A DNA stretch of 64,000 bases from an uncultured Eggerthellaceae bacterium (GTDB taxonomy: Bacteria; Actinomycetota; Coriobacteriia; Coriobacteriales; Eggerthellaceae): contig CANODU010000001.1 of assembly GCA_947565185.1 (NCBI GenBank), positions 62,001-126,000 on the forward strand, in the 5' to 3' direction. Positions within the stretch are counted from its first letter, which is position 1. Each line of letters opens with the position of its first letter. Below are positions 1-64,000 of this stretch, piece by piece. The translations under genes and the position numbers were made by a program. The notes beneath the pieces were generated by a model, which saw only the letters and a program-made list of their open reading frames with translations, made no database searches and was not told where the DNA came from.

Positions 1-1
1 A

Positions 2-583
2 GGGCGGCTCCATGGGTATGAGGGGTGGACGGCTCAAGAGGTGGCATTCCCCGTGTGGCTCATGCATGAGCTGGGCGTGCAGACGCTCATCGTCACGAAT
101 GCTGCTGGTGCCATCAACAAGACCTATCGGCCGGGGGATATCTGCCTCATGGCCGATCATATCAACTTCACGGGGCGCAATCCTGTAGCGGGTCTTGGCA
201 ATGAGACGCTCGGGCTGCGATTCTTCTCCATGAAGGATGCCTATGATCCATCTCTGCGTGCGGTGGCGAAGCAGTGCGCGCGGGAGGTGGATGTCTGCAT
301 GCATGAAGGCGTGTATCTGGGGCTTTTGGGCCCCAGCTTCGAGACGCCGTCTGAGATAGAGGCGTTTTCGCGGTGGGGTGCAGACACAGTGGCCATGTCG
401 GTGGTTGAAGAGGTCATCGCGGCGCGCTATGTGGGCATGCGCGTGCTGGGCATGTCGCTCATCACCAATATGGCTTGCGGCGTCTTCGCGGCGAACCCCG
501 ATGAGCGCGAGGTCTTCGACGTGGCCGCGCAGGCCGAATCTGGATTCATCGCATTGATGAGCAAGATTGTCCAGAGAATCTGA
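2..583 (+). CDS. Purine nucleoside phosphorylase, 5'-truncated
   Basis: Phosphorolysis of purine (deoxy)ribonucleosides to base plus (deoxy)ribose-1-phosphate in the cytoplasmic purine salvage pathway. The frame is open from base 2, giving GRLHGYEG just before the first available GTG at 41. This matches the GRxHxYEG phosphate/sugar-binding region of the trimeric PNP (family 2) class, so the true start lies left of the window and about 80 residues are missing. Further family signatures are TNAAGAIN, GPSFETPSEIEAF and the LITNMACG segment with the base-contacting Asn. The C-terminus is complete, ending at TGA 581-583. The next gene is more than 300 bp away behind its own leader, so this is the last gene of its unit. 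Confidence 0.93.
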   Translation, partial: GRLHGYEGWTAQEVAFPVWLMHELGVQTLIVTNAAGAINKTYRPGDICLMADHINFTGRNPVAGLGNETLGLRFFSMKDAYDPSLRAVAKQCAREVDVCMHEGVYLGLLGPSFETPSEIEAFSRWGADTVAMSVVEEVIAARYVGMRVLGMSLITNMACGVFAANPDEREVFDVAAQAESGFIALMSKIVQRI

Positions 584-594
584 GAGATAAAGCG

Positions 595-600
595 TATACT
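595..600 (+). promoter_or_regulatory. Probable -10 element of the ilvD leader transcript
   Basis: TATACT lies 12 bp after the PNP stop. No good -35 hexamer is visible at 17-18 bp spacing, so the call rests on the -10 match and on the long structured leader that follows. Transcription would start near 606-608. Confidence 0.4.
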
Positions 601-606
601 CCTGCG

Positions 607-899
607 CTACAAGTTCATATCCCGAAATGCGTTGAGGGGCTTGCGGCGGGGCGAACGTGATCTTGCAAGAGAGCCAGCGGTCGTGGAAGCTGGCGGTCAC
701 GCGAACCGATACCTCATCCCTGAGCAGTTCGGCCATGAACGCAGGGAATCCGACAGGCTTACCGCCGGGGTTTTCGTGCTAGTAGGGCCGGGCCGGTGAC
801 ACCGTCATATGTCAAGACCGCATGGGAGCTTCTCCCATGTTCGCCTGATGAGACATGCGCAGTCCCGATGCCTGACCGTACGGCATCGGGACTTTTTTG
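607..899 (+). promoter_or_regulatory. T-box-like leader of the ilv operon (atypical T-box sequence)
   Basis: The ~300-nt leader has T-box architecture. A basal stem pairs TGCGTT (628-633) with AACGCA (738-743) next to GA dinucleotides that could form a kink-turn. A second stem pairs CGTGA (656-660) with TCACG (697-701). A distal hairpin pairs GCCAGC (673-678) with GCTGGC (689-694), preceded by AAGAGA and with a GGTCGTGGAA loop like T-box Stem I apices. The segment 702-720 would be the specifier loop and offers CTC (713-715, Leu) or ATC (716-718, Ile). An attenuator hairpin follows. The canonical antiterminator motif (TGGN followed by ACCGCG) is not intact: the nearest matches are GGTGACACCG at 795-804 and CTTACCGCC near 758-766. 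Regulation by uncharged tRNA is inferred from architecture and gene context. Confidence 0.5.
861..898 (+). terminator. Intrinsic terminator / attenuator before ilvD
   Basis: A perfect 12-bp stem (861-872 with 882-893) and a 9-nt loop run directly into six T residues (893-898). The ilvD Shine-Dalgarno sequence starts only four bases later. A strong terminator inside a leader just before the first gene indicates transcription attenuation. Another perfect 8-bp hairpin (821-828 with 832-839) sits just upstream. Confidence 0.85.
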
Positions 900-915
900 T
901 TGGGAGAGGAGAGCC

Positions 916-2589
916 ATGCAGCTCAAGAGCGACCAGATCAAGTCAGGGGTTGCCCGCGCGCCGCACCGCAGCTTGCTGAAAGCGGACGGCGTGACGGGTG
1001 AGGAGATGAAGCGGCCCTTCATAGCCGTGTTCAACTCCCGCAATGACATCATCCCGGGGCATACGAACCTAGACAAGATAGCTGAGGCGGTGAAGGCCGG
1101 CATCTACATGGCCGGCGGCGTTCCCTTCGAGATATCCACCATCGGCGTATGCGATGGCATCGCCATGAACCATGAGGGGATGCACTATTCGCTCGTCTCT
1201 CGCGAGACCATCGCGGATTCGCTGGAGATCGCCATGCAGGGACATGCCTTCGACGGCGTCGTCTGCATTCCGAACTGCGACAAGGTGGTGCCGGGCATGC
1301 TCATCGGCGCGCTGCGCGTGAATGCGCCCACCGTGTTCGTCTCGGGTGGCCCCATGCTGGCTGGCAAGCAGAAGGGCGGGTGCGGCCCCACCACGGATCT
1401 GAACACCCTCTTCGACGGAGCGGCATCGGTCATGAATGGCACCATGACCGAAGAGGAGCTGGCCTACTATGAGGACACGGCGTGCCCCACGTGCGGCAGC
1501 TGCTCAGGCCTGTTCACCGCCAATTCCATGAATTGCCTCTGCGAAGCGCTCGGCATCGCGCTTCCCGGCAACGGCACCATCCCCGCAGTCTATGCGGAGC
1601 GCATCCGATTGGCCAAGCATGCGGGCATGAAGATCATGGAGCTCGTCCAAAAGGACATCAAGATCCGCGACATCATCTCTCAGGCGGCCATCCATAACGC
1701 CATGGAATGCGACATGGCCTTCGGTGGCTCCACGAACACGGTGCTGCACCTCACCGCCATCGCGCGTGCGGCGGGGCACCCCATCACGATGGAGGATTGG
1801 GACGCCGCCAGCGCTCGCACGCCGCATCTGGTGAAGCTGCAGCCTTCAGGTCCCCGTCCGCTTTCGGACCTCTATGAGGTAGGGGGCGTTCCCGTGGTCA
1901 TGCATGAGCTGGCTGAGCTGGGTCTTTTGGATATGACGGCCCGCACATGCATGGGCAGCATGGAAGAGTACCTCAAGCAGTGCACGCAGCCGGCTGACGG
2001 GGAAGTGTGCCGTACCCATGACGACCCGTATTCAGCCCAAGGGGCGCTCAAGGTGCTGCACGGCAACATCGCGCCGAACGGCGCCATCGTGAAGAAGTCC
2101 GCCGTGGATCCGGCCATGCTCACGCATACCGGTCCTGCGCGCACCTTCGACAGCGAAGAGGAGGCCTGTGCCGCCATCAATGCGGGCAGCATCCACCCAG
2201 GGGATGTCATCGTGATCCGCTACGAAGGACCCAAGGGCGGCCCTGGCATGCGCGAGATGCTCACGCCCACCTCATCCATCGTGGGCATGGGGCTCTCATC
2301 CAGCGTTGCGCTCATCACCGATGGGCGCTTCTCGGGAGCCACGAAGGGACCGGCCGTGGGCCATGTGAGCCCTGAGGCTGCCGCTGGTGGCCCTATCGCG
2401 CTCATCCGCGAAGGGGATTCGATCACCGTGGACATCGAGGGAGGAGCGCTTCAGCTCAATATCTCCGATGAGGAGATCGAGCGTCGTCGCGCTGCCTTCC
2501 AGGCGCCAGCACCCAAGCATGACCATGGCGTCCTGGCGAAGTACGCGCGCATGGTGTCTTCAGCTGATGAGGGGGCGTATGTCTCATGA
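916..2589 (+). CDS. ilvD: Dihydroxy-acid dehydratase
   Basis: Dehydrates 2,3-dihydroxy-isovalerate and 2,3-dihydroxy-3-methylvalerate to the 2-keto acids, the third common step of valine, leucine and isoleucine synthesis. The 557-aa product has the usual family length. The iron-sulfur and active-site motifs are visible: GVCDG (C79), CDKVVPGM (C121), [11 protein letters not shown] (C190, C193, C196), and the C-terminal [10 protein letters not shown] and DGRFSG segments. ATG 916 is chosen over the upstream in-frame GTG at 796 because GGAGAGGAG lies just before it and because 796 lies inside the attenuator leader. Its stop overlaps the ilvB start (ATGA), so ilvD and ilvB are translationally coupled. 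Confidence 0.97.
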
Positions 2590-4574
2590 CGGATAAGATC
2601 TCAAGCGCCAACGATGCCTTCAAGAGTCCGGCGAAGCGCACGGCCACATCCGTGGGCGCGCCGCGCGGAGGCGGCTCTCGAACCGAGAAGCAGGGCAAGC
2701 GCATGCTGGGTGCTGAGGCTGTGGTGGCATCGCTTGAGGCTGAAGGGGTGGACACCGTCTTCGGCTATCCCGGGGGCCAGGCCATCAAGATATACGACGC
2801 GCTCTATGATTCGCATCAGCTGAAGCATGTGCTCGCGCGCCATGAGCAGGGTGCGGTCCATATGGCCGATGGCTACGCGCGCTCTACGGGACGTCCTGGC
2901 GTCGCTATCGTCACCAGCGGTCCCGGTGCTACGAACACGGTCACGGGCATCGCCACCGCCTATATGGATTCGGTTCCGCTCGTCGTCATCACAGGCCAGG
3001 TGCCGCGTGCTGTCATCGGCACGGATTCCTTCCAGGAATCTGACATCGTGGGCATCACCATGCCCGTCGTGAAGCATTCGTTCTTGCTGCAATCAACCGA
3101 CGAGCTCACCTCCACCTTCCGCGAGGCATTCCATATCGCCACCACAGGACGCCCGGGACCCGTCCTCATCGACATCCCGTCAGATATCGCGGGGTCTGAG
3201 ATGGTGTTCGAATACCCGGACGAGGTGAACATCCCCTCGTACAAGCCCACCTATCGTGGCAATGCCAAGCAGATCAGAGCCGCCTGCCGTCTCATCGAAG
3301 ACGCGCGGCGCCCCTTGCTCTATGTGGGTGGCGGCTGCGTCATCTCCGATGCATCTGCCGAGGTCATCCGCTTGGCGAACATGATGCAGATCCCGGTGGT
3401 CACCACGCTCATGGGCAAGGGTGCCTACCCCATATCCGATCCGCTCAACCTAGGGCCGGTGGGGATGCATGGCGCGAAGTATTCGAATCTGGCCATGACC
3501 GAAGCGGACCTGATCATCGCCTGCGGTGCGCGCTTCTCCGATCGCGTGACGGGCAGGCCGGATAAGTTCGCGCCGAACGCGAAGGTGATCCATATCGACA
3601 TCGACCCGGCTGAGATCGGCAAGATCCGCGAAGCGCAGGTCCCCATCGTGGGAGACTTGAAGGGCGTGCTGCAAGGGCTCATCTCCCAGTTGGAGAAGGA
3701 TGGGGCGTCTCCGCGCACCGAAGCGTGGCTGGCTGAGATCAACCAATGGCGCGATCGCTATCCCATCTATCATGCCGGCCTCAAAGACGATGAGAGCCAG
3801 ATCGTGCCAGAGCGCGTGATGATAGAGCTCTCGCGCCAGCTGGACCCCGATGCATCCATCGTGGTCACGGAGGTGGGCCAGCATCAGATGTGGGCGCATC
3901 AGTTCATCGACCGCGAACGCGTGCGCACGTTCCTCTCCAGCGGCGGACTTGGCACCATGGGCTTCGGCTTTCCTGCGGCTATCGGCGCTGCCATTGCGAA
4001 TCCGGAGGCGCAGGTGGTCTGCATCGCGGGCGATGGCTCGTTCCAGATGAATTCGCAGGAGATGGCCACTGCAGCCATCAATGGCGTTCCCGTGAAGGTG
4101 CTCATCATGGATAACCGCTGCTTGGGAATGGTCCATCAGTGGCAGAAGCTGTTCTATAAGGAGCGCTATTCCGAGACGCTCTTGGAGCCCAACCCTGATT
4201 TCGTGAAGCTCGCGCAGGCCTACGCGTGGGAAGGAAGGCGCATCACTCGCCCTGAGGAGGTGGCGGATGCCATAGCGGAGATGCTCGCGAGCCCAAAGCC
4301 ATACCTTTTGGATGTGGCCATCTCGCGCGATCAGAACGTCTATCCCATGGTGGCTCCGGGTTCTGCTCTGGATGATGTCATGGGCGCCATCGACGTTGCC
4401 GTGGGAGCTGTGCGCACGGACATGCCCGCTCCCTCTCAGGCCGCATCGCCCAAGAAGTCGCCATGCGCCACCATCGACGAGCAATTCGGCGGCCGTTGGG
4501 AGGCAGAGCCGGGAGATACGGCAGAGCGCTTGTCCTTGGAGGATTTCGAAGCCGAGAAGGGGGGCAGCAGATGA
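2586..4574 (+). CDS. ilvB: Acetolactate synthase, large (catalytic) subunit
   Basis: ThDP- and FAD-dependent condensation of pyruvate with pyruvate or 2-ketobutyrate, the first common branched-chain step; pairs with IlvN. The 662-aa protein has the N-terminal PYR domain ([16 protein letters not shown], catalytic Glu in [16 protein letters not shown]), a central FAD domain, and the ThDP/Mg2+ motif [15 protein letters not shown] followed by the MDNRCLG loop. About 37 residues precede the usual N-terminus, and about 60 residues rich in Pro, Ser and acidic residues follow the catalytic core; both tails are longer than in typical homologues. ATG 2586 is supported by the 4-bp overlap with ilvD. A later ATG at 2703 would remove most of the N-terminal extension and cannot be excluded. 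Confidence 0.96.
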
Positions 4575-5053
4575 AGCATGTGCTCTCAGTGCTTGTCGAG
4601 AACAAGCCCGGTGTGCTCTCGCGCGTGACAGGCTTGGTCTCGCGGCGCGGATTCAACATAGAGTCGCTTTCCGTGGGGCCGGTGGAAGACCCCACCATGT
4701 CGCGCGTGACCGCGGTGGTGGATGCGGATGATGTGGCCTATGAGCAGATCACCAAGCAGCTGCATAAGCTGATCAGCGTCCACAAGATCACGGACCTCAC
4801 CGATGATGGCGCCATCGAGCGCGAGCTCGTGCTCTTCAAGGTGAATGCGGCTCCTGAGAGGCGCAACGAGATCATCGAGATATCGAATATCTTCCGTGCG
4901 AAGATCGTGGATGTGGGACGCAATTCGCTCACCATCGAAGCGACGGGAGACGCCTCCAAGCTCAAAGGCCTCGAAGACCTCTTCCGGGCTTACGGCATCA
5001 AGGAGATCGTCCGTACGGGCAAGATCGCCATGTCGCGCAATGCGAAGGATTGA
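4571..5053 (+). CDS. ilvN: Acetolactate synthase, small (regulatory) subunit
   Basis: Regulatory partner of IlvB that confers valine feedback inhibition and raises activity. The 160-aa product begins [18 protein letters not shown], the classical ACT domain start, followed by GFNIESLSVG and a second ACT-like C-terminal half; the length is typical for bacterial IlvN/IlvH. ATG 4571 overlaps the ilvB stop by 4 bp with GGGGGGCAGCAG just upstream. The longer open frame from 4463 lies inside ilvB and is ignored. A 105-bp gap precedes ilvC. Confidence 0.96.
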   Translation: MKHVLSVLVENKPGVLSRVTGLVSRRGFNIESLSVGPVEDPTMSRVTAVVDADDVAYEQITKQLHKLISVHKITDLTDDGAIERELVLFKVNAAPERRNEIIEISNIFRAKIVDVGRNSLTIEATGDASKLKGLEDLFRAYGIKEIVRTGKIAMSRNAKD

Positions 5054-5158
5054 GAGCGTGGCCTCACGGGCATCGAAAACAATCAGGATGCGCGGTGCGC
5101 ATGCCTGTCGCTAGGATAGAATCTGCAAGCTGAACGCAAGAGGAAAGGAAGTCGAACC

Positions 5159-6151
5159 ATGGCAGTCACCATCTACTACGAAGAGGATGCGAATCCGCAG
5201 ATCATCAAGGACAAGAAGATCGCGGTCATCGGATACGGGAGCCAGGGTCACGCCCATGCGCTGAACCTCATGGATTCCGGATGCGATGTGCGCGTTGGCT
5301 TGCGTGCCGGGTCCAAGTCCATCCAGACAGCCGAAGAGGCGGGGCTCAAAGTGGTGGACATGGCCACTGCTGCTGAGGAAGCGGATCTCATCATGATCCT
5401 GGTCCCTGATGAGCTGCAGCCAGAGGTGTATGAGGAGTATGTGGCTCCGCATCTGAAGGCAGGGGATACGCTGGCCTTCGCCCATGGCTTCAACATCCAC
5501 TACGGCTACATCACCCCTCCTGAGGACGTGAACGTCATCATGTGCGCGCCGAAGGGCCCCGGCCACATCGTGCGCCGTCAGTACACCGAAGGCTCCGGCG
5601 TGCCGGATCTGATCTGCGTGCAGCAGGACGCCACGGGGGATGCGTGGGATATCGCGCTCTCTTACGCATGGGGCGTGGGTGGCACGCGCGCTGGCGTCAT
5701 CAAGGCCACGTTCGCCCAGGAGACCGAAGAGGACCTCTTCGGCGAGCAGGCCGTGCTCTGCGGTGGTTTGGTGGAGCTCGTCAAGGCAGGCTTCGAGACG
5801 CTGGTGGATGCGGGCTATCCGCCTGAGCTGGCGTATTTCGAGTGCTATCACGAGATGAAGATGATCGTGGATCTGATGTATGAGAGCGGCATCCACTTCA
5901 TGAACTACTCCATCTCCAACACGGCAGAGTATGGCGAATACTATGCAGGTCCCCAGGTCATCAACGAACAGTCGCGCGAGGCCATGAAGAAGATCTTGGC
6001 TCGCATCCAGGATGGCAGCTTCGCGAAGGAGTTCGTGGAGGATTGCAAGAATGGGCACAAGTGGCTCATCGAGCAGCGCGAGGCCATCAATGACCACGAG
6101 ATAGAGAAGACCGGCGAGAAGATCCGCGGCATGTTCTCCTGGATCTCCTAA
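5159..6151 (+). CDS. ilvC: Ketol-acid reductoisomerase
   Basis: Isomerises and reduces 2-acetolactate or 2-aceto-2-hydroxybutyrate to the dihydroxy acids, Mg2+- and NAD(P)H-dependent. The 330-aa protein is the short class I form. The Rossmann motif [13 protein letters not shown], the cofactor-selecting loop around VGLRAGSKS, the [11 protein letters not shown] segment, and the metal/substrate residues in [10 protein letters not shown] and [13 protein letters not shown] are visible. The start follows AGGAAAGGA. The 105-bp gap after ilvN shows no terminator, so it is probably the last gene of the ilvDBNC operon, which ends at the hairpin downstream. Confidence 0.97.
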
Positions 6152-6188
6152 GGGATCCTCCCCTGAGATGCGGGTGGGGATGTTCTTC

Positions 6189-6227
6189 GCAGATGCGCAT
6201 GGAATCCCATGCGCATCTGCTCTTGTT
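6189..6227 (+). terminator. Intrinsic terminator after ilvC
   Basis: A perfect inverted repeat (GCAGATGCGCATGG, spacer AAT, then its complement) covers 6189-6220 and is followed by TCTTGTT. It ends the ilv operon and separates it from the convergent aldehyde dehydrogenase gene. Its core is nearly identical to the hairpin at 9179-9205 (see findings). Confidence 0.8.
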
Positions 6228-6289
6228 GGGGCGCGGCATCAAGAGCGGATGCGCTCATGCGGTGGGTATCCCGTCTTGATGCTCCTTCT

Positions 6290-7747
6290 CTATCGAGGCA
6301 TGAAGAGCTTCAAGAGATCCATCTTCAAAGCATCGAAGGGTGGATCGCGGATGCCCATCTCCACCAGCGTGGATTTCTTCATGGTGGACTTGTAATGGGT
6401 GAATGCGTCGAATCCCACCTTGCCATGATAGGCGCCTATGCCAGAGTTCTGCACGCCGCCGAACCCCATCCGGTTGCTGCTGGCGTGGATGACCACATCA
6501 TTGATGGTAGCGCCACCGCTTGGTACAGCATCCAACAGGCGCTTTTGGAAAGCACGGCTCTCTGAGAATATGTAGCATGCCAGAGGATGCTTGATAGAGC
6601 GCTGCACGGCCAGCGCATCCTCCAGGCGCTTCCAGGTGATGACGGGCAGCACCGGTCCGAATATCTCTCGGCTCATCAGCGGATCGTCGATGTCCACACC
6701 CGTGACGATGGTGGGCTCTATCTGGAGCGTCTCTTCGTTGCGTCCTCCGCCGAAGGCGATGCGCGTGCCGGGCGGCCGCTCATCTATGAGGCTGCATACC
6801 ATGTCGAAATGCTTCTTGTTGATCATGTGCGGATAATCTGGACTGGCAAGGGGGTCGCTTCCGTAATAGCGCTGTATCCAGTGCGCCATCTCTGAAACGA
6901 AGGCATCCGCGACGTACTCATGCACGAGCGCGTAATCCGGGCCTACGCACGTCTGCCCTGCGTTGAGGCATTTGCCCCAAGCTATGCGCTGTCCCGCTCG
7001 ACGGATGTTCGCATCCTTGTCGATGAAGACGGGGCTCTTGCCCCCGAGCTCTAACGTCACGCTGGTCAAGCTCTGCGCTGCATGGGCCATGATGAGCTTG
7101 CCCACGCGCGGGCTTCCCGTGAACATGATCTTGTCGAATTGCACTTCGAGCAGCCAATCATTCATGGCGTCTGACCCCTGCCAGCAGAAGACGAAGCGCG
7201 GGTCGAATACCTCTTCGCACATATGGCGTATGAAGGCAGAGGTGGCGGGGGACGTCTTGGAGGGCTTGATGGCAACGCAGTTGCCAGCTCCGATAGCGTC
7301 CACGAGCGGCACGAGCGTGAGCTGTAAGGGATAGTTCCATGGCGAGAGCACAGCGGCAACGCCGAAGGGATACGGATAGACGGTGGAGGTAGTGGGGAAA
7401 TGCGCGAGGGATGTGGGCACGCGGCGGGGCTTTGCCCATTGCGGCAGCTTCTTCAGATAGAGCCTGAGCTCATCGTAGACCAAACCCAATTCGGTGGCGT
7501 ATCCCTCGAAGGCCGATTTGCCCAGATCCTGGTGGAGCGCTTCGAGCGCTGCGTCCTCATGGCTGCGCAGATAGGCTTGGAGCTGCTTGAGCTGGGATAT
7601 GCGGAATGGGACGGAGAGCGTCGCGCCCGTTTGGAAGAACTCCTCCATGTTGTTGATCTGATCCTGCACATCGGCTGCAGAGCAGGCCACGCCATAGCTT
7701 CGCTCATGTTCGGTCGAGGTATTCGCAGACGCTGATGTCGTATCCAT
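6290..7747 (-). CDS. NAD(P)-dependent aldehyde dehydrogenase (class 3-like)
   Basis: Oxidation of aldehydes to carboxylic acids; the substrate cannot be told from sequence. The 485-aa protein has the catalytic Glu motif LELGGKSPVFIDKDAN, the nucleophile Cys in NAGQTCVGPDY, the Asn of SPWNYPLQL and the SGREIFGP-like segment MSREIFGPVLPV. These order it with the fatty-aldehyde/class 3 dehydrogenases that lack a long N-terminal domain. ATG 7747 is chosen because AGGAAAGG lies about 8 nt before it. The frame stays open to 7885 but that part overlaps the upstream dehydrogenase gene. It is probably co-transcribed with the short-chain dehydrogenase, 41 bp upstream. Confidence 0.9.
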   Translation of the reverse strand: MDTTSASANTSTEHERSYGVACSAADVQDQINNMEEFFQTGATLSVPFRISQLKQLQAYLRSHEDAALEALHQDLGKSAFEGYATELGLVYDELRLYLKKLPQWAKPRRVPTSLAHFPTTSTVYPYPFGVAAVLSPWNYPLQLTLVPLVDAIGAGNCVAIKPSKTSPATSAFIRHMCEEVFDPRFVFCWQGSDAMNDWLLEVQFDKIMFTGSPRVGKLIMAHAAQSLTSVTLELGGKSPVFIDKDANIRRAGQRIAWGKCLNAGQTCVGPDYALVHEYVADAFVSEMAHWIQRYYGSDPLASPDYPHMINKKHFDMVCSLIDERPPGTRIAFGGGRNEETLQIEPTIVTGVDIDDPLMSREIFGPVLPVITWKRLEDALAVQRSIKHPLACYIFSESRAFQKRLLDAVPSGGATINDVVIHASSNRMGFGGVQNSGIGAYHGKVGFDAFTHYKSTMKKSTLVEMGIRDPPFDALKMDLLKLFMPR

Positions 7748-7788
7748 GCCCATCCCTTTCCTGATCCCTTCCGCATCCATTCCTGAAC

Positions 7789-8604
7789 CTACAAGCGTCG
7801 GATGATATTCCAGCCTGCCATGGTGATGCAGTTCGGGATCACCTTTCCGATGAGGCGAAGCGCCGCAGACTGAAGAGAGGCGCATGAGACTGCCAGGTGC
7901 GCCTTGTTGGCCGCAAGCGCTGCGCGCACCACGTGTGCGGGCGTTTGAGCGCCGAAGAGGTGATGCACATCATGGCCACCCTTGGACGCGCGCGCCACCT
8001 TTTCGAATCCGGTCTTCACCCATGTGGGGCAGAGCGCCGTGACGGTGATGCCCGTACCATGCAGCTCCCATCGCAGGGCGCGGGTATAGCGCAGGACGAA
8101 AGCCTTGGATGCGGCATAGACGTTCATATGCGGAAGCGGCACGAAAGCAGCCGCTGAGGCCACCTGGATGATGCGCGCGCCATCTTCCATGAAGGGAAGG
8201 CAGGTGTGCGTCATGTCCACCAAGCCGCGACAATTGAGGTCGATCATGGAATCCACCGCCTCATCGGAGATGGTCTGCCAGTCGCCGAACTTCCCGAACC
8301 CGGCTGCATTCACCAAGAAGGTGACCTTGACGGATGCATCATCTAAGAGCTTGCCGATGCGCGCGATATCGTCGCGCACGGTAAGATCTGCCGCCACGGG
8401 CCGAGCAGGCGTCGTGAGCTTTGCCGCCACCGCCTGTAGCGCCGATTCGTTGCGCGCTACGAGCCAAAGCTCATCGGCTGCTTGCATGGAATCTATCTGG
8501 ATGGCGAACTCTTCGCCCAATCCTGACGAAGCGCCCGTGATGATAGCGACGCGCTTTGGAAGCGCAGAGGCCGTCTCTGTGTCGTGTGATCGCTTGCTGT
8601 CCAT
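7789..8604 (-). CDS. Short-chain dehydrogenase/reductase
   Basis: A classical SDR of 271 aa. It has the NAD(P)-binding glycine motif TGASSGLG near residue 23, the NAAGFG structural motif, catalytic Ser in QVASAAAFV and the YxxxK pair in NVYAASKAFVLRY. After the Rossmann domain comes a C-terminal tail of about 70 residues. The start has AAGGAGAG at good spacing. It lies between an unrecognised gene and an aldehyde dehydrogenase on the same strand with small gaps, so the three may form one unit converting an alcohol or ketone and an aldehyde. The substrate is unknown. Confidence 0.88.
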   Translation of the reverse strand: MDSKRSHDTETASALPKRVAIITGASSGLGEEFAIQIDSMQAADELWLVARNESALQAVAAKLTTPARPVAADLTVRDDIARIGKLLDDASVKVTFLVNAAGFGKFGDWQTISDEAVDSMIDLNCRGLVDMTHTCLPFMEDGARIIQVASAAAFVPLPHMNVYAASKAFVLRYTRALRWELHGTGITVTALCPTWVKTGFEKVARASKGGHDVHHLFGAQTPAHVVRAALAANKAHLAVSCASLQSAALRLIGKVIPNCITMAGWNIIRRL

Positions 8605-8629
8605 GAGCTCTCCTTCTCGTTACCGGATG

Positions 8630-9067
8630 TCAAGCCAGGCGCCCGACCTTCACATCGAGAGCAGCCAGCGCGTCAAGGTCCGCCTCCGCGCACCCTTTCG
8701 CGCGAGCGGCTTGCAGAGCATCGAATCCCCGCATGTCCATGGCCTCCGCTGCGGCGGCAGCATAATCTCGCTTATGCGCGTCATTGAGCGCTTTCCACGG
8801 GATGTTCGCAAACCAGCTTGCCACATCATTATCAAGGGGGATCTTGCCTTGCAAGAGCAGGGCGGCGATGACGGGATAGCCTGCATAGCCTTGCCAATAG
8901 GTCGCATTGTCATTGGAGCGATACGTGCCATCAGACCAGTCAACGCGGTAGGTCTTCGTGCCATCCGATGAGGTGACGTCAAGATGCTCTGGGGCAAGGT
9001 CGAATCGCTCATCGGCAAGGACGCTGTACGCCTCATAGATCTTCTCTAGCGGTGGTAGCTTCTCCAT
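8630..9067 (-). CDS. Protein of unknown function, 145 aa
   Basis: I do not recognise this family. The frame is supported by a strong GAGGAGG ribosome binding site before ATG 9067 and by its place 25 bp upstream of the SDR gene on the same strand. No signal peptide or membrane segment is visible. The sequence is soluble-looking and rich in aromatic residues in the middle (YWQGYAGYPVIAALLLQGKI, ASWFANIPWKALND). The C-terminus is Ala/Asp-rich and helical. It is more probably a small cytosolic protein than an enzyme of the oxidoreductase set beside it. Confidence 0.72.
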   Translation of the reverse strand: MEKLPPLEKIYEAYSVLADERFDLAPEHLDVTSSDGTKTYRVDWSDGTYRSNDNATYWQGYAGYPVIAALLLQGKIPLDNDVASWFANIPWKALNDAHKRDYAAAAAEAMDMRGFDALQAARAKGCAEADLDALAALDVKVGRLA

Positions 9068-9170
9068 GATGCCTCCTCACGCGTTCGTCTTCTAGACCCT
9101 ATCAGAGCGAACAGGCGCTCATGAGCGCAGCTGGCCTCATGCAAGCGAGCCGTTACGATGCGCATCCCGA

Positions 9171-9206
9171 TAAAAAAGGATGCGCATGGAATTCGCATGC
9201 GCATCG
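9171..9206 (-). terminator. Intrinsic terminator of the LuxR-type gene
   Basis: A 10-bp perfect stem (9179-9188 with 9196-9205) is flanked on its left by six A residues (9172-9177), which read as a U-run on the minus strand. It lies 38 bp beyond the stop of the minus-strand regulator gene. The stem sequence is shared with the terminator at 6189. Confidence 0.75.
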
Positions 9207-9243
9207 AGGGAGTAACGTCGCATGAGCGCGCCGGTTGGGAGCT

Positions 9244-9969
9244 TCATTCCCCTCTGTAGTAGAGGACGGCGATCTGGGTGCGATTGGTGAGATCCTTCTT
9301 GGACAGGATGGACGAGATATGGTTGCGCACGGTTCCTTCTGACAAGAACAGCTCGCTTGCGATCTGACGGTTGTCTTGACCCTGTGCAACGAGTCGAGCG
9401 ACAGCCCGTTCGCGTTCAGTGAGGTTTGAGAAGCAGTCTGTGCGCACGGGGTCTGCCTCTTTTGCGCCCACAGGGTCAGCGTGCGCGTCATGCGTGAGGG
9501 ATAGGTAGCTTGCGCGCGCATCGTCAAACGAGTTGCGGTATCCTTCGCGCTCTTGGCGCTCGCGGATATCGCGAATGGCCAGCAATGCCGCAGCGATGCA
9601 AAGCGCTATCACTGCGATGAGAGCATGCGAGGGGAGCGCGAACGGATAGGCAGGGGTCGTTGTGCTTGCTGCCATCGCTGCAAGGGGCCACGCCCAAGAG
9701 GTGCGTGCAGCCCATGTTCGCTCGTGCAAAGCCAGATACGCAGCCACGGGCAAGTAGCTTGCCACGTCTCCCATAAAGAGCGCGCATCCGTAGAAGGCGA
9801 TCTGCGATGCGATGCGCACGGGTGCGTTCGCGAAGTTGCAGATGCTGATGAGCGTGAAGGCTGCAAGGCATCCGACGATGGCAAGGTCGCCCGCATGCGC
9901 AACGACCAGGCAGACGGTGCAGATCAGCATCAAGGCTATCTCATCCATGAAGTCATCCATGCCCATCAT
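9244..9969 (-). CDS. Membrane-anchored LuxR-type transcription regulator
   Basis: The 241-aa protein starts with about 140 residues of mostly hydrophobic sequence, perhaps five or six membrane helices. A charged linker follows, then a C-terminal LuxR/GerE helix-turn-helix (about residues 172-238: LTERERAVARLVAQGQDNRQ, SEGTVRNHISSILSKK). There is no receiver or kinase domain, so it looks like a one-component membrane sensor-regulator, a design common in Coriobacteriia. It is transcribed divergently from the ABC exporter at 10150, and the shared 180-bp region holds an inverted repeat that could be its operator. No good Shine-Dalgarno precedes ATG 9969; in-frame ATGs at 9966 and 9960 are alternatives. 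Confidence 0.85.
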   Translation of the reverse strand: MMGMDDFMDEIALMLICTVCLVVAHAGDLAIVGCLAAFTLISICNFANAPVRIASQIAFYGCALFMGDVASYLPVAAYLALHERTWAARTSWAWPLAAMAASTTTPAYPFALPSHALIAVIALCIAAALLAIRDIRERQEREGYRNSFDDARASYLSLTHDAHADPVGAKEADPVRTDCFSNLTERERAVARLVAQGQDNRQIASELFLSEGTVRNHISSILSKKDLTNRTQIAVLYYRGE

Positions 9970-10064
9970 TCTATGCGAAGGAGTTCCTGTTCCTTTGCGA
10001 AGAGGGAAGGCGATGAGATGATCGGTTCAATGAAATGCCTGCTCTCGCTTGCATTCTTCAAGAA

Positions 10065-10078
10065 ATGACAAATGTCAT
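10065..10078. promoter_or_regulatory. Inverted-repeat operator candidate
   Basis: A perfect dyad, ATGACA-AA-TGTCAT, sits midway between the divergent LuxR-type gene and the ABC exporter, 72 bp before the exporter start. Dyads of this shape suit dimeric LuxR/NarL-type DNA-binding domains. A TTGCAT hexamer at 10049-10054 could be a -35 with the dyad overlapping the -10 region. That this regulator binds it is inferred. Confidence 0.5.
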
Positions 10079-10149
10079 CTTTCAGAAAGGGGCATGATGC
10101 CGCATGATTCTTGGATCATCAGCTATGCCGATCCGTGAAGGAGCATCGC

Positions 10150-11085
10150 GTGGATACCGTTGTGAGCGTACAGGATCTGGTCAAGCGCTACGGGAGCACC
10201 GTCGCTTTGGACCACTTCAATCTGGAGATAGGGAAGGGAGAGGTCTTCGGGCTTCTGGGGCCGAATGGCTCTGGCAAGACCACTGCCATCAATTGCATCT
10301 TGCAGCTGCTCACCTATGACAAAGGCGAGATCAGCCTCTTCGGGCGACCCATGACACAGGTAAGCTATGACCTCAAAGCGCGCATCGGCGTGGTACCCCA
10401 GAACGTCGCTGTTTTCGAAGAGCTGAACGTGCAACAGAACATCGATTACTTCTGCAGCTTGTACGTGAGGGACGCAGCCAAGCGCAAGCGCCTCGTCCAA
10501 GAAGCGATCGCGTTCGTAGGCCTTGAGGATCATGTGCGCATGCGTCCGAAGAAGCTCTCAGGTGGTTTGCTCAGGCGCCTCAATATCGCGTGCGGCATCG
10601 CGCACAAGCCCGAGCTGATCTTCCTTGATGAGCCTACGGTGGCGGTCGATCCGCAGAGCCGTGCAGCCATCCTCGATGGCATCGAGCAGATGAACGCAGC
10701 AGGATCCACGATCGTCTACACCAGCCATTATATGGAAGAGGTGGAAGAGATCTGCACGCGCATCATGATCATGGATAAGGGGCATACGCTGGCGATCGGC
10801 ACGAACGAAGAATTGAAGGCGCTCGTGGCGGCAGGCGAGAAGATCGTCATCGAAGCGCACGTGAGCGAGGCTGCGCTCATCCGCCTTCGCGCGCTTCCGC
10901 ATGCATTGCGCGTGGAATACGGCAACGGACGTTTGGAAGTGGTCTGTGAGAATGCTGAGCACAACGTGGCAGACGTGCTGGATACGCTTGCCCAGGCGCG
11001 CATCAAGCCTGGGCGCATCTGGGCAGAGCCGCCCACGCTCAACGATGTCTTCCTTGAGATCACCGGCCGCGAGCTGCGCGATTAG
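10150..11085 (+). CDS. ABC exporter ATP-binding protein
   Basis: Energises the two ABC-2 type permeases that follow. In 311 aa it has Walker A (GPNGSGKTT), Q-loop (VVPQNVAVFEEL), a slightly atypical signature (LSGGLLRRLNIA), Walker B (LIFLDEPTVAVDP) and the switch His (YTSHYMEEVEEI). A further ~90 residues end in the LNDVFLEITGRELRD tail usual in drug/bacteriocin-type exporter ATPases. GTG 10150 is selected because GAAGGAG lies 6 nt upstream; the open frame continues to a TTG at 10111 without such a site. The permease gene starts 9 bp after the stop. Confidence 0.93.
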   Translation: MDTVVSVQDLVKRYGSTVALDHFNLEIGKGEVFGLLGPNGSGKTTAINCILQLLTYDKGEISLFGRPMTQVSYDLKARIGVVPQNVAVFEELNVQQNIDYFCSLYVRDAAKRKRLVQEAIAFVGLEDHVRMRPKKLSGGLLRRLNIACGIAHKPELIFLDEPTVAVDPQSRAAILDGIEQMNAAGSTIVYTSHYMEEVEEICTRIMIMDKGHTLAIGTNEELKALVAAGEKIVIEAHVSEAALIRLRALPHALRVEYGNGRLEVVCENAEHNVADVLDTLAQARIKPGRIWAEPPTLNDVFLEITGRELRD

Positions 11086-11094
11086 GGGTGCATC

Positions 11095-12351
11095 ATGCAG
11101 GCGAGCTTCAAATACTCATTGCTCCAGATGATCCGCGTGCCTGGGGTGCTCATCTGGACATTGGTCTTCCCGTTGGTGTTGGGGTCGCTCTTCGTGCTCA
11201 TGTTGGGATCTTTGGACGACCATGCTGAGGAGGCTCAGGTGAATGTGGTGGTCGTGGGGGATGAACGAGCGGCTGGTGCAGATGACAGCTTCTTCAGCGA
11301 AGAGGCATTCAACGAAGGTGCATTCGATGAAGAGGCGCTTGGAACACGGGCGTTCGCAACCTTCATAGATGCGTTGGGAAAGGGAGATGACGCGCTCTTC
11401 CATATCGCATATGCAGCATCTCCTGAAGAGGCGGCAGACATGGTGCGTGCAAGCTTAGGCACGGATAGCGAATACGCCGGGTACGTCTTCTATGAGGGAG
11501 GTGAGGTGCACACGGTCTTGGCGAAAGCCACTACGCCAACGGAAGCGTATGAGATCGAGCCCTCCATCCTGATGATGGTGATGGATCGCTATGTAGCGGA
11601 AGAGGCTCTGTTCAAGGACCTTCTTCAAAAGGATCCTGCTGCGCTTGCCGACTCTTCTCTCATGGCATCATCGATGGCTCCCATCAACGCCACCATCCAA
11701 GCAAGCGTCACGGAGAGCCAACCGCATGAATCGTGGCGCTACTACTTCGCGCTTCTCGGCATGGCGGCATTCTTCGGAGCCAATCTGGGACTCGTCGGGT
11801 TCCAGCAGATTCGCGCGAATGCGTCTGCTTTGGCCGCCCGGCGCAGCTTGGGCACGCTCGGCCATGGCAAGACCGCGCTGGTCACGCTCCTTGCCAGCTG
11901 GCTCCTTGCTTTCCTGAGCCTGATCATCCTCCTTGGTTACATCATGGTGGTGGGCGGCGTTGATTTCGGAGAGCACACGGGGATATGCATCCTCATCTGC
12001 TTGGCAGCGTCGCTGTGCGCTACCGCTTTGGGATGCGCGCTCTCTGCTATCTCCAAGATCCCCGATCAGGCGAAGGGTGGCATCTTGTCTGGGCTCGTGT
12101 GCTTAGCTTCCGTCTTCGCGGGGCTCTACGGCCAGCCTACCATGGATTTCGCTGATGCGGTGTCTCAGAGCGCTCCTTGGGCAGACGCCATCAACCCCGT
12201 TGTGCAGGTCTGCCAGGCGTTCTATGCCACCATGTACTACGACACGTATGCGCAGGCATATGCGCATGCGGGCATCTTGCTGGTCATGGCGCTCATCTTC
12301 TTCATCCTGTCAGCGCGCTCTTTGAGGAGGCAACGCTATGCAAGTCTTTAA
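11095..12351 (+). CDS. ABC-2 type exporter permease, first subunit
   Basis: Membrane subunit of 418 aa with the ABC-2 layout. One N-terminal helix (IWTLVFPLVLGSLFVLML) is followed by a ~180-residue extracytoplasmic domain, then five C-terminal helices starting near residue 218. The extracytoplasmic domain carries a short acidic repeat (EEAF-NEGAF-DEEAL, about residues 67-81). The substrate cannot be told; architecture fits peptide, lipid or drug export. The last 14 bp overlap the second permease, indicating tight coupling. Confidence 0.9.
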   Translation: MQASFKYSLLQMIRVPGVLIWTLVFPLVLGSLFVLMLGSLDDHAEEAQVNVVVVGDERAAGADDSFFSEEAFNEGAFDEEALGTRAFATFIDALGKGDDALFHIAYAASPEEAADMVRASLGTDSEYAGYVFYEGGEVHTVLAKATTPTEAYEIEPSILMMVMDRYVAEEALFKDLLQKDPAALADSSLMASSMAPINATIQASVTESQPHESWRYYFALLGMAAFFGANLGLVGFQQIRANASALAARRSLGTLGHGKTALVTLLASWLLAFLSLIILLGYIMVVGGVDFGEHTGICILICLAASLCATALGCALSAISKIPDQAKGGILSGLVCLASVFAGLYGQPTMDFADAVSQSAPWADAINPVVQVCQAFYATMYYDTYAQAYAHAGILLVMALIFFILSARSLRRQRYASL

Positions 12352-13573
12352 GTGCGCCTTGCGCATCTTGCGCGCATCGTTCATCTTCCCTTTGATCTAT
12401 GTCGTGGGTCTGAGCTTCCTCAGCGTGCTGATCGCATCTTCCGTGACGCCTGTGACCGACGCGCACCAGGGTGAGTTCCAGCGCGCAGAGTATGCGTATG
12501 CGATCATCGATCGGGACGGGAGCACGCTCTCGTCCTCCTTCGCTGATGCGCTGGCCGTTGGCGGTCAAGAGGTCTTCGTGGCAGATGAGCGCGTATCCAT
12601 CCAAGATGCGATAGCGAAAGGGCAGGTGGACCAACTGCTCATCATCCCCGCAGGGTATGAGGAGCGCTTCTTGGCGGCACAGAGCGCAGATGAGGTCCCG
12701 GAGATAGAGGCAGTGGTCAGCTATTCGTCGCTTGCGGGTGCCTATGTGGATGAGGTGGTCGGCGAATACGCATCGCTGCTCTATGCGCTCAAGGCCACGG
12801 AAGGAAGCGGGGATGTGCAAGCGTTCGTTGATGATGCGCTCGCATTCGCGGCGAAGCAAGCCCAAGGTACGGTGTTGGAAGGGGAGATGGGCTACAGCGC
12901 GCTCGATCAGCTGATCCTCTATCTGACATGGGGCATGTACCCGCTCTTCACAGGCATCACGGTGTGCATCGGCGTGCTGCTCTATCGGATCGGGCGCGCG
13001 GATGTGCGCAAGCGGAATCTGACCTCACCGCTTCCCCTCCGCTCGCTGAATGCGCAATCGGTGCTCAGCTGCGTTGTCGTTGCATGCGCATCTGCGGCGT
13101 GGGTGCTGGTGTTGGGGCTGATCGCGTTCCCTGAAGGTGCCGCCGAGCTGGGAGCAGCAGGTGTGGGCGCATGCGCGCTGGTCGTGATGGTCTTCTCGCT
13201 GATCCCTACTTCCATAGGGTTCTTGCTGGGCATGCTGGGCGCGAATACGGGCGTGGTGAACTCTGTGGGCAACATCGCAGGCCTTGCCATATCCTTCTTC
13301 GGAGGGGCATGGTTCTCGGTCAGCTTGATGGCGCCCATTGTGCGCGACCTAGCCCACTGGCTGCCTGGGCTGTGGTATACGCAAGCATGTACGGCTATCG
13401 CGGATGCGAGCAGAGGGACAGCAGGTGCGGATCTTGGCAGCGTGGGCACATCCCTTGGCGTGATGGCCCTCTTCGCAGCGGCGTTCTTCTGTGCAGGCAT
13501 GGTCGCCAGCAAGCGGCGCGCGCAGACTTCAGATGCAGGGGGAAACCGGGCTGCGGAGGCTGTGAGGGCATAG
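12338..13573 (+). CDS. ABC-2 type exporter permease, second subunit
   Basis: The 411-aa partner permease with the same topology as the gene before it: one N-terminal helix (FIFPLIYVVGLSFLSVLIAS), a ~170-residue extracytoplasmic domain, then five or six C-terminal helices from about residue 195. The two permeases probably form a heterodimer with the ATPase at 10150. The start is inside the end of the previous gene, a 14-bp overlap. The product ends in a basic cytoplasmic tail (SKRRAQTSDAGG). Confidence 0.9.
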   Translation: MQVFKCALRILRASFIFPLIYVVGLSFLSVLIASSVTPVTDAHQGEFQRAEYAYAIIDRDGSTLSSSFADALAVGGQEVFVADERVSIQDAIAKGQVDQLLIIPAGYEERFLAAQSADEVPEIEAVVSYSSLAGAYVDEVVGEYASLLYALKATEGSGDVQAFVDDALAFAAKQAQGTVLEGEMGYSALDQLILYLTWGMYPLFTGITVCIGVLLYRIGRADVRKRNLTSPLPLRSLNAQSVLSCVVVACASAAWVLVLGLIAFPEGAAELGAAGVGACALVVMVFSLIPTSIGFLLGMLGANTGVVNSVGNIAGLAISFFGGAWFSVSLMAPIVRDLAHWLPGLWYTQACTAIADASRGTAGADLGSVGTSLGVMALFAAAFFCAGMVASKRRAQTSDAGGNRAAEAVRA

Positions 13574-13624
13574 GAATCCGCGTGCCTCGCCGCTTCGCGC
13601 TCTTCCTGCATGGTTGACCGTAGC

Positions 13625-13720
13625 GCAGCGCTTGAGCGCTGCCCCCTGAAAGAGATAGATATGAACAAGGCAGAACTAAAGTTCTGCACTACGGTTCTGC
13701 GCTGCGGTTCTGCGCTGCGG
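13625..13720. repeat. Small inverted and tandem repeats between convergent genes
   Basis: The 175-bp gap between convergent genes contains three things. First, a 2-nt-spaced palindrome (13625-13632 with 13635-13642). Second, a 7-bp hairpin, GCAGAAC-TAAA-GTTCTGC, at 13670-13687. Third, two direct copies of CGGTTCTGCGCTG (13692-13704 and 13705-13717) that reuse the hairpin arm TTCTGC. No T-run follows, so it is not a standard terminator. No credible gene is present in the gap. Confidence 0.5.
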
Positions 13721-13748
13721 ACAGTTTGTCAAGCCGAGCTCTTCGCGC

Positions 13749-15071
13749 TCATGCGCTTCCATCTCCGAAGTGGAGCTCTCGTTCGTATCCGGTGAGGCGC
13801 TTGCGCGCCTGTTCGCGCAGGTTGTTCATCCCTGAGAGGAACTGCCGATACATCACGAGCGTGAGATAGCGCCCACGTTCGGTGAGCAAGATCTCGTCTG
13901 CGCTGTTCACAGAGAATGCGCCGTTCGCGGCTAAGAATGCCATCTCCATGGGAAGGCCTTGCTCCACGCTCATGCCGAATTCGCGGCGGAAGCGATCCTT
14001 ATCCAGGCGCAGCCGATAGAGATCCAAAAGGAAGCGATAGCGCATGAGGTCGCGCTTCGCCATGACCGTCTTCTCCTTGACCGACATGCGCCCGCCTTCG
14101 ATCATGGCATCGTATTTCGGGATGCTGAATTCGTTCACATAGAGCGCGCCGTTCAGGTGCGTGATGGAGCCGCTGCCGATGGCGGGGTATTCGTTGTAGG
14201 AGGTCTGATATTCGTTGATGCGCACGGCATGGTCTTGCGTGCCGTCTGCGCCCAGCCGATTGAACGTCCAGACCGTCTCGCGTTCGAACAGCGGTGCATC
14301 TCCTCCTGCCAGCACTCCATCCAAGATGCGGTAGAAGCGCCATTCGCGTCCGTAGTCCATGCTTCCCAGCGTGGAGGTCATCTTCTTCATGGTGGCGTTG
14401 GACACGTAGAGCGGCGAGAACGTGGTCTGCCGCGCGCCGCAGGTGGCGATGCGCTCCAGGTCGTTGAAGAGGATCTCCTCGGTCTGGGACGGGAAGTTGA
14501 AGATCATGTCCACGTTGAGCGAATCGAAATAAGGGACAGCCTCGCCGATGCGCTCGAAGATCTCTTGTCCGCTGCCGTATTTCTCGTAGCGGTCCATCTG
14601 GCGCAAAAGGTCATCGTCGAAGCTCTGCACGCCGACCGAGAGACGTTGGATGCGCCCGGTCATCTTCTCCAGGTATGAGGGGATGAGGTGGTTGGGGTTC
14701 GTCTCCACCCCCACCTCTTCGATGGAGAACGCATCGCGCGCAAGGTCGATGGTCTCGCACAGCTCATCGATCATGACAGTGGGCGTGCCGCCGCCGAAGT
14801 ACAGGCTCTCGAAGTCATAGCCCAGATCTGCCAGCATCATCATCTCAGCGCGCAGGTTCTTGAAGTAGGGGCGCGCTATCTCTTCGCGGAACGGATAGCG
14901 GTTGAAGCTGCAATAGGGGCAGAGTCGCTCGCAGAAGGGGACATGCAGATAGAGCATGTAACGCTCACCGGGCGTAGGTCCGGGCAGGTGCGTCTCAGAG
15001 GTGGGATGAGAGAGGAGCGAGCGGCGGATCATGGGCTTCAACAGCCTTGTCAGGAATCGTTCTGCGAGCAT
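13749..15071 (-). CDS. HemN/HemW-like radical SAM protein
   Basis: The 440-aa product has the CX3CX2C cluster motif in HVPFCERLCPYCSF (C47, C51, C54) and the YFGGGTPTV glycine motif. It also has the ETNPNHLIPS and RLSVGVQSFDD segments typical of the coproporphyrinogen dehydrogenase-like family. No other heme gene is near, so a true HemN role is not supported; HemW-type heme chaperone or HutW-type heme-related roles are alternatives. The start is uncertain: the frame is open to 15173, but the region beyond 15071 is the serC promoter side. ATG 15071 has only a weak GGAAAG site, and ATG 15032 is possible. Confidence 0.82.
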   Translation of the reverse strand: MLAERFLTRLLKPMIRRSLLSHPTSETHLPGPTPGERYMLYLHVPFCERLCPYCSFNRYPFREEIARPYFKNLRAEMMMLADLGYDFESLYFGGGTPTVMIDELCETIDLARDAFSIEEVGVETNPNHLIPSYLEKMTGRIQRLSVGVQSFDDDLLRQMDRYEKYGSGQEIFERIGEAVPYFDSLNVDMIFNFPSQTEEILFNDLERIATCGARQTTFSPLYVSNATMKKMTSTLGSMDYGREWRFYRILDGVLAGGDAPLFERETVWTFNRLGADGTQDHAVRINEYQTSYNEYPAIGSGSITHLNGALYVNEFSIPKYDAMIEGGRMSVKEKTVMAKRDLMRYRFLLDLYRLRLDKDRFRREFGMSVEQGLPMEMAFLAANGAFSVNSADEILLTERGRYLTLVMYRQFLSGMNNLREQARKRLTGYERELHFGDGSA

Positions 15072-15123
15072 CTTTGCTGGTCTGCTTTCCTTGCACGTGC
15101 GTAAGTTGTCTGATGATTCACGA

Positions 15124-15129
15124 TACAAT
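15124..15129 (+). promoter_or_regulatory. Probable -10 element for serC
   Basis: TACAAT lies 43 bp before the serC start in the divergent gap. The TTGTCT at 15106 is only 12 bp away, too close for a normal -35, so only the -10 is proposed. Confidence 0.35.
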
Positions 15130-15171
15130 AGCAAAAGCCAAGACGAACCGAACATAAGGAGCGCACATCTC

Positions 15172-16254
15172 ATGGCACGTGTCTACAACTTTTCGGCCGG
15201 TCCCGCCATCCTCCCCGAGGAGGTGTTGCGCGAAGCCCAAGCAGGCATGCTGGACTACAACGGATGTGGCATGTCCGTCATGGAGATGAGCCATCGCTCG
15301 AAGGCCTTCGCGGAGATCATAGAGACGGCTGAGGCGGACATCCGCGACCTCATGGCCATTCCGGAGAACTACCACGTGCTCTTCCTCCAGGGTGGCGCCA
15401 CGCAGCAGTTCGCGGCCATCCCCATGAACCTCATGCAGAACAAGAAGGCTGACTACATCGTCAGCGGTTCGTGGTCGAAGAAGGCGGCGAAGGAGGCCAA
15501 GCTCTACGGGGATGTGCGCATCGTGGCTTCATCGGAGGATGAGAACTTCTCCTACGTGCCGGATGTGGATGGCCTCACATTCCGCTCAGATGCGGATTAC
15601 GCCTACATCTGCCAGAATGAGACCATCTACGGCACGCGCTATGTGAAGCTGCCGGATACGGGTGACGTGCCGCTCGTGTCCGATGTGTCCTCCATGTTCC
15701 TCTCTGAGCCCGTGAATGTTGCTGACTACGGCATCATCTATGGCGGCGTGCAGAAGAACGTCGGGCCGGCAGGCGTGGTCATCGTGATCGTGCGCGAGGA
15801 TTTGGTGCGCGAAGACGTGATACCCACAACGCCCACCATCATGCGCTACCTGACGCAAGTGGACGCGAAGAGCCTCTCGAATACGCCTCCCTGCTGGGGC
15901 ATCTATATCTGCGGCTTGGTCTTCAAGTGGCTCAAGGGCCTGGGTGGGCTTGAGGTCATGAAGCAGATGAACGAGGAGAAGGCAGCGCTGCTCTACGATT
16001 TCTTAGACTCTTCCAAGCTGTTCCGGGGCACGGCGCGCAAGGATTGCCGCTCTCTCATGAACGTCCCGTTCGTCACCGGGGACGCAGACCTAGACGCGAA
16101 GTTCATCGCGGAATGCAAGAACCACAACATCGAGTCCATCAAGGGCCATCGCAGCGTGGGGGGCATGCGCGCCAGCATCTACAACGCTATGCCGAAGGCT
16201 GGCGTGGAGGCGCTCGTCAGCTTCATGGCGCAATTCGAGAAGGAGAACTCGTAG
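15172..16254 (+). CDS. serC: Phosphoserine aminotransferase
   Basis: PLP-dependent conversion of 3-phosphohydroxypyruvate plus glutamate to phosphoserine, the second step of serine synthesis. The 360-aa product has the family opening VYNFSAGPAILPEEVL, the GGATQQFAAIPMNL phosphate-binding loop, and the PLP lysine in IYGGVQKNVGPAG. The C-terminal GHRSVGGMRASIYNAM signature is also present. The N-terminus is set by ATG 15172 with AAGGAG 10 nt upstream. The gene is followed at once by serA (1-bp gap), forming a serCA unit; no serB is present in the window. Confidence 0.97.
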   Translation: MARVYNFSAGPAILPEEVLREAQAGMLDYNGCGMSVMEMSHRSKAFAEIIETAEADIRDLMAIPENYHVLFLQGGATQQFAAIPMNLMQNKKADYIVSGSWSKKAAKEAKLYGDVRIVASSEDENFSYVPDVDGLTFRSDADYAYICQNETIYGTRYVKLPDTGDVPLVSDVSSMFLSEPVNVADYGIIYGGVQKNVGPAGVVIVIVREDLVREDVIPTTPTIMRYLTQVDAKSLSNTPPCWGIYICGLVFKWLKGLGGLEVMKQMNEEKAALLYDFLDSSKLFRGTARKDCRSLMNVPFVTGDADLDAKFIAECKNHNIESIKGHRSVGGMRASIYNAMPKAGVEALVSFMAQFEKENS

Positions 16255-16255
16255 C

Positions 16256-17830
16256 ATGGATGCCAAGGTACTGGTCACTGAGAAGATCGCAGATGAGGGG
16301 TTGGATGCCCTCAAGGAGCGCGGCTATGAGGTCATAGAGCTCTTAGACGCGCAGCCGGAAGAGATCAAGGACGCCATCAAGGACGCGGATGCGCTCATCG
16401 TGCGCTCCGCTACGCGCGTGACGCCGGATCTGTTGGATGCGGCGAAGGATCTGAAGGTCATCGGGCGCGCGGGCGTGACCGTTGACAACATCGACATCGA
16501 AGCGGCCAACGAGCGCGGCATCATCGTCTGCAATGCGCCCACCTCCAACATCATCTCAGCTGCAGAGCACACCATGGCGCTCTTGCTGGCAGCAGCGCGC
16601 AACATCTGCCCGGCGAACGCATCGGTGCACTCCGGTTCCTGGGCGCGCCATCGCTTCATGGGCCGCGAGCTGTTCAACAAGACGCTCGCCATCTTCGGGT
16701 TGGGTCGCATCGGTAGCCTGGTGGCTGAGCGCGCCCGCGCCTTCGGCATGGACCTCATCGCCTATGACCCATACTGCTCGCCGGAGCGGGCCGAACAGCT
16801 GGATGTCACGCTCATGGATTCCGTCCAGGACATCTTGCCGTTGGCGGACTTCATCACCGTGCATCTGCCGCTTACCCAAGATACCTACGGCATGTTCGGC
16901 GCGGCTGAATACGCCGCCATGAAGAATGGCGTCATCCTCATCAACCCGGCGCGCGGTGGCATCTTCGAAGTGGATTCCCTGGCGGATTTCGTGGCAGCGG
17001 GCAAGATCGCTGCAGTGGGGATCGACGTCTTCGAAGAGGAGCCCTGTACGGATAGCCCCCTGCATTGCTTCGAGAACGCCATCCTGACGCCGCACATCAG
17101 CGCAGTCACCAAGGAGGCGCAGGTGCGCGCGGGCGTCGAGATCGCGGAATACATCTGGGCGGCCTTGGAAGGCTCCATCGTGCCCACGGCCATCACCCCT
17201 TCGGGCATCCCGCCTGAGGTCATGGATGCCGTGCGTCCCTATGTTCCTGCAGCGAAGATCGCTGGGCGCATGGTCTCAAGTTTGGTGGGCATCCCTGAGC
17301 AGGTGACCGTCACGCTGGAGGGCGCTATATCGGACGCGGACCCAGCGGCCATCGTGGCAGGAGTTGTGAACGGCATCCTGAAGTACAAGGAGATCGGCGC
17401 CGTATCCTTGGATAACGCGCGCCTCATGGCCGCACGTCACGGCATGGATATCCGCGCTCAAGCGGATAGGGAAGCCCAAGGCTATGAATCAGCCATCAGG
17501 GTGAAGGCAGACGAGGTGGAGGTCGCCTTCACGCTCTATGGGCTGGATCAGCATCCACGCCTCATCTCGTTCAATGGCTACCACACAGACATAGAGCCAG
17601 CACCGTCTGCGCTCGTGTTCGAATACGTGGACTCCCCAGGGCGCATCGGCATCATCGGGACCATCCTCGGCGAGGCTGGCGTGAACATCACCACCATGCA
17701 GATCGGCACGAAGCCCGAAGAGCAGTGCGCGCTCGTGTACATGAACGTGGAGGGGGATGTCACGGCTGAGGTGACCGAAAAGCTCGAAAGCGCCATGGAA
17801 TACAAGAATATCTGGCAGCTTTCCATCTGA
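16256..17830 (+). CDS. serA: D-3-phosphoglycerate dehydrogenase
   Basis: NAD-dependent oxidation of 3-phosphoglycerate, the committed step of serine synthesis. At 524 aa it is the long form: catalytic and Rossmann domains (GLGRIGSLVAERARAFGMD, NPARGGIFEVDSL, catalytic HISAVTKEA), then an intervening allosteric substrate-binding domain (about 315-440). A C-terminal ACT domain (SPGRIGIIGTILGEAGVN) probably binds serine for feedback control. The start ATG 16256 is 1 bp after the serC stop, with GAAGGAG in the end of serC. Confidence 0.97.
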   Translation: MDAKVLVTEKIADEGLDALKERGYEVIELLDAQPEEIKDAIKDADALIVRSATRVTPDLLDAAKDLKVIGRAGVTVDNIDIEAANERGIIVCNAPTSNIISAAEHTMALLLAAARNICPANASVHSGSWARHRFMGRELFNKTLAIFGLGRIGSLVAERARAFGMDLIAYDPYCSPERAEQLDVTLMDSVQDILPLADFITVHLPLTQDTYGMFGAAEYAAMKNGVILINPARGGIFEVDSLADFVAAGKIAAVGIDVFEEEPCTDSPLHCFENAILTPHISAVTKEAQVRAGVEIAEYIWAALEGSIVPTAITPSGIPPEVMDAVRPYVPAAKIAGRMVSSLVGIPEQVTVTLEGAISDADPAAIVAGVVNGILKYKEIGAVSLDNARLMAARHGMDIRAQADREAQGYESAIRVKADEVEVAFTLYGLDQHPRLISFNGYHTDIEPAPSALVFEYVDSPGRIGIIGTILGEAGVNITTMQIGTKPEEQCALVYMNVEGDVTAEVTEKLESAMEYKNIWQLSI

Positions 17831-17897
17831 TCTGGCGCGGATAGGTGTATAACGGGGAGCTTGGAGAAGGTCTTCTCAGAGCGAAAGGACGTACGCG

Positions 17898-19418
17898 ATG
17901 ACGCGCAAGATCGACATCTTCGACACTACCCTGCGCGACGGGGAGCAGTCCCCCGGCGCTTCCATGAACACCGAAGAGAAGCTGGTCATCGCGCGCGAGA
18001 TGCTGCGTCTGAACGTGGATGTGATCGAAGCGGGATTCCCCATCTCCAGCCCAGGTGATTTCGAAAGCGTGCGCAAGATCTCCGAATTGGTGGGCTATGA
18101 CGCGGTGGTCTGCGCGCTCACGCGCGCTATCGAGAAGGACATCGTCGTGGCGGCTGACGCGCTCCAGTTCGCGAAGCGCCCGCGCATCCATACCGGCATC
18201 GGCGTCTCTGAGAGCCACATGAGAGACAAGCTCCGCTTGACCCCTGATGAGACGGTCAAGCGCGCCGTGGAAGCTGTGCAATGCGCCAAGCGCTATGTGG
18301 ATGATGTCCAGTTCTATGCTGAGGATGCAGGCCGGTCTGATTACGACTTCCTCGTGCGCGTGATCCAGGCTGTCGTGGATGCCGGCGCTACGGTGGTGAA
18401 CATCCCGGACACCACGGGCTATTCGCTGCCTGACGAATTCGGTCGCCGCATCCAGTACCTGGTGGACAACGTCTCCGGCATCGATGACGTCACCATCGCC
18501 GTGCATTGCCACAATGACCTCGGGATGGCTACGGCGCTTGCCATGGCTGGCGTGGCTCATGGGGCGCGCCAGATAGAGTGCACCATCAATGGCTTGGGTG
18601 AGCGTGCAGGCAACACGGCCATGGAGGAAGTGGTCATGGCCATCAAGATGCATGGGGAAGAGCTGGATGCGCACACAGACATCAACACGCGCGAATTCGT
18701 GAAGGCATCTCGCCTCGTGTCCTCCATCACGGGCATGAACGTGCAGGCGAACAAGGCCATCGTGGGCGCGAACGCCTTCGCGCATTCATCGGGCATCCAT
18801 CAGGATGGCGTGCTCAAGAAGCGCGACACCTACGAGATCATCGACCCGGCCGATGTGGGTGCTGGCGCCAGCCAGATCGTGCTGACGGCGCGCAGCGGGC
18901 ATGCGGCGCTGAAGCACAGGCTGGAAGAGCTGGGCTACGAATTCGAATCTGACAAGCTTGATGAGCTCTACGAGGCCTTCCTGAATCTGGCTGACAAGAA
19001 GAAAGAGGTCTACGACGAAGACCTTGAGAGCCTGGTCAACGAGCGCGACCGCCAAGCTGATGCGCTCTATGGGTTGGAGAGCGTCCAGATCAGCTGCGGG
19101 TTCCCCTTGAAGCCCACGGCAACGCTGACGGTGCGCAACCCCGAAGGGGAGCTCGTCACCGTCTGCGCATGGGGTACGGGCCCGGTGGATGCGGTCTACA
19201 AGGCCGTGAACCAGGTCATCGGCACGGAGAACGATCTTCTGGAATACTCCGTCCAGTCCGTGACGCGCGGCATCGATGCGCTCGGTGAGGTGACGGTGCG
19301 CGTGAAAGCGGCCAGCGGCGAGATCTACACGGGCCGCGGCGCTGATGGCGACATCATCGTGTCATCCACTAAGGCCTACCTGAACGCCTTGAACCGCCTC
19401 TTGTCCGACAAGCGGTAG
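17898..19418 (+). CDS. leuA: 2-isopropylmalate synthase
   Basis: Condenses acetyl-CoA with 2-ketoisovalerate, the first committed step of leucine synthesis. The 506-aa protein has the signature [17 protein letters not shown], the [13 protein letters not shown] metal-binding helix, the [10 protein letters not shown] motif, the HSSGIHQDG segment, and a C-terminal LeuA dimer/allosteric domain (from about 375) that senses leucine. GAAAGGA precedes ATG 17898; TATAAC at 17848 in the 67-bp gap after serA may be a -10 element. Isopropylmalate isomerase and leuB are not in the window, so the rest of the leucine pathway lies elsewhere. Confidence 0.96.
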
Positions 19419-19424
19419 GCGCGC

Positions 19425-19877
19425 TCACTCCAGATCATCCAATACCGCTTCCTCCCCTGCATCCAAGAACTTCTTGCGGGTGACGAAATTCCAGACCATG
19501 ACGATGAAGGTGGCTACGAGCTTCGTGATCAGATAGCTCACGCCGCCGATCCCCGTGCCCAGCCACATGATGAGGTCGTTGATCCCCAATCCTATGACGG
19601 AGAGCACGACGAAGATGATGAATTCGCGCGTTCGGGACATGCCCTCCTTATGGCGGAAGACATAGCGCATGGATGCCAGGTAGTTGAAGATGACGGACAC
19701 CGTGAATGAGAGCGTGGCGCTTATCAGGTAGTTCATGTGCAAGAGCTCGGTGAGGATCACCATCAACCCGTAATCGATGATGAAGGCGATGACGCCGACC
19801 ACACCGAACTTCATGAGCTGAGCTATGAGCTTCTTCAAATCCGCATCCTCTTCCCCTGAAAGCTTCGCTTTTGCCAC
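19425..19877 (-). CDS. GtrA-like membrane protein
   Basis: A 150-aa protein with four predicted membrane helices spaced as in the GtrA/DPMS1 family (FGVVGVIAFIIDYGLMVIL, ISATLSFTVSVIFNYLASM, then two more), with basic residues after helix 2 (RYVFRHKEG) and at the end (RKKFLD). Family members are linked to transfer of lipid-linked sugars or cell-surface polysaccharide synthesis; no glycosyltransferase is adjacent here. The gene converges on leuA with only 6 bp between. The GTG start at 19877 has a purine-rich site very close to it; the internal ATG at 19811 is possible. Confidence 0.85.
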   Translation of the reverse strand: MAKAKLSGEEDADLKKLIAQLMKFGVVGVIAFIIDYGLMVILTELLHMNYLISATLSFTVSVIFNYLASMRYVFRHKEGMSRTREFIIFVVLSVIGLGINDLIMWLGTGIGGVSYLITKLVATFIVMVWNFVTRKKFLDAGEEAVLDDLE

Positions 19878-19907
19878 CCCCTCAGAGCCGCAGGCACCGA
19901 GAGAGCT

Positions 19908-19936
19908 TTGCGCACATCCGCATGGTATGGTAATAT
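19908..19936 (+). promoter_or_regulatory. Promoter of the rimP-nusA-infB operon
   Basis: TTGCGC (19908-19913) and TAATAT (19931-19936) are separated by exactly 17 bp, the best promoter match in the region. It points toward rimP, 116 bp downstream, and is consistent with the terminator-like leader between them. Confidence 0.65.
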
Positions 19937-19960
19937 CTCATTCGTTATGTAATCAACTGA

Positions 19961-20008
19961 ACTTTTCGCGCTTCCGGAGAAAAGTGGGCCACCTGACCCG
20001 CTTTTTTT
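19961..20008 (+). terminator. Terminator-like leader before rimP
   Basis: Two overlapping hairpins precede rimP: ACTTTTC (19961-19967) with GAAAAGT (19979-19985), and GTGGG (19984-19988) with CCCGC (19997-20001). The second is followed by seven T residues (20002-20008). The two share bases 19984-19985, so they may compete. Placed 44 bp before the operon that encodes NusA, this looks like an attenuator; whether NusA acts on it is inference. Confidence 0.55.
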
Positions 20009-20051
20009 ATTGCGCTTGGTCGGATGTGCGGAAGGGAAGAGGGAAGGGGAT

Positions 20052-20516
20052 ATGCTCTCAGCCAAGGAACAGAGCCTCTTGGATGCGCTCGCGCCCGAAG
20101 CTTGTGCGCGCGGAGTGAGCATCGTGACCATAGAGATCGTCGGCGCCAGCCGCTCTCCGGTCATCCGCATCTACATAGACACCGATGGCGGCGTCACCTT
20201 CAACGAGCTGACCGAAGCCCAGGATTGGATGGGGAAGATGCTCGATGAGATCGATCCGTTTCCGGGTGCCTATGTCTTGGAGGTCTCTTCTCCCGGCATC
20301 GACCGACCGCTGCGCACGCCTGAGCATTTCCAGGCGGCCATCGGGCAGAAGGCGAAGATCAAGGCTGTCCGTTCCCTTGAGGGGCGCAAGCATTTCAAGG
20401 GCACCATCGCAGACGCTTCGCCGGATGTGGTCGTCATCGAAGCGGATGGGGAGCGATTCACCTTAGCGTATGAGGACATATCGAAAGCGAACATCATAGG
20501 GACCATAGAGTTCTAG
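20052..20516 (+). CDS. rimP: Ribosome maturation factor RimP
   Basis: Assists 30S subunit maturation. The 154-aa product has the two-domain RimP form: an N-terminal alpha/beta domain with SPVIRIYIDTDGGVTFNELT and DPFPGAYVLEVSSPGIDRPL, then a C-terminal SH3-like barrel (from about residue 90). ATG 20052 follows GGGAAGGGGA; the longer open frame from 20010 has no such site and lies in the T-run of the leader. First gene of a classical rimP-nusA-rnpM(ylxR)-infB-rbfA order. Confidence 0.95.
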   Translation: MLSAKEQSLLDALAPEACARGVSIVTIEIVGASRSPVIRIYIDTDGGVTFNELTEAQDWMGKMLDEIDPFPGAYVLEVSSPGIDRPLRTPEHFQAAIGQKAKIKAVRSLEGRKHFKGTIADASPDVVVIEADGERFTLAYEDISKANIIGTIEF

Positions 20517-20536
20517 CGAAGGGAGCTTGCAGGAAG

Positions 20537-21772
20537 ATGGCAGACGAAGAGTATTCTCTGATAGAAGCGCTCCAGATGCTGGCGCATGAGCGCAAGATCG
20601 ATGAGTTCTACATCATCGAGCGCTTGGAGGAGTCGCTGGCGCGCAGCTATGAGCGCATCTTGGATCTGGATCATGACGCGCGCGTCACCATCGATCGCCA
20701 GACGGGCAAGATCTACGTCTATGAGCTGGTGCCGGTGGGTGAGCCTGAGGTGAGCACTGACCCAGAGACGGGCGAAGAGGTCTACACCTATTCCGAATTC
20801 GAAGAGCGCGACGTCACACCGGCCGACATCAGCCGCATCGCTGCGCAGAATGCGAAGAGCGTGATCTCCTCCATCGTGCGCGATGCTGCACGGCGCTCCA
20901 TCTACGAGGAGTTCTCCGATCGCGTGGGGGATCTCATCACGGGCACCGTGCTCCAGGGCACGCAGGATTTCACCATCATCAAGATACGGGATGGCGTGGA
21001 GGCGGAGCTTCCTCACTATGATGTGAAGCGCAACCCGGCTGAGCGCAATGAGCGCCCCGCCAACGAGCACTATCGCCACAATCAGCGCCTGAAGGTGCTC
21101 ATCATAGACGTGCGCGACCCTTCAAGCGAACAGACGCGCGCTCGCGGCGAGCAGTCGCGTCCTCCCATCATCGTCTCGCGCACGCATCCGGATCTCATCC
21201 GGCGCCTGTTCGAGATCGAGGTGCCTGAGATCTATGACGGCATCGTGGAGATCAAGTCCATCGCGCGCGAGCCAGGGGCGCGCTCGAAGGTGGCCGTGGC
21301 CTCCCGTGAGCCGAACCTGGATCCGGTGGGCGCGTGCGTGGGGCCGAAGGGCTCGCGCGTGCGCATGGTGGTCGAAGAGCTGCGCAACGAGCGCGTGGAT
21401 GTCATCCAGTGGAGCGATGACCCGGCAACCTATGTGGCCAATGCGCTCTCGCCCGCGCATGTCTCCCATGTCACCATCGACCCCGAGAACAACTACGCCA
21501 CCGTCATCGTACCTGACGATCAGCTTTCGCTCGCCATCGGCAAGGAGGGGCAGAACGCTCGCTTGGCAGCGCGGTTGACCGGTTGGCACATCGACATCAA
21601 ATCAGATAGCTTCCAGGGCAAGCCTCTGGTGGCCGAGGAGACCCTGATCGACGATCAGGAGGCTGATGATGATTTCTGCGCGTATGTGAGCGAAGATGGC
21701 ACGCGCTGCCGCAATCATGCGCGCGAAGGTTCCCGCTATTGCGGCATCCATGCCGCTCAGGAAGCGGAGTAG
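20537..21772 (+). CDS. nusA: Transcription termination/antitermination factor NusA, with a Cys-rich tail
   Basis: Binds RNA polymerase and nascent RNA to control pausing and termination. Its 411 aa contain the N-terminal RNAP-binding domain (about 1-125), an S1 domain (about 135-200) and KH1/KH2 with GACVGPKGSRVRMVVEEL and SLAIGKEGQNARLAARLTG (about 230-345). As in most actinobacteria there are no acidic AR repeats. Unusually, the last 33 residues hold C381, C391, C402 and H405 (CX9CX10CX2H), resembling a small zinc-binding knuckle. ATG 20537 is 20 bp after rimP with GGGAGC upstream. Confidence 0.96.
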   Translation: MADEEYSLIEALQMLAHERKIDEFYIIERLEESLARSYERILDLDHDARVTIDRQTGKIYVYELVPVGEPEVSTDPETGEEVYTYSEFEERDVTPADISRIAAQNAKSVISSIVRDAARRSIYEEFSDRVGDLITGTVLQGTQDFTIIKIRDGVEAELPHYDVKRNPAERNERPANEHYRHNQRLKVLIIDVRDPSSEQTRARGEQSRPPIIVSRTHPDLIRRLFEIEVPEIYDGIVEIKSIAREPGARSKVAVASREPNLDPVGACVGPKGSRVRMVVEELRNERVDVIQWSDDPATYVANALSPAHVSHVTIDPENNYATVIVPDDQLSLAIGKEGQNARLAARLTGWHIDIKSDSFQGKPLVAEETLIDDQEADDDFCAYVSEDGTRCRNHAREGSRYCGIHAAQEAE

Positions 21773-21786
21773 CGCAAGGAGGGCAG

Positions 21787-22077
21787 GTGGGCGTGGTGAT
21801 GCGACAGCGTACATGCATCGGATGTGGCAAGGTCTCATCCAAGCAGCGGATGTTTCGCGTTGCCCGCACGCCTCAAGGAGATGCGGCCTTCGACGAGACG
21901 GGCAGAGGGACGGGACGCGGAGCGTATGTATGCTCTGTCGCGTGCTTTGCCGAAGCTCGCAAGAAGGGACGCTTCGCTTCAGCGCTGAGATGCAAGGTGA
22001 GCCCTGAGGCTTACGTGAGGATCGAAGAGGGATTGAAGAGAGCTATCAGCACTGAAGCTGACGGATGCGAGGGATGA
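21787..22077 (+). CDS. rnpM: YlxR/RnpM family protein
   Basis: A small RNA-binding protein of the DUF448 family, described as a modulator of RNase P in Bacillus (RnpM). The core RTCIGCGKVSSKQRMFRVAR and the later YVCSVACFAEARKKGRF match the family; the CIGC and CSVAC cysteines are seen here, though not all members keep them. The start is uncertain: GTG 21787 lies 4 nt after AGGAGG, GTG 21793 has 10 nt spacing, and ATG 21799 is the first ATG. Lies in the conserved place between nusA and infB. Confidence 0.9.
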   Translation: MGVVMRQRTCIGCGKVSSKQRMFRVARTPQGDAAFDETGRGTGRGAYVCSVACFAEARKKGRFASALRCKVSPEAYVRIEEGLKRAISTEADGCEG

Positions 22078-22080
22078 CAC

Positions 22081-24822
22081 ATGCCAGGAATGCGAGTTCA
22101 TGAGCTAGCGAAGGAATACGGGCTGTCCAGCAAGGAGATGCTCACGCGCCTGCGCGACAACGGGATCGCGGCGAAGTCGCACGCAAGCATCCTCTCCGAT
22201 GAGGATATCGCGAAGATCCGCGCCACCTTCGAGCCCGAGGTGCTCCAGCGCTCGGGGGATTTGAACACCGAAGAGCGCGCTGCGCTTGCAGAGGAGCAGA
22301 AGAAGGAAGAGGCCAAGAAGGCGCAAGAGGAAGCTGAGCGCAAGGCGGCCGTGGAGAAGGAGCTGGCTGAGCGCAAGGCGGCCAAGGAGGCACGCGGAGA
22401 TGCGCCGGAGAGCGCATCCGGGTCCAAGAAGGAGCGCGCTGTCAAGAAGATAGAGACGAAGGCAGCGTCTGCGTACGAGAGCTTGGCTTCTCAGATAGAG
22501 AACGAGAAGAAGCGCGTGGAGCGCGAAAAGGCAGAGGCTGCGGCACGGGCGCAGGCAGAGAAGCGCGCTCGCGAGGTTGCCAAGAAGCAGGCCGTGGAGG
22601 AAGCGCTGCGCAACAAGGGGCGCAAGAGCGCTGCCAAGCCGCAGGCTGCAGAGCATGCTGAGCATGAGGTGAAGGCGGCACCGGCCACCACGGGCGGCTC
22701 TACGAAATACAGCTCGCTCCTCTCCCAGATAGAATCCGAGCAGGCCCGCATGCAGGCTCAAACGGAGACGAAGCGCCAGGCTGGCGCGGGTGGCAAGGGC
22801 AAGAAGGGCAAGCGCGGCAAGTCGCAGTCCGTGCCAGAGCTGGAGCTTCAGGGGAACCAGGCCGAAGACAGGTATTCGCAGATGGCCGTGCAGGCTGAGC
22901 AGCTGCAGCGTGACAAGGTGCTGGCCGAGGCGCGTGCTGCTGTGGCCGCGGCTGCGGGCAGCAGCGAAGGCGAAGGACGCCGCAAGAAGCGCAAGCAGAA
23001 GCGCGAAGCCGAGGCTCGCGAGCGTGCCGAGGCGCAAGCCATCGAGCGTGGCATCGATCCTACGCTCGTGCTGGATGATTCGGTCGTAGAGGTGCCGCAG
23101 AGCGCCACGGTGGGCAAGCTGGCCGAGCTTCTGGGCGTGCAGCCCAATGACATCATCAAGCGCCTGTTCATGCTGGGACAGGTGCTCACCGTCACGCAAT
23201 CCATGTCCGATGACCTCATAGAGATCGTGGCTGACGACATGGGTCGCAAGGTGCGCGTCGTGTCTCCCGAAGAGGAATACGTCGTCGTCTACAACGATAC
23301 CGAAGAGGATCTGAAGCCGCGTCCGCCTGTCGTCACCGTCATGGGGCACGTCGACCATGGCAAGACGTCCCTTCTGGATGCCATTCGCGACACGGGCGTG
23401 GTGGATAGCGAGGCTGGCGGCATCACCCAGCACATCGGTGCATCAGTGGTGGACATCAACGGGCGTCAGATCACCTTCATCGACACGCCAGGGCATGAGG
23501 CCTTCACGGCCATGCGCGCCCGCGGTGCGCAGGTGACCGACGTCATCGTGTTGGTGGTGGCGGCCGATGACGGCGTCATGCCGCAGACCATCGAGGCTAT
23601 CAACCATGCGAAGGCCGCCAACGTCCCCATCGTCGTGGCCGTGAACAAGATAGATAAAGATGGCGCCAATCCCGACCGCGTTCGCCAAGAGCTCACCGAA
23701 TACGAGGTGATCCCTGAGGAGTGGGGCGGCTCCAACATGTTCGTCAACGTCTCAGCGAAGAAGGGGCTGCACATCGACGAGCTGCTGGAGACCATCATCT
23801 TGCAGGCAGACGTCTTAGAGCTGAAGGCCAATCCGGACGCGCTGGCATCGGGCTTCGTGATCGAGGCGAATCTGGACAAGGGCAGAGGTCCGGTGGCTAC
23901 GGTCCTCGTGCAGCGCGGCACGCTGCATCCAGGAGATGCCGTCGTGGCGGGCACGTCCTACGGGCATGTGCGCGCTTTGGTGGATCCGCATGGCAACCAT
24001 GTGGATGAGGCGCTGCCCTCTGACCCTGTTGAGATCCTAGGCCTCTCCTCCGTCCCTGTGGCGGGAGATGAGTTCCGCGTCTTCGAAGATGAGCGCGATG
24101 CGCGCAAGCTGGCAGAGGAGCGTGCGCTGCGCGAGAGGTTGGCAGAGCAGAGCCAGACCGCTCACATGAGCTTGGATGACTTGTTCAACCGCATCGAAGA
24201 GGGCAAGCAGACCGATCTCAATCTGATCATCAAGGCGGACGTGCAAGGCTCCATCGAGGCGCTTCGCGATGCCTTCGAGAAGATGGATCAGTCAGAGGTG
24301 CGCATCAACATCGTGCATTCTGCCGTCGGCGGCATCACGGAGACGGATGTCACCTTGGCAGCGGCATCCGATGCCATCATCATCGGCTTCAACGTGCGTC
24401 CCACGGGCAAGTCGCGCCAGCAGGCGGAGAAAGAGAAGGTGGACATCCGCCTGTACCGCGTCATCTATCAAGCCATCGAGGATATCAACGCCGCTCGCGT
24501 GGGCCTCTTGTCCCCGGATATCGTGGAAGAGGATACGGGCATCGCAGAGGTGCGCGAGACCTTCAAGGTGCCGAAGGTGGGCACCATTGCCGGCTGCTAT
24601 GTGGTGGAGGGCGAGATCAACCGCGACGACCAGGTGCGCGTCGTTCGCGACGGCACGGTCATCTACGAAGGTGAGATCGCATCGCTGCGCCGCTTCAAGG
24701 ATGACGTCAAGAGCGTGGCTCATGGCTACGAATGTGGCATTGGGATAACAGGTTTCCAGGATATCAAGGTGGGGGACACCATCGAAGGGTACACTGTGAA
24801 GGAAGTCGAGCGCACAGAATAG
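22081..24822 (+). CDS. infB: Translation initiation factor IF-2
   Basis: GTPase that delivers fMet-tRNA to the 30S subunit. The 913-aa protein has an N-terminal IF2_N domain ([16 protein letters not shown]), a long Lys/Glu/Ala-rich linker (about 60-320) and a second IF2_N domain (about 335-395). The G domain has [31 protein letters not shown] and SAKKG, followed by domains II-IV. In the linker a Y-S/E-x-L-x-x-Q-I-E-like motif recurs near residues 132, 210 and 265. ATG 22081 is 3 bp after the preceding stop. Confidence 0.97.
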
Positions 24823-24853
24823 CTCGCTCCTACCTTCGAAGGAGGTCTTCGCC

Positions 24854-25231
24854 ATGAAAGAGGGAAACCGCAAAGTGGACGAGCAGGCGCGCGAGGTCAT
24901 CTCGAACATCCTCTTGTTCGATGTGTCCGACCCGCGCCTTGAGATGGTCACGGTCACCGGGTGCAAGGTGAGCTATGACCGCGCCTACTGTGATATCTAC
25001 TTCACGTGCCAGCCAGATCGCTATCCCGAGGTGCAGGCTGCGCTCGCATCGGCGCGCGGGCATATCCGCTCGCTCATGGCGAAGAAGCTGGACTGGAAGC
25101 AGGCACCGGAGCTTCGCTTCCATGTGGACGAGACCGTGGATGCTGCTGAGAAGCTGGGTCGCTACATCAACGCCGAGAAAGAGCGTCAGGCCACCTTCGA
25201 AGCCGCTGCTGATGACGGAGAAGAATTCTAG
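24854..25231 (+). CDS. rbfA: Ribosome-binding factor A
   Basis: Cold-shock-related 30S maturation factor that binds 16S rRNA near helix 1. The 125-aa product carries the KH-like RbfA fold: KVDEQAREVISNILLFDVSD, then LEMVTVTGCKVSYDRAYCDI and PELRFHVDET. The Shine-Dalgarno AAGGAGGT is close to perfect, 9 nt before ATG 24854. The last ~10 residues are acidic. Confidence 0.95.
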   Translation: MKEGNRKVDEQAREVISNILLFDVSDPRLEMVTVTGCKVSYDRAYCDIYFTCQPDRYPEVQAALASARGHIRSLMAKKLDWKQAPELRFHVDETVDAAEKLGRYINAEKERQATFEAAADDGEEF

Positions 25232-25234
25232 GTC

Positions 25235-26236
25235 ATGGATGTGTTGGGCGTGCGGCAGGCCTCTTATGCTCAGATAGCGCAGGCCTGCCAAGACCATGAC
25301 AGCTTCACCGTCTGCGGTCATGTGAACCCTGACGGTGACTGCATCGGATCGGTATTGGGCATGGCTCATCTGTTGCGCCTTTTGGGCAAGGAGGTGCAGC
25401 CTGTAGCGGCCTTGACGGCACCTTTAGACGCCTCTTTGGCCAGCATCCCTGGTGCTGAAGGCATCATCTCAGTCGAGGATGCTCACAGCACGCCTGTCTT
25501 CATCACCGTGGATGCAACCGCTGATGAGCGTCTGGGCCAAGCGGCGGCAGCGCTTCGGGCTTCTGCGTCGTTCACGATCGTCATAGATCATCATGAGGTG
25601 GCTTCTTGCGATGCTGATCTTTGTCGCATAGAGCCTGACGCCGCATCCACCACGTGCTTGGTGTGGGAGCTGGCATGCGTTGCGGGCGTGCCGCTCACCC
25701 CAGAGCTGGCCGGCGCATGCTATGCGGGGCTCATGACCGATACCGGTCGCTTCCAATATCAGAATACCGACGCGCGCGCTTTCGCCTTGGCTTCCCAGAT
25801 GGCCGCAACGGGCATCGACGTCTCAGAGATATCGCGCGCTTTCTTCCAGAACAAGAGCGTGGCGGCAGTGCGCATCGAGGCGCTTTGTGCCAAGCGCATG
25901 GAGCTGCTCTGTGGCGGCCGCATCGCCTTCAGCTGGATCGAGGAAGCGGACTTGGAGCGCTTGGGTGCCACGCGCGACGATTGCGAAGGCGTCATCGATG
26001 TGCTCCGCTCCATCGGATGTGTGAGCGTCGCGTGCGTTCTCAAGGACCTGGGCACATGCATCCGCGGCAGCCTTCGCTCTAAAGATGGCACGGATGTAGC
26101 GGCTCTGGCTGGGCAGTTCGGTGGCGGTGGACACAAAGCTGCTGCAGGATTCACCCTGGAGTGCACGCTTGAGGAGGCCACAGAGCAGGTGAAGGCGGCG
26201 CTTTTGAGCTTGGAAGGTGCGCCTGTTCAGCCATGA
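25235..26236 (+). CDS. nrnA: DHH/DHHA1 phosphoesterase, NrnA type
   Basis: Predicted bifunctional oligoribonuclease (nanoRNase) and pAp phosphatase. The 333-aa protein has the DHH-domain motifs GHVNPDGDCIGSVLGMAHLL, FITVDATADER and VIDHHEVAS, the GLMTDTGRFQYQNT motif III region, and a DHHA1 domain closing with GGGGHKAAAGFTL. It starts 3 bp after rbfA and overlaps truB by 4 bp (ATGA). Its place between rbfA and truB is the common one for NrnA. pAp hydrolysis is not proven by sequence. Confidence 0.92.
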   Translation: MDVLGVRQASYAQIAQACQDHDSFTVCGHVNPDGDCIGSVLGMAHLLRLLGKEVQPVAALTAPLDASLASIPGAEGIISVEDAHSTPVFITVDATADERLGQAAAALRASASFTIVIDHHEVASCDADLCRIEPDAASTTCLVWELACVAGVPLTPELAGACYAGLMTDTGRFQYQNTDARAFALASQMAATGIDVSEISRAFFQNKSVAAVRIEALCAKRMELLCGGRIAFSWIEEADLERLGATRDDCEGVIDVLRSIGCVSVACVLKDLGTCIRGSLRSKDGTDVAALAGQFGGGGHKAAAGFTLECTLEEATEQVKAALLSLEGAPVQP

Positions 26237-27234
26237 AGCGCGGACAGACTGACCTGAGCCTCATGGTGGCTGTGGACAAGCCATGTGGGATGACCTCGCA
26301 TGATGTGGTGAATGCGTGCCGGCGCATCTTCGGAGAGAAGCGCGTTGGGCATGCGGGCACGCTCGATCCTGCGGCTGAAGGCGTGCTCATCATGCTGATC
26401 GGTCCTGCCGCGCGCCTGAACGCGTATCTGGAGGGGCGGTCCAAGCGCTATCTTGCGCGCATCGCCTTCGGCGCGTGCACAGATACCGATGATGCGGAAG
26501 GAGAGGTCATCCGCCGGGTGGCTGTTCCGTCTGAAGTGGCCGATCGGGCCTTCGCACGAGATCTGCTCGCACGCTTCGTAGGACCTCAGATGCAGATGCC
26601 ACCCATCTATTCGGCTATCAAGCGCGCCGGCGTCAAGGCCTATGAGGCAGCGCGCGCAGGCAAGGTTATAGATCTGGAGGCGCGTCCCATAGAGGTACGC
26701 CAAGCAGAGCTCCTTTCACTGGCAGACGATGTTGATGGCATTCAGTGGGATGTCCTCTTCGATGTATCGAAGGGCACCTATATTCGCGCGCTCGCACGGG
26801 ATATCGGTCGTGCTGCGGGCACGGAAGCACACCTTTGCGCCCTGCGTCGCGTGAGCATCGGCAATGTCACCTTGGAGGACTGCGTCTCCTTGGAGGCGCT
26901 CGCGGAGGTGGGCATCGCCGCTGCCCTTGATCCAGTGCGGGCGCTCGGCCTGCGCTTTATCTATGCCACACACCAGATAGCGCGTCTTCTAGAGCATGGA
27001 TCAGCTGTGCGCCCAACAGAGGTGCAGGTGCATGCCTATCTCCACGCGGCGCCCATGGATGAATGCGCGTGCACCTCAGGGGTGGTGGAGTCAGATGAGC
27101 CGCTTCGGGCGGATGAGCGCGTGCTGATGCTCAAAGACAATGCCCTGAAGGCCATCTATCGCTTCGATGCGGAAAAAGGGATGCTCGTGGCTGACTGCGT
27201 CTTCTCGAAGGCGGTGATGCGCGGTGTCCTCTGA
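26233..27234 (+). CDS. truB: tRNA pseudouridine55 synthase
   Basis: Forms pseudouridine at position 55 of the tRNA T-loop. The 333-aa product shows LMVAVDKPCGMTSHDVVNAC, the catalytic Asp in HAGTLDPAAEGVL, YLARIAFGACTDTDDAEG, and MPPIYSAIKRAGVKAYEAAR. A C-terminal PUA-like extension (from about 240) includes a short Cys-containing insert, ECACTSGVVE. Overlaps nrnA by 4 bp and ribF by 11 bp. Confidence 0.95.
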   Translation: MKRGQTDLSLMVAVDKPCGMTSHDVVNACRRIFGEKRVGHAGTLDPAAEGVLIMLIGPAARLNAYLEGRSKRYLARIAFGACTDTDDAEGEVIRRVAVPSEVADRAFARDLLARFVGPQMQMPPIYSAIKRAGVKAYEAARAGKVIDLEARPIEVRQAELLSLADDVDGIQWDVLFDVSKGTYIRALARDIGRAAGTEAHLCALRRVSIGNVTLEDCVSLEALAEVGIAAALDPVRALGLRFIYATHQIARLLEHGSAVRPTEVQVHAYLHAAPMDECACTSGVVESDEPLRADERVLMLKDNALKAIYRFDAEKGMLVADCVFSKAVMRGVL

Positions 27235-28138
27235 GGTCTGTGGTGCTCACCTTGTGCCGTTCGCAGGCGCGTCGTGTGCCTTCGGCGTGTTCGATGGGGT
27301 GCATGAGGGGCATCGCTTCATCATCAGCCAAGCCGTGGAAGATGGACGCATCCATGACCGTCCCAGCATCATCATCACCTTCGATGTGGACCCCTCTGAG
27401 CTCTTCGCGCCGCATGCAGATGACAAGCTCATGTCCAATGCTGAGCGCATTTCACGCTTGGCGGAGCTTGGGGCAGATCATGTGGCCGTCATCCCCTTTG
27501 ATGAGGCAGTGGCAGCGTCTGCTCCGGTCACCTTCCTTGATCGCCTCTTCGTGCAGGGGGCACCGCGTCGGTTGCTCGTGGGCGAGGATCTTCGCTTTGG
27601 CTGCCACGCTTCCGGTACGCTTTTGGACCTGGCCTCATGGGGAGCATCCCATGGTATGACGGTGCAGGGCGTGCCGCTCCTTGAGATGGATGGCGCTCCT
27701 GTCACCTCCACGCGCATCCGTGCCTGCTTGAAGGAAGGGGAGGTAGAGGAGGCGGCACGGCTGTTGGGGTGTCCCTATGCGCTGGGTGGGGAAGTGGTGG
27801 CCGGACGCAAGATGGGTCGCGAGATGGGCATCTGCACGGCGAATCTGAAGGCGGATCCTCTGCGAGAGGTGCCCCAAGATGGCGTCTATGCAGCCTATGC
27901 GCTCATAGAGGGCGCACGGCGCAAAGCTGCAGTTTCGGTGGGCGTCCCCATCACCTTCGAAGATGCCACCGCATCCACCATCGAGGCGCATATCCTTGGC
28001 TTCGATGAGGATATCTATGGCAAGCGTCTCACGCTCGAATTCATGGAGCGTCTCCGTCCCATGGTCAAGTTCGCCTCTTCGCAGGAGCTGGTGGCACAGA
28101 TAGAAGAGGATATCGCACGCACGCGCTTGCTGCCGTGA
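27224..28138 (+). CDS. ribF: Bifunctional riboflavin kinase/FAD synthetase
   Basis: Phosphorylates riboflavin to FMN and adenylates FMN to FAD. The N-terminal nucleotidyltransferase half (about 15-180) has FGVFDGVHEGHRFI and the MDGAPVTSTRIRACLKEG segment. The C-terminal riboflavin kinase half (about 185-300) has GRKMGREMGICTANL and YGKRLTLEFMERLRPMVKF. In the kinase motif the normally conserved PTAN reads CTAN, and the usual HxxDF reads HILGF. GTG 27224 overlaps truB by 11 bp. Last gene of the rimP operon. Confidence 0.92.
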   Translation: MSSEVCGAHLVPFAGASCAFGVFDGVHEGHRFIISQAVEDGRIHDRPSIIITFDVDPSELFAPHADDKLMSNAERISRLAELGADHVAVIPFDEAVAASAPVTFLDRLFVQGAPRRLLVGEDLRFGCHASGTLLDLASWGASHGMTVQGVPLLEMDGAPVTSTRIRACLKEGEVEEAARLLGCPYALGGEVVAGRKMGREMGICTANLKADPLREVPQDGVYAAYALIEGARRKAAVSVGVPITFEDATASTIEAHILGFDEDIYGKRLTLEFMERLRPMVKFASSQELVAQIEEDIARTRLLP

Positions 28139-28152
28139 ACTCCCTTCCCCTT

Positions 28153-28283
28153 CGGCGCATCAGCTGCTCGTGCCTTATGCCTTGCATCGTCTTGCGTGAG
28201 ACCTCCGCATACGATGTCTCGCTTCGCGGGCACAATGCGCCGCAGACCTGATAGAGGGCGAATGTCGACGCAATATCGTCTGC
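28153..28283 (+). ncRNA. Structured intergenic element upstream of hppA (candidate RNA)
   Basis: Four stems nest or follow each other in 131 bp. CGGCGCAT (28153-28160) pairs with 28235-28242. GTGCC (28170-28174) pairs with 28229-28233. GTGAGAC (28196-28202) pairs with 28216-28222. A second hairpin pairs GCAGAC (28242-28247) with GTCTGC (28278-28283). TACAAT at 28290-28295 may be the hppA -10, which would place the element upstream of that transcript; otherwise it is the tail of the ribF transcript or a separate RNA. No T-run follows. I recognise no known riboswitch class. Confidence 0.35.
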
Positions 28284-28333
28284 CTTGAGTACAATTGCAG
28301 CAAGTGTGGATCCTTACAGAAAGGATGAGAGAA

Positions 28334-30484
<2,151 letters not shown>

Positions 30485-30503
30485 GAGCGCACCTTCAACG
30501 TCT

Positions 30504-30983
30504 GTGCAAGAAGTACAGATCTTCAGCGACGGTTCAGCGCGCGGGAACCCCGGAAACGGCGGTTTCGGCGCGCTGTTGCGCTTTACGGATGTTCAGGGAG
30601 AGGTGCATGAGCGCGAGCTCTCAGCGGGCTATGCGCTCACCACGAACAATCGCATGGAGCTCCTCGGCGTCATCCGCGCGCTCCAGGCGCTCAAGCATCC
30701 CTGCAAGGTGCGCGTCCAGACTGATTCGCGCTACGTCGTGGATGCCTTCAACAAGCATTGGATAGAGGGGTGGCAGCGTCGCGGCTGGAAGAATGCGAAG
30801 AAGGACCCTGTTGCGAATCGCGATCTTTGGGAAGAGCTTCTGAGCGCCATGCAGGGTCATGAGGTGACATTCTCCTGGATCAAGGGTCATGCGGGTCACC
30901 CCGAGAACGAGCGTTGCGACGCGCTGGCTACGGCCGCTGCCGATGGAGGAGACCTCCTGGCAGATGAGGGTTATCGCCCGTAG
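30504..30983 (+). CDS. rnhA: Ribonuclease HI
   Basis: Cleaves RNA in RNA-DNA hybrids, for example R-loops and primers. The 159-aa protein has the catalytic residues in order: Asp in IFSDGSARGNPGNGG, Glu in TTNNRMELLGVI, Asp in VQTDSRYVVDAF, and the His/Asp end GHPENERCDALA. The helix-IV basic protrusion (HWIEGWQRRGWKNAKKD) is also seen. The GTG start at 30504 lacks a strong ribosome binding site; it lies 19 bp after hppA and may be read by coupling. Confidence 0.94.
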   Translation: MQEVQIFSDGSARGNPGNGGFGALLRFTDVQGEVHERELSAGYALTTNNRMELLGVIRALQALKHPCKVRVQTDSRYVVDAFNKHWIEGWQRRGWKNAKKDPVANRDLWEELLSAMQGHEVTFSWIKGHAGHPENERCDALATAAADGGDLLADEGYRP

Positions 30984-31004
30984 GATGGGAATGCACATCA
31001 AGAT

Positions 31005-31050
31005 CGGATGCGCATCTACGGATATGCTCAGTGCATCTTGCGCAGATCCG
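31005..31050 (+). repeat. Imperfect hairpin after rnhA
   Basis: CGGATGCGCA (31005-31014) pairs with 31039-31050 with a 2-nt bulge; the tail CTTTGC is only a weak U-tract. It contains another copy of the decamer GATGCGCATC (31007-31016). It may end the hppA-rnhA transcript. Confidence 0.4.
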
Positions 31051-31053
31051 CTT

Positions 31054-31081
31054 TGCACGCCTCTCTTCTTTCCTCTATGTT
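31054..31081 (+). promoter_or_regulatory. Possible promoter of the LytTR gene
   Basis: TTGCAC (31054-31059) and TATGTT (31076-31081) are 16 bp apart. An inverted repeat, CGCCTCTC (31058-31065) with GAGAGGCG (31082-31089), overlaps both hexamers and could be a regulatory site. The start codon is only 20 bp on. Confidence 0.4.
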
Positions 31082-31101
31082 GAGAGGCGAAGGGGGGCGT
31101 G

Positions 31102-31539
31102 ATGAATCTGATCATCCGAACTGATGAGAAGCTGGCTGAGACCGAGGTGCTGATCCGTTGCGCCTGCGTGGATGAGCAAGTGGAGGCCATCGTTGCCAGC
31201 TTGCAGATGCATGATCGGCGCATCGTCGGGCGTACGGATGGCGAATCGGTCATCGTGCCTGCGGGAAGCGTCTTCTATTTCGAGTCCGTCGATCGGCACA
31301 CGTTCGCCTATCTTTCCAGCTCCGTTCTAGAGGTCAATGCGTCCATCTCAGCGCTTGCTGACGAGCTGGCGCACAGCACCTTCGTCCATGCTGCCAAGGG
31401 ATGCCTCTTGAACCTGTGTCGCGTTCGAAGCCTGCGCCCCTATGTAGGAGGGCGATTGCTCGCGCGCCTTGATAATGATGAGCAGATCGTCATCTCGCGG
31501 AAGTACGCGAAGGAGATACGGCAGCGGCTGGGCGCTTGA
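31102..31539 (+). CDS. LytTR-domain transcription regulator
   Basis: A 145-aa protein with an N-terminal ~45-residue segment and a C-terminal LytTR DNA-binding domain (about 45-143): VGRTDGESVIVPAGSVFYFE, then FVHAAKGCLLNLCRVRSLRP and a closing IVISRKYAKEIRQRL. There is no receiver domain. In Firmicutes such stand-alone LytTR proteins are paired with DUF3021 membrane proteins, as here, and the membrane partner is thought to control the regulator. ATG 31102 follows AAGGGGGG. Confidence 0.88.
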   Translation: MNLIIRTDEKLAETEVLIRCACVDEQVEAIVASLQMHDRRIVGRTDGESVIVPAGSVFYFESVDRHTFAYLSSSVLEVNASISALADELAHSTFVHAAKGCLLNLCRVRSLRPYVGGRLLARLDNDEQIVISRKYAKEIRQRLGA

Positions 31540-31577
31540 TGCTCAGCACAGGGAAGAGGCAGGGAAGGAGCACGGCC

Positions 31578-32048
31578 ATGACAGACAAGATGATCGATGC
31601 CGAGGCGGGATCGGTGCGCAAGGCATTGAAGGGGCTTGCGCTCAACTTCTGCATCGCGTTCACGCTGTTCACGCTCTTAAGCTGCTTCTTCGGGCTCATC
31701 TTCGCCGACGAAGCTGCCAGGCCGGGCATCATCATGTGCCTCACCTTGGGCATTGCCTTGTTCATGGCAGCTGCGCTGCAATGCCTGTTCTTCACCCCTG
31801 TTCTCATCAAATCCATGGGATATGTAGCGCGCTTGGTGCTCTTCGGCATCAGCTTGTATGCGCTGCTCGCCCTCTGTGGCGCTCTCTTCCAGTGGTTCCC
31901 ACCCGATGAAGCAGGAGCATGGGCGTCTTTCACGGTGATCTACCTCATCATCTTCGCCTTGATGACTTTTCTGTTCACGCTCATGTATCGACGCAGCATC
32001 AAGAGGCTCAACGAGGGTCTTGCGCGGTACCGCTCTGCGAACCAGTGA
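31578..32048 (+). CDS. DUF3021-type membrane protein
   Basis: A 156-aa protein with four membrane helices (LNFCIAFTLFTLLSCFFGLI, MCLTLGIALFMAAALQCLFF, VLFGISLYALLALCGAL, FTVIYLIIFALMTFLFTLMY) and short charged ends, as in DUF3021 partners of LytTR regulators. ATG 31578 is preferred because AAGGAG is 9 nt upstream; an earlier ATG at 31539 overlaps the LytTR stop. Probable membrane-located anti-regulator of the LytTR protein, by analogy with such pairs. Confidence 0.8.
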   Translation: MTDKMIDAEAGSVRKALKGLALNFCIAFTLFTLLSCFFGLIFADEAARPGIIMCLTLGIALFMAAALQCLFFTPVLIKSMGYVARLVLFGISLYALLALCGALFQWFPPDEAGAWASFTVIYLIIFALMTFLFTLMYRRSIKRLNEGLARYRSANQ

Positions 32049-32164
32049 TGGTGCTCAGGGCAAGGTGCGCCGGATAAGAGACGGAGCAACGTTCACCTTC
32101 TCCAGAAGGCCCTAGGGGGTAGGCTCTTCGGTGAGCGCTGCTTCGTCCCTTGTCGGCATCTGTC

Positions 32165-33433
32165 CTATGAGCGTGTGGTGTAGCGAGCGAAGAGGAGGCT
32201 CGTCACGAAAGCCACAGCGCCGGCAACGGCCATGGTCGCGTAGACGAGCAGGCTGATGCCGGAGCATGCGCTCATCACCACTTGCTGGAAGGCGGATCCG
32301 CCAGCGATATCCGTATTGACGATGGCTAAGTGGTGCGGGAAGCGCTTGGCGCCATAGCGCTCGCGGGCGAAAGCGGTGGCTTGGGGTGCTACGCTGCCGT
32401 AGCCCATCACCATCATCAAACAGCCGATCACATAGAGCCATCCCTGATGGAAGAAGAAGGAGCAGGCCAGGATGGTGCAGGCCGTAAAGGATACCGTGGC
32501 CACCAAGATCATGGAGAACTGCAACCCCTTCTTGTCGTAGATGACGCCCATGGTGAGGCCAGAAAGGCCGTTCACGATGGGGATGATGCCCACGAGCGTT
32601 GCTGCGAAGGCTTCATGCACGCCCAGTTCCAATCCACCCTGCATAGAAGTGCCGATGACCACGAGCCCCGCGCCCAAGATGATGATGGCCCAGAGGTAAT
32701 AGCCATAAAAGGCTGGATCATGGAATATGCGCCGCTCATCTGCTGTCATATCCATGGCAGGTTGGGCGTCTAAAGCGAATTCGGCATCAGAGGAGAGCTC
32801 TTCTTGCGCCAGCGCCTCCTCCTGAGCGTTGACCTTGAGGATCTCGGCGATGTTCTCAGGTGCGCGCTTCAGGAAGCAGGCTAAGAACACGAAGACGATG
32901 CAGGCCGTGGCTGCGACGATGCCGAGGGCCACGGGTATGCCCGCAGCGTTGATGATGGTGCGCGTGAGCGTGCCTAAGGTGAGAGATCCTAAGCCGAAGC
33001 CCATGAACATGACACCGGAGGCGAAACCGGTGCGATCGGGAAACCACAGCGTGACCGTGGCGATGGTGACGTTGTAGCCGAGCCCCGTCCCGCACCCGAT
33101 GAGCGCACCGTAACATACATACAGCGCCCAGATGCCTTGAGAGGCCAACAGCGCCGTGCCCGCGAAGCCGCAGACGAGCAGTGTGGCTGCTAATAGGATG
33201 GCACCGCGCACACCCAGGCGCTTGAGCACGCGCACGCCGATGAGGCCCCCTATGCAGAAGGCCATCATGCAGATGGTGAAGGTCACCTTGACCGCTGACA
33301 TCTCCCAGCCGTAGATCTCAGCCAGCGGCGTGGCGAAGAGCGACCAAGCATAGACGAGACCGAGCACCAGAAAGGATGCAGCAGATGCGAACAGATAGAG
33401 ATAGCGCTTGCGCTTGAGCGTGCTGATGTCCAT
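32165..33433 (-). CDS. MFS transporter, OFA (oxalate/formate antiporter) family
   Basis: A 422-aa protein with 12 membrane helices. The opening LGLVYAWSLFATPLAEIYGW is typical of the OFA family, with the loop 2-3 motif replaced by GVRVLKRLGVRG. GTGLGYNVTIATVTLWFPDR and the FGLGSLTLGTLTRTI segment are also family-like. A ~55-residue cytoplasmic central loop (about 195-235) is acidic. Substrate is probably a small carboxylate, but this cannot be read from sequence. Transcribed divergently from a LysR regulator at 33546, which probably controls it. AAGGGGGG precedes the start. Confidence 0.88.
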   Translation of the reverse strand: MDISTLKRKRYLYLFASAASFLVLGLVYAWSLFATPLAEIYGWEMSAVKVTFTICMMAFCIGGLIGVRVLKRLGVRGAILLAATLLVCGFAGTALLASQGIWALYVCYGALIGCGTGLGYNVTIATVTLWFPDRTGFASGVMFMGFGLGSLTLGTLTRTIINAAGIPVALGIVAATACIVFVFLACFLKRAPENIAEILKVNAQEEALAQEELSSDAEFALDAQPAMDMTADERRIFHDPAFYGYYLWAIIILGAGLVVIGTSMQGGLELGVHEAFAATLVGIIPIVNGLSGLTMGVIYDKKGLQFSMILVATVSFTACTILACSFFFHQGWLYVIGCLMMVMGYGSVAPQATAFARERYGAKRFPHHLAIVNTDIAGGSAFQQVVMSACSGISLLVYATMAVAGAVAFVTSLLFARYTTRS

Positions 33434-33471
33434 GGCAGCCCCCCCCTTATCGTGTCTTGCCTTATGGTAGT

Positions 33472-33528
33472 TGCTATAATCCCCTTCATAAGCGCGGTTT
33501 TATCTATGAGTGCATAAGGTCATGACCT
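33472..33528 (+). promoter_or_regulatory. Divergent MFS/LysR control region: extended -10 and palindrome
   Basis: An extended -10 (TG-C-TATAAT, 33472-33480) points toward lysR. A 12-bp perfect palindrome, AGGTCATGACCT (33517-33528), lies 17 bp before the lysR start. CTTATG (33461-33466) and CATAAG (33487-33492) form a second, widely spaced inverted repeat across the -10. These are candidate binding sites for the LysR protein; binding is inferred. Confidence 0.5.
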
Positions 33529-33545
33529 CACGCTAAGGAGCAGCC

Positions 33546-34436
33546 ATGCATTCTCGGCAGATCGAGTCGTTCATCGAGGTGGCAAAGGCGGGCAGCTTCA
33601 GCAAAGCCGCTCGATCGCTCTATATAGCGCCCTCATCCTTGATCCAGCAGATAGACCTCTTAGAGCAGCGGCTTGACATCGTGCTCTTCGATCGCGGTCA
33701 TCGAGGCGTCAAGCTCACCGAAGCAGGAGAGTCGCTCTATCGCGATGCCATAGAGATCGTCCGCCATGCCAATGAGGCCATCGCTCGCGCCCATCTGATC
33801 CAAGAGGGGGAGGGTTCCATTCGCGTAGCCACGTCGCTCCTCATGAAATGCCGCATGCTGCCCGGCATCTGGTCGCACATGATCGAAGCTACGCCCGGTA
33901 CGCGCATCGATATCATCTCGCTGGAGAGCGCAGGCGCGAAGCCAGGCCATTATCTGCAGGGGCTGGGTGTGTCCTATGATGTCATGGAGGGGCTCTATCT
34001 CTCTGAGCTCTATCATGATCGGTGCCTCTTCCTTGAGCTGGCACGCGTTCCGCTCTGCCTAGCCATGCCGAAGACGCTGGGGATAGAGAGGGATGACGTG
34101 GTCAGCGCCCGCATGCTCCAAGGGCTCGATCTGGTCATGATGCGCCGAGGGGCTTCTGCGCATTTCGATGCTGTGCATGCCTACCTTGCGGATATGGGTG
34201 CTGATCGCATCACGGAAGTGCCCTTCTATACGATGGAGCTCTTCGCCGATTGCGAGCTGAATCGCCGTGCCATCGTCACGAACGAGATCTGGGAGGATAT
34301 CCACCCGAATCTGGTGCGCATTCCCTTGGGCAAGCAGTACAGCATACCCTACGGGCTGATCTTCTCCTTGCATCCCAGCCCGCAGGCGGAGAGGCTCTAT
34401 GAGGCGGCGAAGCGCATGCGAAACGAGGCTGTCTGA
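33546..34436 (+). CDS. LysR family transcription regulator
   Basis: A 296-aa protein. The N-terminal winged HTH (1-62: QIESFIEVAKAGSFSKAARS, SSLIQQIDLLEQRLDIVLFD) is followed by a linker helix and a C-terminal periplasmic-binding-protein-like effector domain (about 90-290). AAGGAG precedes ATG 33546. It is divergent from the OFA-type transporter, the usual arrangement for local control; the effector is probably the transported acid. It ends directly against the convergent dgt gene. Confidence 0.92.
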   Translation: MHSRQIESFIEVAKAGSFSKAARSLYIAPSSLIQQIDLLEQRLDIVLFDRGHRGVKLTEAGESLYRDAIEIVRHANEAIARAHLIQEGEGSIRVATSLLMKCRMLPGIWSHMIEATPGTRIDIISLESAGAKPGHYLQGLGVSYDVMEGLYLSELYHDRCLFLELARVPLCLAMPKTLGIERDDVVSARMLQGLDLVMMRRGASAHFDAVHAYLADMGADRITEVPFYTMELFADCELNRRAIVTNEIWEDIHPNLVRIPLGKQYSIPYGLIFSLHPSPQAERLYEAAKRMRNEAV

Positions 34437-35672
34437 TCACGCCATGTTCGCGAAGTAGCCGCGCTTCTCTATCTCATAGGTCTCATCGGGGAAGAGGCGC
34501 TCATAGATGCTGGTGAAGTATCCGTCTGTCATGGAGGCTATGTAGTCGGTCACGATCCTGTTCGGATCTTGGGTGAGGTAATCCTCTTGGGTGATGGTCT
34601 GCGAGGTGTTCGCCAAGGGGCGGATGTGGTGTGCGAAGATGGGAGAGGTCTCATCCCCTGACGCCAAGTCCTCCAGCATGCGCTCGTAGAGCCGCTCGAA
34701 CATATGCTCCACTACGTTCGATGCATCTTCCAGCATGCCCTCGCGCTCGTAGATCATCTGATAGTTCTGGCGCTTAGCCAGCTTCAGATCCTCGAACATC
34801 TCAGGGCTCATGGAGATGGCATCTTGTCCGTAGCTGTGATTCACGATATCCACGGTCATGTTGTTGATGATGCGCCCGTTGTCCTTGCCTAAAACGGTGC
34901 TCTCGAAGGCATCGATGTCATCCAGGATGCCCATCTGCAGCGCGTCTGCCCGATCCTTGCCGATATAGGCGATCATGTCGCTCACGCGCACGACGCACCC
35001 TTCCAAGGTGGACGGGCGCAGATGCTTGATGTTCTGCGCATCTGCCGTGCAAGCTTCGACTGCTGCATCCAGCTCGGCGAATGTGGAGGCGTTGCTGGTC
35101 ACCAGCGTCTGGCAGGCGAATTCGCCGTTATGGGACAGGACGCCGTCAAGGGTCTGCAAGGAGATGTTGCGTGGATAGAGCTCATCCAACACGCGCACGG
35201 AATGGACGTTGTGATTGAAATAGCGGCCCGTGCGCTCGTGGTAGCACTTCGAGAGGAAACGCTCGCCTGCATGGCCGAAGGGGGTGTGTCCCACATCATG
35301 GCCCAAGGCGATGGCTTCGATGAGATCCGTGTTCAGGCGCAGCAGGCGTCCGATGCCCTTCGCCACGCGATTGACCAGCTGCACGTGGAGCCCACGGCGC
35401 GTGATGTCATCGTTGTTCACGAAGCTGAAGACCTGGGTCTTGCCAGCGTATCGGTTGTAAGCCGGCACATTGACGATCTTCTCCACGTCGCGCATGAAAG
35501 CAGGGCGCGAGAGCGTTGCGCGGTCATTGGGCAGGTCATGGCGACGGATGATATCCTCATCGCGGAATGCGCAAGCGCTGTGCGCATTGGTGCTGATATC
35601 GGCCTGGATCTGGCCTTCCAGCGCTGGATCGAGGGTGAGATAGGGGATCTGGTCATTCGGCTTGCTGGGCAT
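34437..35672 (-). CDS. dgt: Deoxyguanosinetriphosphate triphosphohydrolase-like HD protein
   Basis: Predicted metal-dependent removal of tripolyphosphate from dGTP or other dNTPs. The 411-aa protein has the HD-domain metal motifs: H in RRGLHVQLVNRVAKG, HD in IEAIALGHDVGHTPFGHAGE, and the later VRVSDMIAYIGKDRADALQ Asp. In other actinobacteria homologues sit just upstream of dnaG on the same strand; here the gene is divergent from dnaG with 103 bp between starts. GAAGGAA precedes ATG 35672. Confidence 0.9.
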   Translation of the reverse strand: MPSKPNDQIPYLTLDPALEGQIQADISTNAHSACAFRDEDIIRRHDLPNDRATLSRPAFMRDVEKIVNVPAYNRYAGKTQVFSFVNNDDITRRGLHVQLVNRVAKGIGRLLRLNTDLIEAIALGHDVGHTPFGHAGERFLSKCYHERTGRYFNHNVHSVRVLDELYPRNISLQTLDGVLSHNGEFACQTLVTSNASTFAELDAAVEACTADAQNIKHLRPSTLEGCVVRVSDMIAYIGKDRADALQMGILDDIDAFESTVLGKDNGRIINNMTVDIVNHSYGQDAISMSPEMFEDLKLAKRQNYQMIYEREGMLEDASNVVEHMFERLYERMLEDLASGDETSPIFAHHIRPLANTSQTITQEDYLTQDPNRIVTDYIASMTDGYFTSIYERLFPDETYEIEKRGYFANMA

Positions 35673-35775
35673 CTGATTCCTTCGAACAATTGCGGAGATG
35701 TTTCGCTATCATAGCAAAAGAAAAAGCACATCTGTTCTGTATTCGGAAGAGGACAGAGGATCTGAAGGAAGGCCC

Positions 35776-37614
35776 ATGGGCAGGATCTCAGACGATGACA
35801 TACAGAAGGTCCGCGAGGCCACTGACATCGTCGCGCTGATCGGCGAGCGCACGCGCGTCCAGCAGCGGGGGCGCGAATTCTGGTGCTGTTGTCCCTTGCA
35901 TCATGAGAAGACGCCTTCATTCAAGATAGACCCGGCAACGCAGCTGTGGCACTGCTTCGGCTGCGGCGAGGGCGGGGACATCTTCGGGTTCATCATGAAG
36001 ACCGACGAGGTGACGTTTCCCGAAGCGGTGCGCAAGCTGGCCGAACGGGCGCGCATAGACATCGCCGATGATGGGCCTCAAGGGCTGCCCGCGTCGAAGA
36101 AACAGCGCTTGCGCGATGCTTGCAAGGCAGCTGAGGAGTTCTTCCACACGCGTCTCATGCGCTCTCCCGATGCAGGTGCGGCCTCTGCGCGCACCTATCT
36201 CTCGGGGCGCGGATTAGGTGGACGCGTGCCGAAGGAATGGATGCTCGGCTACGCGCCGGGTCGCGGAGCTATGACCACGCATCTGCTCTCTTTGGGCTTC
36301 ACGCCTCAAGAGCTCGTGGCGGCGAACATCTCCGTGGAGCGCAATGGGCATCTGAATGACCGCTTCTACGAGCGCGTGATGTTCCCCATCCATGATGTCT
36401 CCGGCGCATGCATCGCCTTTGGCGGGCGCATCATCGGTCAGGGAGAGCCGAAGTATCTCAACAGCCAAGAAACGCCCATCTTCCATAAGTCGCAGGTGCT
36501 CTACGCGTTGGACAAGGCGAAGGCGAAGATGGCATCCACCGGGTGCGCCATCGTGGCCGAAGGGTATACGGATGTCATCGCCATGCATGAGGCGGGCATC
36601 ACCAACAGCGTGGCCACCTTGGGAACGGCGCTCACCAAGAGCCACATCCGACTGCTCTCGCGCCACGCGGGCAAGCGGATCGTGTATCTCTTCGACGGCG
36701 ACGCCGCAGGCCAGCGTGCCACTGAGCGCGCGCTACAGTTCATCGACGATGCGGCAACGCCGGAATCGGGACGCACGCAAACGGAGATCTGCGCGCTCTG
36801 CTTGTCGGATGGCCAAGATCCGGCAGAGTTCTTGGCAACCCATGCTGCCTCAGAGCTCCAGGCGCTCATCGACGCGGCCCAGCCCCTCGTGCAGTTCGGC
36901 ATAGACCGGCGCATCGAGCGCTATGACATAGAGACGGCAGAGGGGCGTGCACGAGCGTTGCCTGATGCGCTTTCGGTGCTGGCACCCATCAAGGATTCGG
37001 TCTTGGCGAAGGAATACGCCGTGCAGATAGCGCAGCGCTTGCGCATTCGCGAAGAGGATGCTTTAGGCCAGCTTGCGCGCCTGCAGAAGCCGCGTGTCTA
37101 TGAGGATGAGACAGAGCAGGCGCCCTTACCGGCTGCGCGGGCGCCCCTATCCTTGCGTGGGGAAGAGGCGAACCGGTTGGCGCTGGAGCAAGAGCTTCTG
37201 GGGACCTTCGTGCAGCATCCGCTTGCTTCCCTTGCCTTCGTGGACGCCATATCGAAGATCACATGGCATTTCAAGGCGCATGAGAGGATCGCGCAAGCGG
37301 TCATCGGCACGTTGGCTGCTCGCTTGAATGCAACGCCTGCTGAGCTCATAGATGCTGCGGCCAACGCCGAGCCGCTCGCCTCATCCATCCTGACCGGCGT
37401 CAGCGTGAATGAGGAGCTTCCGCCAGAGCGCACTATCAGCTACATCGTCGATGAGCTCAAGATCGGAGACATGGAAGATGAGGCCACGCGCTTGAAGGCG
37501 GAGATGGCGAAGGCGGCAGAGGGCAGCCCCCAGGAGGCAGACCTCTTCAAGGCGCTGGTCAGCCTCCAAGAGGATCTGGCTCAGGCTCAGCGAAATCGGC
37601 GTCCCTTGGCGTGA
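35776..37614 (+). CDS. dnaG: DNA primase
   Basis: Makes RNA primers for replication. The 612-aa protein has the N-terminal CHC2 zinc site (C39, H42, C60, C63 in CCPLHHEKTPSF and WHCFGCGEGGD). The catalytic core has the TOPRIM motifs VAEGYTDVIAMHEAGI and YLFDGDAAGQRATERAL, and a C-terminal DnaB-binding helical domain starts at about 450. ATG 35776 with GAAGGAAGG is preferred over an upstream ATG at 35698. rpoD, the common neighbour of dnaG, is not next to it here. Confidence 0.96.
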   Translation: MGRISDDDIQKVREATDIVALIGERTRVQQRGREFWCCCPLHHEKTPSFKIDPATQLWHCFGCGEGGDIFGFIMKTDEVTFPEAVRKLAERARIDIADDGPQGLPASKKQRLRDACKAAEEFFHTRLMRSPDAGAASARTYLSGRGLGGRVPKEWMLGYAPGRGAMTTHLLSLGFTPQELVAANISVERNGHLNDRFYERVMFPIHDVSGACIAFGGRIIGQGEPKYLNSQETPIFHKSQVLYALDKAKAKMASTGCAIVAEGYTDVIAMHEAGITNSVATLGTALTKSHIRLLSRHAGKRIVYLFDGDAAGQRATERALQFIDDAATPESGRTQTEICALCLSDGQDPAEFLATHAASELQALIDAAQPLVQFGIDRRIERYDIETAEGRARALPDALSVLAPIKDSVLAKEYAVQIAQRLRIREEDALGQLARLQKPRVYEDETEQAPLPAARAPLSLRGEEANRLALEQELLGTFVQHPLASLAFVDAISKITWHFKAHERIAQAVIGTLAARLNATPAELIDAAANAEPLASSILTGVSVNEELPPERTISYIVDELKIGDMEDEATRLKAEMAKAAEGSPQEADLFKALVSLQEDLAQAQRNRRPLA

Positions 37615-37652
37615 GCAAGGCATCATGTCTTTTGGTTCAGATGCGGTGCGCC

Positions 37653-38315
37653 TCATGCATCATAGGTGGCGAAAGCGCGCCTTGCCAGCAGCGTGGCCAG
37701 CGCGCTGAGCGCAGCGAACGCGATCAAGCCCGCACAGAGCACGATGCACTGCACGCCCAGATGGGCGGTACCTGATGCGCTCATCTGTTGGCACACCTCG
37801 AAGGGCATGAAGGGGATGGCTTCGAAGGCGCCTCCGAATGCGCATGCGCATAGGCACGCCACCAAGAACGGGATGCCCACCTTCGTGGGATCTTTGTGAT
37901 AGAGCGGGAAGAACACGACATTGAAGAGTCCGAAGGAGGCAAGGCAGAACCCGATGAGCGCGATGTTTGCTGGCATGCCCACCATGGGCTGCTCCTCGGC
38001 GATGGCATCGATGCCAAGTGTCGGGCGCATGCAGATGCAGATTGCCATGATGATCACCATCACCGCTTCGATGGCGCACATCATGCCAACGCGCACGCGC
38101 ACCATATCCTTTCGCGAGACAGGAAGCGCGAAGGTGAAGGACAGATCATGCGCTTCTCGGGCATTCAGGGCATTGAAGAACGTCGTCAGGACGCCGTAGA
38201 GCACGATGATGGCGTAGGGCCATTGGGGGATGAGCGTAAGCGTTCCCAAGAGGATCATGATGGGGGTGGATGGGTGCATGACCAGCTGGAGCTCTTTCAT
38301 CATGAGCGCGCGCAT
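37653..38315 (-). CDS. ABC-2 type permease, small form
   Basis: A 220-aa membrane protein with about six helices, beginning MRALMMKELQLVMHP, as in the PF13346-like ABC-2 permeases that pair with a single ATPase under a GntR or XRE regulator. The EAHDLSFTFALPVSRKDMV motif (the 'lPvsr' loop) is characteristic. It starts directly after the stop of the ATPase reading frame at 38316. As that ATPase gene carries an amber codon, this permease may have no working partner unless the codon is read through. Confidence 0.82.
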   Translation of the reverse strand: MRALMMKELQLVMHPSTPIMILLGTLTLIPQWPYAIIVLYGVLTTFFNALNAREAHDLSFTFALPVSRKDMVRVRVGMMCAIEAVMVIIMAICICMRPTLGIDAIAEEQPMVGMPANIALIGFCLASFGLFNVVFFPLYHKDPTKVGIPFLVACLCACAFGGAFEAIPFMPFEVCQQMSASGTAHLGVQCIVLCAGLIAFAALSALATLLARRAFATYDA

Positions 38316-39167
38316 CTAGAGCACCTCCGTATCTTGTGCATCGTGGCGGGTGTGGGTCATGATGTCATCTAAGGTGGCGGCACCTCCGATGCCAGTCTGC
38401 GCGCTCACCAGTGCGGTATCGCCTGAGGAGGTGCGCCGGATGCCGAGCACCTCTGCATGTGCCTTCTGTGCATCGCGCAGGGGTGCTACGCGATACGCTC
38501 CCTTGAACGCGGCTAGCTCTCCGGCACCTATGATCCGACCATCATCCATATAGATGATGTGGTCTGCGCACTTGTCCAGATCGGAGGTGATGTGCGTTGA
38601 GAAGAGGATGCCCACCTTGCGCGTGCGCGCCAGGTCCAGGAAGATGTCCAGAACCTCTTCGCGCGACGCCGGATCCAGTCCGCTCGTCGGTTCGTCCAAG
38701 ATGAGCAAGCGCGACTGATGGCTGAGCGCCAGGCTCAAGGCGAACTTCACGCGCATGCCCTGAGAGAGCTCTTTCACGCGCTTGCGTGGATCCAGCGCGA
38801 AGCGCTTGCAAAAGCCAGCGAAGGCCTCAGAGTCCTAGGTGGGGTAGAACCGGGCTGTGACGGAGGCGATGGTGGAGAGGCGCTTGGTGCGGTAGAAGTC
38901 GGCACCTGCAAGCTCGAAGCCCACTGATCGCTTCGCTTCGGCCTCATGGCCTGCAAAGGTTTGCCCGAAGTAGGCGATGTGCCCGCTATCAGGATGGACG
39001 GATCCTTCCAAGCACTTGAGCGTCGTTGATTTTCCGGCGCCGTTGCGTCCGATGAATCCCGTGATGGAACCGGCACGGACGCTGAAGGAGACATCATCCA
39101 AGGTGAAAGCAGGGTAGCGTTTGACAAGCCCCGTGGCTTTCACCAGGGGCGCAGCATCTTCTGTCAT
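38316..39167 (-). pseudogene. ABC transporter ATP-binding gene interrupted by an amber codon
   Basis: One continuous reading frame of 284 codons is interrupted only by TAG at codon 111 (38835-38837). The first part has Walker A (GRNGAGKST, residues 40-47); after the stop come the signature (ELSQGMRVKFALSLAL), Walker B (LLILDEPTSGLDP) and the H-loop (STHITSDLD). The stop lies in FYPT*DSEAF, where this ATPase family normally has Trp (FYPxWD), so one TGG-to-TAG change explains it. Both halves keep the frame and normal codon use, so the loss is recent or is a sequence error. GAAAGG precedes ATG 39167. Confidence 0.88.
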
Positions 39168-39212
39168 GGGTTGCCTTTCTCGTATCAGGGCTGTGTCGTG
39201 CGCGTGAGCTCC

Positions 39213-39641
39213 TCACGCGCCGTCGTTGATGGCGCGGCTGAAGGATTCCATCATGGCCAAGGCATCTTCCACCTTCTGCAAAGCGAGACCTTGCGCCTCG
39301 TCGCCCAAGAGCAACAGCTCGCTTCCTGGGTGCAGATCGAAGACCTCGCGGGCGCGCTTCGGGATGACCACCTGTCCGCGCTCGCCCATGCGCACCACGC
39401 CGAAGAGGTGCTTGCCGCGCGGAGGGAGGGGATAGCCCACCTGTGCCTCATCGTGGCGGATGAGGTCATCCAAGCTCACCGAGAAGAGCTTGGCCAGCGC
39501 GCTGGCATGCTCAAGGTCGGGCGTTGCCTCATCGGATTCCCATTTCGCCACGGTCTGGCGCGCTACGCCCACGCGCGATGCCAGCGCCTCCTGGGTGAGT
39601 CCGCTGTATTCGCGCAAAGACCGGATGTTCTGAGAGATCAT
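39213..39641 (-). CDS. XRE-type regulator fused to an AbrB-like domain
   Basis: A 142-aa two-domain DNA-binding protein. The N-terminal helix-turn-helix (about 3-60: NIRSLREYSGLTQEALASRV, ARQTVAKWESDEATPDL) is followed by a SpoVT/AbrB swapped-hairpin domain (about 80-122: VVRMGERGQVVIPKRAREVF). It lies 46 bp upstream of the ABC ATPase gene on the same strand and is probably its regulator. ATG 39641 is chosen because AGGAGGT lies 9 nt upstream; the GTG at 39650 would abut that site. A minus-strand -10, TATACT, lies at 39670-39665 with GTGGAC 17 bp further up. Confidence 0.85.
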   Translation of the reverse strand: MISQNIRSLREYSGLTQEALASRVGVARQTVAKWESDEATPDLEHASALAKLFSVSLDDLIRHDEAQVGYPLPPRGKHLFGVVRMGERGQVVIPKRAREVFDLHPGSELLLLGDEAQGLALQKVEDALAMMESFSRAINDGA

Positions 39642-39664
39642 ACGTTTCACACCTCCTGTAACTG

Positions 39665-39693
39665 AGTATAAGGGCAGAGCGCGGCCAGTCCAC
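39665..39693 (-). promoter_or_regulatory. Promoter of the XRE-AbrB gene
   Basis: On the minus strand, GTGGAC (39693-39688) and TATACT (39670-39665) are 17 bp apart, 24 bp before the ATG at 39641. Confidence 0.45.
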
Positions 39694-39838
39694 CATCAGA
39701 GGGTGGCACGAATGGGTCTTGCCTGCCACCTTTGCGTGACATGCTTCAAAGGGAGAGGGGATATCGCATGCCTGAGGGGACGGTGTTGTAGAATGTCAGG
39801 TTCATGCGAAAGCCCGACGAAAGGCCCAAGGCAGACCC

Positions 39839-41881
39839 TTGATCCTGCAAGCAGAGCACATATCGAAATCCTTCGGCGGCCGCGAGCTCTTCAAAGACGC
39901 ATCCTTCCGTTTGGAAGCCTATGACCGCATGGCCTTGGTGGGCCCGAATGGGGCCGGCAAGACCACGATGCTGAACATCATCTCAGGTCTTGAGGATGCA
40001 GATGCAGGCACCATCACGCTGGCGAAGGGTGCGCGCGTGGGCTACCTCAAGCAGGAGGCCATCGAGATGGATGAGCGTCCCATCTTCGAAGAGGTCATCT
40101 CATCCCAAGCAGAGATCTTGGAGACGGAGAAGAAGCTGGCGGCGCTGGAGGCGCAGCTGGGATCGGATCCTGCCGAAGAGGCGCTTGCTGAGCTGGGGCG
40201 GTTGCGCGATGCCTACGAGATGATGGGCGGCTACAGCCTTGAAGCGAAGGTGAGATCGGTGCTCTTCGGCATCGGCTTCAAAGAGGAGGACTTAAGCCGG
40301 CTCACCACTGAATTCTCTGGTGGGTGGCAGATGCGCATAGCGCTTGCGAAGCTGTTGGTCAGGAATCCGGAAGTGCTGCTCTTGGACGAGCCCACCAACC
40401 ACCTTGACCTGGAATCGGTCCGGTGGCTGGAAGGATTCTTGCGCACCTATGACGGTACCGTCATCGTGGTGAGCCATGACCGCGCGTTCATGGACAACAT
40501 GGTGGATCATGTGGCAGAGGTGGCCAGCGGTGCGCTCACGCTGTACAAGGGCAACTACTCTGCCTACCTCAAGGCACGCGATGCCCGCATCTGCCGTCTG
40601 CGCGAAGAGCGCAGAGCCCAGTTGGAGGAGATGCGCAAGCTGGAGGCGTTCATCGAGCGCTTCCGCTATAAGGCGAGCAAGGCCAAGCAGGCCCAAGATA
40701 GAGTGAAGAAGCTGGAGCACCTGAAGTCGGAGCTCATAGAGATCCCCGAAGAGAAGAAGGCCATCCGCTTCGCCTTCGTGCAGCCTCCGCGCACCGGAGA
40801 CGAAGTGGTCAGGGCGCGCGGGTTGGCGAAGGCCTTCGACGGAAATCGGGTCTATGAGGGGCTCGATCTCTCCTTGTACCGAGGGGAGAAGGTGGCGCTC
40901 GTGGGTCCCAACGGGGCGGGCAAGTCAACGCTTCTGAAGATGGTGGCCGGCGTGCTCGCTCCTGATGCAGGGACCATCACCTATGGCGAACACGTGAGCC
41001 TCACATATTATGCGCAGCATCAGCTTGACGAGCTCACGGGCACCAATACCGTATTCCAAGAGCTCGATCAGACAGCGCCCGGTTGGTCCATATCGCAGGT
41101 GCGAAGTCTCTTGGGGGCATTCCTCTTCAAGGGGGATGATGTGGACAAGCGCGTGTCCGTGCTCTCAGGCGGGGAGAAGAGCCGCTTGGCGTTGGCGAAG
41201 ATGCTGGTGGCGCCCTCGCCGCTGCTCTGCCTGGATGAGCCTACCAATCATCTGGACATCTCCAGCGCGGATGTGCTGGAGCAGGCGCTGCAGCAGTTCG
41301 AAGGGACCATCCTGCTGATCACCCACGACCGGCACCTGATACAGAGCGTGGCGAACCGGATCATCGAAGTGAAGGATGGCACCATCGCTGATTATCCTGG
41401 TGGGTGGGACTACTATCTGTTCAAGAGCGGCCAGAGCGCAGATGAGGCGCCCGCAACAGCCTCTCCTCTTGACGATATCTTCCCTGAGGGCTCAGATGAT
41501 GCTCAAGGCTTGAGGGATGCCAAGAAGACCACCTTCACGGTGAACCGCATAGATCGCACGGGGGCGGGTTCTGCAACAGGTGCGCGCAAGACCAAGGAGC
41601 AGAAGCGCGCCGAGGCCCTGGCGCGTCAGCGCAAGAGCAATGCCACCAAGGACATCAAGCGCAAGCTGAGCGTGCTGGAAGAGCGCATGGAGCGCGACAG
41701 CGCGCGGATGGAGGAGATCTTGGGTCTCATGAGCGATCCTGACTTCTACATCAAAGAGGATGCTGCAACGGATATCATCAAGGAGCACGGAGAGCTCAAG
41801 GCGCGCATGGAAGACGATGAGGCTGCGTGGCTTGAGCTGGCTGATGAGATGGAACGGATCTTGGCGGAGGTGGATTCGTGA
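39839..41881 (+). CDS. ABC-F family ATPase
   Basis: A soluble protein of 680 aa with two tandem ABC domains and no membrane part, expected to act at the ribosome E-site. Domain 1: [36 protein letters not shown]. Linker helices rich in Arg/Lys/Glu (about 240-300). Domain 2: [40 protein letters not shown] charged C-terminal coiled coil (about 580-680) suggests the Uup/YdiF-like subgroup rather than an antibiotic-resistance type. The TTG start (39839) is weakly supported by AAAGGCCCAAGG. It overlaps the protease gene by 4 bp. Confidence 0.92.
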
Positions 41882-42555
41882 GCGTCGACGACATCGCCTA
41901 TTACGCATGTGCCATCGTGAGCTTCGTCGTGGCGCTCACCGGCCATGAGGTGGCACATGGCTTTGCGGCTTATAAGCTGGGGGACCCCACGGCCAAGCGC
42001 GCAGGCAGGCTCTCGCTCAACCCCCTGAAGCATATCGATCCGTTCGGCACGGTCATCTTGCCGCTTTTGCTGATGGTCTTGCGCATGCCCATCTTCGGGT
42101 ATGCGAAACCGGTGCCCTATGATCCGCGCTACTTCAAGGACCCGCGCAAGGGGGATGCCATCACGGGTCTGGCGGGACCCCTGGCGAACCTGGTCATGGC
42201 CGGTGTGGCGTGCGTGGTGGCGCACATCGTCTTCGCCGCCGATCCTCGCATCGTCCAGCTTCAGGCAGGCTATGTCCTCATGCTCTTCTTGGCCACGTTC
42301 ACGCTGGTGAACCTCTATCTCATGTTCTTCAATCTGATCCCCATCCCGCCGTTGGATGGCTCTTCCATCATCGCGGTGTTCATCCCGCCGAAATGGCTGC
42401 CCACCTGGTATTCCATCCAACATTATGCGTTTCCCATCTTCATGATCGCCATCATCGCGCTACCGTATCTCATCGGGTTCAACCCGTTCTCGTGGTACTT
42501 GAACGCCACAGCGGGCAATCTTGCGAATGTCATGTTCCCCTTCAGGATCTCGTGA
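41878..42555 (+). CDS. Site-2 protease-like M50 membrane metalloprotease
   Basis: A 225-aa intramembrane zinc protease of the short M50 type (no PDZ domain). The HExxH site is in [20 protein letters not shown], followed by [16 protein letters not shown] and the [12 protein letters not shown] motif that supplies the third zinc ligand. About six membrane helices. Substrate unknown; related proteins process membrane-bound regulators. GTG 41878 overlaps the ABC-F stop by 4 bp, and scpA follows 20 bp on, as in many Gram-positive genomes. Confidence 0.92.
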
Positions 42556-42575
42556 GGGTCAGAAGGTGAGGGCAC

Positions 42576-43349
42576 ATGGCGTATAAGGTGAAGACAGAGG
42601 CCTTCGAAGGGCCGTTCGACCTCTTGTTGTATCTGGTCAGCAAGAAGCGGGTGGACATCGGCGCCATCTCCATCTCAGAGATCGCCGACCAGTACCTGGA
42701 AGAGGTCTCACGGATGCGCGATCTTGACTTGGATGTGGCGTCGGATTTCTTGCTGGTCGCATCCACGCTTCTGGAGATGAAGGCGCGCGCACTGGTGCCG
42801 AAGCCTCCCGTGGAGGTGGATGAGGATGTGGAGGGCTTGGCGCCTGATGCGGCTCGCGAGGTGCTGGCGCAGAAGCTCATCGCCTACAAGCAGTTCAAGA
42901 ACGCCTCCGAAGAGCTGTATTCCCGGTTCCTCTCCGAAGGGCGCATGCATGCGCGCCCCTACGGCCCAGGGGCTGACTTCGGGGATCTGATGCCCGATTT
43001 CTTGAAGGGCGTCTCTTTGGATGATCTGGGACGCGTCTGCGCCGCGGCGCTTGCCCGCCGCGAGATATTCCTGTTGGAGAGCGAGCACATCGCCAGCAAG
43101 CCCATACCGGTGGAGACCTTCGTGCGCAGCATCCATGAGCGCATCGTGTCCGAGAAGCGGCTCTCGTTCAACCAGCTGGTGCGCGCATCGCGCACCCCTG
43201 AAGTGGTCGTGGTCACGTTCTTGGCTGTGCTGGAGCTGTACAAGCGCCAGATGGTGCGCGTGGAGCAGCCCACGGCGTTCGGAGACATACGGATCGAATA
43301 CATCGAAGGGTCGGGTGCCCTGTTCCTAGGCGAAGGGGAAGACGAATGA
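42576..43349 (+). CDS. scpA: Segregation and condensation protein A
   Basis: Kleisin subunit of the SMC condensin complex. The 257-aa protein begins with the ScpA signature FEGPFDLLLYLVSKKRVDIG and SISEIADQYLE, and ends with the C-terminal winged helix that binds the SMC head (about 180-250). GAAGGTGAGGG precedes ATG 42576. The stop overlaps scpB (ATGA). Confidence 0.95.
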   Translation: MAYKVKTEAFEGPFDLLLYLVSKKRVDIGAISISEIADQYLEEVSRMRDLDLDVASDFLLVASTLLEMKARALVPKPPVEVDEDVEGLAPDAAREVLAQKLIAYKQFKNASEELYSRFLSEGRMHARPYGPGADFGDLMPDFLKGVSLDDLGRVCAAALARREIFLLESEHIASKPIPVETFVRSIHERIVSEKRLSFNQLVRASRTPEVVVVTFLAVLELYKRQMVRVEQPTAFGDIRIEYIEGSGALFLGEGEDE

Positions 43350-44176
43350 CGTTCGGCGATGAGGCCTATGTGGAGAGCGCGCTGGAGGCGCTCTTGTTCG
43401 TGAGCGATGAGCCTGTGGCGGCGGAGAAGCTGGCAGAGATGATGGAGCGCGATGCGAAAGAGGTGACGCGTGCGCTCTGCCAGATGCGCGAAGCGCGCCG
43501 GGAGGAGAACGCAGGCGTGCAGCTGCGCGAGGTGGCCGGTGGCTGGCAGCTGGTCACCCATGCTGAGCATCATGAGCTCATAGAGCGCTATGTGCGCTCA
43601 TGGGATACGCGCAAGCTCTCCGCAGCGGCCATGGAGACGCTGGCCATCATCGCCTACATGCAGCCGGTCACGCGCGCACAGGTATCCTCGGTCCGCGGCG
43701 TCACTTCGGATTCCTCCATCAGCTCGCTGGTGGAGAAGGGGCTCGTGCGCGAAGCGGGGAGCGCCGATGCGCCCGGCAACCCCACGCTCTATGCCACCAC
43801 GCGCACGTTCTTGGACAAGTTCGGCCTGCGCAGCACTGACGATATGACGGACTTGGCTGAATTCGCTCCTGACGAGGAGACCGAGCGGCTCATCCGCGAG
43901 CGCCTGGCAGCTACGCGCAAGGAGACGGAGCTCACGGATGAGGAGGCGGCGCGCTTGGCCGAGCAGATGCTCTTCGATGATGACGTTACAGAAGCTGTAG
44001 CGGGCATGGTGGGCGCTGATGTCGCAGCAGATGAGGAAGCGGCAGCGGATGCGCTCACGGGATCGGCTGAAGCGGATCCGGTGCGTCAGATGATGCGCGC
44101 GGCGCTTGAGTCCACGGCAGGGGTCGTGGAGAAGATCGACTTCGATACCCTCGTATTCGATACCGAAGATGAGTGA
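43346..44176 (+). CDS. scpB: Segregation and condensation protein B, with acidic C-terminal tail
   Basis: Winged-helix dimer that stabilises the SMC-ScpA complex. Of 276 aa, the first ~180 form the ScpB core (ESALEALLFVSDEPVAAEKL, ETLAIIAYMQPVTRAQVSSV, LVREAGSADAPGNPTLYATT). The remaining ~95 are an acidic Glu/Asp/Ala-rich tail, longer than in most ScpB proteins. ATG 43346 overlaps scpA by 4 bp, and the end overlaps rluB by 8 bp. Confidence 0.94.
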   Translation: MTFGDEAYVESALEALLFVSDEPVAAEKLAEMMERDAKEVTRALCQMREARREENAGVQLREVAGGWQLVTHAEHHELIERYVRSWDTRKLSAAAMETLAIIAYMQPVTRAQVSSVRGVTSDSSISSLVEKGLVREAGSADAPGNPTLYATTRTFLDKFGLRSTDDMTDLAEFAPDEETERLIRERLAATRKETELTDEEAARLAEQMLFDDDVTEAVAGMVGADVAADEEAAADALTGSAEADPVRQMMRAALESTAGVVEKIDFDTLVFDTEDE

Positions 44177-44903
44177 GGAGCGCCTGCAAAAGCTCATGGC
44201 GCGCGCAGGCATCGCCTCCCGGCGCGCATCGGAGGCGCTCATAGAGGCGGGACGCGTGAGCGTGAATGGGCAGCTGGCGTCGTTGGGACAGAAGGCAGAC
44301 CCGGATGCGGATGAGATCCTCATCGACGGCGTGCCGCTGCCCGCAGCCTGTGAGCGCATCGTCATCGCGCTCCACAAGCCGTGCGGGTATCTGAGCGCCA
44401 TGCATGATGATCGGGGGCGCGCGTGCGTCTCTGAGCTCATCCCGCTCGATGAGCATCCGTCTCTCTTCCACGTGGGGCGCTTGGATGCGGATACGAGCGG
44501 ATTGCTCTTATTCACCACCGATGGGCAGTTGGGGCAGAGGCTTGCGCATCCATCCCATGAGGTGATGAAGGAATACGTGGCTACGGTCAAGGGCACGGTG
44601 AGCGAAGAGGAGCTTGCGCGCTTGCGGCGGGGCATCAAGCTGGAAGATGGCATGACCTCACCTGCAGAGGCAGACCTTCTGCCTGGGTCGGAGCCTGCGC
44701 GCGTGCGCTTGCGCATCCATGAGGGGCGCAACCGTCAGGTGAGGCGCATGATGGAGGCCATCGGGCATCCGGTCTGCGCCCTTGAGCGCACGGCCATCGG
44801 GGACGTGAGGCTGGACGGCCTTGCACTCGGCACATGGAGGCGCTTGAGCGATGAAGAAGTGGCAAGCCTCATCGGGTGTGGACCGTGCGAACCATTACAA
44901 TGA
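44169..44903 (+). CDS. rluB: Pseudouridine synthase, RluB/RsuA family
   Basis: Modifies uridine in rRNA, by family 23S U2605 (RluB). The 244-aa protein has an N-terminal S4 RNA-binding domain (about 3-48: RLQKLMARAGIASRRASEAL) and the catalytic domain with the active Asp in HVGRLDADTSGLLLFT. The C-terminal RIHEGRNRQVRRMMEAIGHP follows. ATG 44169 lies within the end of scpB; the open frame from 44106 is only the shadow of scpB. The scpA-scpB-rluB order is widely conserved. Confidence 0.94.
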   Translation: MSEERLQKLMARAGIASRRASEALIEAGRVSVNGQLASLGQKADPDADEILIDGVPLPAACERIVIALHKPCGYLSAMHDDRGRACVSELIPLDEHPSLFHVGRLDADTSGLLLFTTDGQLGQRLAHPSHEVMKEYVATVKGTVSEEELARLRRGIKLEDGMTSPAEADLLPGSEPARVRLRIHEGRNRQVRRMMEAIGHPVCALERTAIGDVRLDGLALGTWRRLSDEEVASLIGCGPCEPLQ

Positions 44904-44939
44904 GACCATCGGATGAATAGACGCATGAGAAGGTAGGAC

Positions 44940-46106
44940 GTGAAAGACACCGAAGCACAAGCAGCATCACCATTTCGCAAGATCGGCCTCGCCGGGCTCG
45001 GGCTCATCGGCTCGTCGTTCGCGGGCGCCATCAAGCGTGCCTATCCCGATGCGTTCATCTATGGCGTGGACCCCGATTCTCGCAGCGGCGTGGTGGCGTG
45101 CGAGCGCGGATGGGTGGATCGGGCCTCCGTGCCCGATGATCCGGCGTTCGCGGATTTCTTGACCCATGAGGCAGACCTGCTCATCATCGCTACGCCTGTG
45201 GCAGCGGTGGATGGCTATTTCCGCCTGATCGCCGATACCGGCTACGCTGGCGTGGTGACCGATACCGTCTCCACCAAGGCTCATATCCTCAAGTCCGCTG
45301 ATGAGCTTCTGGTCGATCATGCGCGCTACATTCCCGGACATCCCATGGCTGGCTCTGAGGCCAGTGGCATCGACGGCGCGCGCACGGATCTCTTCGAAGG
45401 AGCTAACTGGATCCTCTGCCCCGATGAGGCCACTGACCCCGACAGCTTCCAGAAGCTGCATGAGCTCATCTGCGGCATGGATTCTCGGGTGATCTCGCTG
45501 CCACGCGAAGATCATGACAGGGCAGTGGCGGTGGTGAGCCATGTGCCGCACATGGTAGCGTCATCGCTCATGCGCTTGGCGCTCGACCATGCGGATGCGA
45601 ACAACGCGCTCATGCGTCTGGCTGCGGGCGGCTTCAAGGACACCACGCGCGTGGCGGCAGGCTCTCCTGAGCTGTGGTGCGGCATCGCCTTCGACAATGC
45701 TGACGCGCTCTCGGAGGGTCTCCATGAGATGGAGCAGATCATCGCCTCCTATGCCAGCGCCATCGAAGCGCGCGATGCCCAAGGCTTGAAGGACCTTCTG
45801 CGCATCTCCGCTGATGCGCGCCAAGCGCTGCCAGCACAATGGGTGCCCGGCTCGGACAAGCTCTTGGAAGTGCGCATCCCCATGATCGACCGCACAGGCG
45901 TGGTGGCCGAGGTCACCACCATCGCAAGCTCGGTGGGTTGCAACATCCAGTCCATCGAGATAGATCACCTCTCTGAGGGCAACGCTGTCCTCTCCCTCAT
46001 GCTCACGGATGAGGGAGACATCGGCCAGCTATCCTTCCAGCTGATCGACGCTGGCTATGCTGTATCGTTCAGGCCCATCTCGCCGAAGGAGCACGCTCAT
46101 GTCTGA
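44940..46106 (+). CDS. tyrA: Prephenate dehydrogenase with ACT domain
   Basis: NAD-dependent oxidative decarboxylation of prephenate to 4-hydroxyphenylpyruvate in tyrosine synthesis. The 388-aa product has the nucleotide fold GLAGLGLIGSSFAGAIK, the GHPMAGSEASGIDGA motif, and catalytic His in VSHVPHMVASSLM. A C-terminal ACT domain (about 310-380: MIDRTGVVAEVTTIASSVG) probably gives feedback control. The GTG start has AGAAGGTAGG upstream. It overlaps aroA by 8 bp. Confidence 0.95.
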   Translation: MKDTEAQAASPFRKIGLAGLGLIGSSFAGAIKRAYPDAFIYGVDPDSRSGVVACERGWVDRASVPDDPAFADFLTHEADLLIIATPVAAVDGYFRLIADTGYAGVVTDTVSTKAHILKSADELLVDHARYIPGHPMAGSEASGIDGARTDLFEGANWILCPDEATDPDSFQKLHELICGMDSRVISLPREDHDRAVAVVSHVPHMVASSLMRLALDHADANNALMRLAAGGFKDTTRVAAGSPELWCGIAFDNADALSEGLHEMEQIIASYASAIEARDAQGLKDLLRISADARQALPAQWVPGSDKLLEVRIPMIDRTGVVAEVTTIASSVGCNIQSIEIDHLSEGNAVLSLMLTDEGDIGQLSFQLIDAGYAVSFRPISPKEHAHV

Positions 46107-47424
46107 CGTATGCGCAACCATTCTGAAGCCGCTTGCTTCTCCTTTGACCGGAGAGGTCCATGTGCCGGGCGACAAGTCCATATCGCACCGGGCCATCCTC
46201 TTCGCCGCCATGGCGGAGGGCACGTCGAAGGTGACGGGCGTGCTGGATTCTGAGGATGTGCGCTCCTCCATCAAGGCAGTTTGCCAGCTGGGCGCTGAGG
46301 TCAACCTGAAGAAGGATGGCTCAGGTGCGCTTTGCGGGACCATCACCGGGTGGGGGAGCAAGGGACCTGAGCAACCAGAAGACCCCATCGACTGCGGGAA
46401 TTCGGGCACCACGGCGCGGCTGCTCATGGGCATGCTGGCACCGTGGCCCATCCAGGTGACCATAACCGGGGATGCATCGCTGCGCTTGCGCCCCATGCGC
46501 CGCAACACCGCGCCCCTCATGAAGATGGGCGTGCAGTTCAAGCCCGCAGAGGCGGATCATCTGCCCATCACTGAGATCGGCAACCCCAACCTGCGTGCCA
46601 TCACCTATGATGCGCCCATGGCATCCGCGCAGCTGAAGACCGCGGTGCTCTTGGCGGGCGTCTATGCTCAAGGGACCACCACGCTGAACGAGCCGGCGCC
46701 CTCGCGCAACCATACAGAGCTCATGCTTCCCGAATTCGGCGTGCCCACCACTGCTGGCACGCGCGTTGCCACCGTCTCAGGGCCGTGCGTGATGCATGCC
46801 GCAGATGTGGTGGTGCCGGGGGATCCTTCCTCAGCCGCATTCCTCTGCGCGGCAGCCATCTTGAAGCGCGGCAGCAGCATCTGCGTGGAGGATGTCTCGC
46901 TGAATCCGGCGCGCATCGGATTCGTGCGCACCTTAGAGCGCATGGGGGCAAACATAGAGGATGCGCGCAAAGGCTCTGAAGGCAAGGAGCCCTACGGATC
47001 CATCTGTGCATCCTATACGCCGCATCTGCGCGGATGCGAGGTCCCATCGCAGCATTTCGCATCCATCGTGGATGAGGTGCCCATCTTGGCCGTCGTGGCT
47101 GCGCATGCGAAGGGCGTGACCGTGTTCAAAGGTGCAGCGGAGCTGCGCGTGAAGGAGACGGATCGCTTGCAAGCCATCATCGACGGACTGGAGCAGGTGG
47201 GCATCGATGCATGGGAAGAGGGCGACAACCTCTATGTGGAGGGAGACCCGGATCTCACCGTGCCACCGAACACCACGTTCCCTTCTCATGGGGACCATCG
47301 TTTGGCCATGACATGGGCGGTGCTGGGCATGTGCTCGAACACCCCTGTGTCCATCGAGGGCTTCGAGAGCATCTCGGTCAGCTACCCCGGATTCATGGAC
47401 GCCATTCGTTCATTGGAGGCCTGA
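46099..47424 (+). CDS. aroA: 5-enolpyruvylshikimate-3-phosphate synthase
   Basis: Transfers enolpyruvyl from PEP to shikimate-3-phosphate in chorismate synthesis; the target of glyphosate. The 441-aa product has VPGDKSISHRAILFAAMAEG, the DCGNSGTTARLLMG motif, and GAAELRVKETDRLQAI with the active-site Glu/Lys region. ATG 46099 follows GAAGGAG and overlaps tyrA; the open frame from 46057 is ignored. cmk starts immediately after the stop, the common aroA-cmk coupling. Confidence 0.96.
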   Translation: MSDVCATILKPLASPLTGEVHVPGDKSISHRAILFAAMAEGTSKVTGVLDSEDVRSSIKAVCQLGAEVNLKKDGSGALCGTITGWGSKGPEQPEDPIDCGNSGTTARLLMGMLAPWPIQVTITGDASLRLRPMRRNTAPLMKMGVQFKPAEADHLPITEIGNPNLRAITYDAPMASAQLKTAVLLAGVYAQGTTTLNEPAPSRNHTELMLPEFGVPTTAGTRVATVSGPCVMHAADVVVPGDPSSAAFLCAAAILKRGSSICVEDVSLNPARIGFVRTLERMGANIEDARKGSEGKEPYGSICASYTPHLRGCEVPSQHFASIVDEVPILAVVAAHAKGVTVFKGAAELRVKETDRLQAIIDGLEQVGIDAWEEGDNLYVEGDPDLTVPPNTTFPSHGDHRLAMTWAVLGMCSNTPVSIEGFESISVSYPGFMDAIRSLEA

Positions 47425-48114
47425 GTGATCATCGCCATCGACGGGCCGGCGGGCGCCGGCAAATCCAGCGTGGCACGTGCTTGCGCCAAGAAGCTGGGCT
47501 TTCGCTGTTTGGATACCGGTGCCATGTATCGCGCTGTGGCATGGCTGGCGGTCCAACAAGGCGTTGCTGTGACCGACGAGGAGTCGCTGGGCGCCTTGGC
47601 GCGCAGTGCGAGCATCGTCTTCTTGCATGATGAGGGGGATCCGGTCGCGCGAGGGATCACCATCAACGGTCACGATGTGACGAAGGCCATCCGCACCCCT
47701 GAGATAGACAAGGCCGTGAGCCCTGTCTCAGCAGCGGGCCCTGTGCGCGAAGCCATGACCGAACAGCAGCGACGCATTGGACAAGGTGGAGATTACGTCA
47801 TAGAGGGTCGCGATATCGGCACGGTCGTCTTTCCCGATGCGGAGCTCAAGATCTTCCTCACGGCCACCAATGAGGAGCGGGCTCATCGACGCGTTCGGCA
47901 GAATGCGGATACGGGCGTGGGATCCATCGACTATGCCGAGGTGTTGGCAGATATCATTCGCCGCGACGAAGCGGATTCCAGTCGAGGGAATGCGCCTTTG
48001 GCGGCTGCCGCTGATGCGAAGCTCATCGATTCCACGGGTACCTATATAGAAGACATCATCGAGAACATCTGCGTGTTGGCGAACCTTGCCCGTGCAGACG
48101 GTAAGGCGCGCTAG
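47425..48114 (+). CDS. cmk: Cytidylate kinase
   Basis: Phosphorylates CMP and dCMP. The 229-aa product opens IIAIDGPAGAGKSSVARA (P-loop), with CLDTGAMYRAVAW, the YVIEGRDIGTVVFPDAELKI segment, and the LID-like ERAHRRVRQN region. The GTG start directly follows the aroA stop with GGAGG 7 nt upstream. Confidence 0.95.
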   Translation: MIIAIDGPAGAGKSSVARACAKKLGFRCLDTGAMYRAVAWLAVQQGVAVTDEESLGALARSASIVFLHDEGDPVARGITINGHDVTKAIRTPEIDKAVSPVSAAGPVREAMTEQQRRIGQGGDYVIEGRDIGTVVFPDAELKIFLTATNEERAHRRVRQNADTGVGSIDYAEVLADIIRRDEADSSRGNAPLAAAADAKLIDSTGTYIEDIIENICVLANLARADGKAR

Positions 48115-48115
48115 C

Positions 48116-48940
48116 ATGGGCTTGTTCTTGCCCTATGAGAAGATGTGGGATATGCCGCTTGGTGGCGTGTCTGATGAGAAGCAGATCCCGCATTGGTTCG
48201 GCAACCTGGCCTATGTCTTGGTGGGGGGCGTCTGCAAGCTGCTCTTCCGCTACACCGTCACCGGTCGCGAAACGCTCCGCGCGTTCAAGGACAAGTGCGG
48301 AGTGGTGGTGGTCTGCAACCACACCTCCTTTTTGGATGTGGCATTCATCTATCTCTCTGCGCGGCCCAAGCAATGGATCCGCCTCATGGGGCGCGATTCG
48401 CTCTTCGACAATGCCCATGGCCTGGTGGGGCAGATCCTCTCGCGCGTGGGTGCGTTCCCGGTGAAGCGTGACAGCTCTGATCGCACCTCCATCAAGCGCG
48501 CGGCGCGCATGCTGAAAGCTGACGAGCTGGTAGGCATCCTGCCTGAGGGCACCCGCCGCGGCAAAGGGTCGAAGGTGCCTACGCTCCATGCGGGTGCTGC
48601 CTTCGTGGCGAAGATGGGGCATGCGCCCATCCTCCCCATGACCGTGCGCAATGCTGAGCTGGTGAAGCAAAAAGGGCAGCGCATCCGCTTCCCGAAGATA
48701 TCCATCGCCTATGGCAGCCCCATCCTGCTCTCGGATTTCGACTTCCTGCCGAAGGCCGACCGCCTTGAGGCATGTACCTGGTATGCCATGCGCGAATGCT
48801 TTGCGCTGTCTTTGCGCGTGGATGCTGAGGATGTGGACATGGCTGCGCTCTTCCCTGAGTCGCCTGATCTTGCGCACGTGTTTCGCGAGCACCCCATCCC
48901 TTCCCGCACTCCCGCTGAGGCCATAGCAGCATGCAGGTGA
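48116..48940 (+). CDS. plsC: 1-acyl-glycerol-3-phosphate acyltransferase
   Basis: Acylates lysophosphatidic acid in phospholipid synthesis at the membrane. In 274 aa it shows the acyltransferase motifs VVCNHTSFLDVAFIY (HX4D), AFPVKRDSSDRTS, and LPEGTRRGKGSK (EGT). A hydrophobic stretch (LAYVLVGGVCKLLF) may anchor it. ATG 48116 is 1 bp after the cmk stop; an upstream GTG at 48086 is possible. Overlaps ispH by 10 bp. The cmk-plsC-ispH order is conserved in many Gram-positives. Confidence 0.93.
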   Translation: MGLFLPYEKMWDMPLGGVSDEKQIPHWFGNLAYVLVGGVCKLLFRYTVTGRETLRAFKDKCGVVVVCNHTSFLDVAFIYLSARPKQWIRLMGRDSLFDNAHGLVGQILSRVGAFPVKRDSSDRTSIKRAARMLKADELVGILPEGTRRGKGSKVPTLHAGAAFVAKMGHAPILPMTVRNAELVKQKGQRIRFPKISIAYGSPILLSDFDFLPKADRLEACTWYAMRECFALSLRVDAEDVDMAALFPESPDLAHVFREHPIPSRTPAEAIAACR

Positions 48941-49776
48941 CGCTTGCCCCGTTCGCGGGCGCATGCTATGGCGTGCAGCGAGCGCTGGACATGGTGGAGG
49001 GGCTCGTGGACGTTGGGGTTGAGGTGTCCACCTTAGGTCCGCTCATCCATAATCCGCAAGTGGTGAGCAAGCTTGAAGCGAGCGGCGTGCGCGTCGTGGA
49101 CGAGGTGGATGAGGTGCGCGGAGGCACCGTTGTCATCCGCAGCCATGGCGTGACGCCGTCAGTGCGGGCGCGCATCGCGCAGTGCGGCTTGGAGGTGGCT
49201 GATGCCACCTGTCCTCATGTGGCGCGCGCGCAAGATGCTGCCGCTGAGCTAGCGCGTGCGGGCTGCCACGTGCTGGTGGTAGGGGAGGCGGGCCATCCAG
49301 AAGTGGAGGGGCTCGTTGCCTATGCGCGCGAAGATGGAGCGGCGGCTGATGTGGTGCTCACGCCTGCTGACATCCCGGATGGCATCGCTGATCCTGTCGG
49401 CGTCGTCGTCCAGACCACGCAGACGCGCGAGAATCTGGATAGCATCATCGAAGCCCTTACAAAGCTGGGTCTTCACCCGCGCATCAAGGACACCATCTGC
49501 TCAGCTACGCGCAAGCGCCAAAAGACCGCCTGTGATCTGGCATCGGATGTGGATGCCATGGTGGTCATCGGCGGCCGGAATTCCTCGAACACCACGCGCC
49601 TCTCGGAGATATGCGCACGAGCGTGTCCGAAGACCTTCCATGTGGAAGGGCCCGATGAGATAGCGCATCTGGATCTAGCGGGTGTGCGCCATGTGGGCGT
49701 CACTGCCGGTGCCTCCACGCCGGAGGATCAGATCGCATCCGTCATCAGCGCGCTTGCGGCATGGGATGCGCAGTGA
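48931..49776 (+). CDS. ispH: 4-hydroxy-3-methylbut-2-enyl diphosphate reductase
   Basis: Last step of the MEP isoprenoid pathway; reduces HMBPP to IPP and DMAPP with a [4Fe-4S] cluster. The 281-aa protein has the three cluster cysteines: C12 in FAGACYGVQRAL, the Cys of VADATCPHVARAQ, and the Cys of KDTICSATRKRQ. It also has RSHGVTP and the GRNSSNTTRL substrate loop. Starts inside plsC, ends inside the DUF512 gene (16-bp overlap). Confidence 0.95.
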   Translation: MQVTLAPFAGACYGVQRALDMVEGLVDVGVEVSTLGPLIHNPQVVSKLEASGVRVVDEVDEVRGGTVVIRSHGVTPSVRARIAQCGLEVADATCPHVARAQDAAAELARAGCHVLVVGEAGHPEVEGLVAYAREDGAAADVVLTPADIPDGIADPVGVVVQTTQTRENLDSIIEALTKLGLHPRIKDTICSATRKRQKTACDLASDVDAMVVIGGRNSSNTTRLSEICARACPKTFHVEGPDEIAHLDLAGVRHVGVTAGASTPEDQIASVISALAAWDAQ

Positions 49777-51140
49777 CCACGCGTGCCATCATCGCCTCGG
49801 TGGATGCGGGATCGCCTGCGGCTTGCGCGGGCTTTCAAGCAGGAGATACCATCACCTTCGTCGATGGACAGCCGGTACGGGATATCCTGGACTGGCAGTG
49901 GCTCACCACAGAGGATGTGGTGGATATCTCCTACGTCGGGCGCGATGGAGATGAGGGCTGCGTTCCAGTGGAGCGCGACTGGGCAGAGAGTTGGGGCATC
50001 ACCTTTGAAGGCGTCCTCTTCGATGGCGTTCGCACGTGCCGGAATGCCTGCACGTTCTGCTTCATGCGCCAGCTGCCACAAGGCTTGCGGTCCTCTCTGT
50101 ATGTGCGCGACGATGATTTCCGCCTGAGCTTCCTCCAGGGCAATTTCGTCACGCTCACGAACCTGACCGATGAGGATGTGCGTCGCATCATCACGCAGCG
50201 CATCTCTCCTTTGCGGGTGTCGCTCCATGCAGTGGATGGTGCGGTGCGCACGGCGCTCATGGGCAGGCATGCACCGGCAGGCTTGGCGAATCTGGAAGCG
50301 CTCTTGGATGCGGGCATCCAGGTGGATGCGCAGATCGTGCTGGTGCCGGGCGTGAATGACGGAACCGTGTTGGACGAGACGCTGGCGTGGGCCTATGAGA
50401 GAGCTGGCATCCGGTCAGTGGGCATCGTGCCTTTGGGCTATACAGCCCATCAAGATGCCTTCTGCGAGAGCTTCGATGATCCGCGTGAGGCATCGTCGGT
50501 GATAGAGCAGATCCGTCCCTTCCAAGAGCGGGCCATGGCTGAGCGCGGCATCGCTTGGGCTTTCGCATCCGATGAGCTGTATCTGGACGCCTACGGTAAG
50601 GCGGTGCTCGATCATCTCCCGGATGCAGCGTTCTACGGGGACTTCCCGCTCTTCGAAGATGGGATCGGGATCGTGCGGGCGTCAGTGGATGGCTTCGCGC
50701 ACGCGGTGTCAACGGGTGCAGCTCTTAAAGCGGCAGACGCGCTGGCAAAGGCGCGGATATCTGCTCATCTGGTCTGCGGCTTTTCCATGAAGCCCTACCT
50801 GCCACAGCTGATCGAGGCGTCTCCTTTGGCAAAGCGTCTGGTGCCGCTCTTCGTGCGCAACGATTTCTTCGGGGGCAATGTGGATGTGACGGGGCTCTTG
50901 GCAGGAGCGGATATGGCCCAGGCCATCCGCAACGCAGGGGAGGAAGATGCGCTCTTTCTGCTGCCTGCTGTTGCCTTCAATGCTGATGGCGTCACGATGG
51001 ATGACATGACCGCCGAGGATATCGGTGCGCTCTCGGGGCGCCCGGTTCAGGTGGTGCCCTCCAATCCGTTAGACTGTATCGATCATCTGATCAAGATCGG
51101 GGAGGAAAAGAGGACATGGCGCTGCCCCTCGTTGCAGTAG
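49761..51140 (+). CDS. DUF512 radical SAM protein with PDZ-like N-terminus
   Basis: A 459-aa protein whose order is: an N-terminal PDZ-like segment (about 8-60: VDAGSPAACAGFQAGDTITF), then a CX3CX2C motif (C93, C97, C100 in RTCRNACTFCFMRQLP) of radical SAM type. The family-specific SLYVRDDDFRLSFLQGNFVT and the C-terminal DUF512 domain (from about 260) follow. The reaction is unknown. Homologues are widely next to der in Clostridia and Coriobacteriia, as here (25-bp overlap). The start could also be GTG 49773. Confidence 0.88.
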   Translation: MGCAVTTRAIIASVDAGSPAACAGFQAGDTITFVDGQPVRDILDWQWLTTEDVVDISYVGRDGDEGCVPVERDWAESWGITFEGVLFDGVRTCRNACTFCFMRQLPQGLRSSLYVRDDDFRLSFLQGNFVTLTNLTDEDVRRIITQRISPLRVSLHAVDGAVRTALMGRHAPAGLANLEALLDAGIQVDAQIVLVPGVNDGTVLDETLAWAYERAGIRSVGIVPLGYTAHQDAFCESFDDPREASSVIEQIRPFQERAMAERGIAWAFASDELYLDAYGKAVLDHLPDAAFYGDFPLFEDGIGIVRASVDGFAHAVSTGAALKAADALAKARISAHLVCGFSMKPYLPQLIEASPLAKRLVPLFVRNDFFGGNVDVTGLLAGADMAQAIRNAGEEDALFLLPAVAFNADGVTMDDMTAEDIGALSGRPVQVVPSNPLDCIDHLIKIGEEKRTWRCPSLQ

Positions 51141-52432
51141 TAGGACGACCGAATGTCGGGAAATCCACCTTCGTCAACAAGATCGCACAGTCAAACGATG
51201 CCATCGTCCATGAGATGCGTGGCGTCACGCGCGACCGCAGCTATCATGAGGCGGATTGGAACGGCGTGCACTTCATGTTGGTGGATACGGGCGGCATAGA
51301 GGTCTCCACAGACGATGACTTCCAGAAGTCCATCCGCGCGCAGGCCTACGAGGCGAAGGATCAAGCGGATATCATCCTGTTCATGGTGGATGGGAGATCT
51401 GGCGTGCAGACCGATGACGAAGAGGTGGCGCGCTTGCTCAAGCGGACGGGAAAGCCCGTCTTCCTCTTGGTGAACAAGCTGGATGACCCAAGCGCGGAAG
51501 CGGAGCTTTGGGAATACTATCCGCTGGGGCTGGGCGAGCCATGGCCGGTCTCTTCAGTGCATGGACACGGCACGGGGGATCTGCTGGATGCCATCGTGGA
51601 TGCCATCCGTGACGCAGGCCTGGATAAGGAGGAGGCCGATACGCCTGCGGTCAACATCGCCATCATCGGGCGTCCGAATGCGGGCAAATCATCCCTCACG
51701 AACAAGATGACCTCTGGCGAGCGCTCCATCGTGAGCCCCGTCGCGGGAACCACGCGCGATGCCATCGACACCCTCGTCGAACATGATGGGCAGCTCTATC
51801 GCATCGTGGATACGGCAGGGCTGCGGCAGAAGAGCAAGATCACCGAATCCGTGGAGTACTTCGGCTTCGTGCGCGCCATGCGGGCAATAGATCGGGCAGA
51901 TGTGGCGGTGCTCGTCATAGACGGCACGTTGGGCGTCACCAACGAGGATCAACGCGTAGCCAACTATGCTGCTGAGCGCGGCTGCGGGCTCGTCGTCGTG
52001 CTCAACAAGTGGGACATCGTCGAAGGCCCTGAAGCCAAGGAGAAGGTGCGCTTCGACTTAGAAGATGAGCTCGTGTTCGTGAGCTATGCGCCGGTCGTGG
52101 CCATATCGGCGCTTACGGGCAAGGGCGTGGAGCGGGTATGGAAGGCGGTCAAGGAAGCCTTCCAGGATTATTCCTCCACCCTTCCCACCGCGCGCTTGAA
52201 CCGCTGGCTCGCTGAGATCCAGGAGACCGGGCATACGGTCACGCGCGGCAAGACCGTGTTGCGCATCAAGTACGTCACGCAGACGGGCACCTGTCCGCCT
52301 CAGCTCACGTTCTTCTGCAACCGTCCTGATGTGGTGACAGACAACTACGAGCGCTTCTTGGAGAACAGGCTCCGCAAAGCATTCAGCCTCACAGGCACGC
52401 CTGTGCGCTTCAAGTTCAAGAAGAAGGATTAG
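51116..52432 (+). CDS. der: Ribosome-associated GTPase Der (EngA)
   Basis: Double-GTPase needed for 50S subunit assembly. The 438-aa product has G domain 1 (GRPNVGKSTFVN, DTGGIEV, NKLD), G domain 2 (GRPNAGKSSLTN, DTAGLRQKSK, NKWD), and a C-terminal KH-like domain (about 350-435). GGGGAGG lies about 10 nt before ATG 51116, inside the DUF512 gene. Followed 4 bp later by plsY. Confidence 0.96.
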   Translation: MALPLVAVVGRPNVGKSTFVNKIAQSNDAIVHEMRGVTRDRSYHEADWNGVHFMLVDTGGIEVSTDDDFQKSIRAQAYEAKDQADIILFMVDGRSGVQTDDEEVARLLKRTGKPVFLLVNKLDDPSAEAELWEYYPLGLGEPWPVSSVHGHGTGDLLDAIVDAIRDAGLDKEEADTPAVNIAIIGRPNAGKSSLTNKMTSGERSIVSPVAGTTRDAIDTLVEHDGQLYRIVDTAGLRQKSKITESVEYFGFVRAMRAIDRADVAVLVIDGTLGVTNEDQRVANYAAERGCGLVVVLNKWDIVEGPEAKEKVRFDLEDELVFVSYAPVVAISALTGKGVERVWKAVKEAFQDYSSTLPTARLNRWLAEIQETGHTVTRGKTVLRIKYVTQTGTCPPQLTFFCNRPDVVTDNYERFLENRLRKAFSLTGTPVRFKFKKKD

Positions 52433-52436
52433 CGCC

Positions 52437-53099
52437 ATGGCAGCATCGGTTGCGCTTCTGGCCCTGCTCTTCGTCTGCGCCTTCCTCTTGGGGTCCATCC
52501 CTTGGGGCGTCATCATCTCGCGGCTGGCCTATCACACTGACATCCGTGAGGTGGGATCGGGCAACATCGGCGCCACCAATGCCGTGCGCGCTCTGGGTGC
52601 GAAGGGCGGTGGCGTGGTCTTTGCCTTGGATGTCGCCAAGGGAGCGGTGGCCGGTGCGCTCGGGCGCCTGCTCTGGCCGCTGTTCATAGCGCCGGGGAGC
52701 CTGGATGTGCCCGATGTGGCGCTTCTGTGCGGATCTGTCGCCTTCGCGGGATGCGTATGGGGGCACATCTTCTGCCCTTGGCTGGGCTTCAAGGGCGGCA
52801 AGGGGATATCCGTCGCCGTGGGTTGCGAGATCTTCACGTTGGGCCCGGTGGGTGTGGGTGCGCTCTCAGAGCTTGCCGTGTTCCTCATCTTCGCAGCCAC
52901 GACGCGCTATGTCTCCTTAGGTTCCATCATGGCTGCCGTGGCGCTTCCTTTCATCGCGCTCGGGCTCATGTGGGGCAATTGGCTTGCCATCATCATAACG
53001 AGCGCGGTGGCGCTCACAGCCATCTGGGCGCATCGGGCGAATGTGGGACGCCTTGTTGCCGGGACAGAGCGTCGGTTCTCCTTCCGAAAGGAATCCTGA
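52437..53099 (+). CDS. plsY: Acyl-phosphate glycerol-3-phosphate acyltransferase
   Basis: Membrane enzyme making 1-acyl-glycerol-3-phosphate from acyl-phosphate. The 220-aa product has about six helices and the PlsY motifs LLGSIPWGVIISRL, VGSGNIGATNAVRALG, and GHIFCPWLGFKGGKGIS. It sits between der and gpsA and, together with gpsA and plsC, covers the entry to phospholipid synthesis. Confidence 0.94.
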   Translation: MAASVALLALLFVCAFLLGSIPWGVIISRLAYHTDIREVGSGNIGATNAVRALGAKGGGVVFALDVAKGAVAGALGRLLWPLFIAPGSLDVPDVALLCGSVAFAGCVWGHIFCPWLGFKGGKGISVAVGCEIFTLGPVGVGALSELAVFLIFAATTRYVSLGSIMAAVALPFIALGLMWGNWLAIIITSAVALTAIWAHRANVGRLVAGTERRFSFRKES

Positions 53100-53100
53100 A

Positions 53101-54096
53101 ATGAAGGTGTGCGTCATAGGATCGGGCTCGTGGGGCACAGCCCTCTCACAGGTCTTGGCGGATGCGGGTTCTGCGGTCTCGCTCGTGGCGCGACGCGAAG
53201 AGGTGGCGGCTTCCATCAATCGCGTACATCGCAATCCTGATTATCTTGCTGATGCTGTGCTCTCTGAGAACGTGCGCGCCACGTGCAGCGCTTTAGAAGG
53301 GCTTGCTCAGGCAGATGCCTGTGTGGTGGTCACCCCTTCGCGCTACCTGAGGGATACCGCGCACATGCTGTGCGGCCTCATCCCGTCCCATCTTCCCATC
53401 GTCATCTGCTCCAAGGGGGCTGAGGCAGGCACCGGTGCCCTTCCCGTTGAGGTGTTCGAACAGGAGCTGGGGAATAAGGACAGGCTCTGCGTCCTCTCTG
53501 GCCCAACCCATGCCGAAGAGGTGGTGCATCGCATCCCGTCGGGGGCGGTCTGCGCTTCTTCCTCTGAGGCCACCGCCGTGCTCTTCCGCGACCTCTTCTC
53601 CACGGATTACTTTCGCACCTACACCTCCGATGACGTGGTGGGTGTAGAGCTCTGTGGCGCCTTCAAGAACGTCATCGCCATCGCGGTGGGCATCTCCTAC
53701 GGGCTGGGGATGGGGGATGATACGGCCGCCATGCTCATCACGCGCGGCCTGGCAGAGATGGGACGCTGCGCTGGCGCTTGTGGTGGGGAGGCGCTCACCT
53801 GCATGGGCCTGGCGGGTGCAGGAGACATGGTGGTCACCTGCATGTCGCGCCATTCGCGCAACCGCCGCTTCGGCGAAGACTACATCGCCCACGGCAAGAC
53901 GCTTGCGGATTTCGAAGCGGATACGCATATGGTGGTAGAGGGCGCTTTGGCCTGCAAGACGTTGGAGGTGCTCGGACGTCGCCATGAAGTTGAGCTTCCG
54001 TTGACAGATGCGGTGCGGGCCATCATCTGGCAGGGTGCAGACCCTATGCTCGTAGCGCGGACGCTCTTGGATCGTCCGCTGCGCAGCGAATTCTGA
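53101..54096 (+). CDS. gpsA: Glycerol-3-phosphate dehydrogenase [NAD(P)+]
   Basis: Reduces dihydroxyacetone phosphate to sn-glycerol-3-phosphate for membrane lipids. The 331-aa product has the Rossmann motif IGSGSWGTALSQVLADAG, SGPTHAEEV, catalytic Lys in GAFKNVIAIAVG, and AGAGDMVVTCMSRHSRNRRF. ATG 53101 is 1 bp after the plsY stop with GAAAGGAA upstream; the open frame from 53041 lies in plsY. Confidence 0.95.
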   Translation: MKVCVIGSGSWGTALSQVLADAGSAVSLVARREEVAASINRVHRNPDYLADAVLSENVRATCSALEGLAQADACVVVTPSRYLRDTAHMLCGLIPSHLPIVICSKGAEAGTGALPVEVFEQELGNKDRLCVLSGPTHAEEVVHRIPSGAVCASSSEATAVLFRDLFSTDYFRTYTSDDVVGVELCGAFKNVIAIAVGISYGLGMGDDTAAMLITRGLAEMGRCAGACGGEALTCMGLAGAGDMVVTCMSRHSRNRRFGEDYIAHGKTLADFEADTHMVVEGALACKTLEVLGRRHEVELPLTDAVRAIIWQGADPMLVARTLLDRPLRSEF

Positions 54097-54131
54097 GAGA
54101 GGGTGGCGCGCGTGATGCGCGGGATCCTCTC
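54097..54131 (+). repeat. Stem-loop between gpsA and ackA
   Basis: GAGAGG (54097-54102) pairs with CCTCTC (54126-54131), and CGCGC (54107-54111) pairs with GCGCG (54117-54121), separated by a symmetric 4x4 internal loop. No T-run follows, so it may be an RNA-stability or processing element rather than a terminator. Confidence 0.4.
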
Positions 54132-54160
54132 GAACTATGAATGACCGTGAGGAGGAGAGC

Positions 54161-55378
54161 ATGCGCGTTCTGGTGGTGAATGCAGGCAGCTCAAGCCTGA
54201 AATGCCAGCTCATAGAGACCGATGGCAAGGTGTCGCTCATGCGCTGCTTGGCTGAGAAGGTAGGCAGCCCGGATGCATACATGAATGTGTCCTTCGCGCC
54301 GGATTTCCAGAAGACCACCTACAACGTGGCAGGGCTTACGGTGCCCGAATGCCTGCGAAAGCTTTTGGATATCCTCGTGGATGATCCTGAGAGTCCCATC
54401 AGCGGCTTGGATCAGATCGATGCTGTGGGCAACCGCATCGTGGCAGGTGGCGAGCATTTCAGCAAGGCGGCTCTCATCGATGATGCGGCGCGGGAGAAGC
54501 TGGCGCTTTGCGAAGAGCTGGCGCCGCTGCACAACCCGCCTGCGGATGCTTGCATCGACATGATGCGCACGATGATGCCTGCTACTCCGGAAGTGGCTGT
54601 GTTCGACACCGCTTTTCATACCACCATGCCTCCGAAGGCCTATCTCTATCCGTTGCCCATGCGCTACTACGACAAGTATCGCATCCGCCGCTACGGCGCC
54701 CATGGCACGAGCCATCGCTATGCTGCGCAGCAGGCGGCGAACCTCTTGGGGCGGCCTTTGCGCGATCTGGGCCTCATCACCTGCCACTTGGGCAATGGCG
54801 GTTCCATCACTGCGGTGAACCACGGGAAATCCATCGACACCACCATGGGATTCACGCCTTTAGAGGGTCTCATGATGGGCACGCGCTCAGGTTCCATCGA
54901 CCCTGCCATCATCACCTATATCATGCGTCGCGAGAACATCAGCTTCGATGAGATGGATTCGGTCCTCAATCGCGAGAGCGGCATCTTGGGCGTATCGGGC
55001 ATATCGGCGGATATGCGTGATGTGCTGGATGCCATGGATGAGGGCAACGAGCAAGCGCAGCTGGCCATCGACATGTACGTCTATCGCATCCAGAAGGCCA
55101 TTGGAGGGTTCTATGCAGCCATGACGCGCACTGATGCTGTGGTCATGACAGCGGGCATCGGCGAGAACTCCGCAGAGCTGCGCGAGCGCATCTTCGATGG
55201 TCTAGCACACATGGGCATGATCTTGGACAAGAAGCGCAATGACGTCACGGGTCAGATCGGCGTGAACCGCATCATCTCCATAGATGACAGCCCCATCAAG
55301 ATCTGCGTCGTGACCACCGACGAAGAGATGCGCATTGCGCGCGAGACGGACAATCTGGTGAGCCAAGCCTCTGCGTAG
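54161..55378 (+). CDS. ackA: Acetate kinase
   Basis: Makes ATP from acetyl phosphate in fermentation. The 405-aa product has VLVVNAGSSSLKCQL, the LHNPPADACI loop, FDTAFHTTMPPKAYLYPL, GAHGTSHRY, HLGNGGSITAV and the MTAGIGENSAELRERI end motif. ATG 54161 is set by GAGGAGGAG; an ATG at 54137 is open but lacks such a site. The usual partner pta is not in the window. Confidence 0.96.
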   Translation: MRVLVVNAGSSSLKCQLIETDGKVSLMRCLAEKVGSPDAYMNVSFAPDFQKTTYNVAGLTVPECLRKLLDILVDDPESPISGLDQIDAVGNRIVAGGEHFSKAALIDDAAREKLALCEELAPLHNPPADACIDMMRTMMPATPEVAVFDTAFHTTMPPKAYLYPLPMRYYDKYRIRRYGAHGTSHRYAAQQAANLLGRPLRDLGLITCHLGNGGSITAVNHGKSIDTTMGFTPLEGLMMGTRSGSIDPAIITYIMRRENISFDEMDSVLNRESGILGVSGISADMRDVLDAMDEGNEQAQLAIDMYVYRIQKAIGGFYAAMTRTDAVVMTAGIGENSAELRERIFDGLAHMGMILDKKRNDVTGQIGVNRIISIDDSPIKICVVTTDEEMRIARETDNLVSQASA

Positions 55379-55431
55379 GGCAGGCGCTTGGGCCTTTGGG
55401 CACGAACGAGCAGGGAAAGGGAACTGACGAC

Positions 55432-56034
55432 GTGAACATCGCGGTCTATTGCGGGTCGAGCCCGCTTGCGCTTGAACCTTTGAAGGAAGCGGCGCGACAG
55501 CTGGGGACATGGATCGGCAAGAGCGGCCATGCTCTCGTCTACGGCGGCAGCTCCATCGGGCTCATGGGGGAGGTATCCGCGTCTACGCTTTCAGCGGGAG
55601 GAGAGGTCTTCGGCGTTGAGCCGCAGTTCTTCATCGATGCTGGCGTAGCACAGCATGATCTCACGCGCCTTTATGTGGTCCAGACCATGGAAGAGCGCAA
55701 AGCGCTGATGATAGAGCTGGCTGATGTGTTCGTGGCGCTCCCGGGAGGCGTGGGCACCCTTGAGGAGATCTCAGAGATCATGAGCCGCATCCGTCTGCAG
55801 ATGACGCCCGGGCCGTGCTACTTCCTTGACCTGGACGGCTTCTATGAGGGATTGCGCTCATTGTTGAGACGCATGGTAAAAGCGCGCTTCATCGAAGAGG
55901 AGCATGTGGATCGTGGCTTCATCTTCGCTGACACCACCCGTGAGCTCATCGCGCTCTTGGAGATGCGGTCAGCTGAGGCGTGTCCTGCGTGCGGATATCC
56001 CGTGGTGCCTGAATCCAACATCGCGCGAGGCTGA
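55432..56034 (+). CDS. LOG family (TIGR00730) protein
   Basis: Probable cytokinin riboside 5'-monophosphate phosphoribohydrolase-like enzyme; the natural substrate in bacteria is often unclear. The 200-aa protein has IAVYCGSSPLALEP, LVYGGSSIGLMGEVS, the RKALMIELADVFVALPGG segment and the PGGVGTLEE motif. A short C-terminal tail has a CPACGYPV knuckle. GTG 55432 has GGGAAAGGG about 11 nt upstream; the frame stays open to 55396 (TTG). Convergent with pckA. Confidence 0.88.
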   Translation: MNIAVYCGSSPLALEPLKEAARQLGTWIGKSGHALVYGGSSIGLMGEVSASTLSAGGEVFGVEPQFFIDAGVAQHDLTRLYVVQTMEERKALMIELADVFVALPGGVGTLEEISEIMSRIRLQMTPGPCYFLDLDGFYEGLRSLLRRMVKARFIEEEHVDRGFIFADTTRELIALLEMRSAEACPACGYPVVPESNIARG

Positions 56035-56046
56035 TCCTCTCACGTC

Positions 56047-57558
56047 TCAAACAGCGGGCCCTGCATCTCTGATCTTGCGCGATGCATGGGGGTGACGCGT
56101 GGCGAAGTTCTCTTGGAACATCCGGCCAAGCTTCAACGCTTGCTCCTCATAGGCGAAAGCGTCATCCCAGGACGATCGCGGATCCAAGATATCCGGGGAG
56201 CATCCGGGGCAGGAGAGGGGCACCTCGAATCCGAAGAGGTCATCTGTGCGGTATGCCACCTCATCAAGCTCCCCGCACAGCGCAGCGTTCACCATGGCGC
56301 GCGTCTCGGAGAGCGCCATGCGCTGGCCGCGCCCATTCCATCCGGTGTTCACCAGGAACACCTTCGCCCCTGCCTTGGCGATCTTCTCCTTGAGCATCTG
56401 CGCGTACACCTCAGGCTCCAACGGCAGGAATGGTTCGCCGAAGCAGGTGGAGAAGGTGGGCTCAGGGTCTGTGATGCCCACTTCGGTCCCTGCCACCTTC
56501 GATGTATATCCCGCCAAGAAGTAATACATGGCCTGATCCAGGCTCAAGCGTGCGATGGGCGGCAAGACGCCGAATGCATCCGCGGTCAAGAAGATGACGG
56601 TCGAGGGCACCTGTCCCCGCCCGGTTGGTTCCCTGCGGCTGATGTGGGCGATGGGGTATGCCGCGCGCGTGTTCTCCGTTACCGAAGGATCGGAGAAGTA
56701 CGGCTTGCGCGTCTTCTCGTCTATCACCACGTTCTCCAGCAACGCGCCATAGCGGATGGCATGGTAGATATCCGGTTCGCGCTCCAGGTCCAGATCGATG
56801 CATTTGGCATAGCAGCCGCCTTCGAAGTTGAAGACCTCATCATCGGCCCAGCCGTGCTCATCGTCGCCGATGAGGAAGCGCTCCGGGTCAGCGGAGAGGG
56901 TGGTCTTGCCTGTTCCTGACAGACCGAAGAACACCGCCGTGGCGCCTTCGCGGCCCACATTCGCCGAGCAATGCATGGGCAAGATGCCCTCTTCGGGCAA
57001 GAAGAAGTTCATGATGGAGAAGACGGTCTTCTTGATCTCGCCAGAATAGCGCGTGCCTGCGATGAGGGCTCTGCGGGCCTCGTAGTCGATCATGATGGCA
57101 GCATCGCTTCGGCTCTTGTCGCGCTGGGGATCGCATGAGAATCCCGGAGCGACGATGATGGTGAACGGATCTGCCTGAGCGTTGGCGGAGACATGCAAGA
57201 GCTGAGAGATGAAGAGCGCCTGACTCGGCAGTTCGCAGATAATGCGGAATCCCTTCGCATGTTCGGGCCAGACGCCCGCATAGCCTTCGAAGGCGTAGGT
57301 GTCGCGCTCATCAAGATAGTGTGATACGCGATCCCAGAGCGCGTCGAAGACCTCTTGCTCAACGGGTCGGTTGACCTCGCCCCAGGCAACGCGCGCATGG
57401 CTGGCAGCATTGTCGACGATGGCCTTGTCTTGGGCGGATCGCCCCGTGCGCGCGCCGGTCATCACGGCGACAGCGCCGGTATCAGTGAGCTTTCCCTCGC
57501 CCCTCTCTAGCGTTCGCTCGATGAGGTGCGGAATGGAGAGATTCAGGTGAACAGGCAT
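56047..57558 (-). CDS. pckA: Phosphoenolpyruvate carboxykinase (ATP)
   Basis: Interconverts oxaloacetate and PEP using ATP/ADP; in anaerobes it often runs toward oxaloacetate. The 503-aa protein has the P-loop GLSGTGKTTLSADPE, GDDEHGWADDEVFNFEGG, the substrate Arg in GTRYSGEIKKTVFSIMN, and TDAFGVLPPIARLS. Its C-terminus runs past the usual end with an RHPHASRKIRDAG tail. AAGGAAC precedes ATG 57558. Convergent with the LOG gene 12 bp away. Confidence 0.95.
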   Translation of the reverse strand: MPVHLNLSIPHLIERTLERGEGKLTDTGAVAVMTGARTGRSAQDKAIVDNAASHARVAWGEVNRPVEQEVFDALWDRVSHYLDERDTYAFEGYAGVWPEHAKGFRIICELPSQALFISQLLHVSANAQADPFTIIVAPGFSCDPQRDKSRSDAAIMIDYEARRALIAGTRYSGEIKKTVFSIMNFFLPEEGILPMHCSANVGREGATAVFFGLSGTGKTTLSADPERFLIGDDEHGWADDEVFNFEGGCYAKCIDLDLEREPDIYHAIRYGALLENVVIDEKTRKPYFSDPSVTENTRAAYPIAHISRREPTGRGQVPSTVIFLTADAFGVLPPIARLSLDQAMYYFLAGYTSKVAGTEVGITDPEPTFSTCFGEPFLPLEPEVYAQMLKEKIAKAGAKVFLVNTGWNGRGQRMALSETRAMVNAALCGELDEVAYRTDDLFGFEVPLSCPGCSPDILDPRSSWDDAFAYEEQALKLGRMFQENFATRHPHASRKIRDAGPAV

Positions 57559-57667
57559 GTCGTGTTCCTTGGATAGCCGCTATGGTGGTGCCATCTTAAC
57601 CCAAAGCGCGCATCTGGTGGATGCGTCCACGCATCGCACATCTTATGTGAGACAATGAGACTCACGT

Positions 57668-57688
57668 GCATCGCAGATGATGCGATGC
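57668..57688 (+). repeat. Hairpin upstream of the GNAT gene
   Basis: A perfect 8-bp stem, GCATCGCA and TGCGATGC, with loop GATGA, lies 24 bp before the GNAT start in the divergent region with pckA. Role unknown; it could be an operator or leader hairpin. Confidence 0.35.
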
Positions 57689-57712
57689 GCACGTTGCATG
57701 AGGAGGAGTGCC

Positions 57713-58237
57713 ATGGACATGGTCGTGCGCACCGCCACGCGCTCTGATATGGACAAGCTGGTGGCGCTCTATGAAGCCATCTCGAAGGAGGTGGCTGGCA
57801 CCGACAATGATCCCATCTGGGAAGTGGGCGTCTATCCCACGTTGGATGATCTGCGCGGCTTCATCGACGATGGCGCATTCTACGTTGCTGTGAAGGACGG
57901 GCGCGTGGCAGGAGCCATGGTGGCGAAGCGCGGTGGGGAAGACGGATATGAGAAAGTAGCGTGGATATCCCCCGTTCCCTTGGATCAGTCCGTCATCATC
58001 CACTTGTTCGGCATGCATCCTGACTTCAAGGGCAAGGGTCTGGCGCGTCCTTTCATGCGCTCTGTGGAACAGGATCTTGCTGCGAAGGGCCATCGCATCA
58101 TGCGCCTTGATGTCATCGCAGACAACGTGGGTGCCCAGCGCGTCTATGAGAAGCTGGGTTTCACCTCCTGTGGTACCACGTGGCTGGAATACCCTGACTA
58201 CCAGGGAGAATTCGCATTCTATGAGAAGGAGCTCTAA
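57713..58237 (+). CDS. GNAT family N-acetyltransferase
   Basis: A 174-aa acetyl-CoA-dependent transferase. The N-terminal VRTATRSDMDKLVALYEAIS, the central LFGMHPDFKGKGLARPFMR (acetyl-CoA-binding Q/RxxGxG/A), and the RVYEKLGFTSCGT motif are typical. Substrate unknown. GAGGAGG precedes ATG 57713. The next gene starts 1 bp after the stop. Confidence 0.88.
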   Translation: MDMVVRTATRSDMDKLVALYEAISKEVAGTDNDPIWEVGVYPTLDDLRGFIDDGAFYVAVKDGRVAGAMVAKRGGEDGYEKVAWISPVPLDQSVIIHLFGMHPDFKGKGLARPFMRSVEQDLAAKGHRIMRLDVIADNVGAQRVYEKLGFTSCGTTWLEYPDYQGEFAFYEKEL

Positions 58238-58238
58238 C

Positions 58239-58760
58239 ATGAATCCGCAAGCAGGTTGGTATGCAGATCCCTCGGGCGACGTGACGCGTCTGCGCTTTTG
58301 GGACGGCGCGCAATGGACAGACCAGTACATGCCGGCACCTCAGCCCCAACCGCAACCTCAACAACAGGCCCAACAGACTTATCAGCAGCCTCAGCAGACC
58401 TACCAACAAGCCTATCAGCAGATGCCCTCACAGCAGGCGCAGTATGCGCAGCAGCCGTATGCATCTGCCCCTAATAATCAAGATGCATTCATGCAAGCAG
58501 GCATGGCGCCCGGGCAGATCTATCCCATGACCGATACGGACCGCACCTTGCGCTTGATCGCGTTCATCTGGAACATCTTCTGCACGGTAGCATGCGCCAT
58601 CCTGCTCATTCCGCTGGCATGGATGATCCCCATGACCGTCCATACCTATGGCATCTACAAGGGCACGAAGCCCAATACCGTGGCATTCGGCGTTTGCACG
58701 CTGCTCTTCATCGGCGTCGTCTCAGGCGTGCTGCTTCTCTGTTCCAGCAAAGACGAATAG
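58239..58760 (+). CDS. DUF2510 membrane protein with Gln/Pro-rich linker
   Basis: A 173-aa protein with an N-terminal DUF2510 module (AGWYADPSGDVTRLRFWDGA, ending QWTDQYM). A ~75-residue low-complexity linker of Pro and Gln repeats follows, then two membrane helices (LIAFIWNIFCTVACAILLIP and the C-terminal VAFGVCTLLFIGVVSGVLLL). Such proteins are common in actinobacteria; function unknown. ATG 58239 follows GAAGGAG. The longer frame from 58077 is only the shadow of the GNAT gene. Confidence 0.88.
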   Translation: MNPQAGWYADPSGDVTRLRFWDGAQWTDQYMPAPQPQPQPQQQAQQTYQQPQQTYQQAYQQMPSQQAQYAQQPYASAPNNQDAFMQAGMAPGQIYPMTDTDRTLRLIAFIWNIFCTVACAILLIPLAWMIPMTVHTYGIYKGTKPNTVAFGVCTLLFIGVVSGVLLLCSSKDE

Positions 58761-58762
58761 CG

Positions 58763-58868
58763 GTATCAGGTAGTCTGTATCAGGGGGACGGAGGAGTGAG
58801 ACATCCGAAGGATGTCTCACTCCTCCGTCCCCCTGATACAGACTACCTCCGTCCCCGTGATACAGACC
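58763..58868. repeat. Long perfect hairpin with 22-bp direct repeat (REP/MITE-like)
   Basis: Bases 58768-58806 are exactly complementary to 58810-58848: a 39-bp perfect stem with a 3-nt GAA loop. The right arm's segment 58822-58843 is repeated at 58846-58867 with one mismatch, and a short GTATCAGG half-copy precedes the left arm (58763-58770). The GGGGGACGGAGG core and GTATCA/TGATAC ends resemble REP-type repeats mobilised by RAYT (Y1) transposases; no transposase is in the window. It separates two convergent genes and could also stop transcription in both directions. Confidence 0.8.
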
Positions 58869-59219
58869 CTAAAGCGGCGTGGTGCCGGGAGCGTCATTGC
58901 CCTCCAGCATGAATCGGATGCGCTCCTCAAGGCGCTGCTCGCTCACGATGGCGTCGAATAGCGGCGTCTTCTGGCCATGGGCCACATAGACGATGTAGGG
59001 CAGCGCCGCCACGGCGAATTTGATCCGGAGTGCGCGCTGCTCGTCGATGTTCACCAGGCAGAACTTGACGCGCCCTTCGAAGGTGTGAGAGAGCGCTTCG
59101 AGGGCAGGTGCCATCTCATCGCAGTAGGTGCACCAACCCGCCGTGAATGCGATGACGCACGGTATCGTGCTCTGCGCCACTTCCTCTTCGAAGGTCTCAT
59201 CGGATATATTGAAGACCAT
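58869..59219 (-). CDS. Thioredoxin-like protein
   Basis: A 116-aa thioredoxin-fold protein with the active site AGWCTYCDEMAP (CTYC instead of the classical CGPC) and the cis-proline in AALPYIVYV. No signal peptide, so cytoplasmic. The changed dipeptide between the cysteines would alter its redox potential. ATG 59219 is preferred to ATG 59222 for spacing from GAAGGAGG. The frame open to 59447 is the shadow of the next gene. Confidence 0.9.
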   Translation of the reverse strand: MVFNISDETFEEEVAQSTIPCVIAFTAGWCTYCDEMAPALEALSHTFEGRVKFCLVNIDEQRALRIKFAVAALPYIVYVAHGQKTPLFDAIVSEQRLEERIRFMLEGNDAPGTTPL

Positions 59220-59250
59220 CATGCCTCCTTCGCAAAGGGATCCGTCAGTC

Positions 59251-60189
59251 CTATTCCACGGACAGGATGCGCACGCAGGTGGGATTGCCATCGAAGTCCG
59301 TGCCGGCGGCAACAGCCAAACTGAAATCATCATCGGCCATGTGGGGCACGTCAAGGAGCGCCCGCGCCTGGGCGCGGTGATAGATATCCCAGAAGCCGTC
59401 GGTGCGCACCTCTCCTGTGCCCGGATGGACCCACGGGGCGTGCTCATGGTTGTCGAAGATGCTCTCGCTCAGAAGCCGGTTGCGGTGGCTCATGGCGCGC
59501 GCCATGGAATGCTTGCGGAAGAGGCGCTCAGCAAGGCCTATCACGCCGCGCTTCAGGCCACGCGGCGAGTGCAGCGCCATGAGCACGAGCCGATAGCCAT
59601 CCACGCCCGCCCCGTAGGCGTCAGGACGGATGTCCCTGCCAAGGGCGCATTTCGCTACGTACTTGTACATGAGCGATATCACGTGCACCACCTGCGGGGA
59701 CGCCTCTAAGGCAAGGGTGGTGTCGAAAGAGGCGATGGTGACGCCATCGATCTGGCTCAAGGTGAGGATATCCAGCTCTGATTCGATCTCTGCATGCACC
59801 TCATGGCCATCCTTGGCGGAAAGCCCTTCTATGCCCGCGCGCACGATGGCCTCTTGCTGCGCATAGATGAAGGGGTGCATCTGCGAGTCCAGGAGGAAGT
59901 GGCAATACAGTCCGCGGACATAGGCACCTCCGATGTCGGCCATGGAGTCAGGGAGCATGTTCGCCGCATCTCGCATGCAGCTAAGGATCCGCTGAGCGTC
60001 TGTCTTATGCATCTGGGTCCCCAAGCCCCAACCTGTCGCCTTGAGCTCTGTCGGACAGAAGAAGAGCACATCCGGTCCTTGATTTCCCAGCATGAACGCC
60101 TCGAAGGCTTCGCGCGTAGGGAAGACGGCCGGCGAGGTTCGCTCATAGAGGGTGCGACCGAAGAGGTAGTGCGTGATGACAGCAGGCAT
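59251..60189 (-). CDS. Zinc-dependent phospholipase C-like protein
   Basis: A 312-aa protein of the Zn_dep_PLPC type. It begins MPAVITHYLFGRTLYE and has the conserved FMLGNQGPDVLFF and YVRGLYCHFLLDSQMHPFIY segments, whose His and Asp would bind zinc. No signal peptide is evident, so it is probably cytoplasmic. Substrate unknown; the family name does not prove phospholipase activity. ATG 60189 follows GAAAGGTG. It lies 31 bp upstream of the thioredoxin gene on the same strand. Confidence 0.85.
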   Translation of the reverse strand: MPAVITHYLFGRTLYERTSPAVFPTREAFEAFMLGNQGPDVLFFCPTELKATGWGLGTQMHKTDAQRILSCMRDAANMLPDSMADIGGAYVRGLYCHFLLDSQMHPFIYAQQEAIVRAGIEGLSAKDGHEVHAEIESELDILTLSQIDGVTIASFDTTLALEASPQVVHVISLMYKYVAKCALGRDIRPDAYGAGVDGYRLVLMALHSPRGLKRGVIGLAERLFRKHSMARAMSHRNRLLSESIFDNHEHAPWVHPGTGEVRTDGFWDIYHRAQARALLDVPHMADDDFSLAVAAGTDFDGNPTCVRILSVE

Positions 60190-60205
60190 GAGACACCTTT
60201 CATGA

Positions 60206-60295
60206 GGGCATATCTTCGCACGATTATATGCCCCATCCGGCGTCTTCGTCATCACCAGCGGGGTTTTCCCTGTATGATATGCAGTTCATGCATAT
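60206..60295. promoter_or_regulatory. Two inverted repeats and -10 in the lysC/phospholipase divergent region
   Basis: GGGCATAT (60206-60213) pairs with ATATGCCC (60226-60233), and ATATGCA (60277-60283) pairs with TGCATAT (60289-60295). Both contain the ATATGC half-site. TATGAT (60273-60278) is a possible -10 for lysC. The repeats could be binding sites for one regulator on both sides of the region; no lysine riboswitch is visible. Confidence 0.4.
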
Positions 60296-60328
60296 ATGTT
60301 CCAGATCAAGGGATGCGTTAGCTCAAAG

Positions 60329-61606
60329 ATGGCTCTGATAGTTGCGAAGTTCGGGGGGACGTCAGTCGCGTCACCCGAGAGGATAAAAGGCGTGGCGGAC
60401 CGCCTGATCAAGATCCGCGAGCAGGGGGATCAGGTGGTTGCCGTGGTGTCTGCCATGGGCAAGACCACCGATGAGCTCATGGGGTTGGCGGCTGCGGTGA
60501 ATGATGACCCGCCTGCACGCGAGCTGGACCGCCTGCTCTCCACAGGGGAACAGGTATCCATGACCCTCTTGGCTTTGGCGTTGGAGGCGAAAGGGTATCA
60601 GTCCATCAGCTATACCGGCCGCCAAGCGGGCATAGAGACCAACGGCACCCACAACAAGGCGAAGATCGTGAAGGTGCACAACGAGCGCATCGAACGTGCG
60701 CTGGATGCTGGCTATATCCCTGTGGTCGCGGGCTTTCAGGGCATCGACGCGAATGGGGATATGACCACGCTCGGGCGCGGAGGGTCGGATACGACAGCCG
60801 TGGCTGTGGCGTGGGGGATCGGCGCTGATATCTGCGAGATCTATTCGGACGTGGATGGCGTCTACACCACCGATCCGCGCATCGCGCCTCGTGCCCATAA
60901 GCTGGCCAGCATCTCCTATGACGAGATGCTGGAGCTTTCCAGCGCAGGCTCTGGCGTGCTGCAGATGCGCGCCGTCGAATTCGCTAAGAAATGGGGCGTC
61001 ATCATCCACGCCCGCTCTGCATTCTCAGATGCACCCGGAACGCTCGTCAAGGAGGAGAGCCCAATGGAGCAGGCTGTCATCACGGGCATTGCCCATGACA
61101 CATCCGAGATGAAGGTCACCATCCGCAACGTGCCAGATACCACCGGCGTCGCTGCCAGGGTGTTCACCGCGCTTGCGGACAACATGGTGAACATGGACAT
61201 GATCATCCAGAACACCTCGCGCGATGGCGCTACGGACATCTCGTTCACCTGCCCTGAGGCCGACCTCTCGCGCGCTGTGGAGGCCATCGAGCGCGTGCTG
61301 CCCGAGATAGGCGCTGAGGGATGGGATGTAGATGAGGATGTCGCGAAGATCAGCCTGGTGGGCACGGGCATGAAGTCCTCGCCTGGCGTCTCAGCCTTGG
61401 CGTTCCGCACCATGTCAGAGAACGATATCAACATCCTCGCCATCTCTACGTCTCCCATTCGCCTGTCCATGGTGATCGAGGCAGCGGAGGCGCAACGGGC
61501 CGTGCAAGTGCTGCACACCGCGTTCGACCTGGATTCCGACAGCGTCTTCGAAGAGACGCAGCTCTCAGCAGAGGAGATCGCTGACAAGATGAAGAAGGGC
61601 AGGTAG
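60329..61606 (+). CDS. lysC: Aspartate kinase, alpha form
   Basis: First step of lysine, threonine and methionine synthesis: ATP-dependent phosphorylation of aspartate. The 425-aa product opens MALIVAKFGGTSVASPERI, with GRGGSDTTAVAVAWG and the YSDVDGVYTTDPR motif, then two C-terminal ACT domains (about 260-400) for feedback control. ATG 60329 fits the family N-terminus, though the nearest purine-rich site is 15 nt away; an in-frame ATG at 60296 is possible. Inside the gene a second start site would yield the beta subunit. asd follows directly. Confidence 0.96.
   Translation: MALIVAKFGGTSVASPERIKGVADRLIKIREQGDQVVAVVSAMGKTTDELMGLAAAVNDDPPARELDRLLSTGEQVSMTLLALALEAKGYQSISYTGRQAGIETNGTHNKAKIVKVHNERIERALDAGYIPVVAGFQGIDANGDMTTLGRGGSDTTAVAVAWGIGADICEIYSDVDGVYTTDPRIAPRAHKLASISYDEMLELSSAGSGVLQMRAVEFAKKWGVIIHARSAFSDAPGTLVKEESPMEQAVITGIAHDTSEMKVTIRNVPDTTGVAARVFTALADNMVNMDMIIQNTSRDGATDISFTCPEADLSRAVEAIERVLPEIGAEGWDVDEDVAKISLVGTGMKSSPGVSALAFRTMSENDINILAISTSPIRLSMVIEAAEAQRAVQVLHTAFDLDSDSVFEETQLSAEEIADKMKKGR
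61064..61606 (+). CDS. lysC: Aspartate kinase beta subunit from an internal start
   Basis: Within lysC, AAGGAGG (61049-61055) lies 8 nt before an in-frame ATG at 61064, giving a 180-aa protein of just the two ACT domains. Overlapping alpha and beta aspartokinase products from one gene are known in Corynebacterium and Bacillus; here the internal ribosome binding site is better than that of the full-length form. Production of the beta product is inferred. Confidence 0.7.
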   Translation: MEQAVITGIAHDTSEMKVTIRNVPDTTGVAARVFTALADNMVNMDMIIQNTSRDGATDISFTCPEADLSRAVEAIERVLPEIGAEGWDVDEDVAKISLVGTGMKSSPGVSALAFRTMSENDINILAISTSPIRLSMVIEAAEAQRAVQVLHTAFDLDSDSVFEETQLSAEEIADKMKKGR

Positions 61607-62665
61607 ATGAGCATGCAAGCAAAGACGATGCCGGCACGTCCGGTGGTAGCGGTGGCAGGAGCCACAGGTGCGGTGGGCCATGAGTTCATGAAGGTGCTCC
61701 ACGAGGTGGATTTCCCTGCTTCAGAGGTGCGGGCTCTGGCATCTGCGCGTTCTGCAGGCACGAAGCTTCCCTTCGACGGCTGCGGGGATGTGGCGCCGGG
61801 GGATCTCACGGTCGCTGAGATGACGCCCGAGTCCTTCAAGGGCGTCGATATCGCGCTCTTCTCAGCTGGAGCGAGCGTGTCGCGCCAGATGCGCCAAGCG
61901 GTGGTGGATGCTGGCGCGGTCATGATAGATAATTCCAGCGCCTTCCGCATGGATCCAGATGTACCGCTCGTGGTGCCAGAGGTGAACCCTGAGGACGTCC
62001 AGTGGCATGAGGGCGTCATCGCGAATCCCAATTGCTCCACCATTCAGATGGTGGTGGCCCTCAAGCCGCTCGATGACATCTCTCCCATCAAGCGCGTGGT
62101 GGTTTCCACCTATCAAGCGGCGTCAGGGGCAGGGGCTGCGGCCATGGATGAGCTGTACAGCCAGACCCGGGAGTTCTTGGATGGCGTACCTGATGAGGAT
62201 CTCACCGTGAGCGCCTTCCAACATCGCATCGCCTTCAACACCATCCCTCATATCGACGTGTTCCTAGAGGATGGGTCCACCAAAGAAGAGTGGAAGATGG
62301 TGGCCGAGACGAAGAAGATCATGCATCGCGAATCCTTGGAGGTGGCAGCCACGTGCGTGCGCGTGCCCGTTCTGCGCTGCCATGGAGAAGCGGTGAACGT
62401 TGAGTTCGAAGGAGCGGTATCGGTCGAAGATGCGCGTCGGGCGCTTGAGGATGCGCCGGGTATCGTGGTCATGGATGACGTGGCGAACAACGTCTACCCC
62501 ATGCCGGGCCTGCTGGCGCATTCCACACCGGTCTATGTGGGCCGCATCCGCAAGGACGCGAGCGTTCCCTTTGGCATCGCGTTTTGGGATGTGGCTGACC
62601 AGATCCGCAAGGGCGCGGCGCTCAATGCAGTACAGATCGCTCTTCTTCTCATTCCCTCTGAATAG
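61607..62665 (+). CDS. asd: Aspartate-semialdehyde dehydrogenase
   Basis: Reduces aspartyl phosphate to aspartate semialdehyde with NADPH. The 352-aa product shows the Rossmann motif VAGATGAVGHEFMKVL, the active Cys in ANPNCSTIQMV, the YQAASGAGAAAMDEL loop and the catalytic His in VRVPVLRCHGEAV. The start is directly after the lysC stop with GAAGGGCAGG upstream, so the two form an ask-asd operon. Confidence 0.96.
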   Translation: MSMQAKTMPARPVVAVAGATGAVGHEFMKVLHEVDFPASEVRALASARSAGTKLPFDGCGDVAPGDLTVAEMTPESFKGVDIALFSAGASVSRQMRQAVVDAGAVMIDNSSAFRMDPDVPLVVPEVNPEDVQWHEGVIANPNCSTIQMVVALKPLDDISPIKRVVVSTYQAASGAGAAAMDELYSQTREFLDGVPDEDLTVSAFQHRIAFNTIPHIDVFLEDGSTKEEWKMVAETKKIMHRESLEVAATCVRVPVLRCHGEAVNVEFEGAVSVEDARRALEDAPGIVVMDDVANNVYPMPGLLAHSTPVYVGRIRKDASVPFGIAFWDVADQIRKGAALNAVQIALLLIPSE

Positions 62666-62687
62666 AGGGAATGAATGACGCTGCGGC

Positions 62688-62782
62688 TCCGACCAGCACC
62701 TGATCTCGCCCCTTGTTCTGGGCTCGGCGTTGGACGAAGCCAACTTGGCCCAGAGGCGGGGCGATATCAGGCACCGGTCGGA
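62688..62782 (+). ncRNA. Long rod-like hairpin between asd and tlyA (candidate RNA element)
   Basis: Five consecutive perfect stems form one 95-nt rod: 62688-62694 with 62776-62782, 62699-62704 with 62766-62771, 62707-62712 with 62758-62763, 62717-62723 with 62748-62754, and 62729-62733 with 62740-62744. Together they make 31 base pairs around a 6-nt loop. No T-run follows and no protein is encoded. The next gene, tlyA, has a poor ribosome binding site. It may be a mobile palindromic element, an RNase III-type processing site or a regulatory RNA. Confidence 0.45.
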
Positions 62783-62811
62783 CCCTCGCTTCCTTCTATT
62801 CGACCTGGCTC

Positions 62812-63546
62812 ATGAAGAGATCGAGATTGGATCAGCTGCTCGTAGAACGCGGGCTGTTCCTATCAACGGATGATGCGGCACGGGCGGTGTATGCGCGCGA
62901 AGTGCGCGTGGGCGATGCCTATGCCACAAGCCCCGCCATGCTGGTGGCACCCGATGCGGATATCACCGTGAAGGGCGCAAAGCGGTTCGTGTCCCGTGGC
63001 GGCGACAAGCTGCAAGGAGCTCTTGATGCCTTTGGCATCGAGGTGGCCGGAGCGCACTGCATCGACATCGGGTCGTCCACCGGTGGCTTCACCGATTGCC
63101 TCTTGCAAGCGGGTGCGGCAAGCGTTGCGTGCGTGGATGTGAATTATGGTCAGCTTGCATGGAAGGTGCGCACCGATCCGCGTGTGAGCGTCTTCGAGCG
63201 CACGAACATCAAGCATGCTGACCCTGATGCTCTGGGCGCTCCCTTCGACATCATCGTCATCGATGTGAGCTTCATCGGCCTTGCATCCTTGGCACCCCTC
63301 TTTCCGGATCTCTCGCATGAGAAGACCCAGCTCATCGGGCTGGTGAAGCCGCAATTCGAATCGCACCGGGATGAGACCGATCGGGGCATCGTGCGCGACG
63401 AAGCCATCCGCGTACGCACAGTGGATGAGGTGCGCCGCTCCCTTGAGGATGTGGGCTTCGTGGTGAAGAGCACCTGCGCATCGCCCATAACCGGCCATAA
63501 GGGCAACGTGGAATATCTCATCCACGGAATCTTCACATTGTTATAA
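62812..63546 (+). CDS. tlyA: TlyA family rRNA methyltransferase
   Basis: Predicted 2'-O-methyltransferase of 16S C1409 and 23S C1920; in mycobacteria required for capreomycin sensitivity. The 244-aa product has an N-terminal S4 RNA-binding domain (about 3-60: RLDQLLVERGLFLSTDDAAR) and an FtsJ-like SAM domain with DIGSSTGGFTDCLLQAG, VDVNYGQLAWKVR and VIDVSFIGLASL (K-D-K-type core). ATG 62812 has no clear Shine-Dalgarno and sits just after the long hairpin. Confidence 0.92.
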   Translation: MKRSRLDQLLVERGLFLSTDDAARAVYAREVRVGDAYATSPAMLVAPDADITVKGAKRFVSRGGDKLQGALDAFGIEVAGAHCIDIGSSTGGFTDCLLQAGAASVACVDVNYGQLAWKVRTDPRVSVFERTNIKHADPDALGAPFDIIVIDVSFIGLASLAPLFPDLSHEKTQLIGLVKPQFESHRDETDRGIVRDEAIRVRTVDEVRRSLEDVGFVVKSTCASPITGHKGNVEYLIHGIFTLL

Positions 63547-63547
63547 T
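63539..63547 (+). promoter_or_regulatory. Extended -10 promoter of the symporter gene
   Basis: TG-T-TATAAT (63539-63547) overlaps the tlyA stop and lies 27 bp before the symporter start. No matching -35 is seen, as is common for extended -10 promoters. Confidence 0.55.
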
Positions 63548-63574
63548 CCATAGCATCTACCTTAAGGAGGAGCT

Positions 63575-64000
63575 ATGGACTTCACAGCCATCAACGACGC
63601 TCTCGTGTCGTTCACGGGCGCTGTCGATGACTTCATGTACACCTACATCTTGGTGATACTGCTGGTCGTCGTCGGCATCTGGTTCACCATCCGCACCAAA
63701 TTCGTGCAGATCCGCTACCTCAAGGATATGTTTACCTCCTTGACGGCGTCCAGCGACCGCATCCAGGCCGAGGAGGCTATGGATGAGGCAGAGGCAGCGC
63801 TGGAAGAGGATTGTGACGTCATGACCGCTGAATGCGGCGGGGAGGCTCCTGCGCATGCGGGCAAGAAGAAGCGCATCTCATCGTTTCAGGCCCTCATGGT
63901 GTCCACGGCATCCCGTGTGGGCACGGGCAACATCGTGGGCATCGCCACAGCCATCTCCATGGGAGGCCCGGGCGCGGTCTTCTGGATGTGGCTCATGGCC
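63575..64000 (+). CDS. Sodium:alanine (AGCS family) symporter, N-terminal part
   Basis: Na+-coupled amino-acid uptake. The gene starts at ATG 63575 behind TAAGGAGG and is still open at the window edge, 142 codons in. The first helix ([20 protein letters not shown]) is followed by a charged loop with an acidic insert (about 57-88). The family signature [20 protein letters not shown] and [13 protein letters not shown] then come in. The insert [19 protein letters not shown] is longer than in usual AGCS proteins. The rest lies outside the window. Confidence 0.9.

Follow-up and report, generated by a model that had tools for sequence, protein, structure and literature searches.

In the 64-kb window, i.e., the whole stretch of DNA that was analysed, the 108-bp intergenic region bounded by two convergent stop codons was found to consist entirely of one palindromic element (Table 1). 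An inverted-repeat search returned two arms of 39 nt each, 100% complementary across the 3-nt loop GAA, in agreement with the perfect 81-nt hairpin (39+3+39) reported in the preliminary description. This was the only perfect inverted pair of at least 25 nt in the window, where the core of the element had just one further match, with 2 mismatches, which is chance level. DNA folding of the hairpin gave -52.3 kcal/mol, compared with -14.6 ± 2.5 kcal/mol for 200 dinucleotide shuffles (z -14.8), none of which reached so low a value. As for the two neighbouring genes, their orthologs are non-adjacent in the sister species (G001), that of the upstream gene being located at G001:C1:240107-240538.

Judged by its sequence, the focal copy is a '++--' nest of four units with a 10-nt deletion in the left outer unit; when the right side, reverse-complemented (GTCTGTATCACGGGGACGGAGGTAGTCTGTATCAGGGGG), was aligned to the left side (GCGGTATCAGGTAGTCTGTATCAGGGGG), the left outer unit was found to lack CGGGGACGGA. 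This arrangement accounts for both the adjoining direct repeat (58822-58843 and 58846-58867, 21/22 identical and 24 bp apart) and the partial copy on the other side, two features that the preliminary description had recognised correctly. Its view of one long REP-like hairpin holds with respect to the REP-like character, but the structure is not a single long REP, being instead an inverted dimer of ~26-nt units that is enclosed by a second such pair. The palindromic centre varies among copies, with GCGC/GCGC, GTCC/GGAC, and GCCC/GGGC found elsewhere, and the changes on its two sides compensate each other.

Table 1. Positions of the focal element, its parts, and the adjacent genes in the window
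Feature	Position	Strand	Remarks
Upstream neighbour	58240..58760	+	Small membrane protein, DUF2510-like N-terminus (named by inspection only)
Whole element	58761..58868	.	Between TAG 58758-58760 (+) and TAG read from 58871-58869 (-)
Outer + unit remnant	58763..58776	+	GTATCA then GGTAGTCT, without CGGGGACGGA (10 nt)
Left arm, perfect 39-bp palindrome	58768..58806	+	
Inner repeat unit, + copy	58777..58802	+	GTATCA-GGGGGACGGAGGAG-TGAGAC
Variable palindromic centre	58803..58813	.	ATCC-GAA-GGAT
Right arm, perfect 39-bp palindrome	58810..58848	-	
Inner repeat unit, - copy	58814..58839	-	
Outer unit, - copy	58846..58863	-	24-bp shell, C variant of core GTATCACGGGGACGGAGG
Downstream neighbour	58869..59222	-	Thioredoxin-like protein, WCTYC motif (named by inspection)

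Copy number, geometry, and arm matching of the repeat family

The core TATCANGGGGACGGAGG had 237 exact matches in the 1.8-Mb, 94-contig source genome (124 forward and 113 reverse; reversed-pattern control, 0 on both strands) and none in 137 other Eggerthellaceae genomes, the one sister species included, which is the opposite of a sequence that is unique in its genome and common to distant relatives. The family amounts to roughly a hundred scattered copies of a species-specific palindromic repeat, located mainly between genes, with only 1 of the 41 copies with enough flank lying inside a predicted ORF. The many scattered copies with variable loops that had been anticipated were thus recovered, in the form of inverted pairs around a variable 11-nt centre. 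The repeat had no match in viral contigs, plasmids, or phages, and hence no such source was found; likewise, Rfam gave no match at the gathering score, and the literature search returned no relevant paper with the core sequence or Eggerthella repeats.

The fetched copies shared a common plan, consisting of a unit GTATCA-NGGGGACGGAGGAG-TGAKAC, an 11-nt palindromic centre, and an inverted second unit. As read from its letters, the unit is ~26 nt long, with short self-complementary arms (GTATCA ... TGAKAC) predicted to flank the G-rich loop NGGGGACGGAGGAG. The two units of a dimer start 44 nt apart in 30 of 33 complete dimers and 43-48 nt apart in the remaining ones. With regard to unit order, '+-' was the most frequent pattern (24), followed by '++--' (5), with fewer of the others. 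Some dimers are accompanied by further units, spaced at a 24-bp period and in many cases present on both sides, and units were also detected singly or in head-to-tail arrays, including four head-to-tail units at the end of one contig. Several contigs end inside copies, indicating that the assembly was broken by the repeat family. A single unit of the TGAGAC form showed no folding by itself (0 kcal/mol), suggesting that recognition may need the dimer or plain sequence.

The two arms of each copy were closely matched. At the variable core position (A, C, or G), the two arms had the same base in all 33 dimers, a count reached by none of 200,000 permutations (largest, 28), and the private GGGAG variant was found in both arms of L045. 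In 30 aligned dimers, 98.6% of the stem cells were paired, compared with 35-53% in slid controls; moreover, eight stem pairs were changed on both sides, giving a covariation score that was reached by 0/500 shuffles. The left arms of different copies differed on average at 3.7 of 32 positions, whereas the arms within one copy differed at 0.9. The arms therefore covary, indicating that the palindromes are kept near-perfect. Long palindromes are usually unstable in bacteria, and the GGGAC-loop loci offer many copies in which they are kept near-perfect. With regard to the earlier proposal that the hairpin must be recent or maintained, perfect pairing need not mean recent origin, as the arms within any one copy match although subfamilies differ. 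Such arm matching would result if dimers were copied whole and a putative arm-templated correction step also acted.

A comparison of the paralogous pair L060 and L162, with flanks 93-100% identical, revealed the element in L060 at the place where L162 carries 27 nt that belong to a second repeat family of the same genome (described in the last section). In this single case no target duplication was detected, and the 27 nt were replaced rather than interrupted by a clean insertion. The other paralogous empty sites were mostly weak or artefactual alignments, leaving L060/L162 as the only clean pair. For the repeat family as a whole, we infer mobilisation.

RAYT genes in the source genome and its relatives

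The Y1_Tnp/RAYT gene whose presence had been foreseen was indeed found in the source genome, in which two RAYT genes are visible, on contigs C64 and C16, each cut at the contig end. On C16, positions 29047-29202 encode the first ~52 residues of a RAYT up to the contig end, with the downstream flank and the catalytic core beyond it. A unit of the family (GTATCACGGGGACGGAGGAGTGAGAC, C16:28905-28930) lies ~120 bp upstream of this gene and is oriented as in relatives. Cores have a density of about one per 8 kb and are mostly intergenic, and the probability of a copy beside a given gene start by chance is roughly estimated at a few per cent. We take the C16 RAYT to be the putative cognate gene of the GTATCA family, its downstream flank and catalytic core falling outside the assembly. 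In addition, the contig end (C16:29163-29220, the end of L069) folds back inside the RAYT gene as an inverted duplication of ~29 nt, which is probably an assembly or library artefact masking the remainder of the gene.

C64 carries the only RAYT in the assembly with a visible catalytic domain, which matched the NCBIfam model REP_Tyr_transpos with an E value of 1.2e-15, below the model's cut-off, and a PDB sequence search for the RAYT gave no match. Upstream of this gene is a single-copy terminal repeat, AACCCATTGGGGACGGGGATATTGGGTT, which differs from the GTATCA unit and also accompanies the 69% identical homologs in the sister species. Contig C50 harbors a RAYT C-terminal piece followed by a repeat of the same type as that of C64, and the piece is probably the other end of the C64 RAYT. 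The start of this contig (C50:1-34, L152) resembles an Illumina adapter (GTGACTGGAGTTCAGACGTGTGCTCTTCCGATCT), an assembly contaminant.

Flanking the Y1_Tnp genes of relatives were units built in the same way as the GTATCA unit but with different arms, such as CCTGCAA-ttggggacggttccttt-TTGCAGG, TGAGACA-aagggacggggtcaa-TGTCTCA, and GACGAC-ggggacggagggt-GTCGTC, and both GGGGACAG and GGGGACGG occurred among these units. A hairpin with GGGAC in its loop was located within 450 bp of 33 of 61 RAYT genes, compared with a mean of 6.8 and a maximum of 11 in 50 shuffled sets, the 61 loci being thinned by protein identity with close relatives still among them and hence not fully independent. These hairpins were typically oriented + upstream and - downstream of the RAYT gene. 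Such inverted flanking was seen in many relatives, and in the source genome the upstream flank alone is assembled. In one relative (G002), the units on either side of the RAYT are GACGAC-GGGGACGGAGGGT-GTCGTC, and these are also dispersed as dimers and arrays (44 cores). Alignment of the RAYTs, that of C64 included, showed invariant HUH (NH-x-H) and Y-x-H-x-N motifs. The proteins, of ~250 aa, carry NHxH, FQ, and Y[IV]HxNP together with a helix-turn-helix-like C-terminus, which are the marks of subclass 2.1 (PMC6006769), and they were assigned to this subclass accordingly.

In the sister species, a different dimer, TGTGCAGAAGGGACGTYCCAAATTGCACA inverted, lies downstream of the gene orthologous to the left neighbour. 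This unit had 501 + 495 matches genome-wide at up to 3 mismatches (control, 0), and none in the source genome. None of the six Y1 genes of G001 is directly beside this GGGAC-loop family, the nearest copy being ~1.6 kb away; with ~1000 copies and no directly adjacent RAYT, the flanking of RAYT genes by such units is evidently not always visible. The same family, viewed at L219:143-238, has the GGGAC-loop unit AGAAGGGACGTYCCAAATTGCACA in ~996 copies (501+, 495-), mostly as inverted pairs ~60 bp apart, the arms of which usually differ at one base, with C in one and T in the other.

Origin of the repeats and comparison with known systems

Considering the observed copy number, fixed geometry, arm covariation, mainly intergenic position, and RAYT association in relatives, as well as the copy upstream of a RAYT in the source genome, the focal element is very likely a copy of a species-specific, REPIN-like, non-autonomous repeat population of the TIRYT/subclass 2.1 RAYT type. 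The original suggestion of REP-like repeats moved by a RAYT/Y1 transposase was thus essentially right, with its tag and anatomy corrected here. In the mechanism proposed, the C16 RAYT, a HUH single-strand nuclease of the one-tyrosine type as judged by homology to subclass 2.1, would recognise a unit or dimer that has folded within single-stranded DNA, e.g., on the lagging strand, cut beside the unit, and paste copies elsewhere without target duplication. When a hairpin or cruciform forms during replication, each arm could template the correction of the other, so that the palindromes would stay near-perfect. For the host, the copies would be mostly neutral 3'-end passengers, which may also protect or shape mRNA ends.

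Among the alternatives, transposition as a MITE-like element by a DDE transposase recognising long terminal inverted repeats would fit the long inverted repeats, the high copy number, and the scattered intergenic copies, but it is highly improbable given the lack of a target duplication at the single occupied/empty pair (L060/L162), the absence of any interior apart from the 11-nt centre, the occurrence of single units and of head-to-tail arrays at a 24-bp period, which is unusual for TIR-bounded MITEs, and the presence of the same unit type beside HUH/Y1 genes. It is also very unlikely that the copies are immobile bidirectional transcription terminators or mRNA 3'-end stabilisers kept by selection at gene ends. 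The hairpin is very stable, and among the 26 copies with both neighbours called (by codon bias, and hence approximately) 12 lie between convergent genes, 13 between tandem genes, and only 1 between divergent genes, as expected of such a role; however, copies are also found in tandem arrays and within the second repeat family, none of the relatives searched has the GTATCA family, and neither a T-run nor a terminator-like site was found in 58400-59300. Without a T-tract, the focal copy is not a classical terminator, and a secondary host role may exist beside mobility.

Two further alternatives concern the enzyme. Mobilisation of the GTATCA family in trans by the C64 RAYT is suggested by the visibility of the HUH and Tyr motifs in this RAYT alone and by the GGGGACGG core that its own terminal repeat, differing in its arms, has in common with the family. 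We consider this unlikely, as the 69% identical homologs of the C64 RAYT in G001 carry the same AACCCATT arms, implying that arms and enzyme seem to go together, and the second RAYT (C16) has the GTATCA unit itself upstream. C64 was therefore placed second as the cognate gene, its terminal repeat having other arms and being single copy. Rather unlikely, albeit with a real chance of being correct, is the view that the copies are dead relics of a past RAYT amplification, with arms now alike only via replication-linked palindrome correction. Quasipalindrome correction can by itself keep two arms matched and could alone explain the arm matching, and the RAYT genes are incomplete in the assembly; yet both truncations fall at contig ends without visible mutations, and the high identity among copies and the species specificity within the genus argue for recent amplification.

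As for known systems, the REPIN-like population closely resembles the TIRtrons and TIR repeats of TIRYTs, i.e., Y1 transposase genes flanked by inverted repeats with a GGGGWSAS motif, and some of these repeats are dispersed as families of moderate abundance in which dimers and clusters occur (Di Nocera et al. 2013, PMC3733652). The core here, GGGGACGG, matches GGGGWSAS at 7/8 positions, and the families here are large, with 237 and ~1000 copies; Eggerthella, Slackia, and Actinobacteria are absent from the main text of that paper. Subclass 2.1 TnpA-REP, which corresponds to Bertels group 1 RAYT and is the second largest subclass (~15% of strains in one survey), has no REP-like sequences recorded beside its genes, and its link to TIRYT is to be confirmed (Quentin et al. 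2018, PMC6006769). The RAYTs here share with it NHxH, FQ, Y[IV]HxNP, the HTH-like C-terminal tail, and a length of ~250 aa, but differ from the subclass as surveyed in that imperfect palindromic units flank many of the genes and, at least in G002, are amplified across the genome.

The repeats are also similar to the GTAG REPs and REPINs of group 2 and 3 RAYTs (E. coli, Pseudomonas) in their high copy number, intergenic location, inverted dimers forming long hairpins, and RAYT association, whereas the conserved GGGGAC tag is in the unit loop rather than at the 5' foot. Membership among the GTAG REPs was rejected, as the unit foot of the aligned copies is GTATCA and lacks GT[AG]G; the GGGGGACGGAGG core, which had been called typical of REP-like elements, is not so for classical GTAG/GTGG REPs and resembles the terminal repeats of TIRYT type (subclass 2.1). 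In CGTC REPs, this tetranucleotide is found at the foot of the hairpin, and no RAYT is known for them (Di Nocera 2013, PMC3733652). CCGTCC is present on the reverse strand of the core, but CGTC occurs only inside the unit loop on this strand and not unpaired at the palindrome end, and a RAYT is linked here; membership in this group was thus also rejected.

A broader reading, for and against which we see the balance as even, is that, along with GTAG and CGTC, GGGAC-loop repeats make up a third superfamily of REPs, for which subclass 2.1 (group 1) RAYTs provide the enzyme. In this case, the enzyme would read the constant loop (GGGGACRG), the arms would diverge with the enzyme, and each species would amplify its own version. 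If true, these versions would be the 237 cores here, the ~1000 in the sister species, and the 44 in G002, none being common to two species of one genus. What is new is that this bacterial group has such repeats in amplified, loop-tagged form, with a nested-dimer anatomy and species-specific arms around a core carried in the loop. Very large, unrelated populations of GGGAC-loop repeats are present in two species of one genus, and these loci give subclass 2.1 a concrete candidate substrate as well as a testable recognition rule of a constant GGGAC loop with variable arms.

Further repeat families in the source genome and relatives

In G013 and G036, 28 and 21 copies of GGGGACGGAGG were detected (reversed control, 1 and 0, respectively), which are candidates for further independent families. 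In the source genome, the second repeat family consists of ~330 bp of consecutive palindromes, e.g., GTGCGGCCAGTTGGCCGCAC, ATGCCCTTTGCATATCCATGCAAAGGGCAT, and ATAGGTTTGTGCAAGCACAAACCTAT, and was found at L040:487-816 (G000:C4:13186-13515) and 77 other places. These 78 matches have no counterpart in G001, G002, or G036. GTATCA elements lie inside or beside copies of this family, and at L043:930-1040, compared with L032:4498 and L047:619, a GTATCA hairpin occupies exactly the position of another hairpin (GTTTGTGCAAGCACAAAC) in the second repeat, a site that looks as if one hairpin had been exchanged for another.
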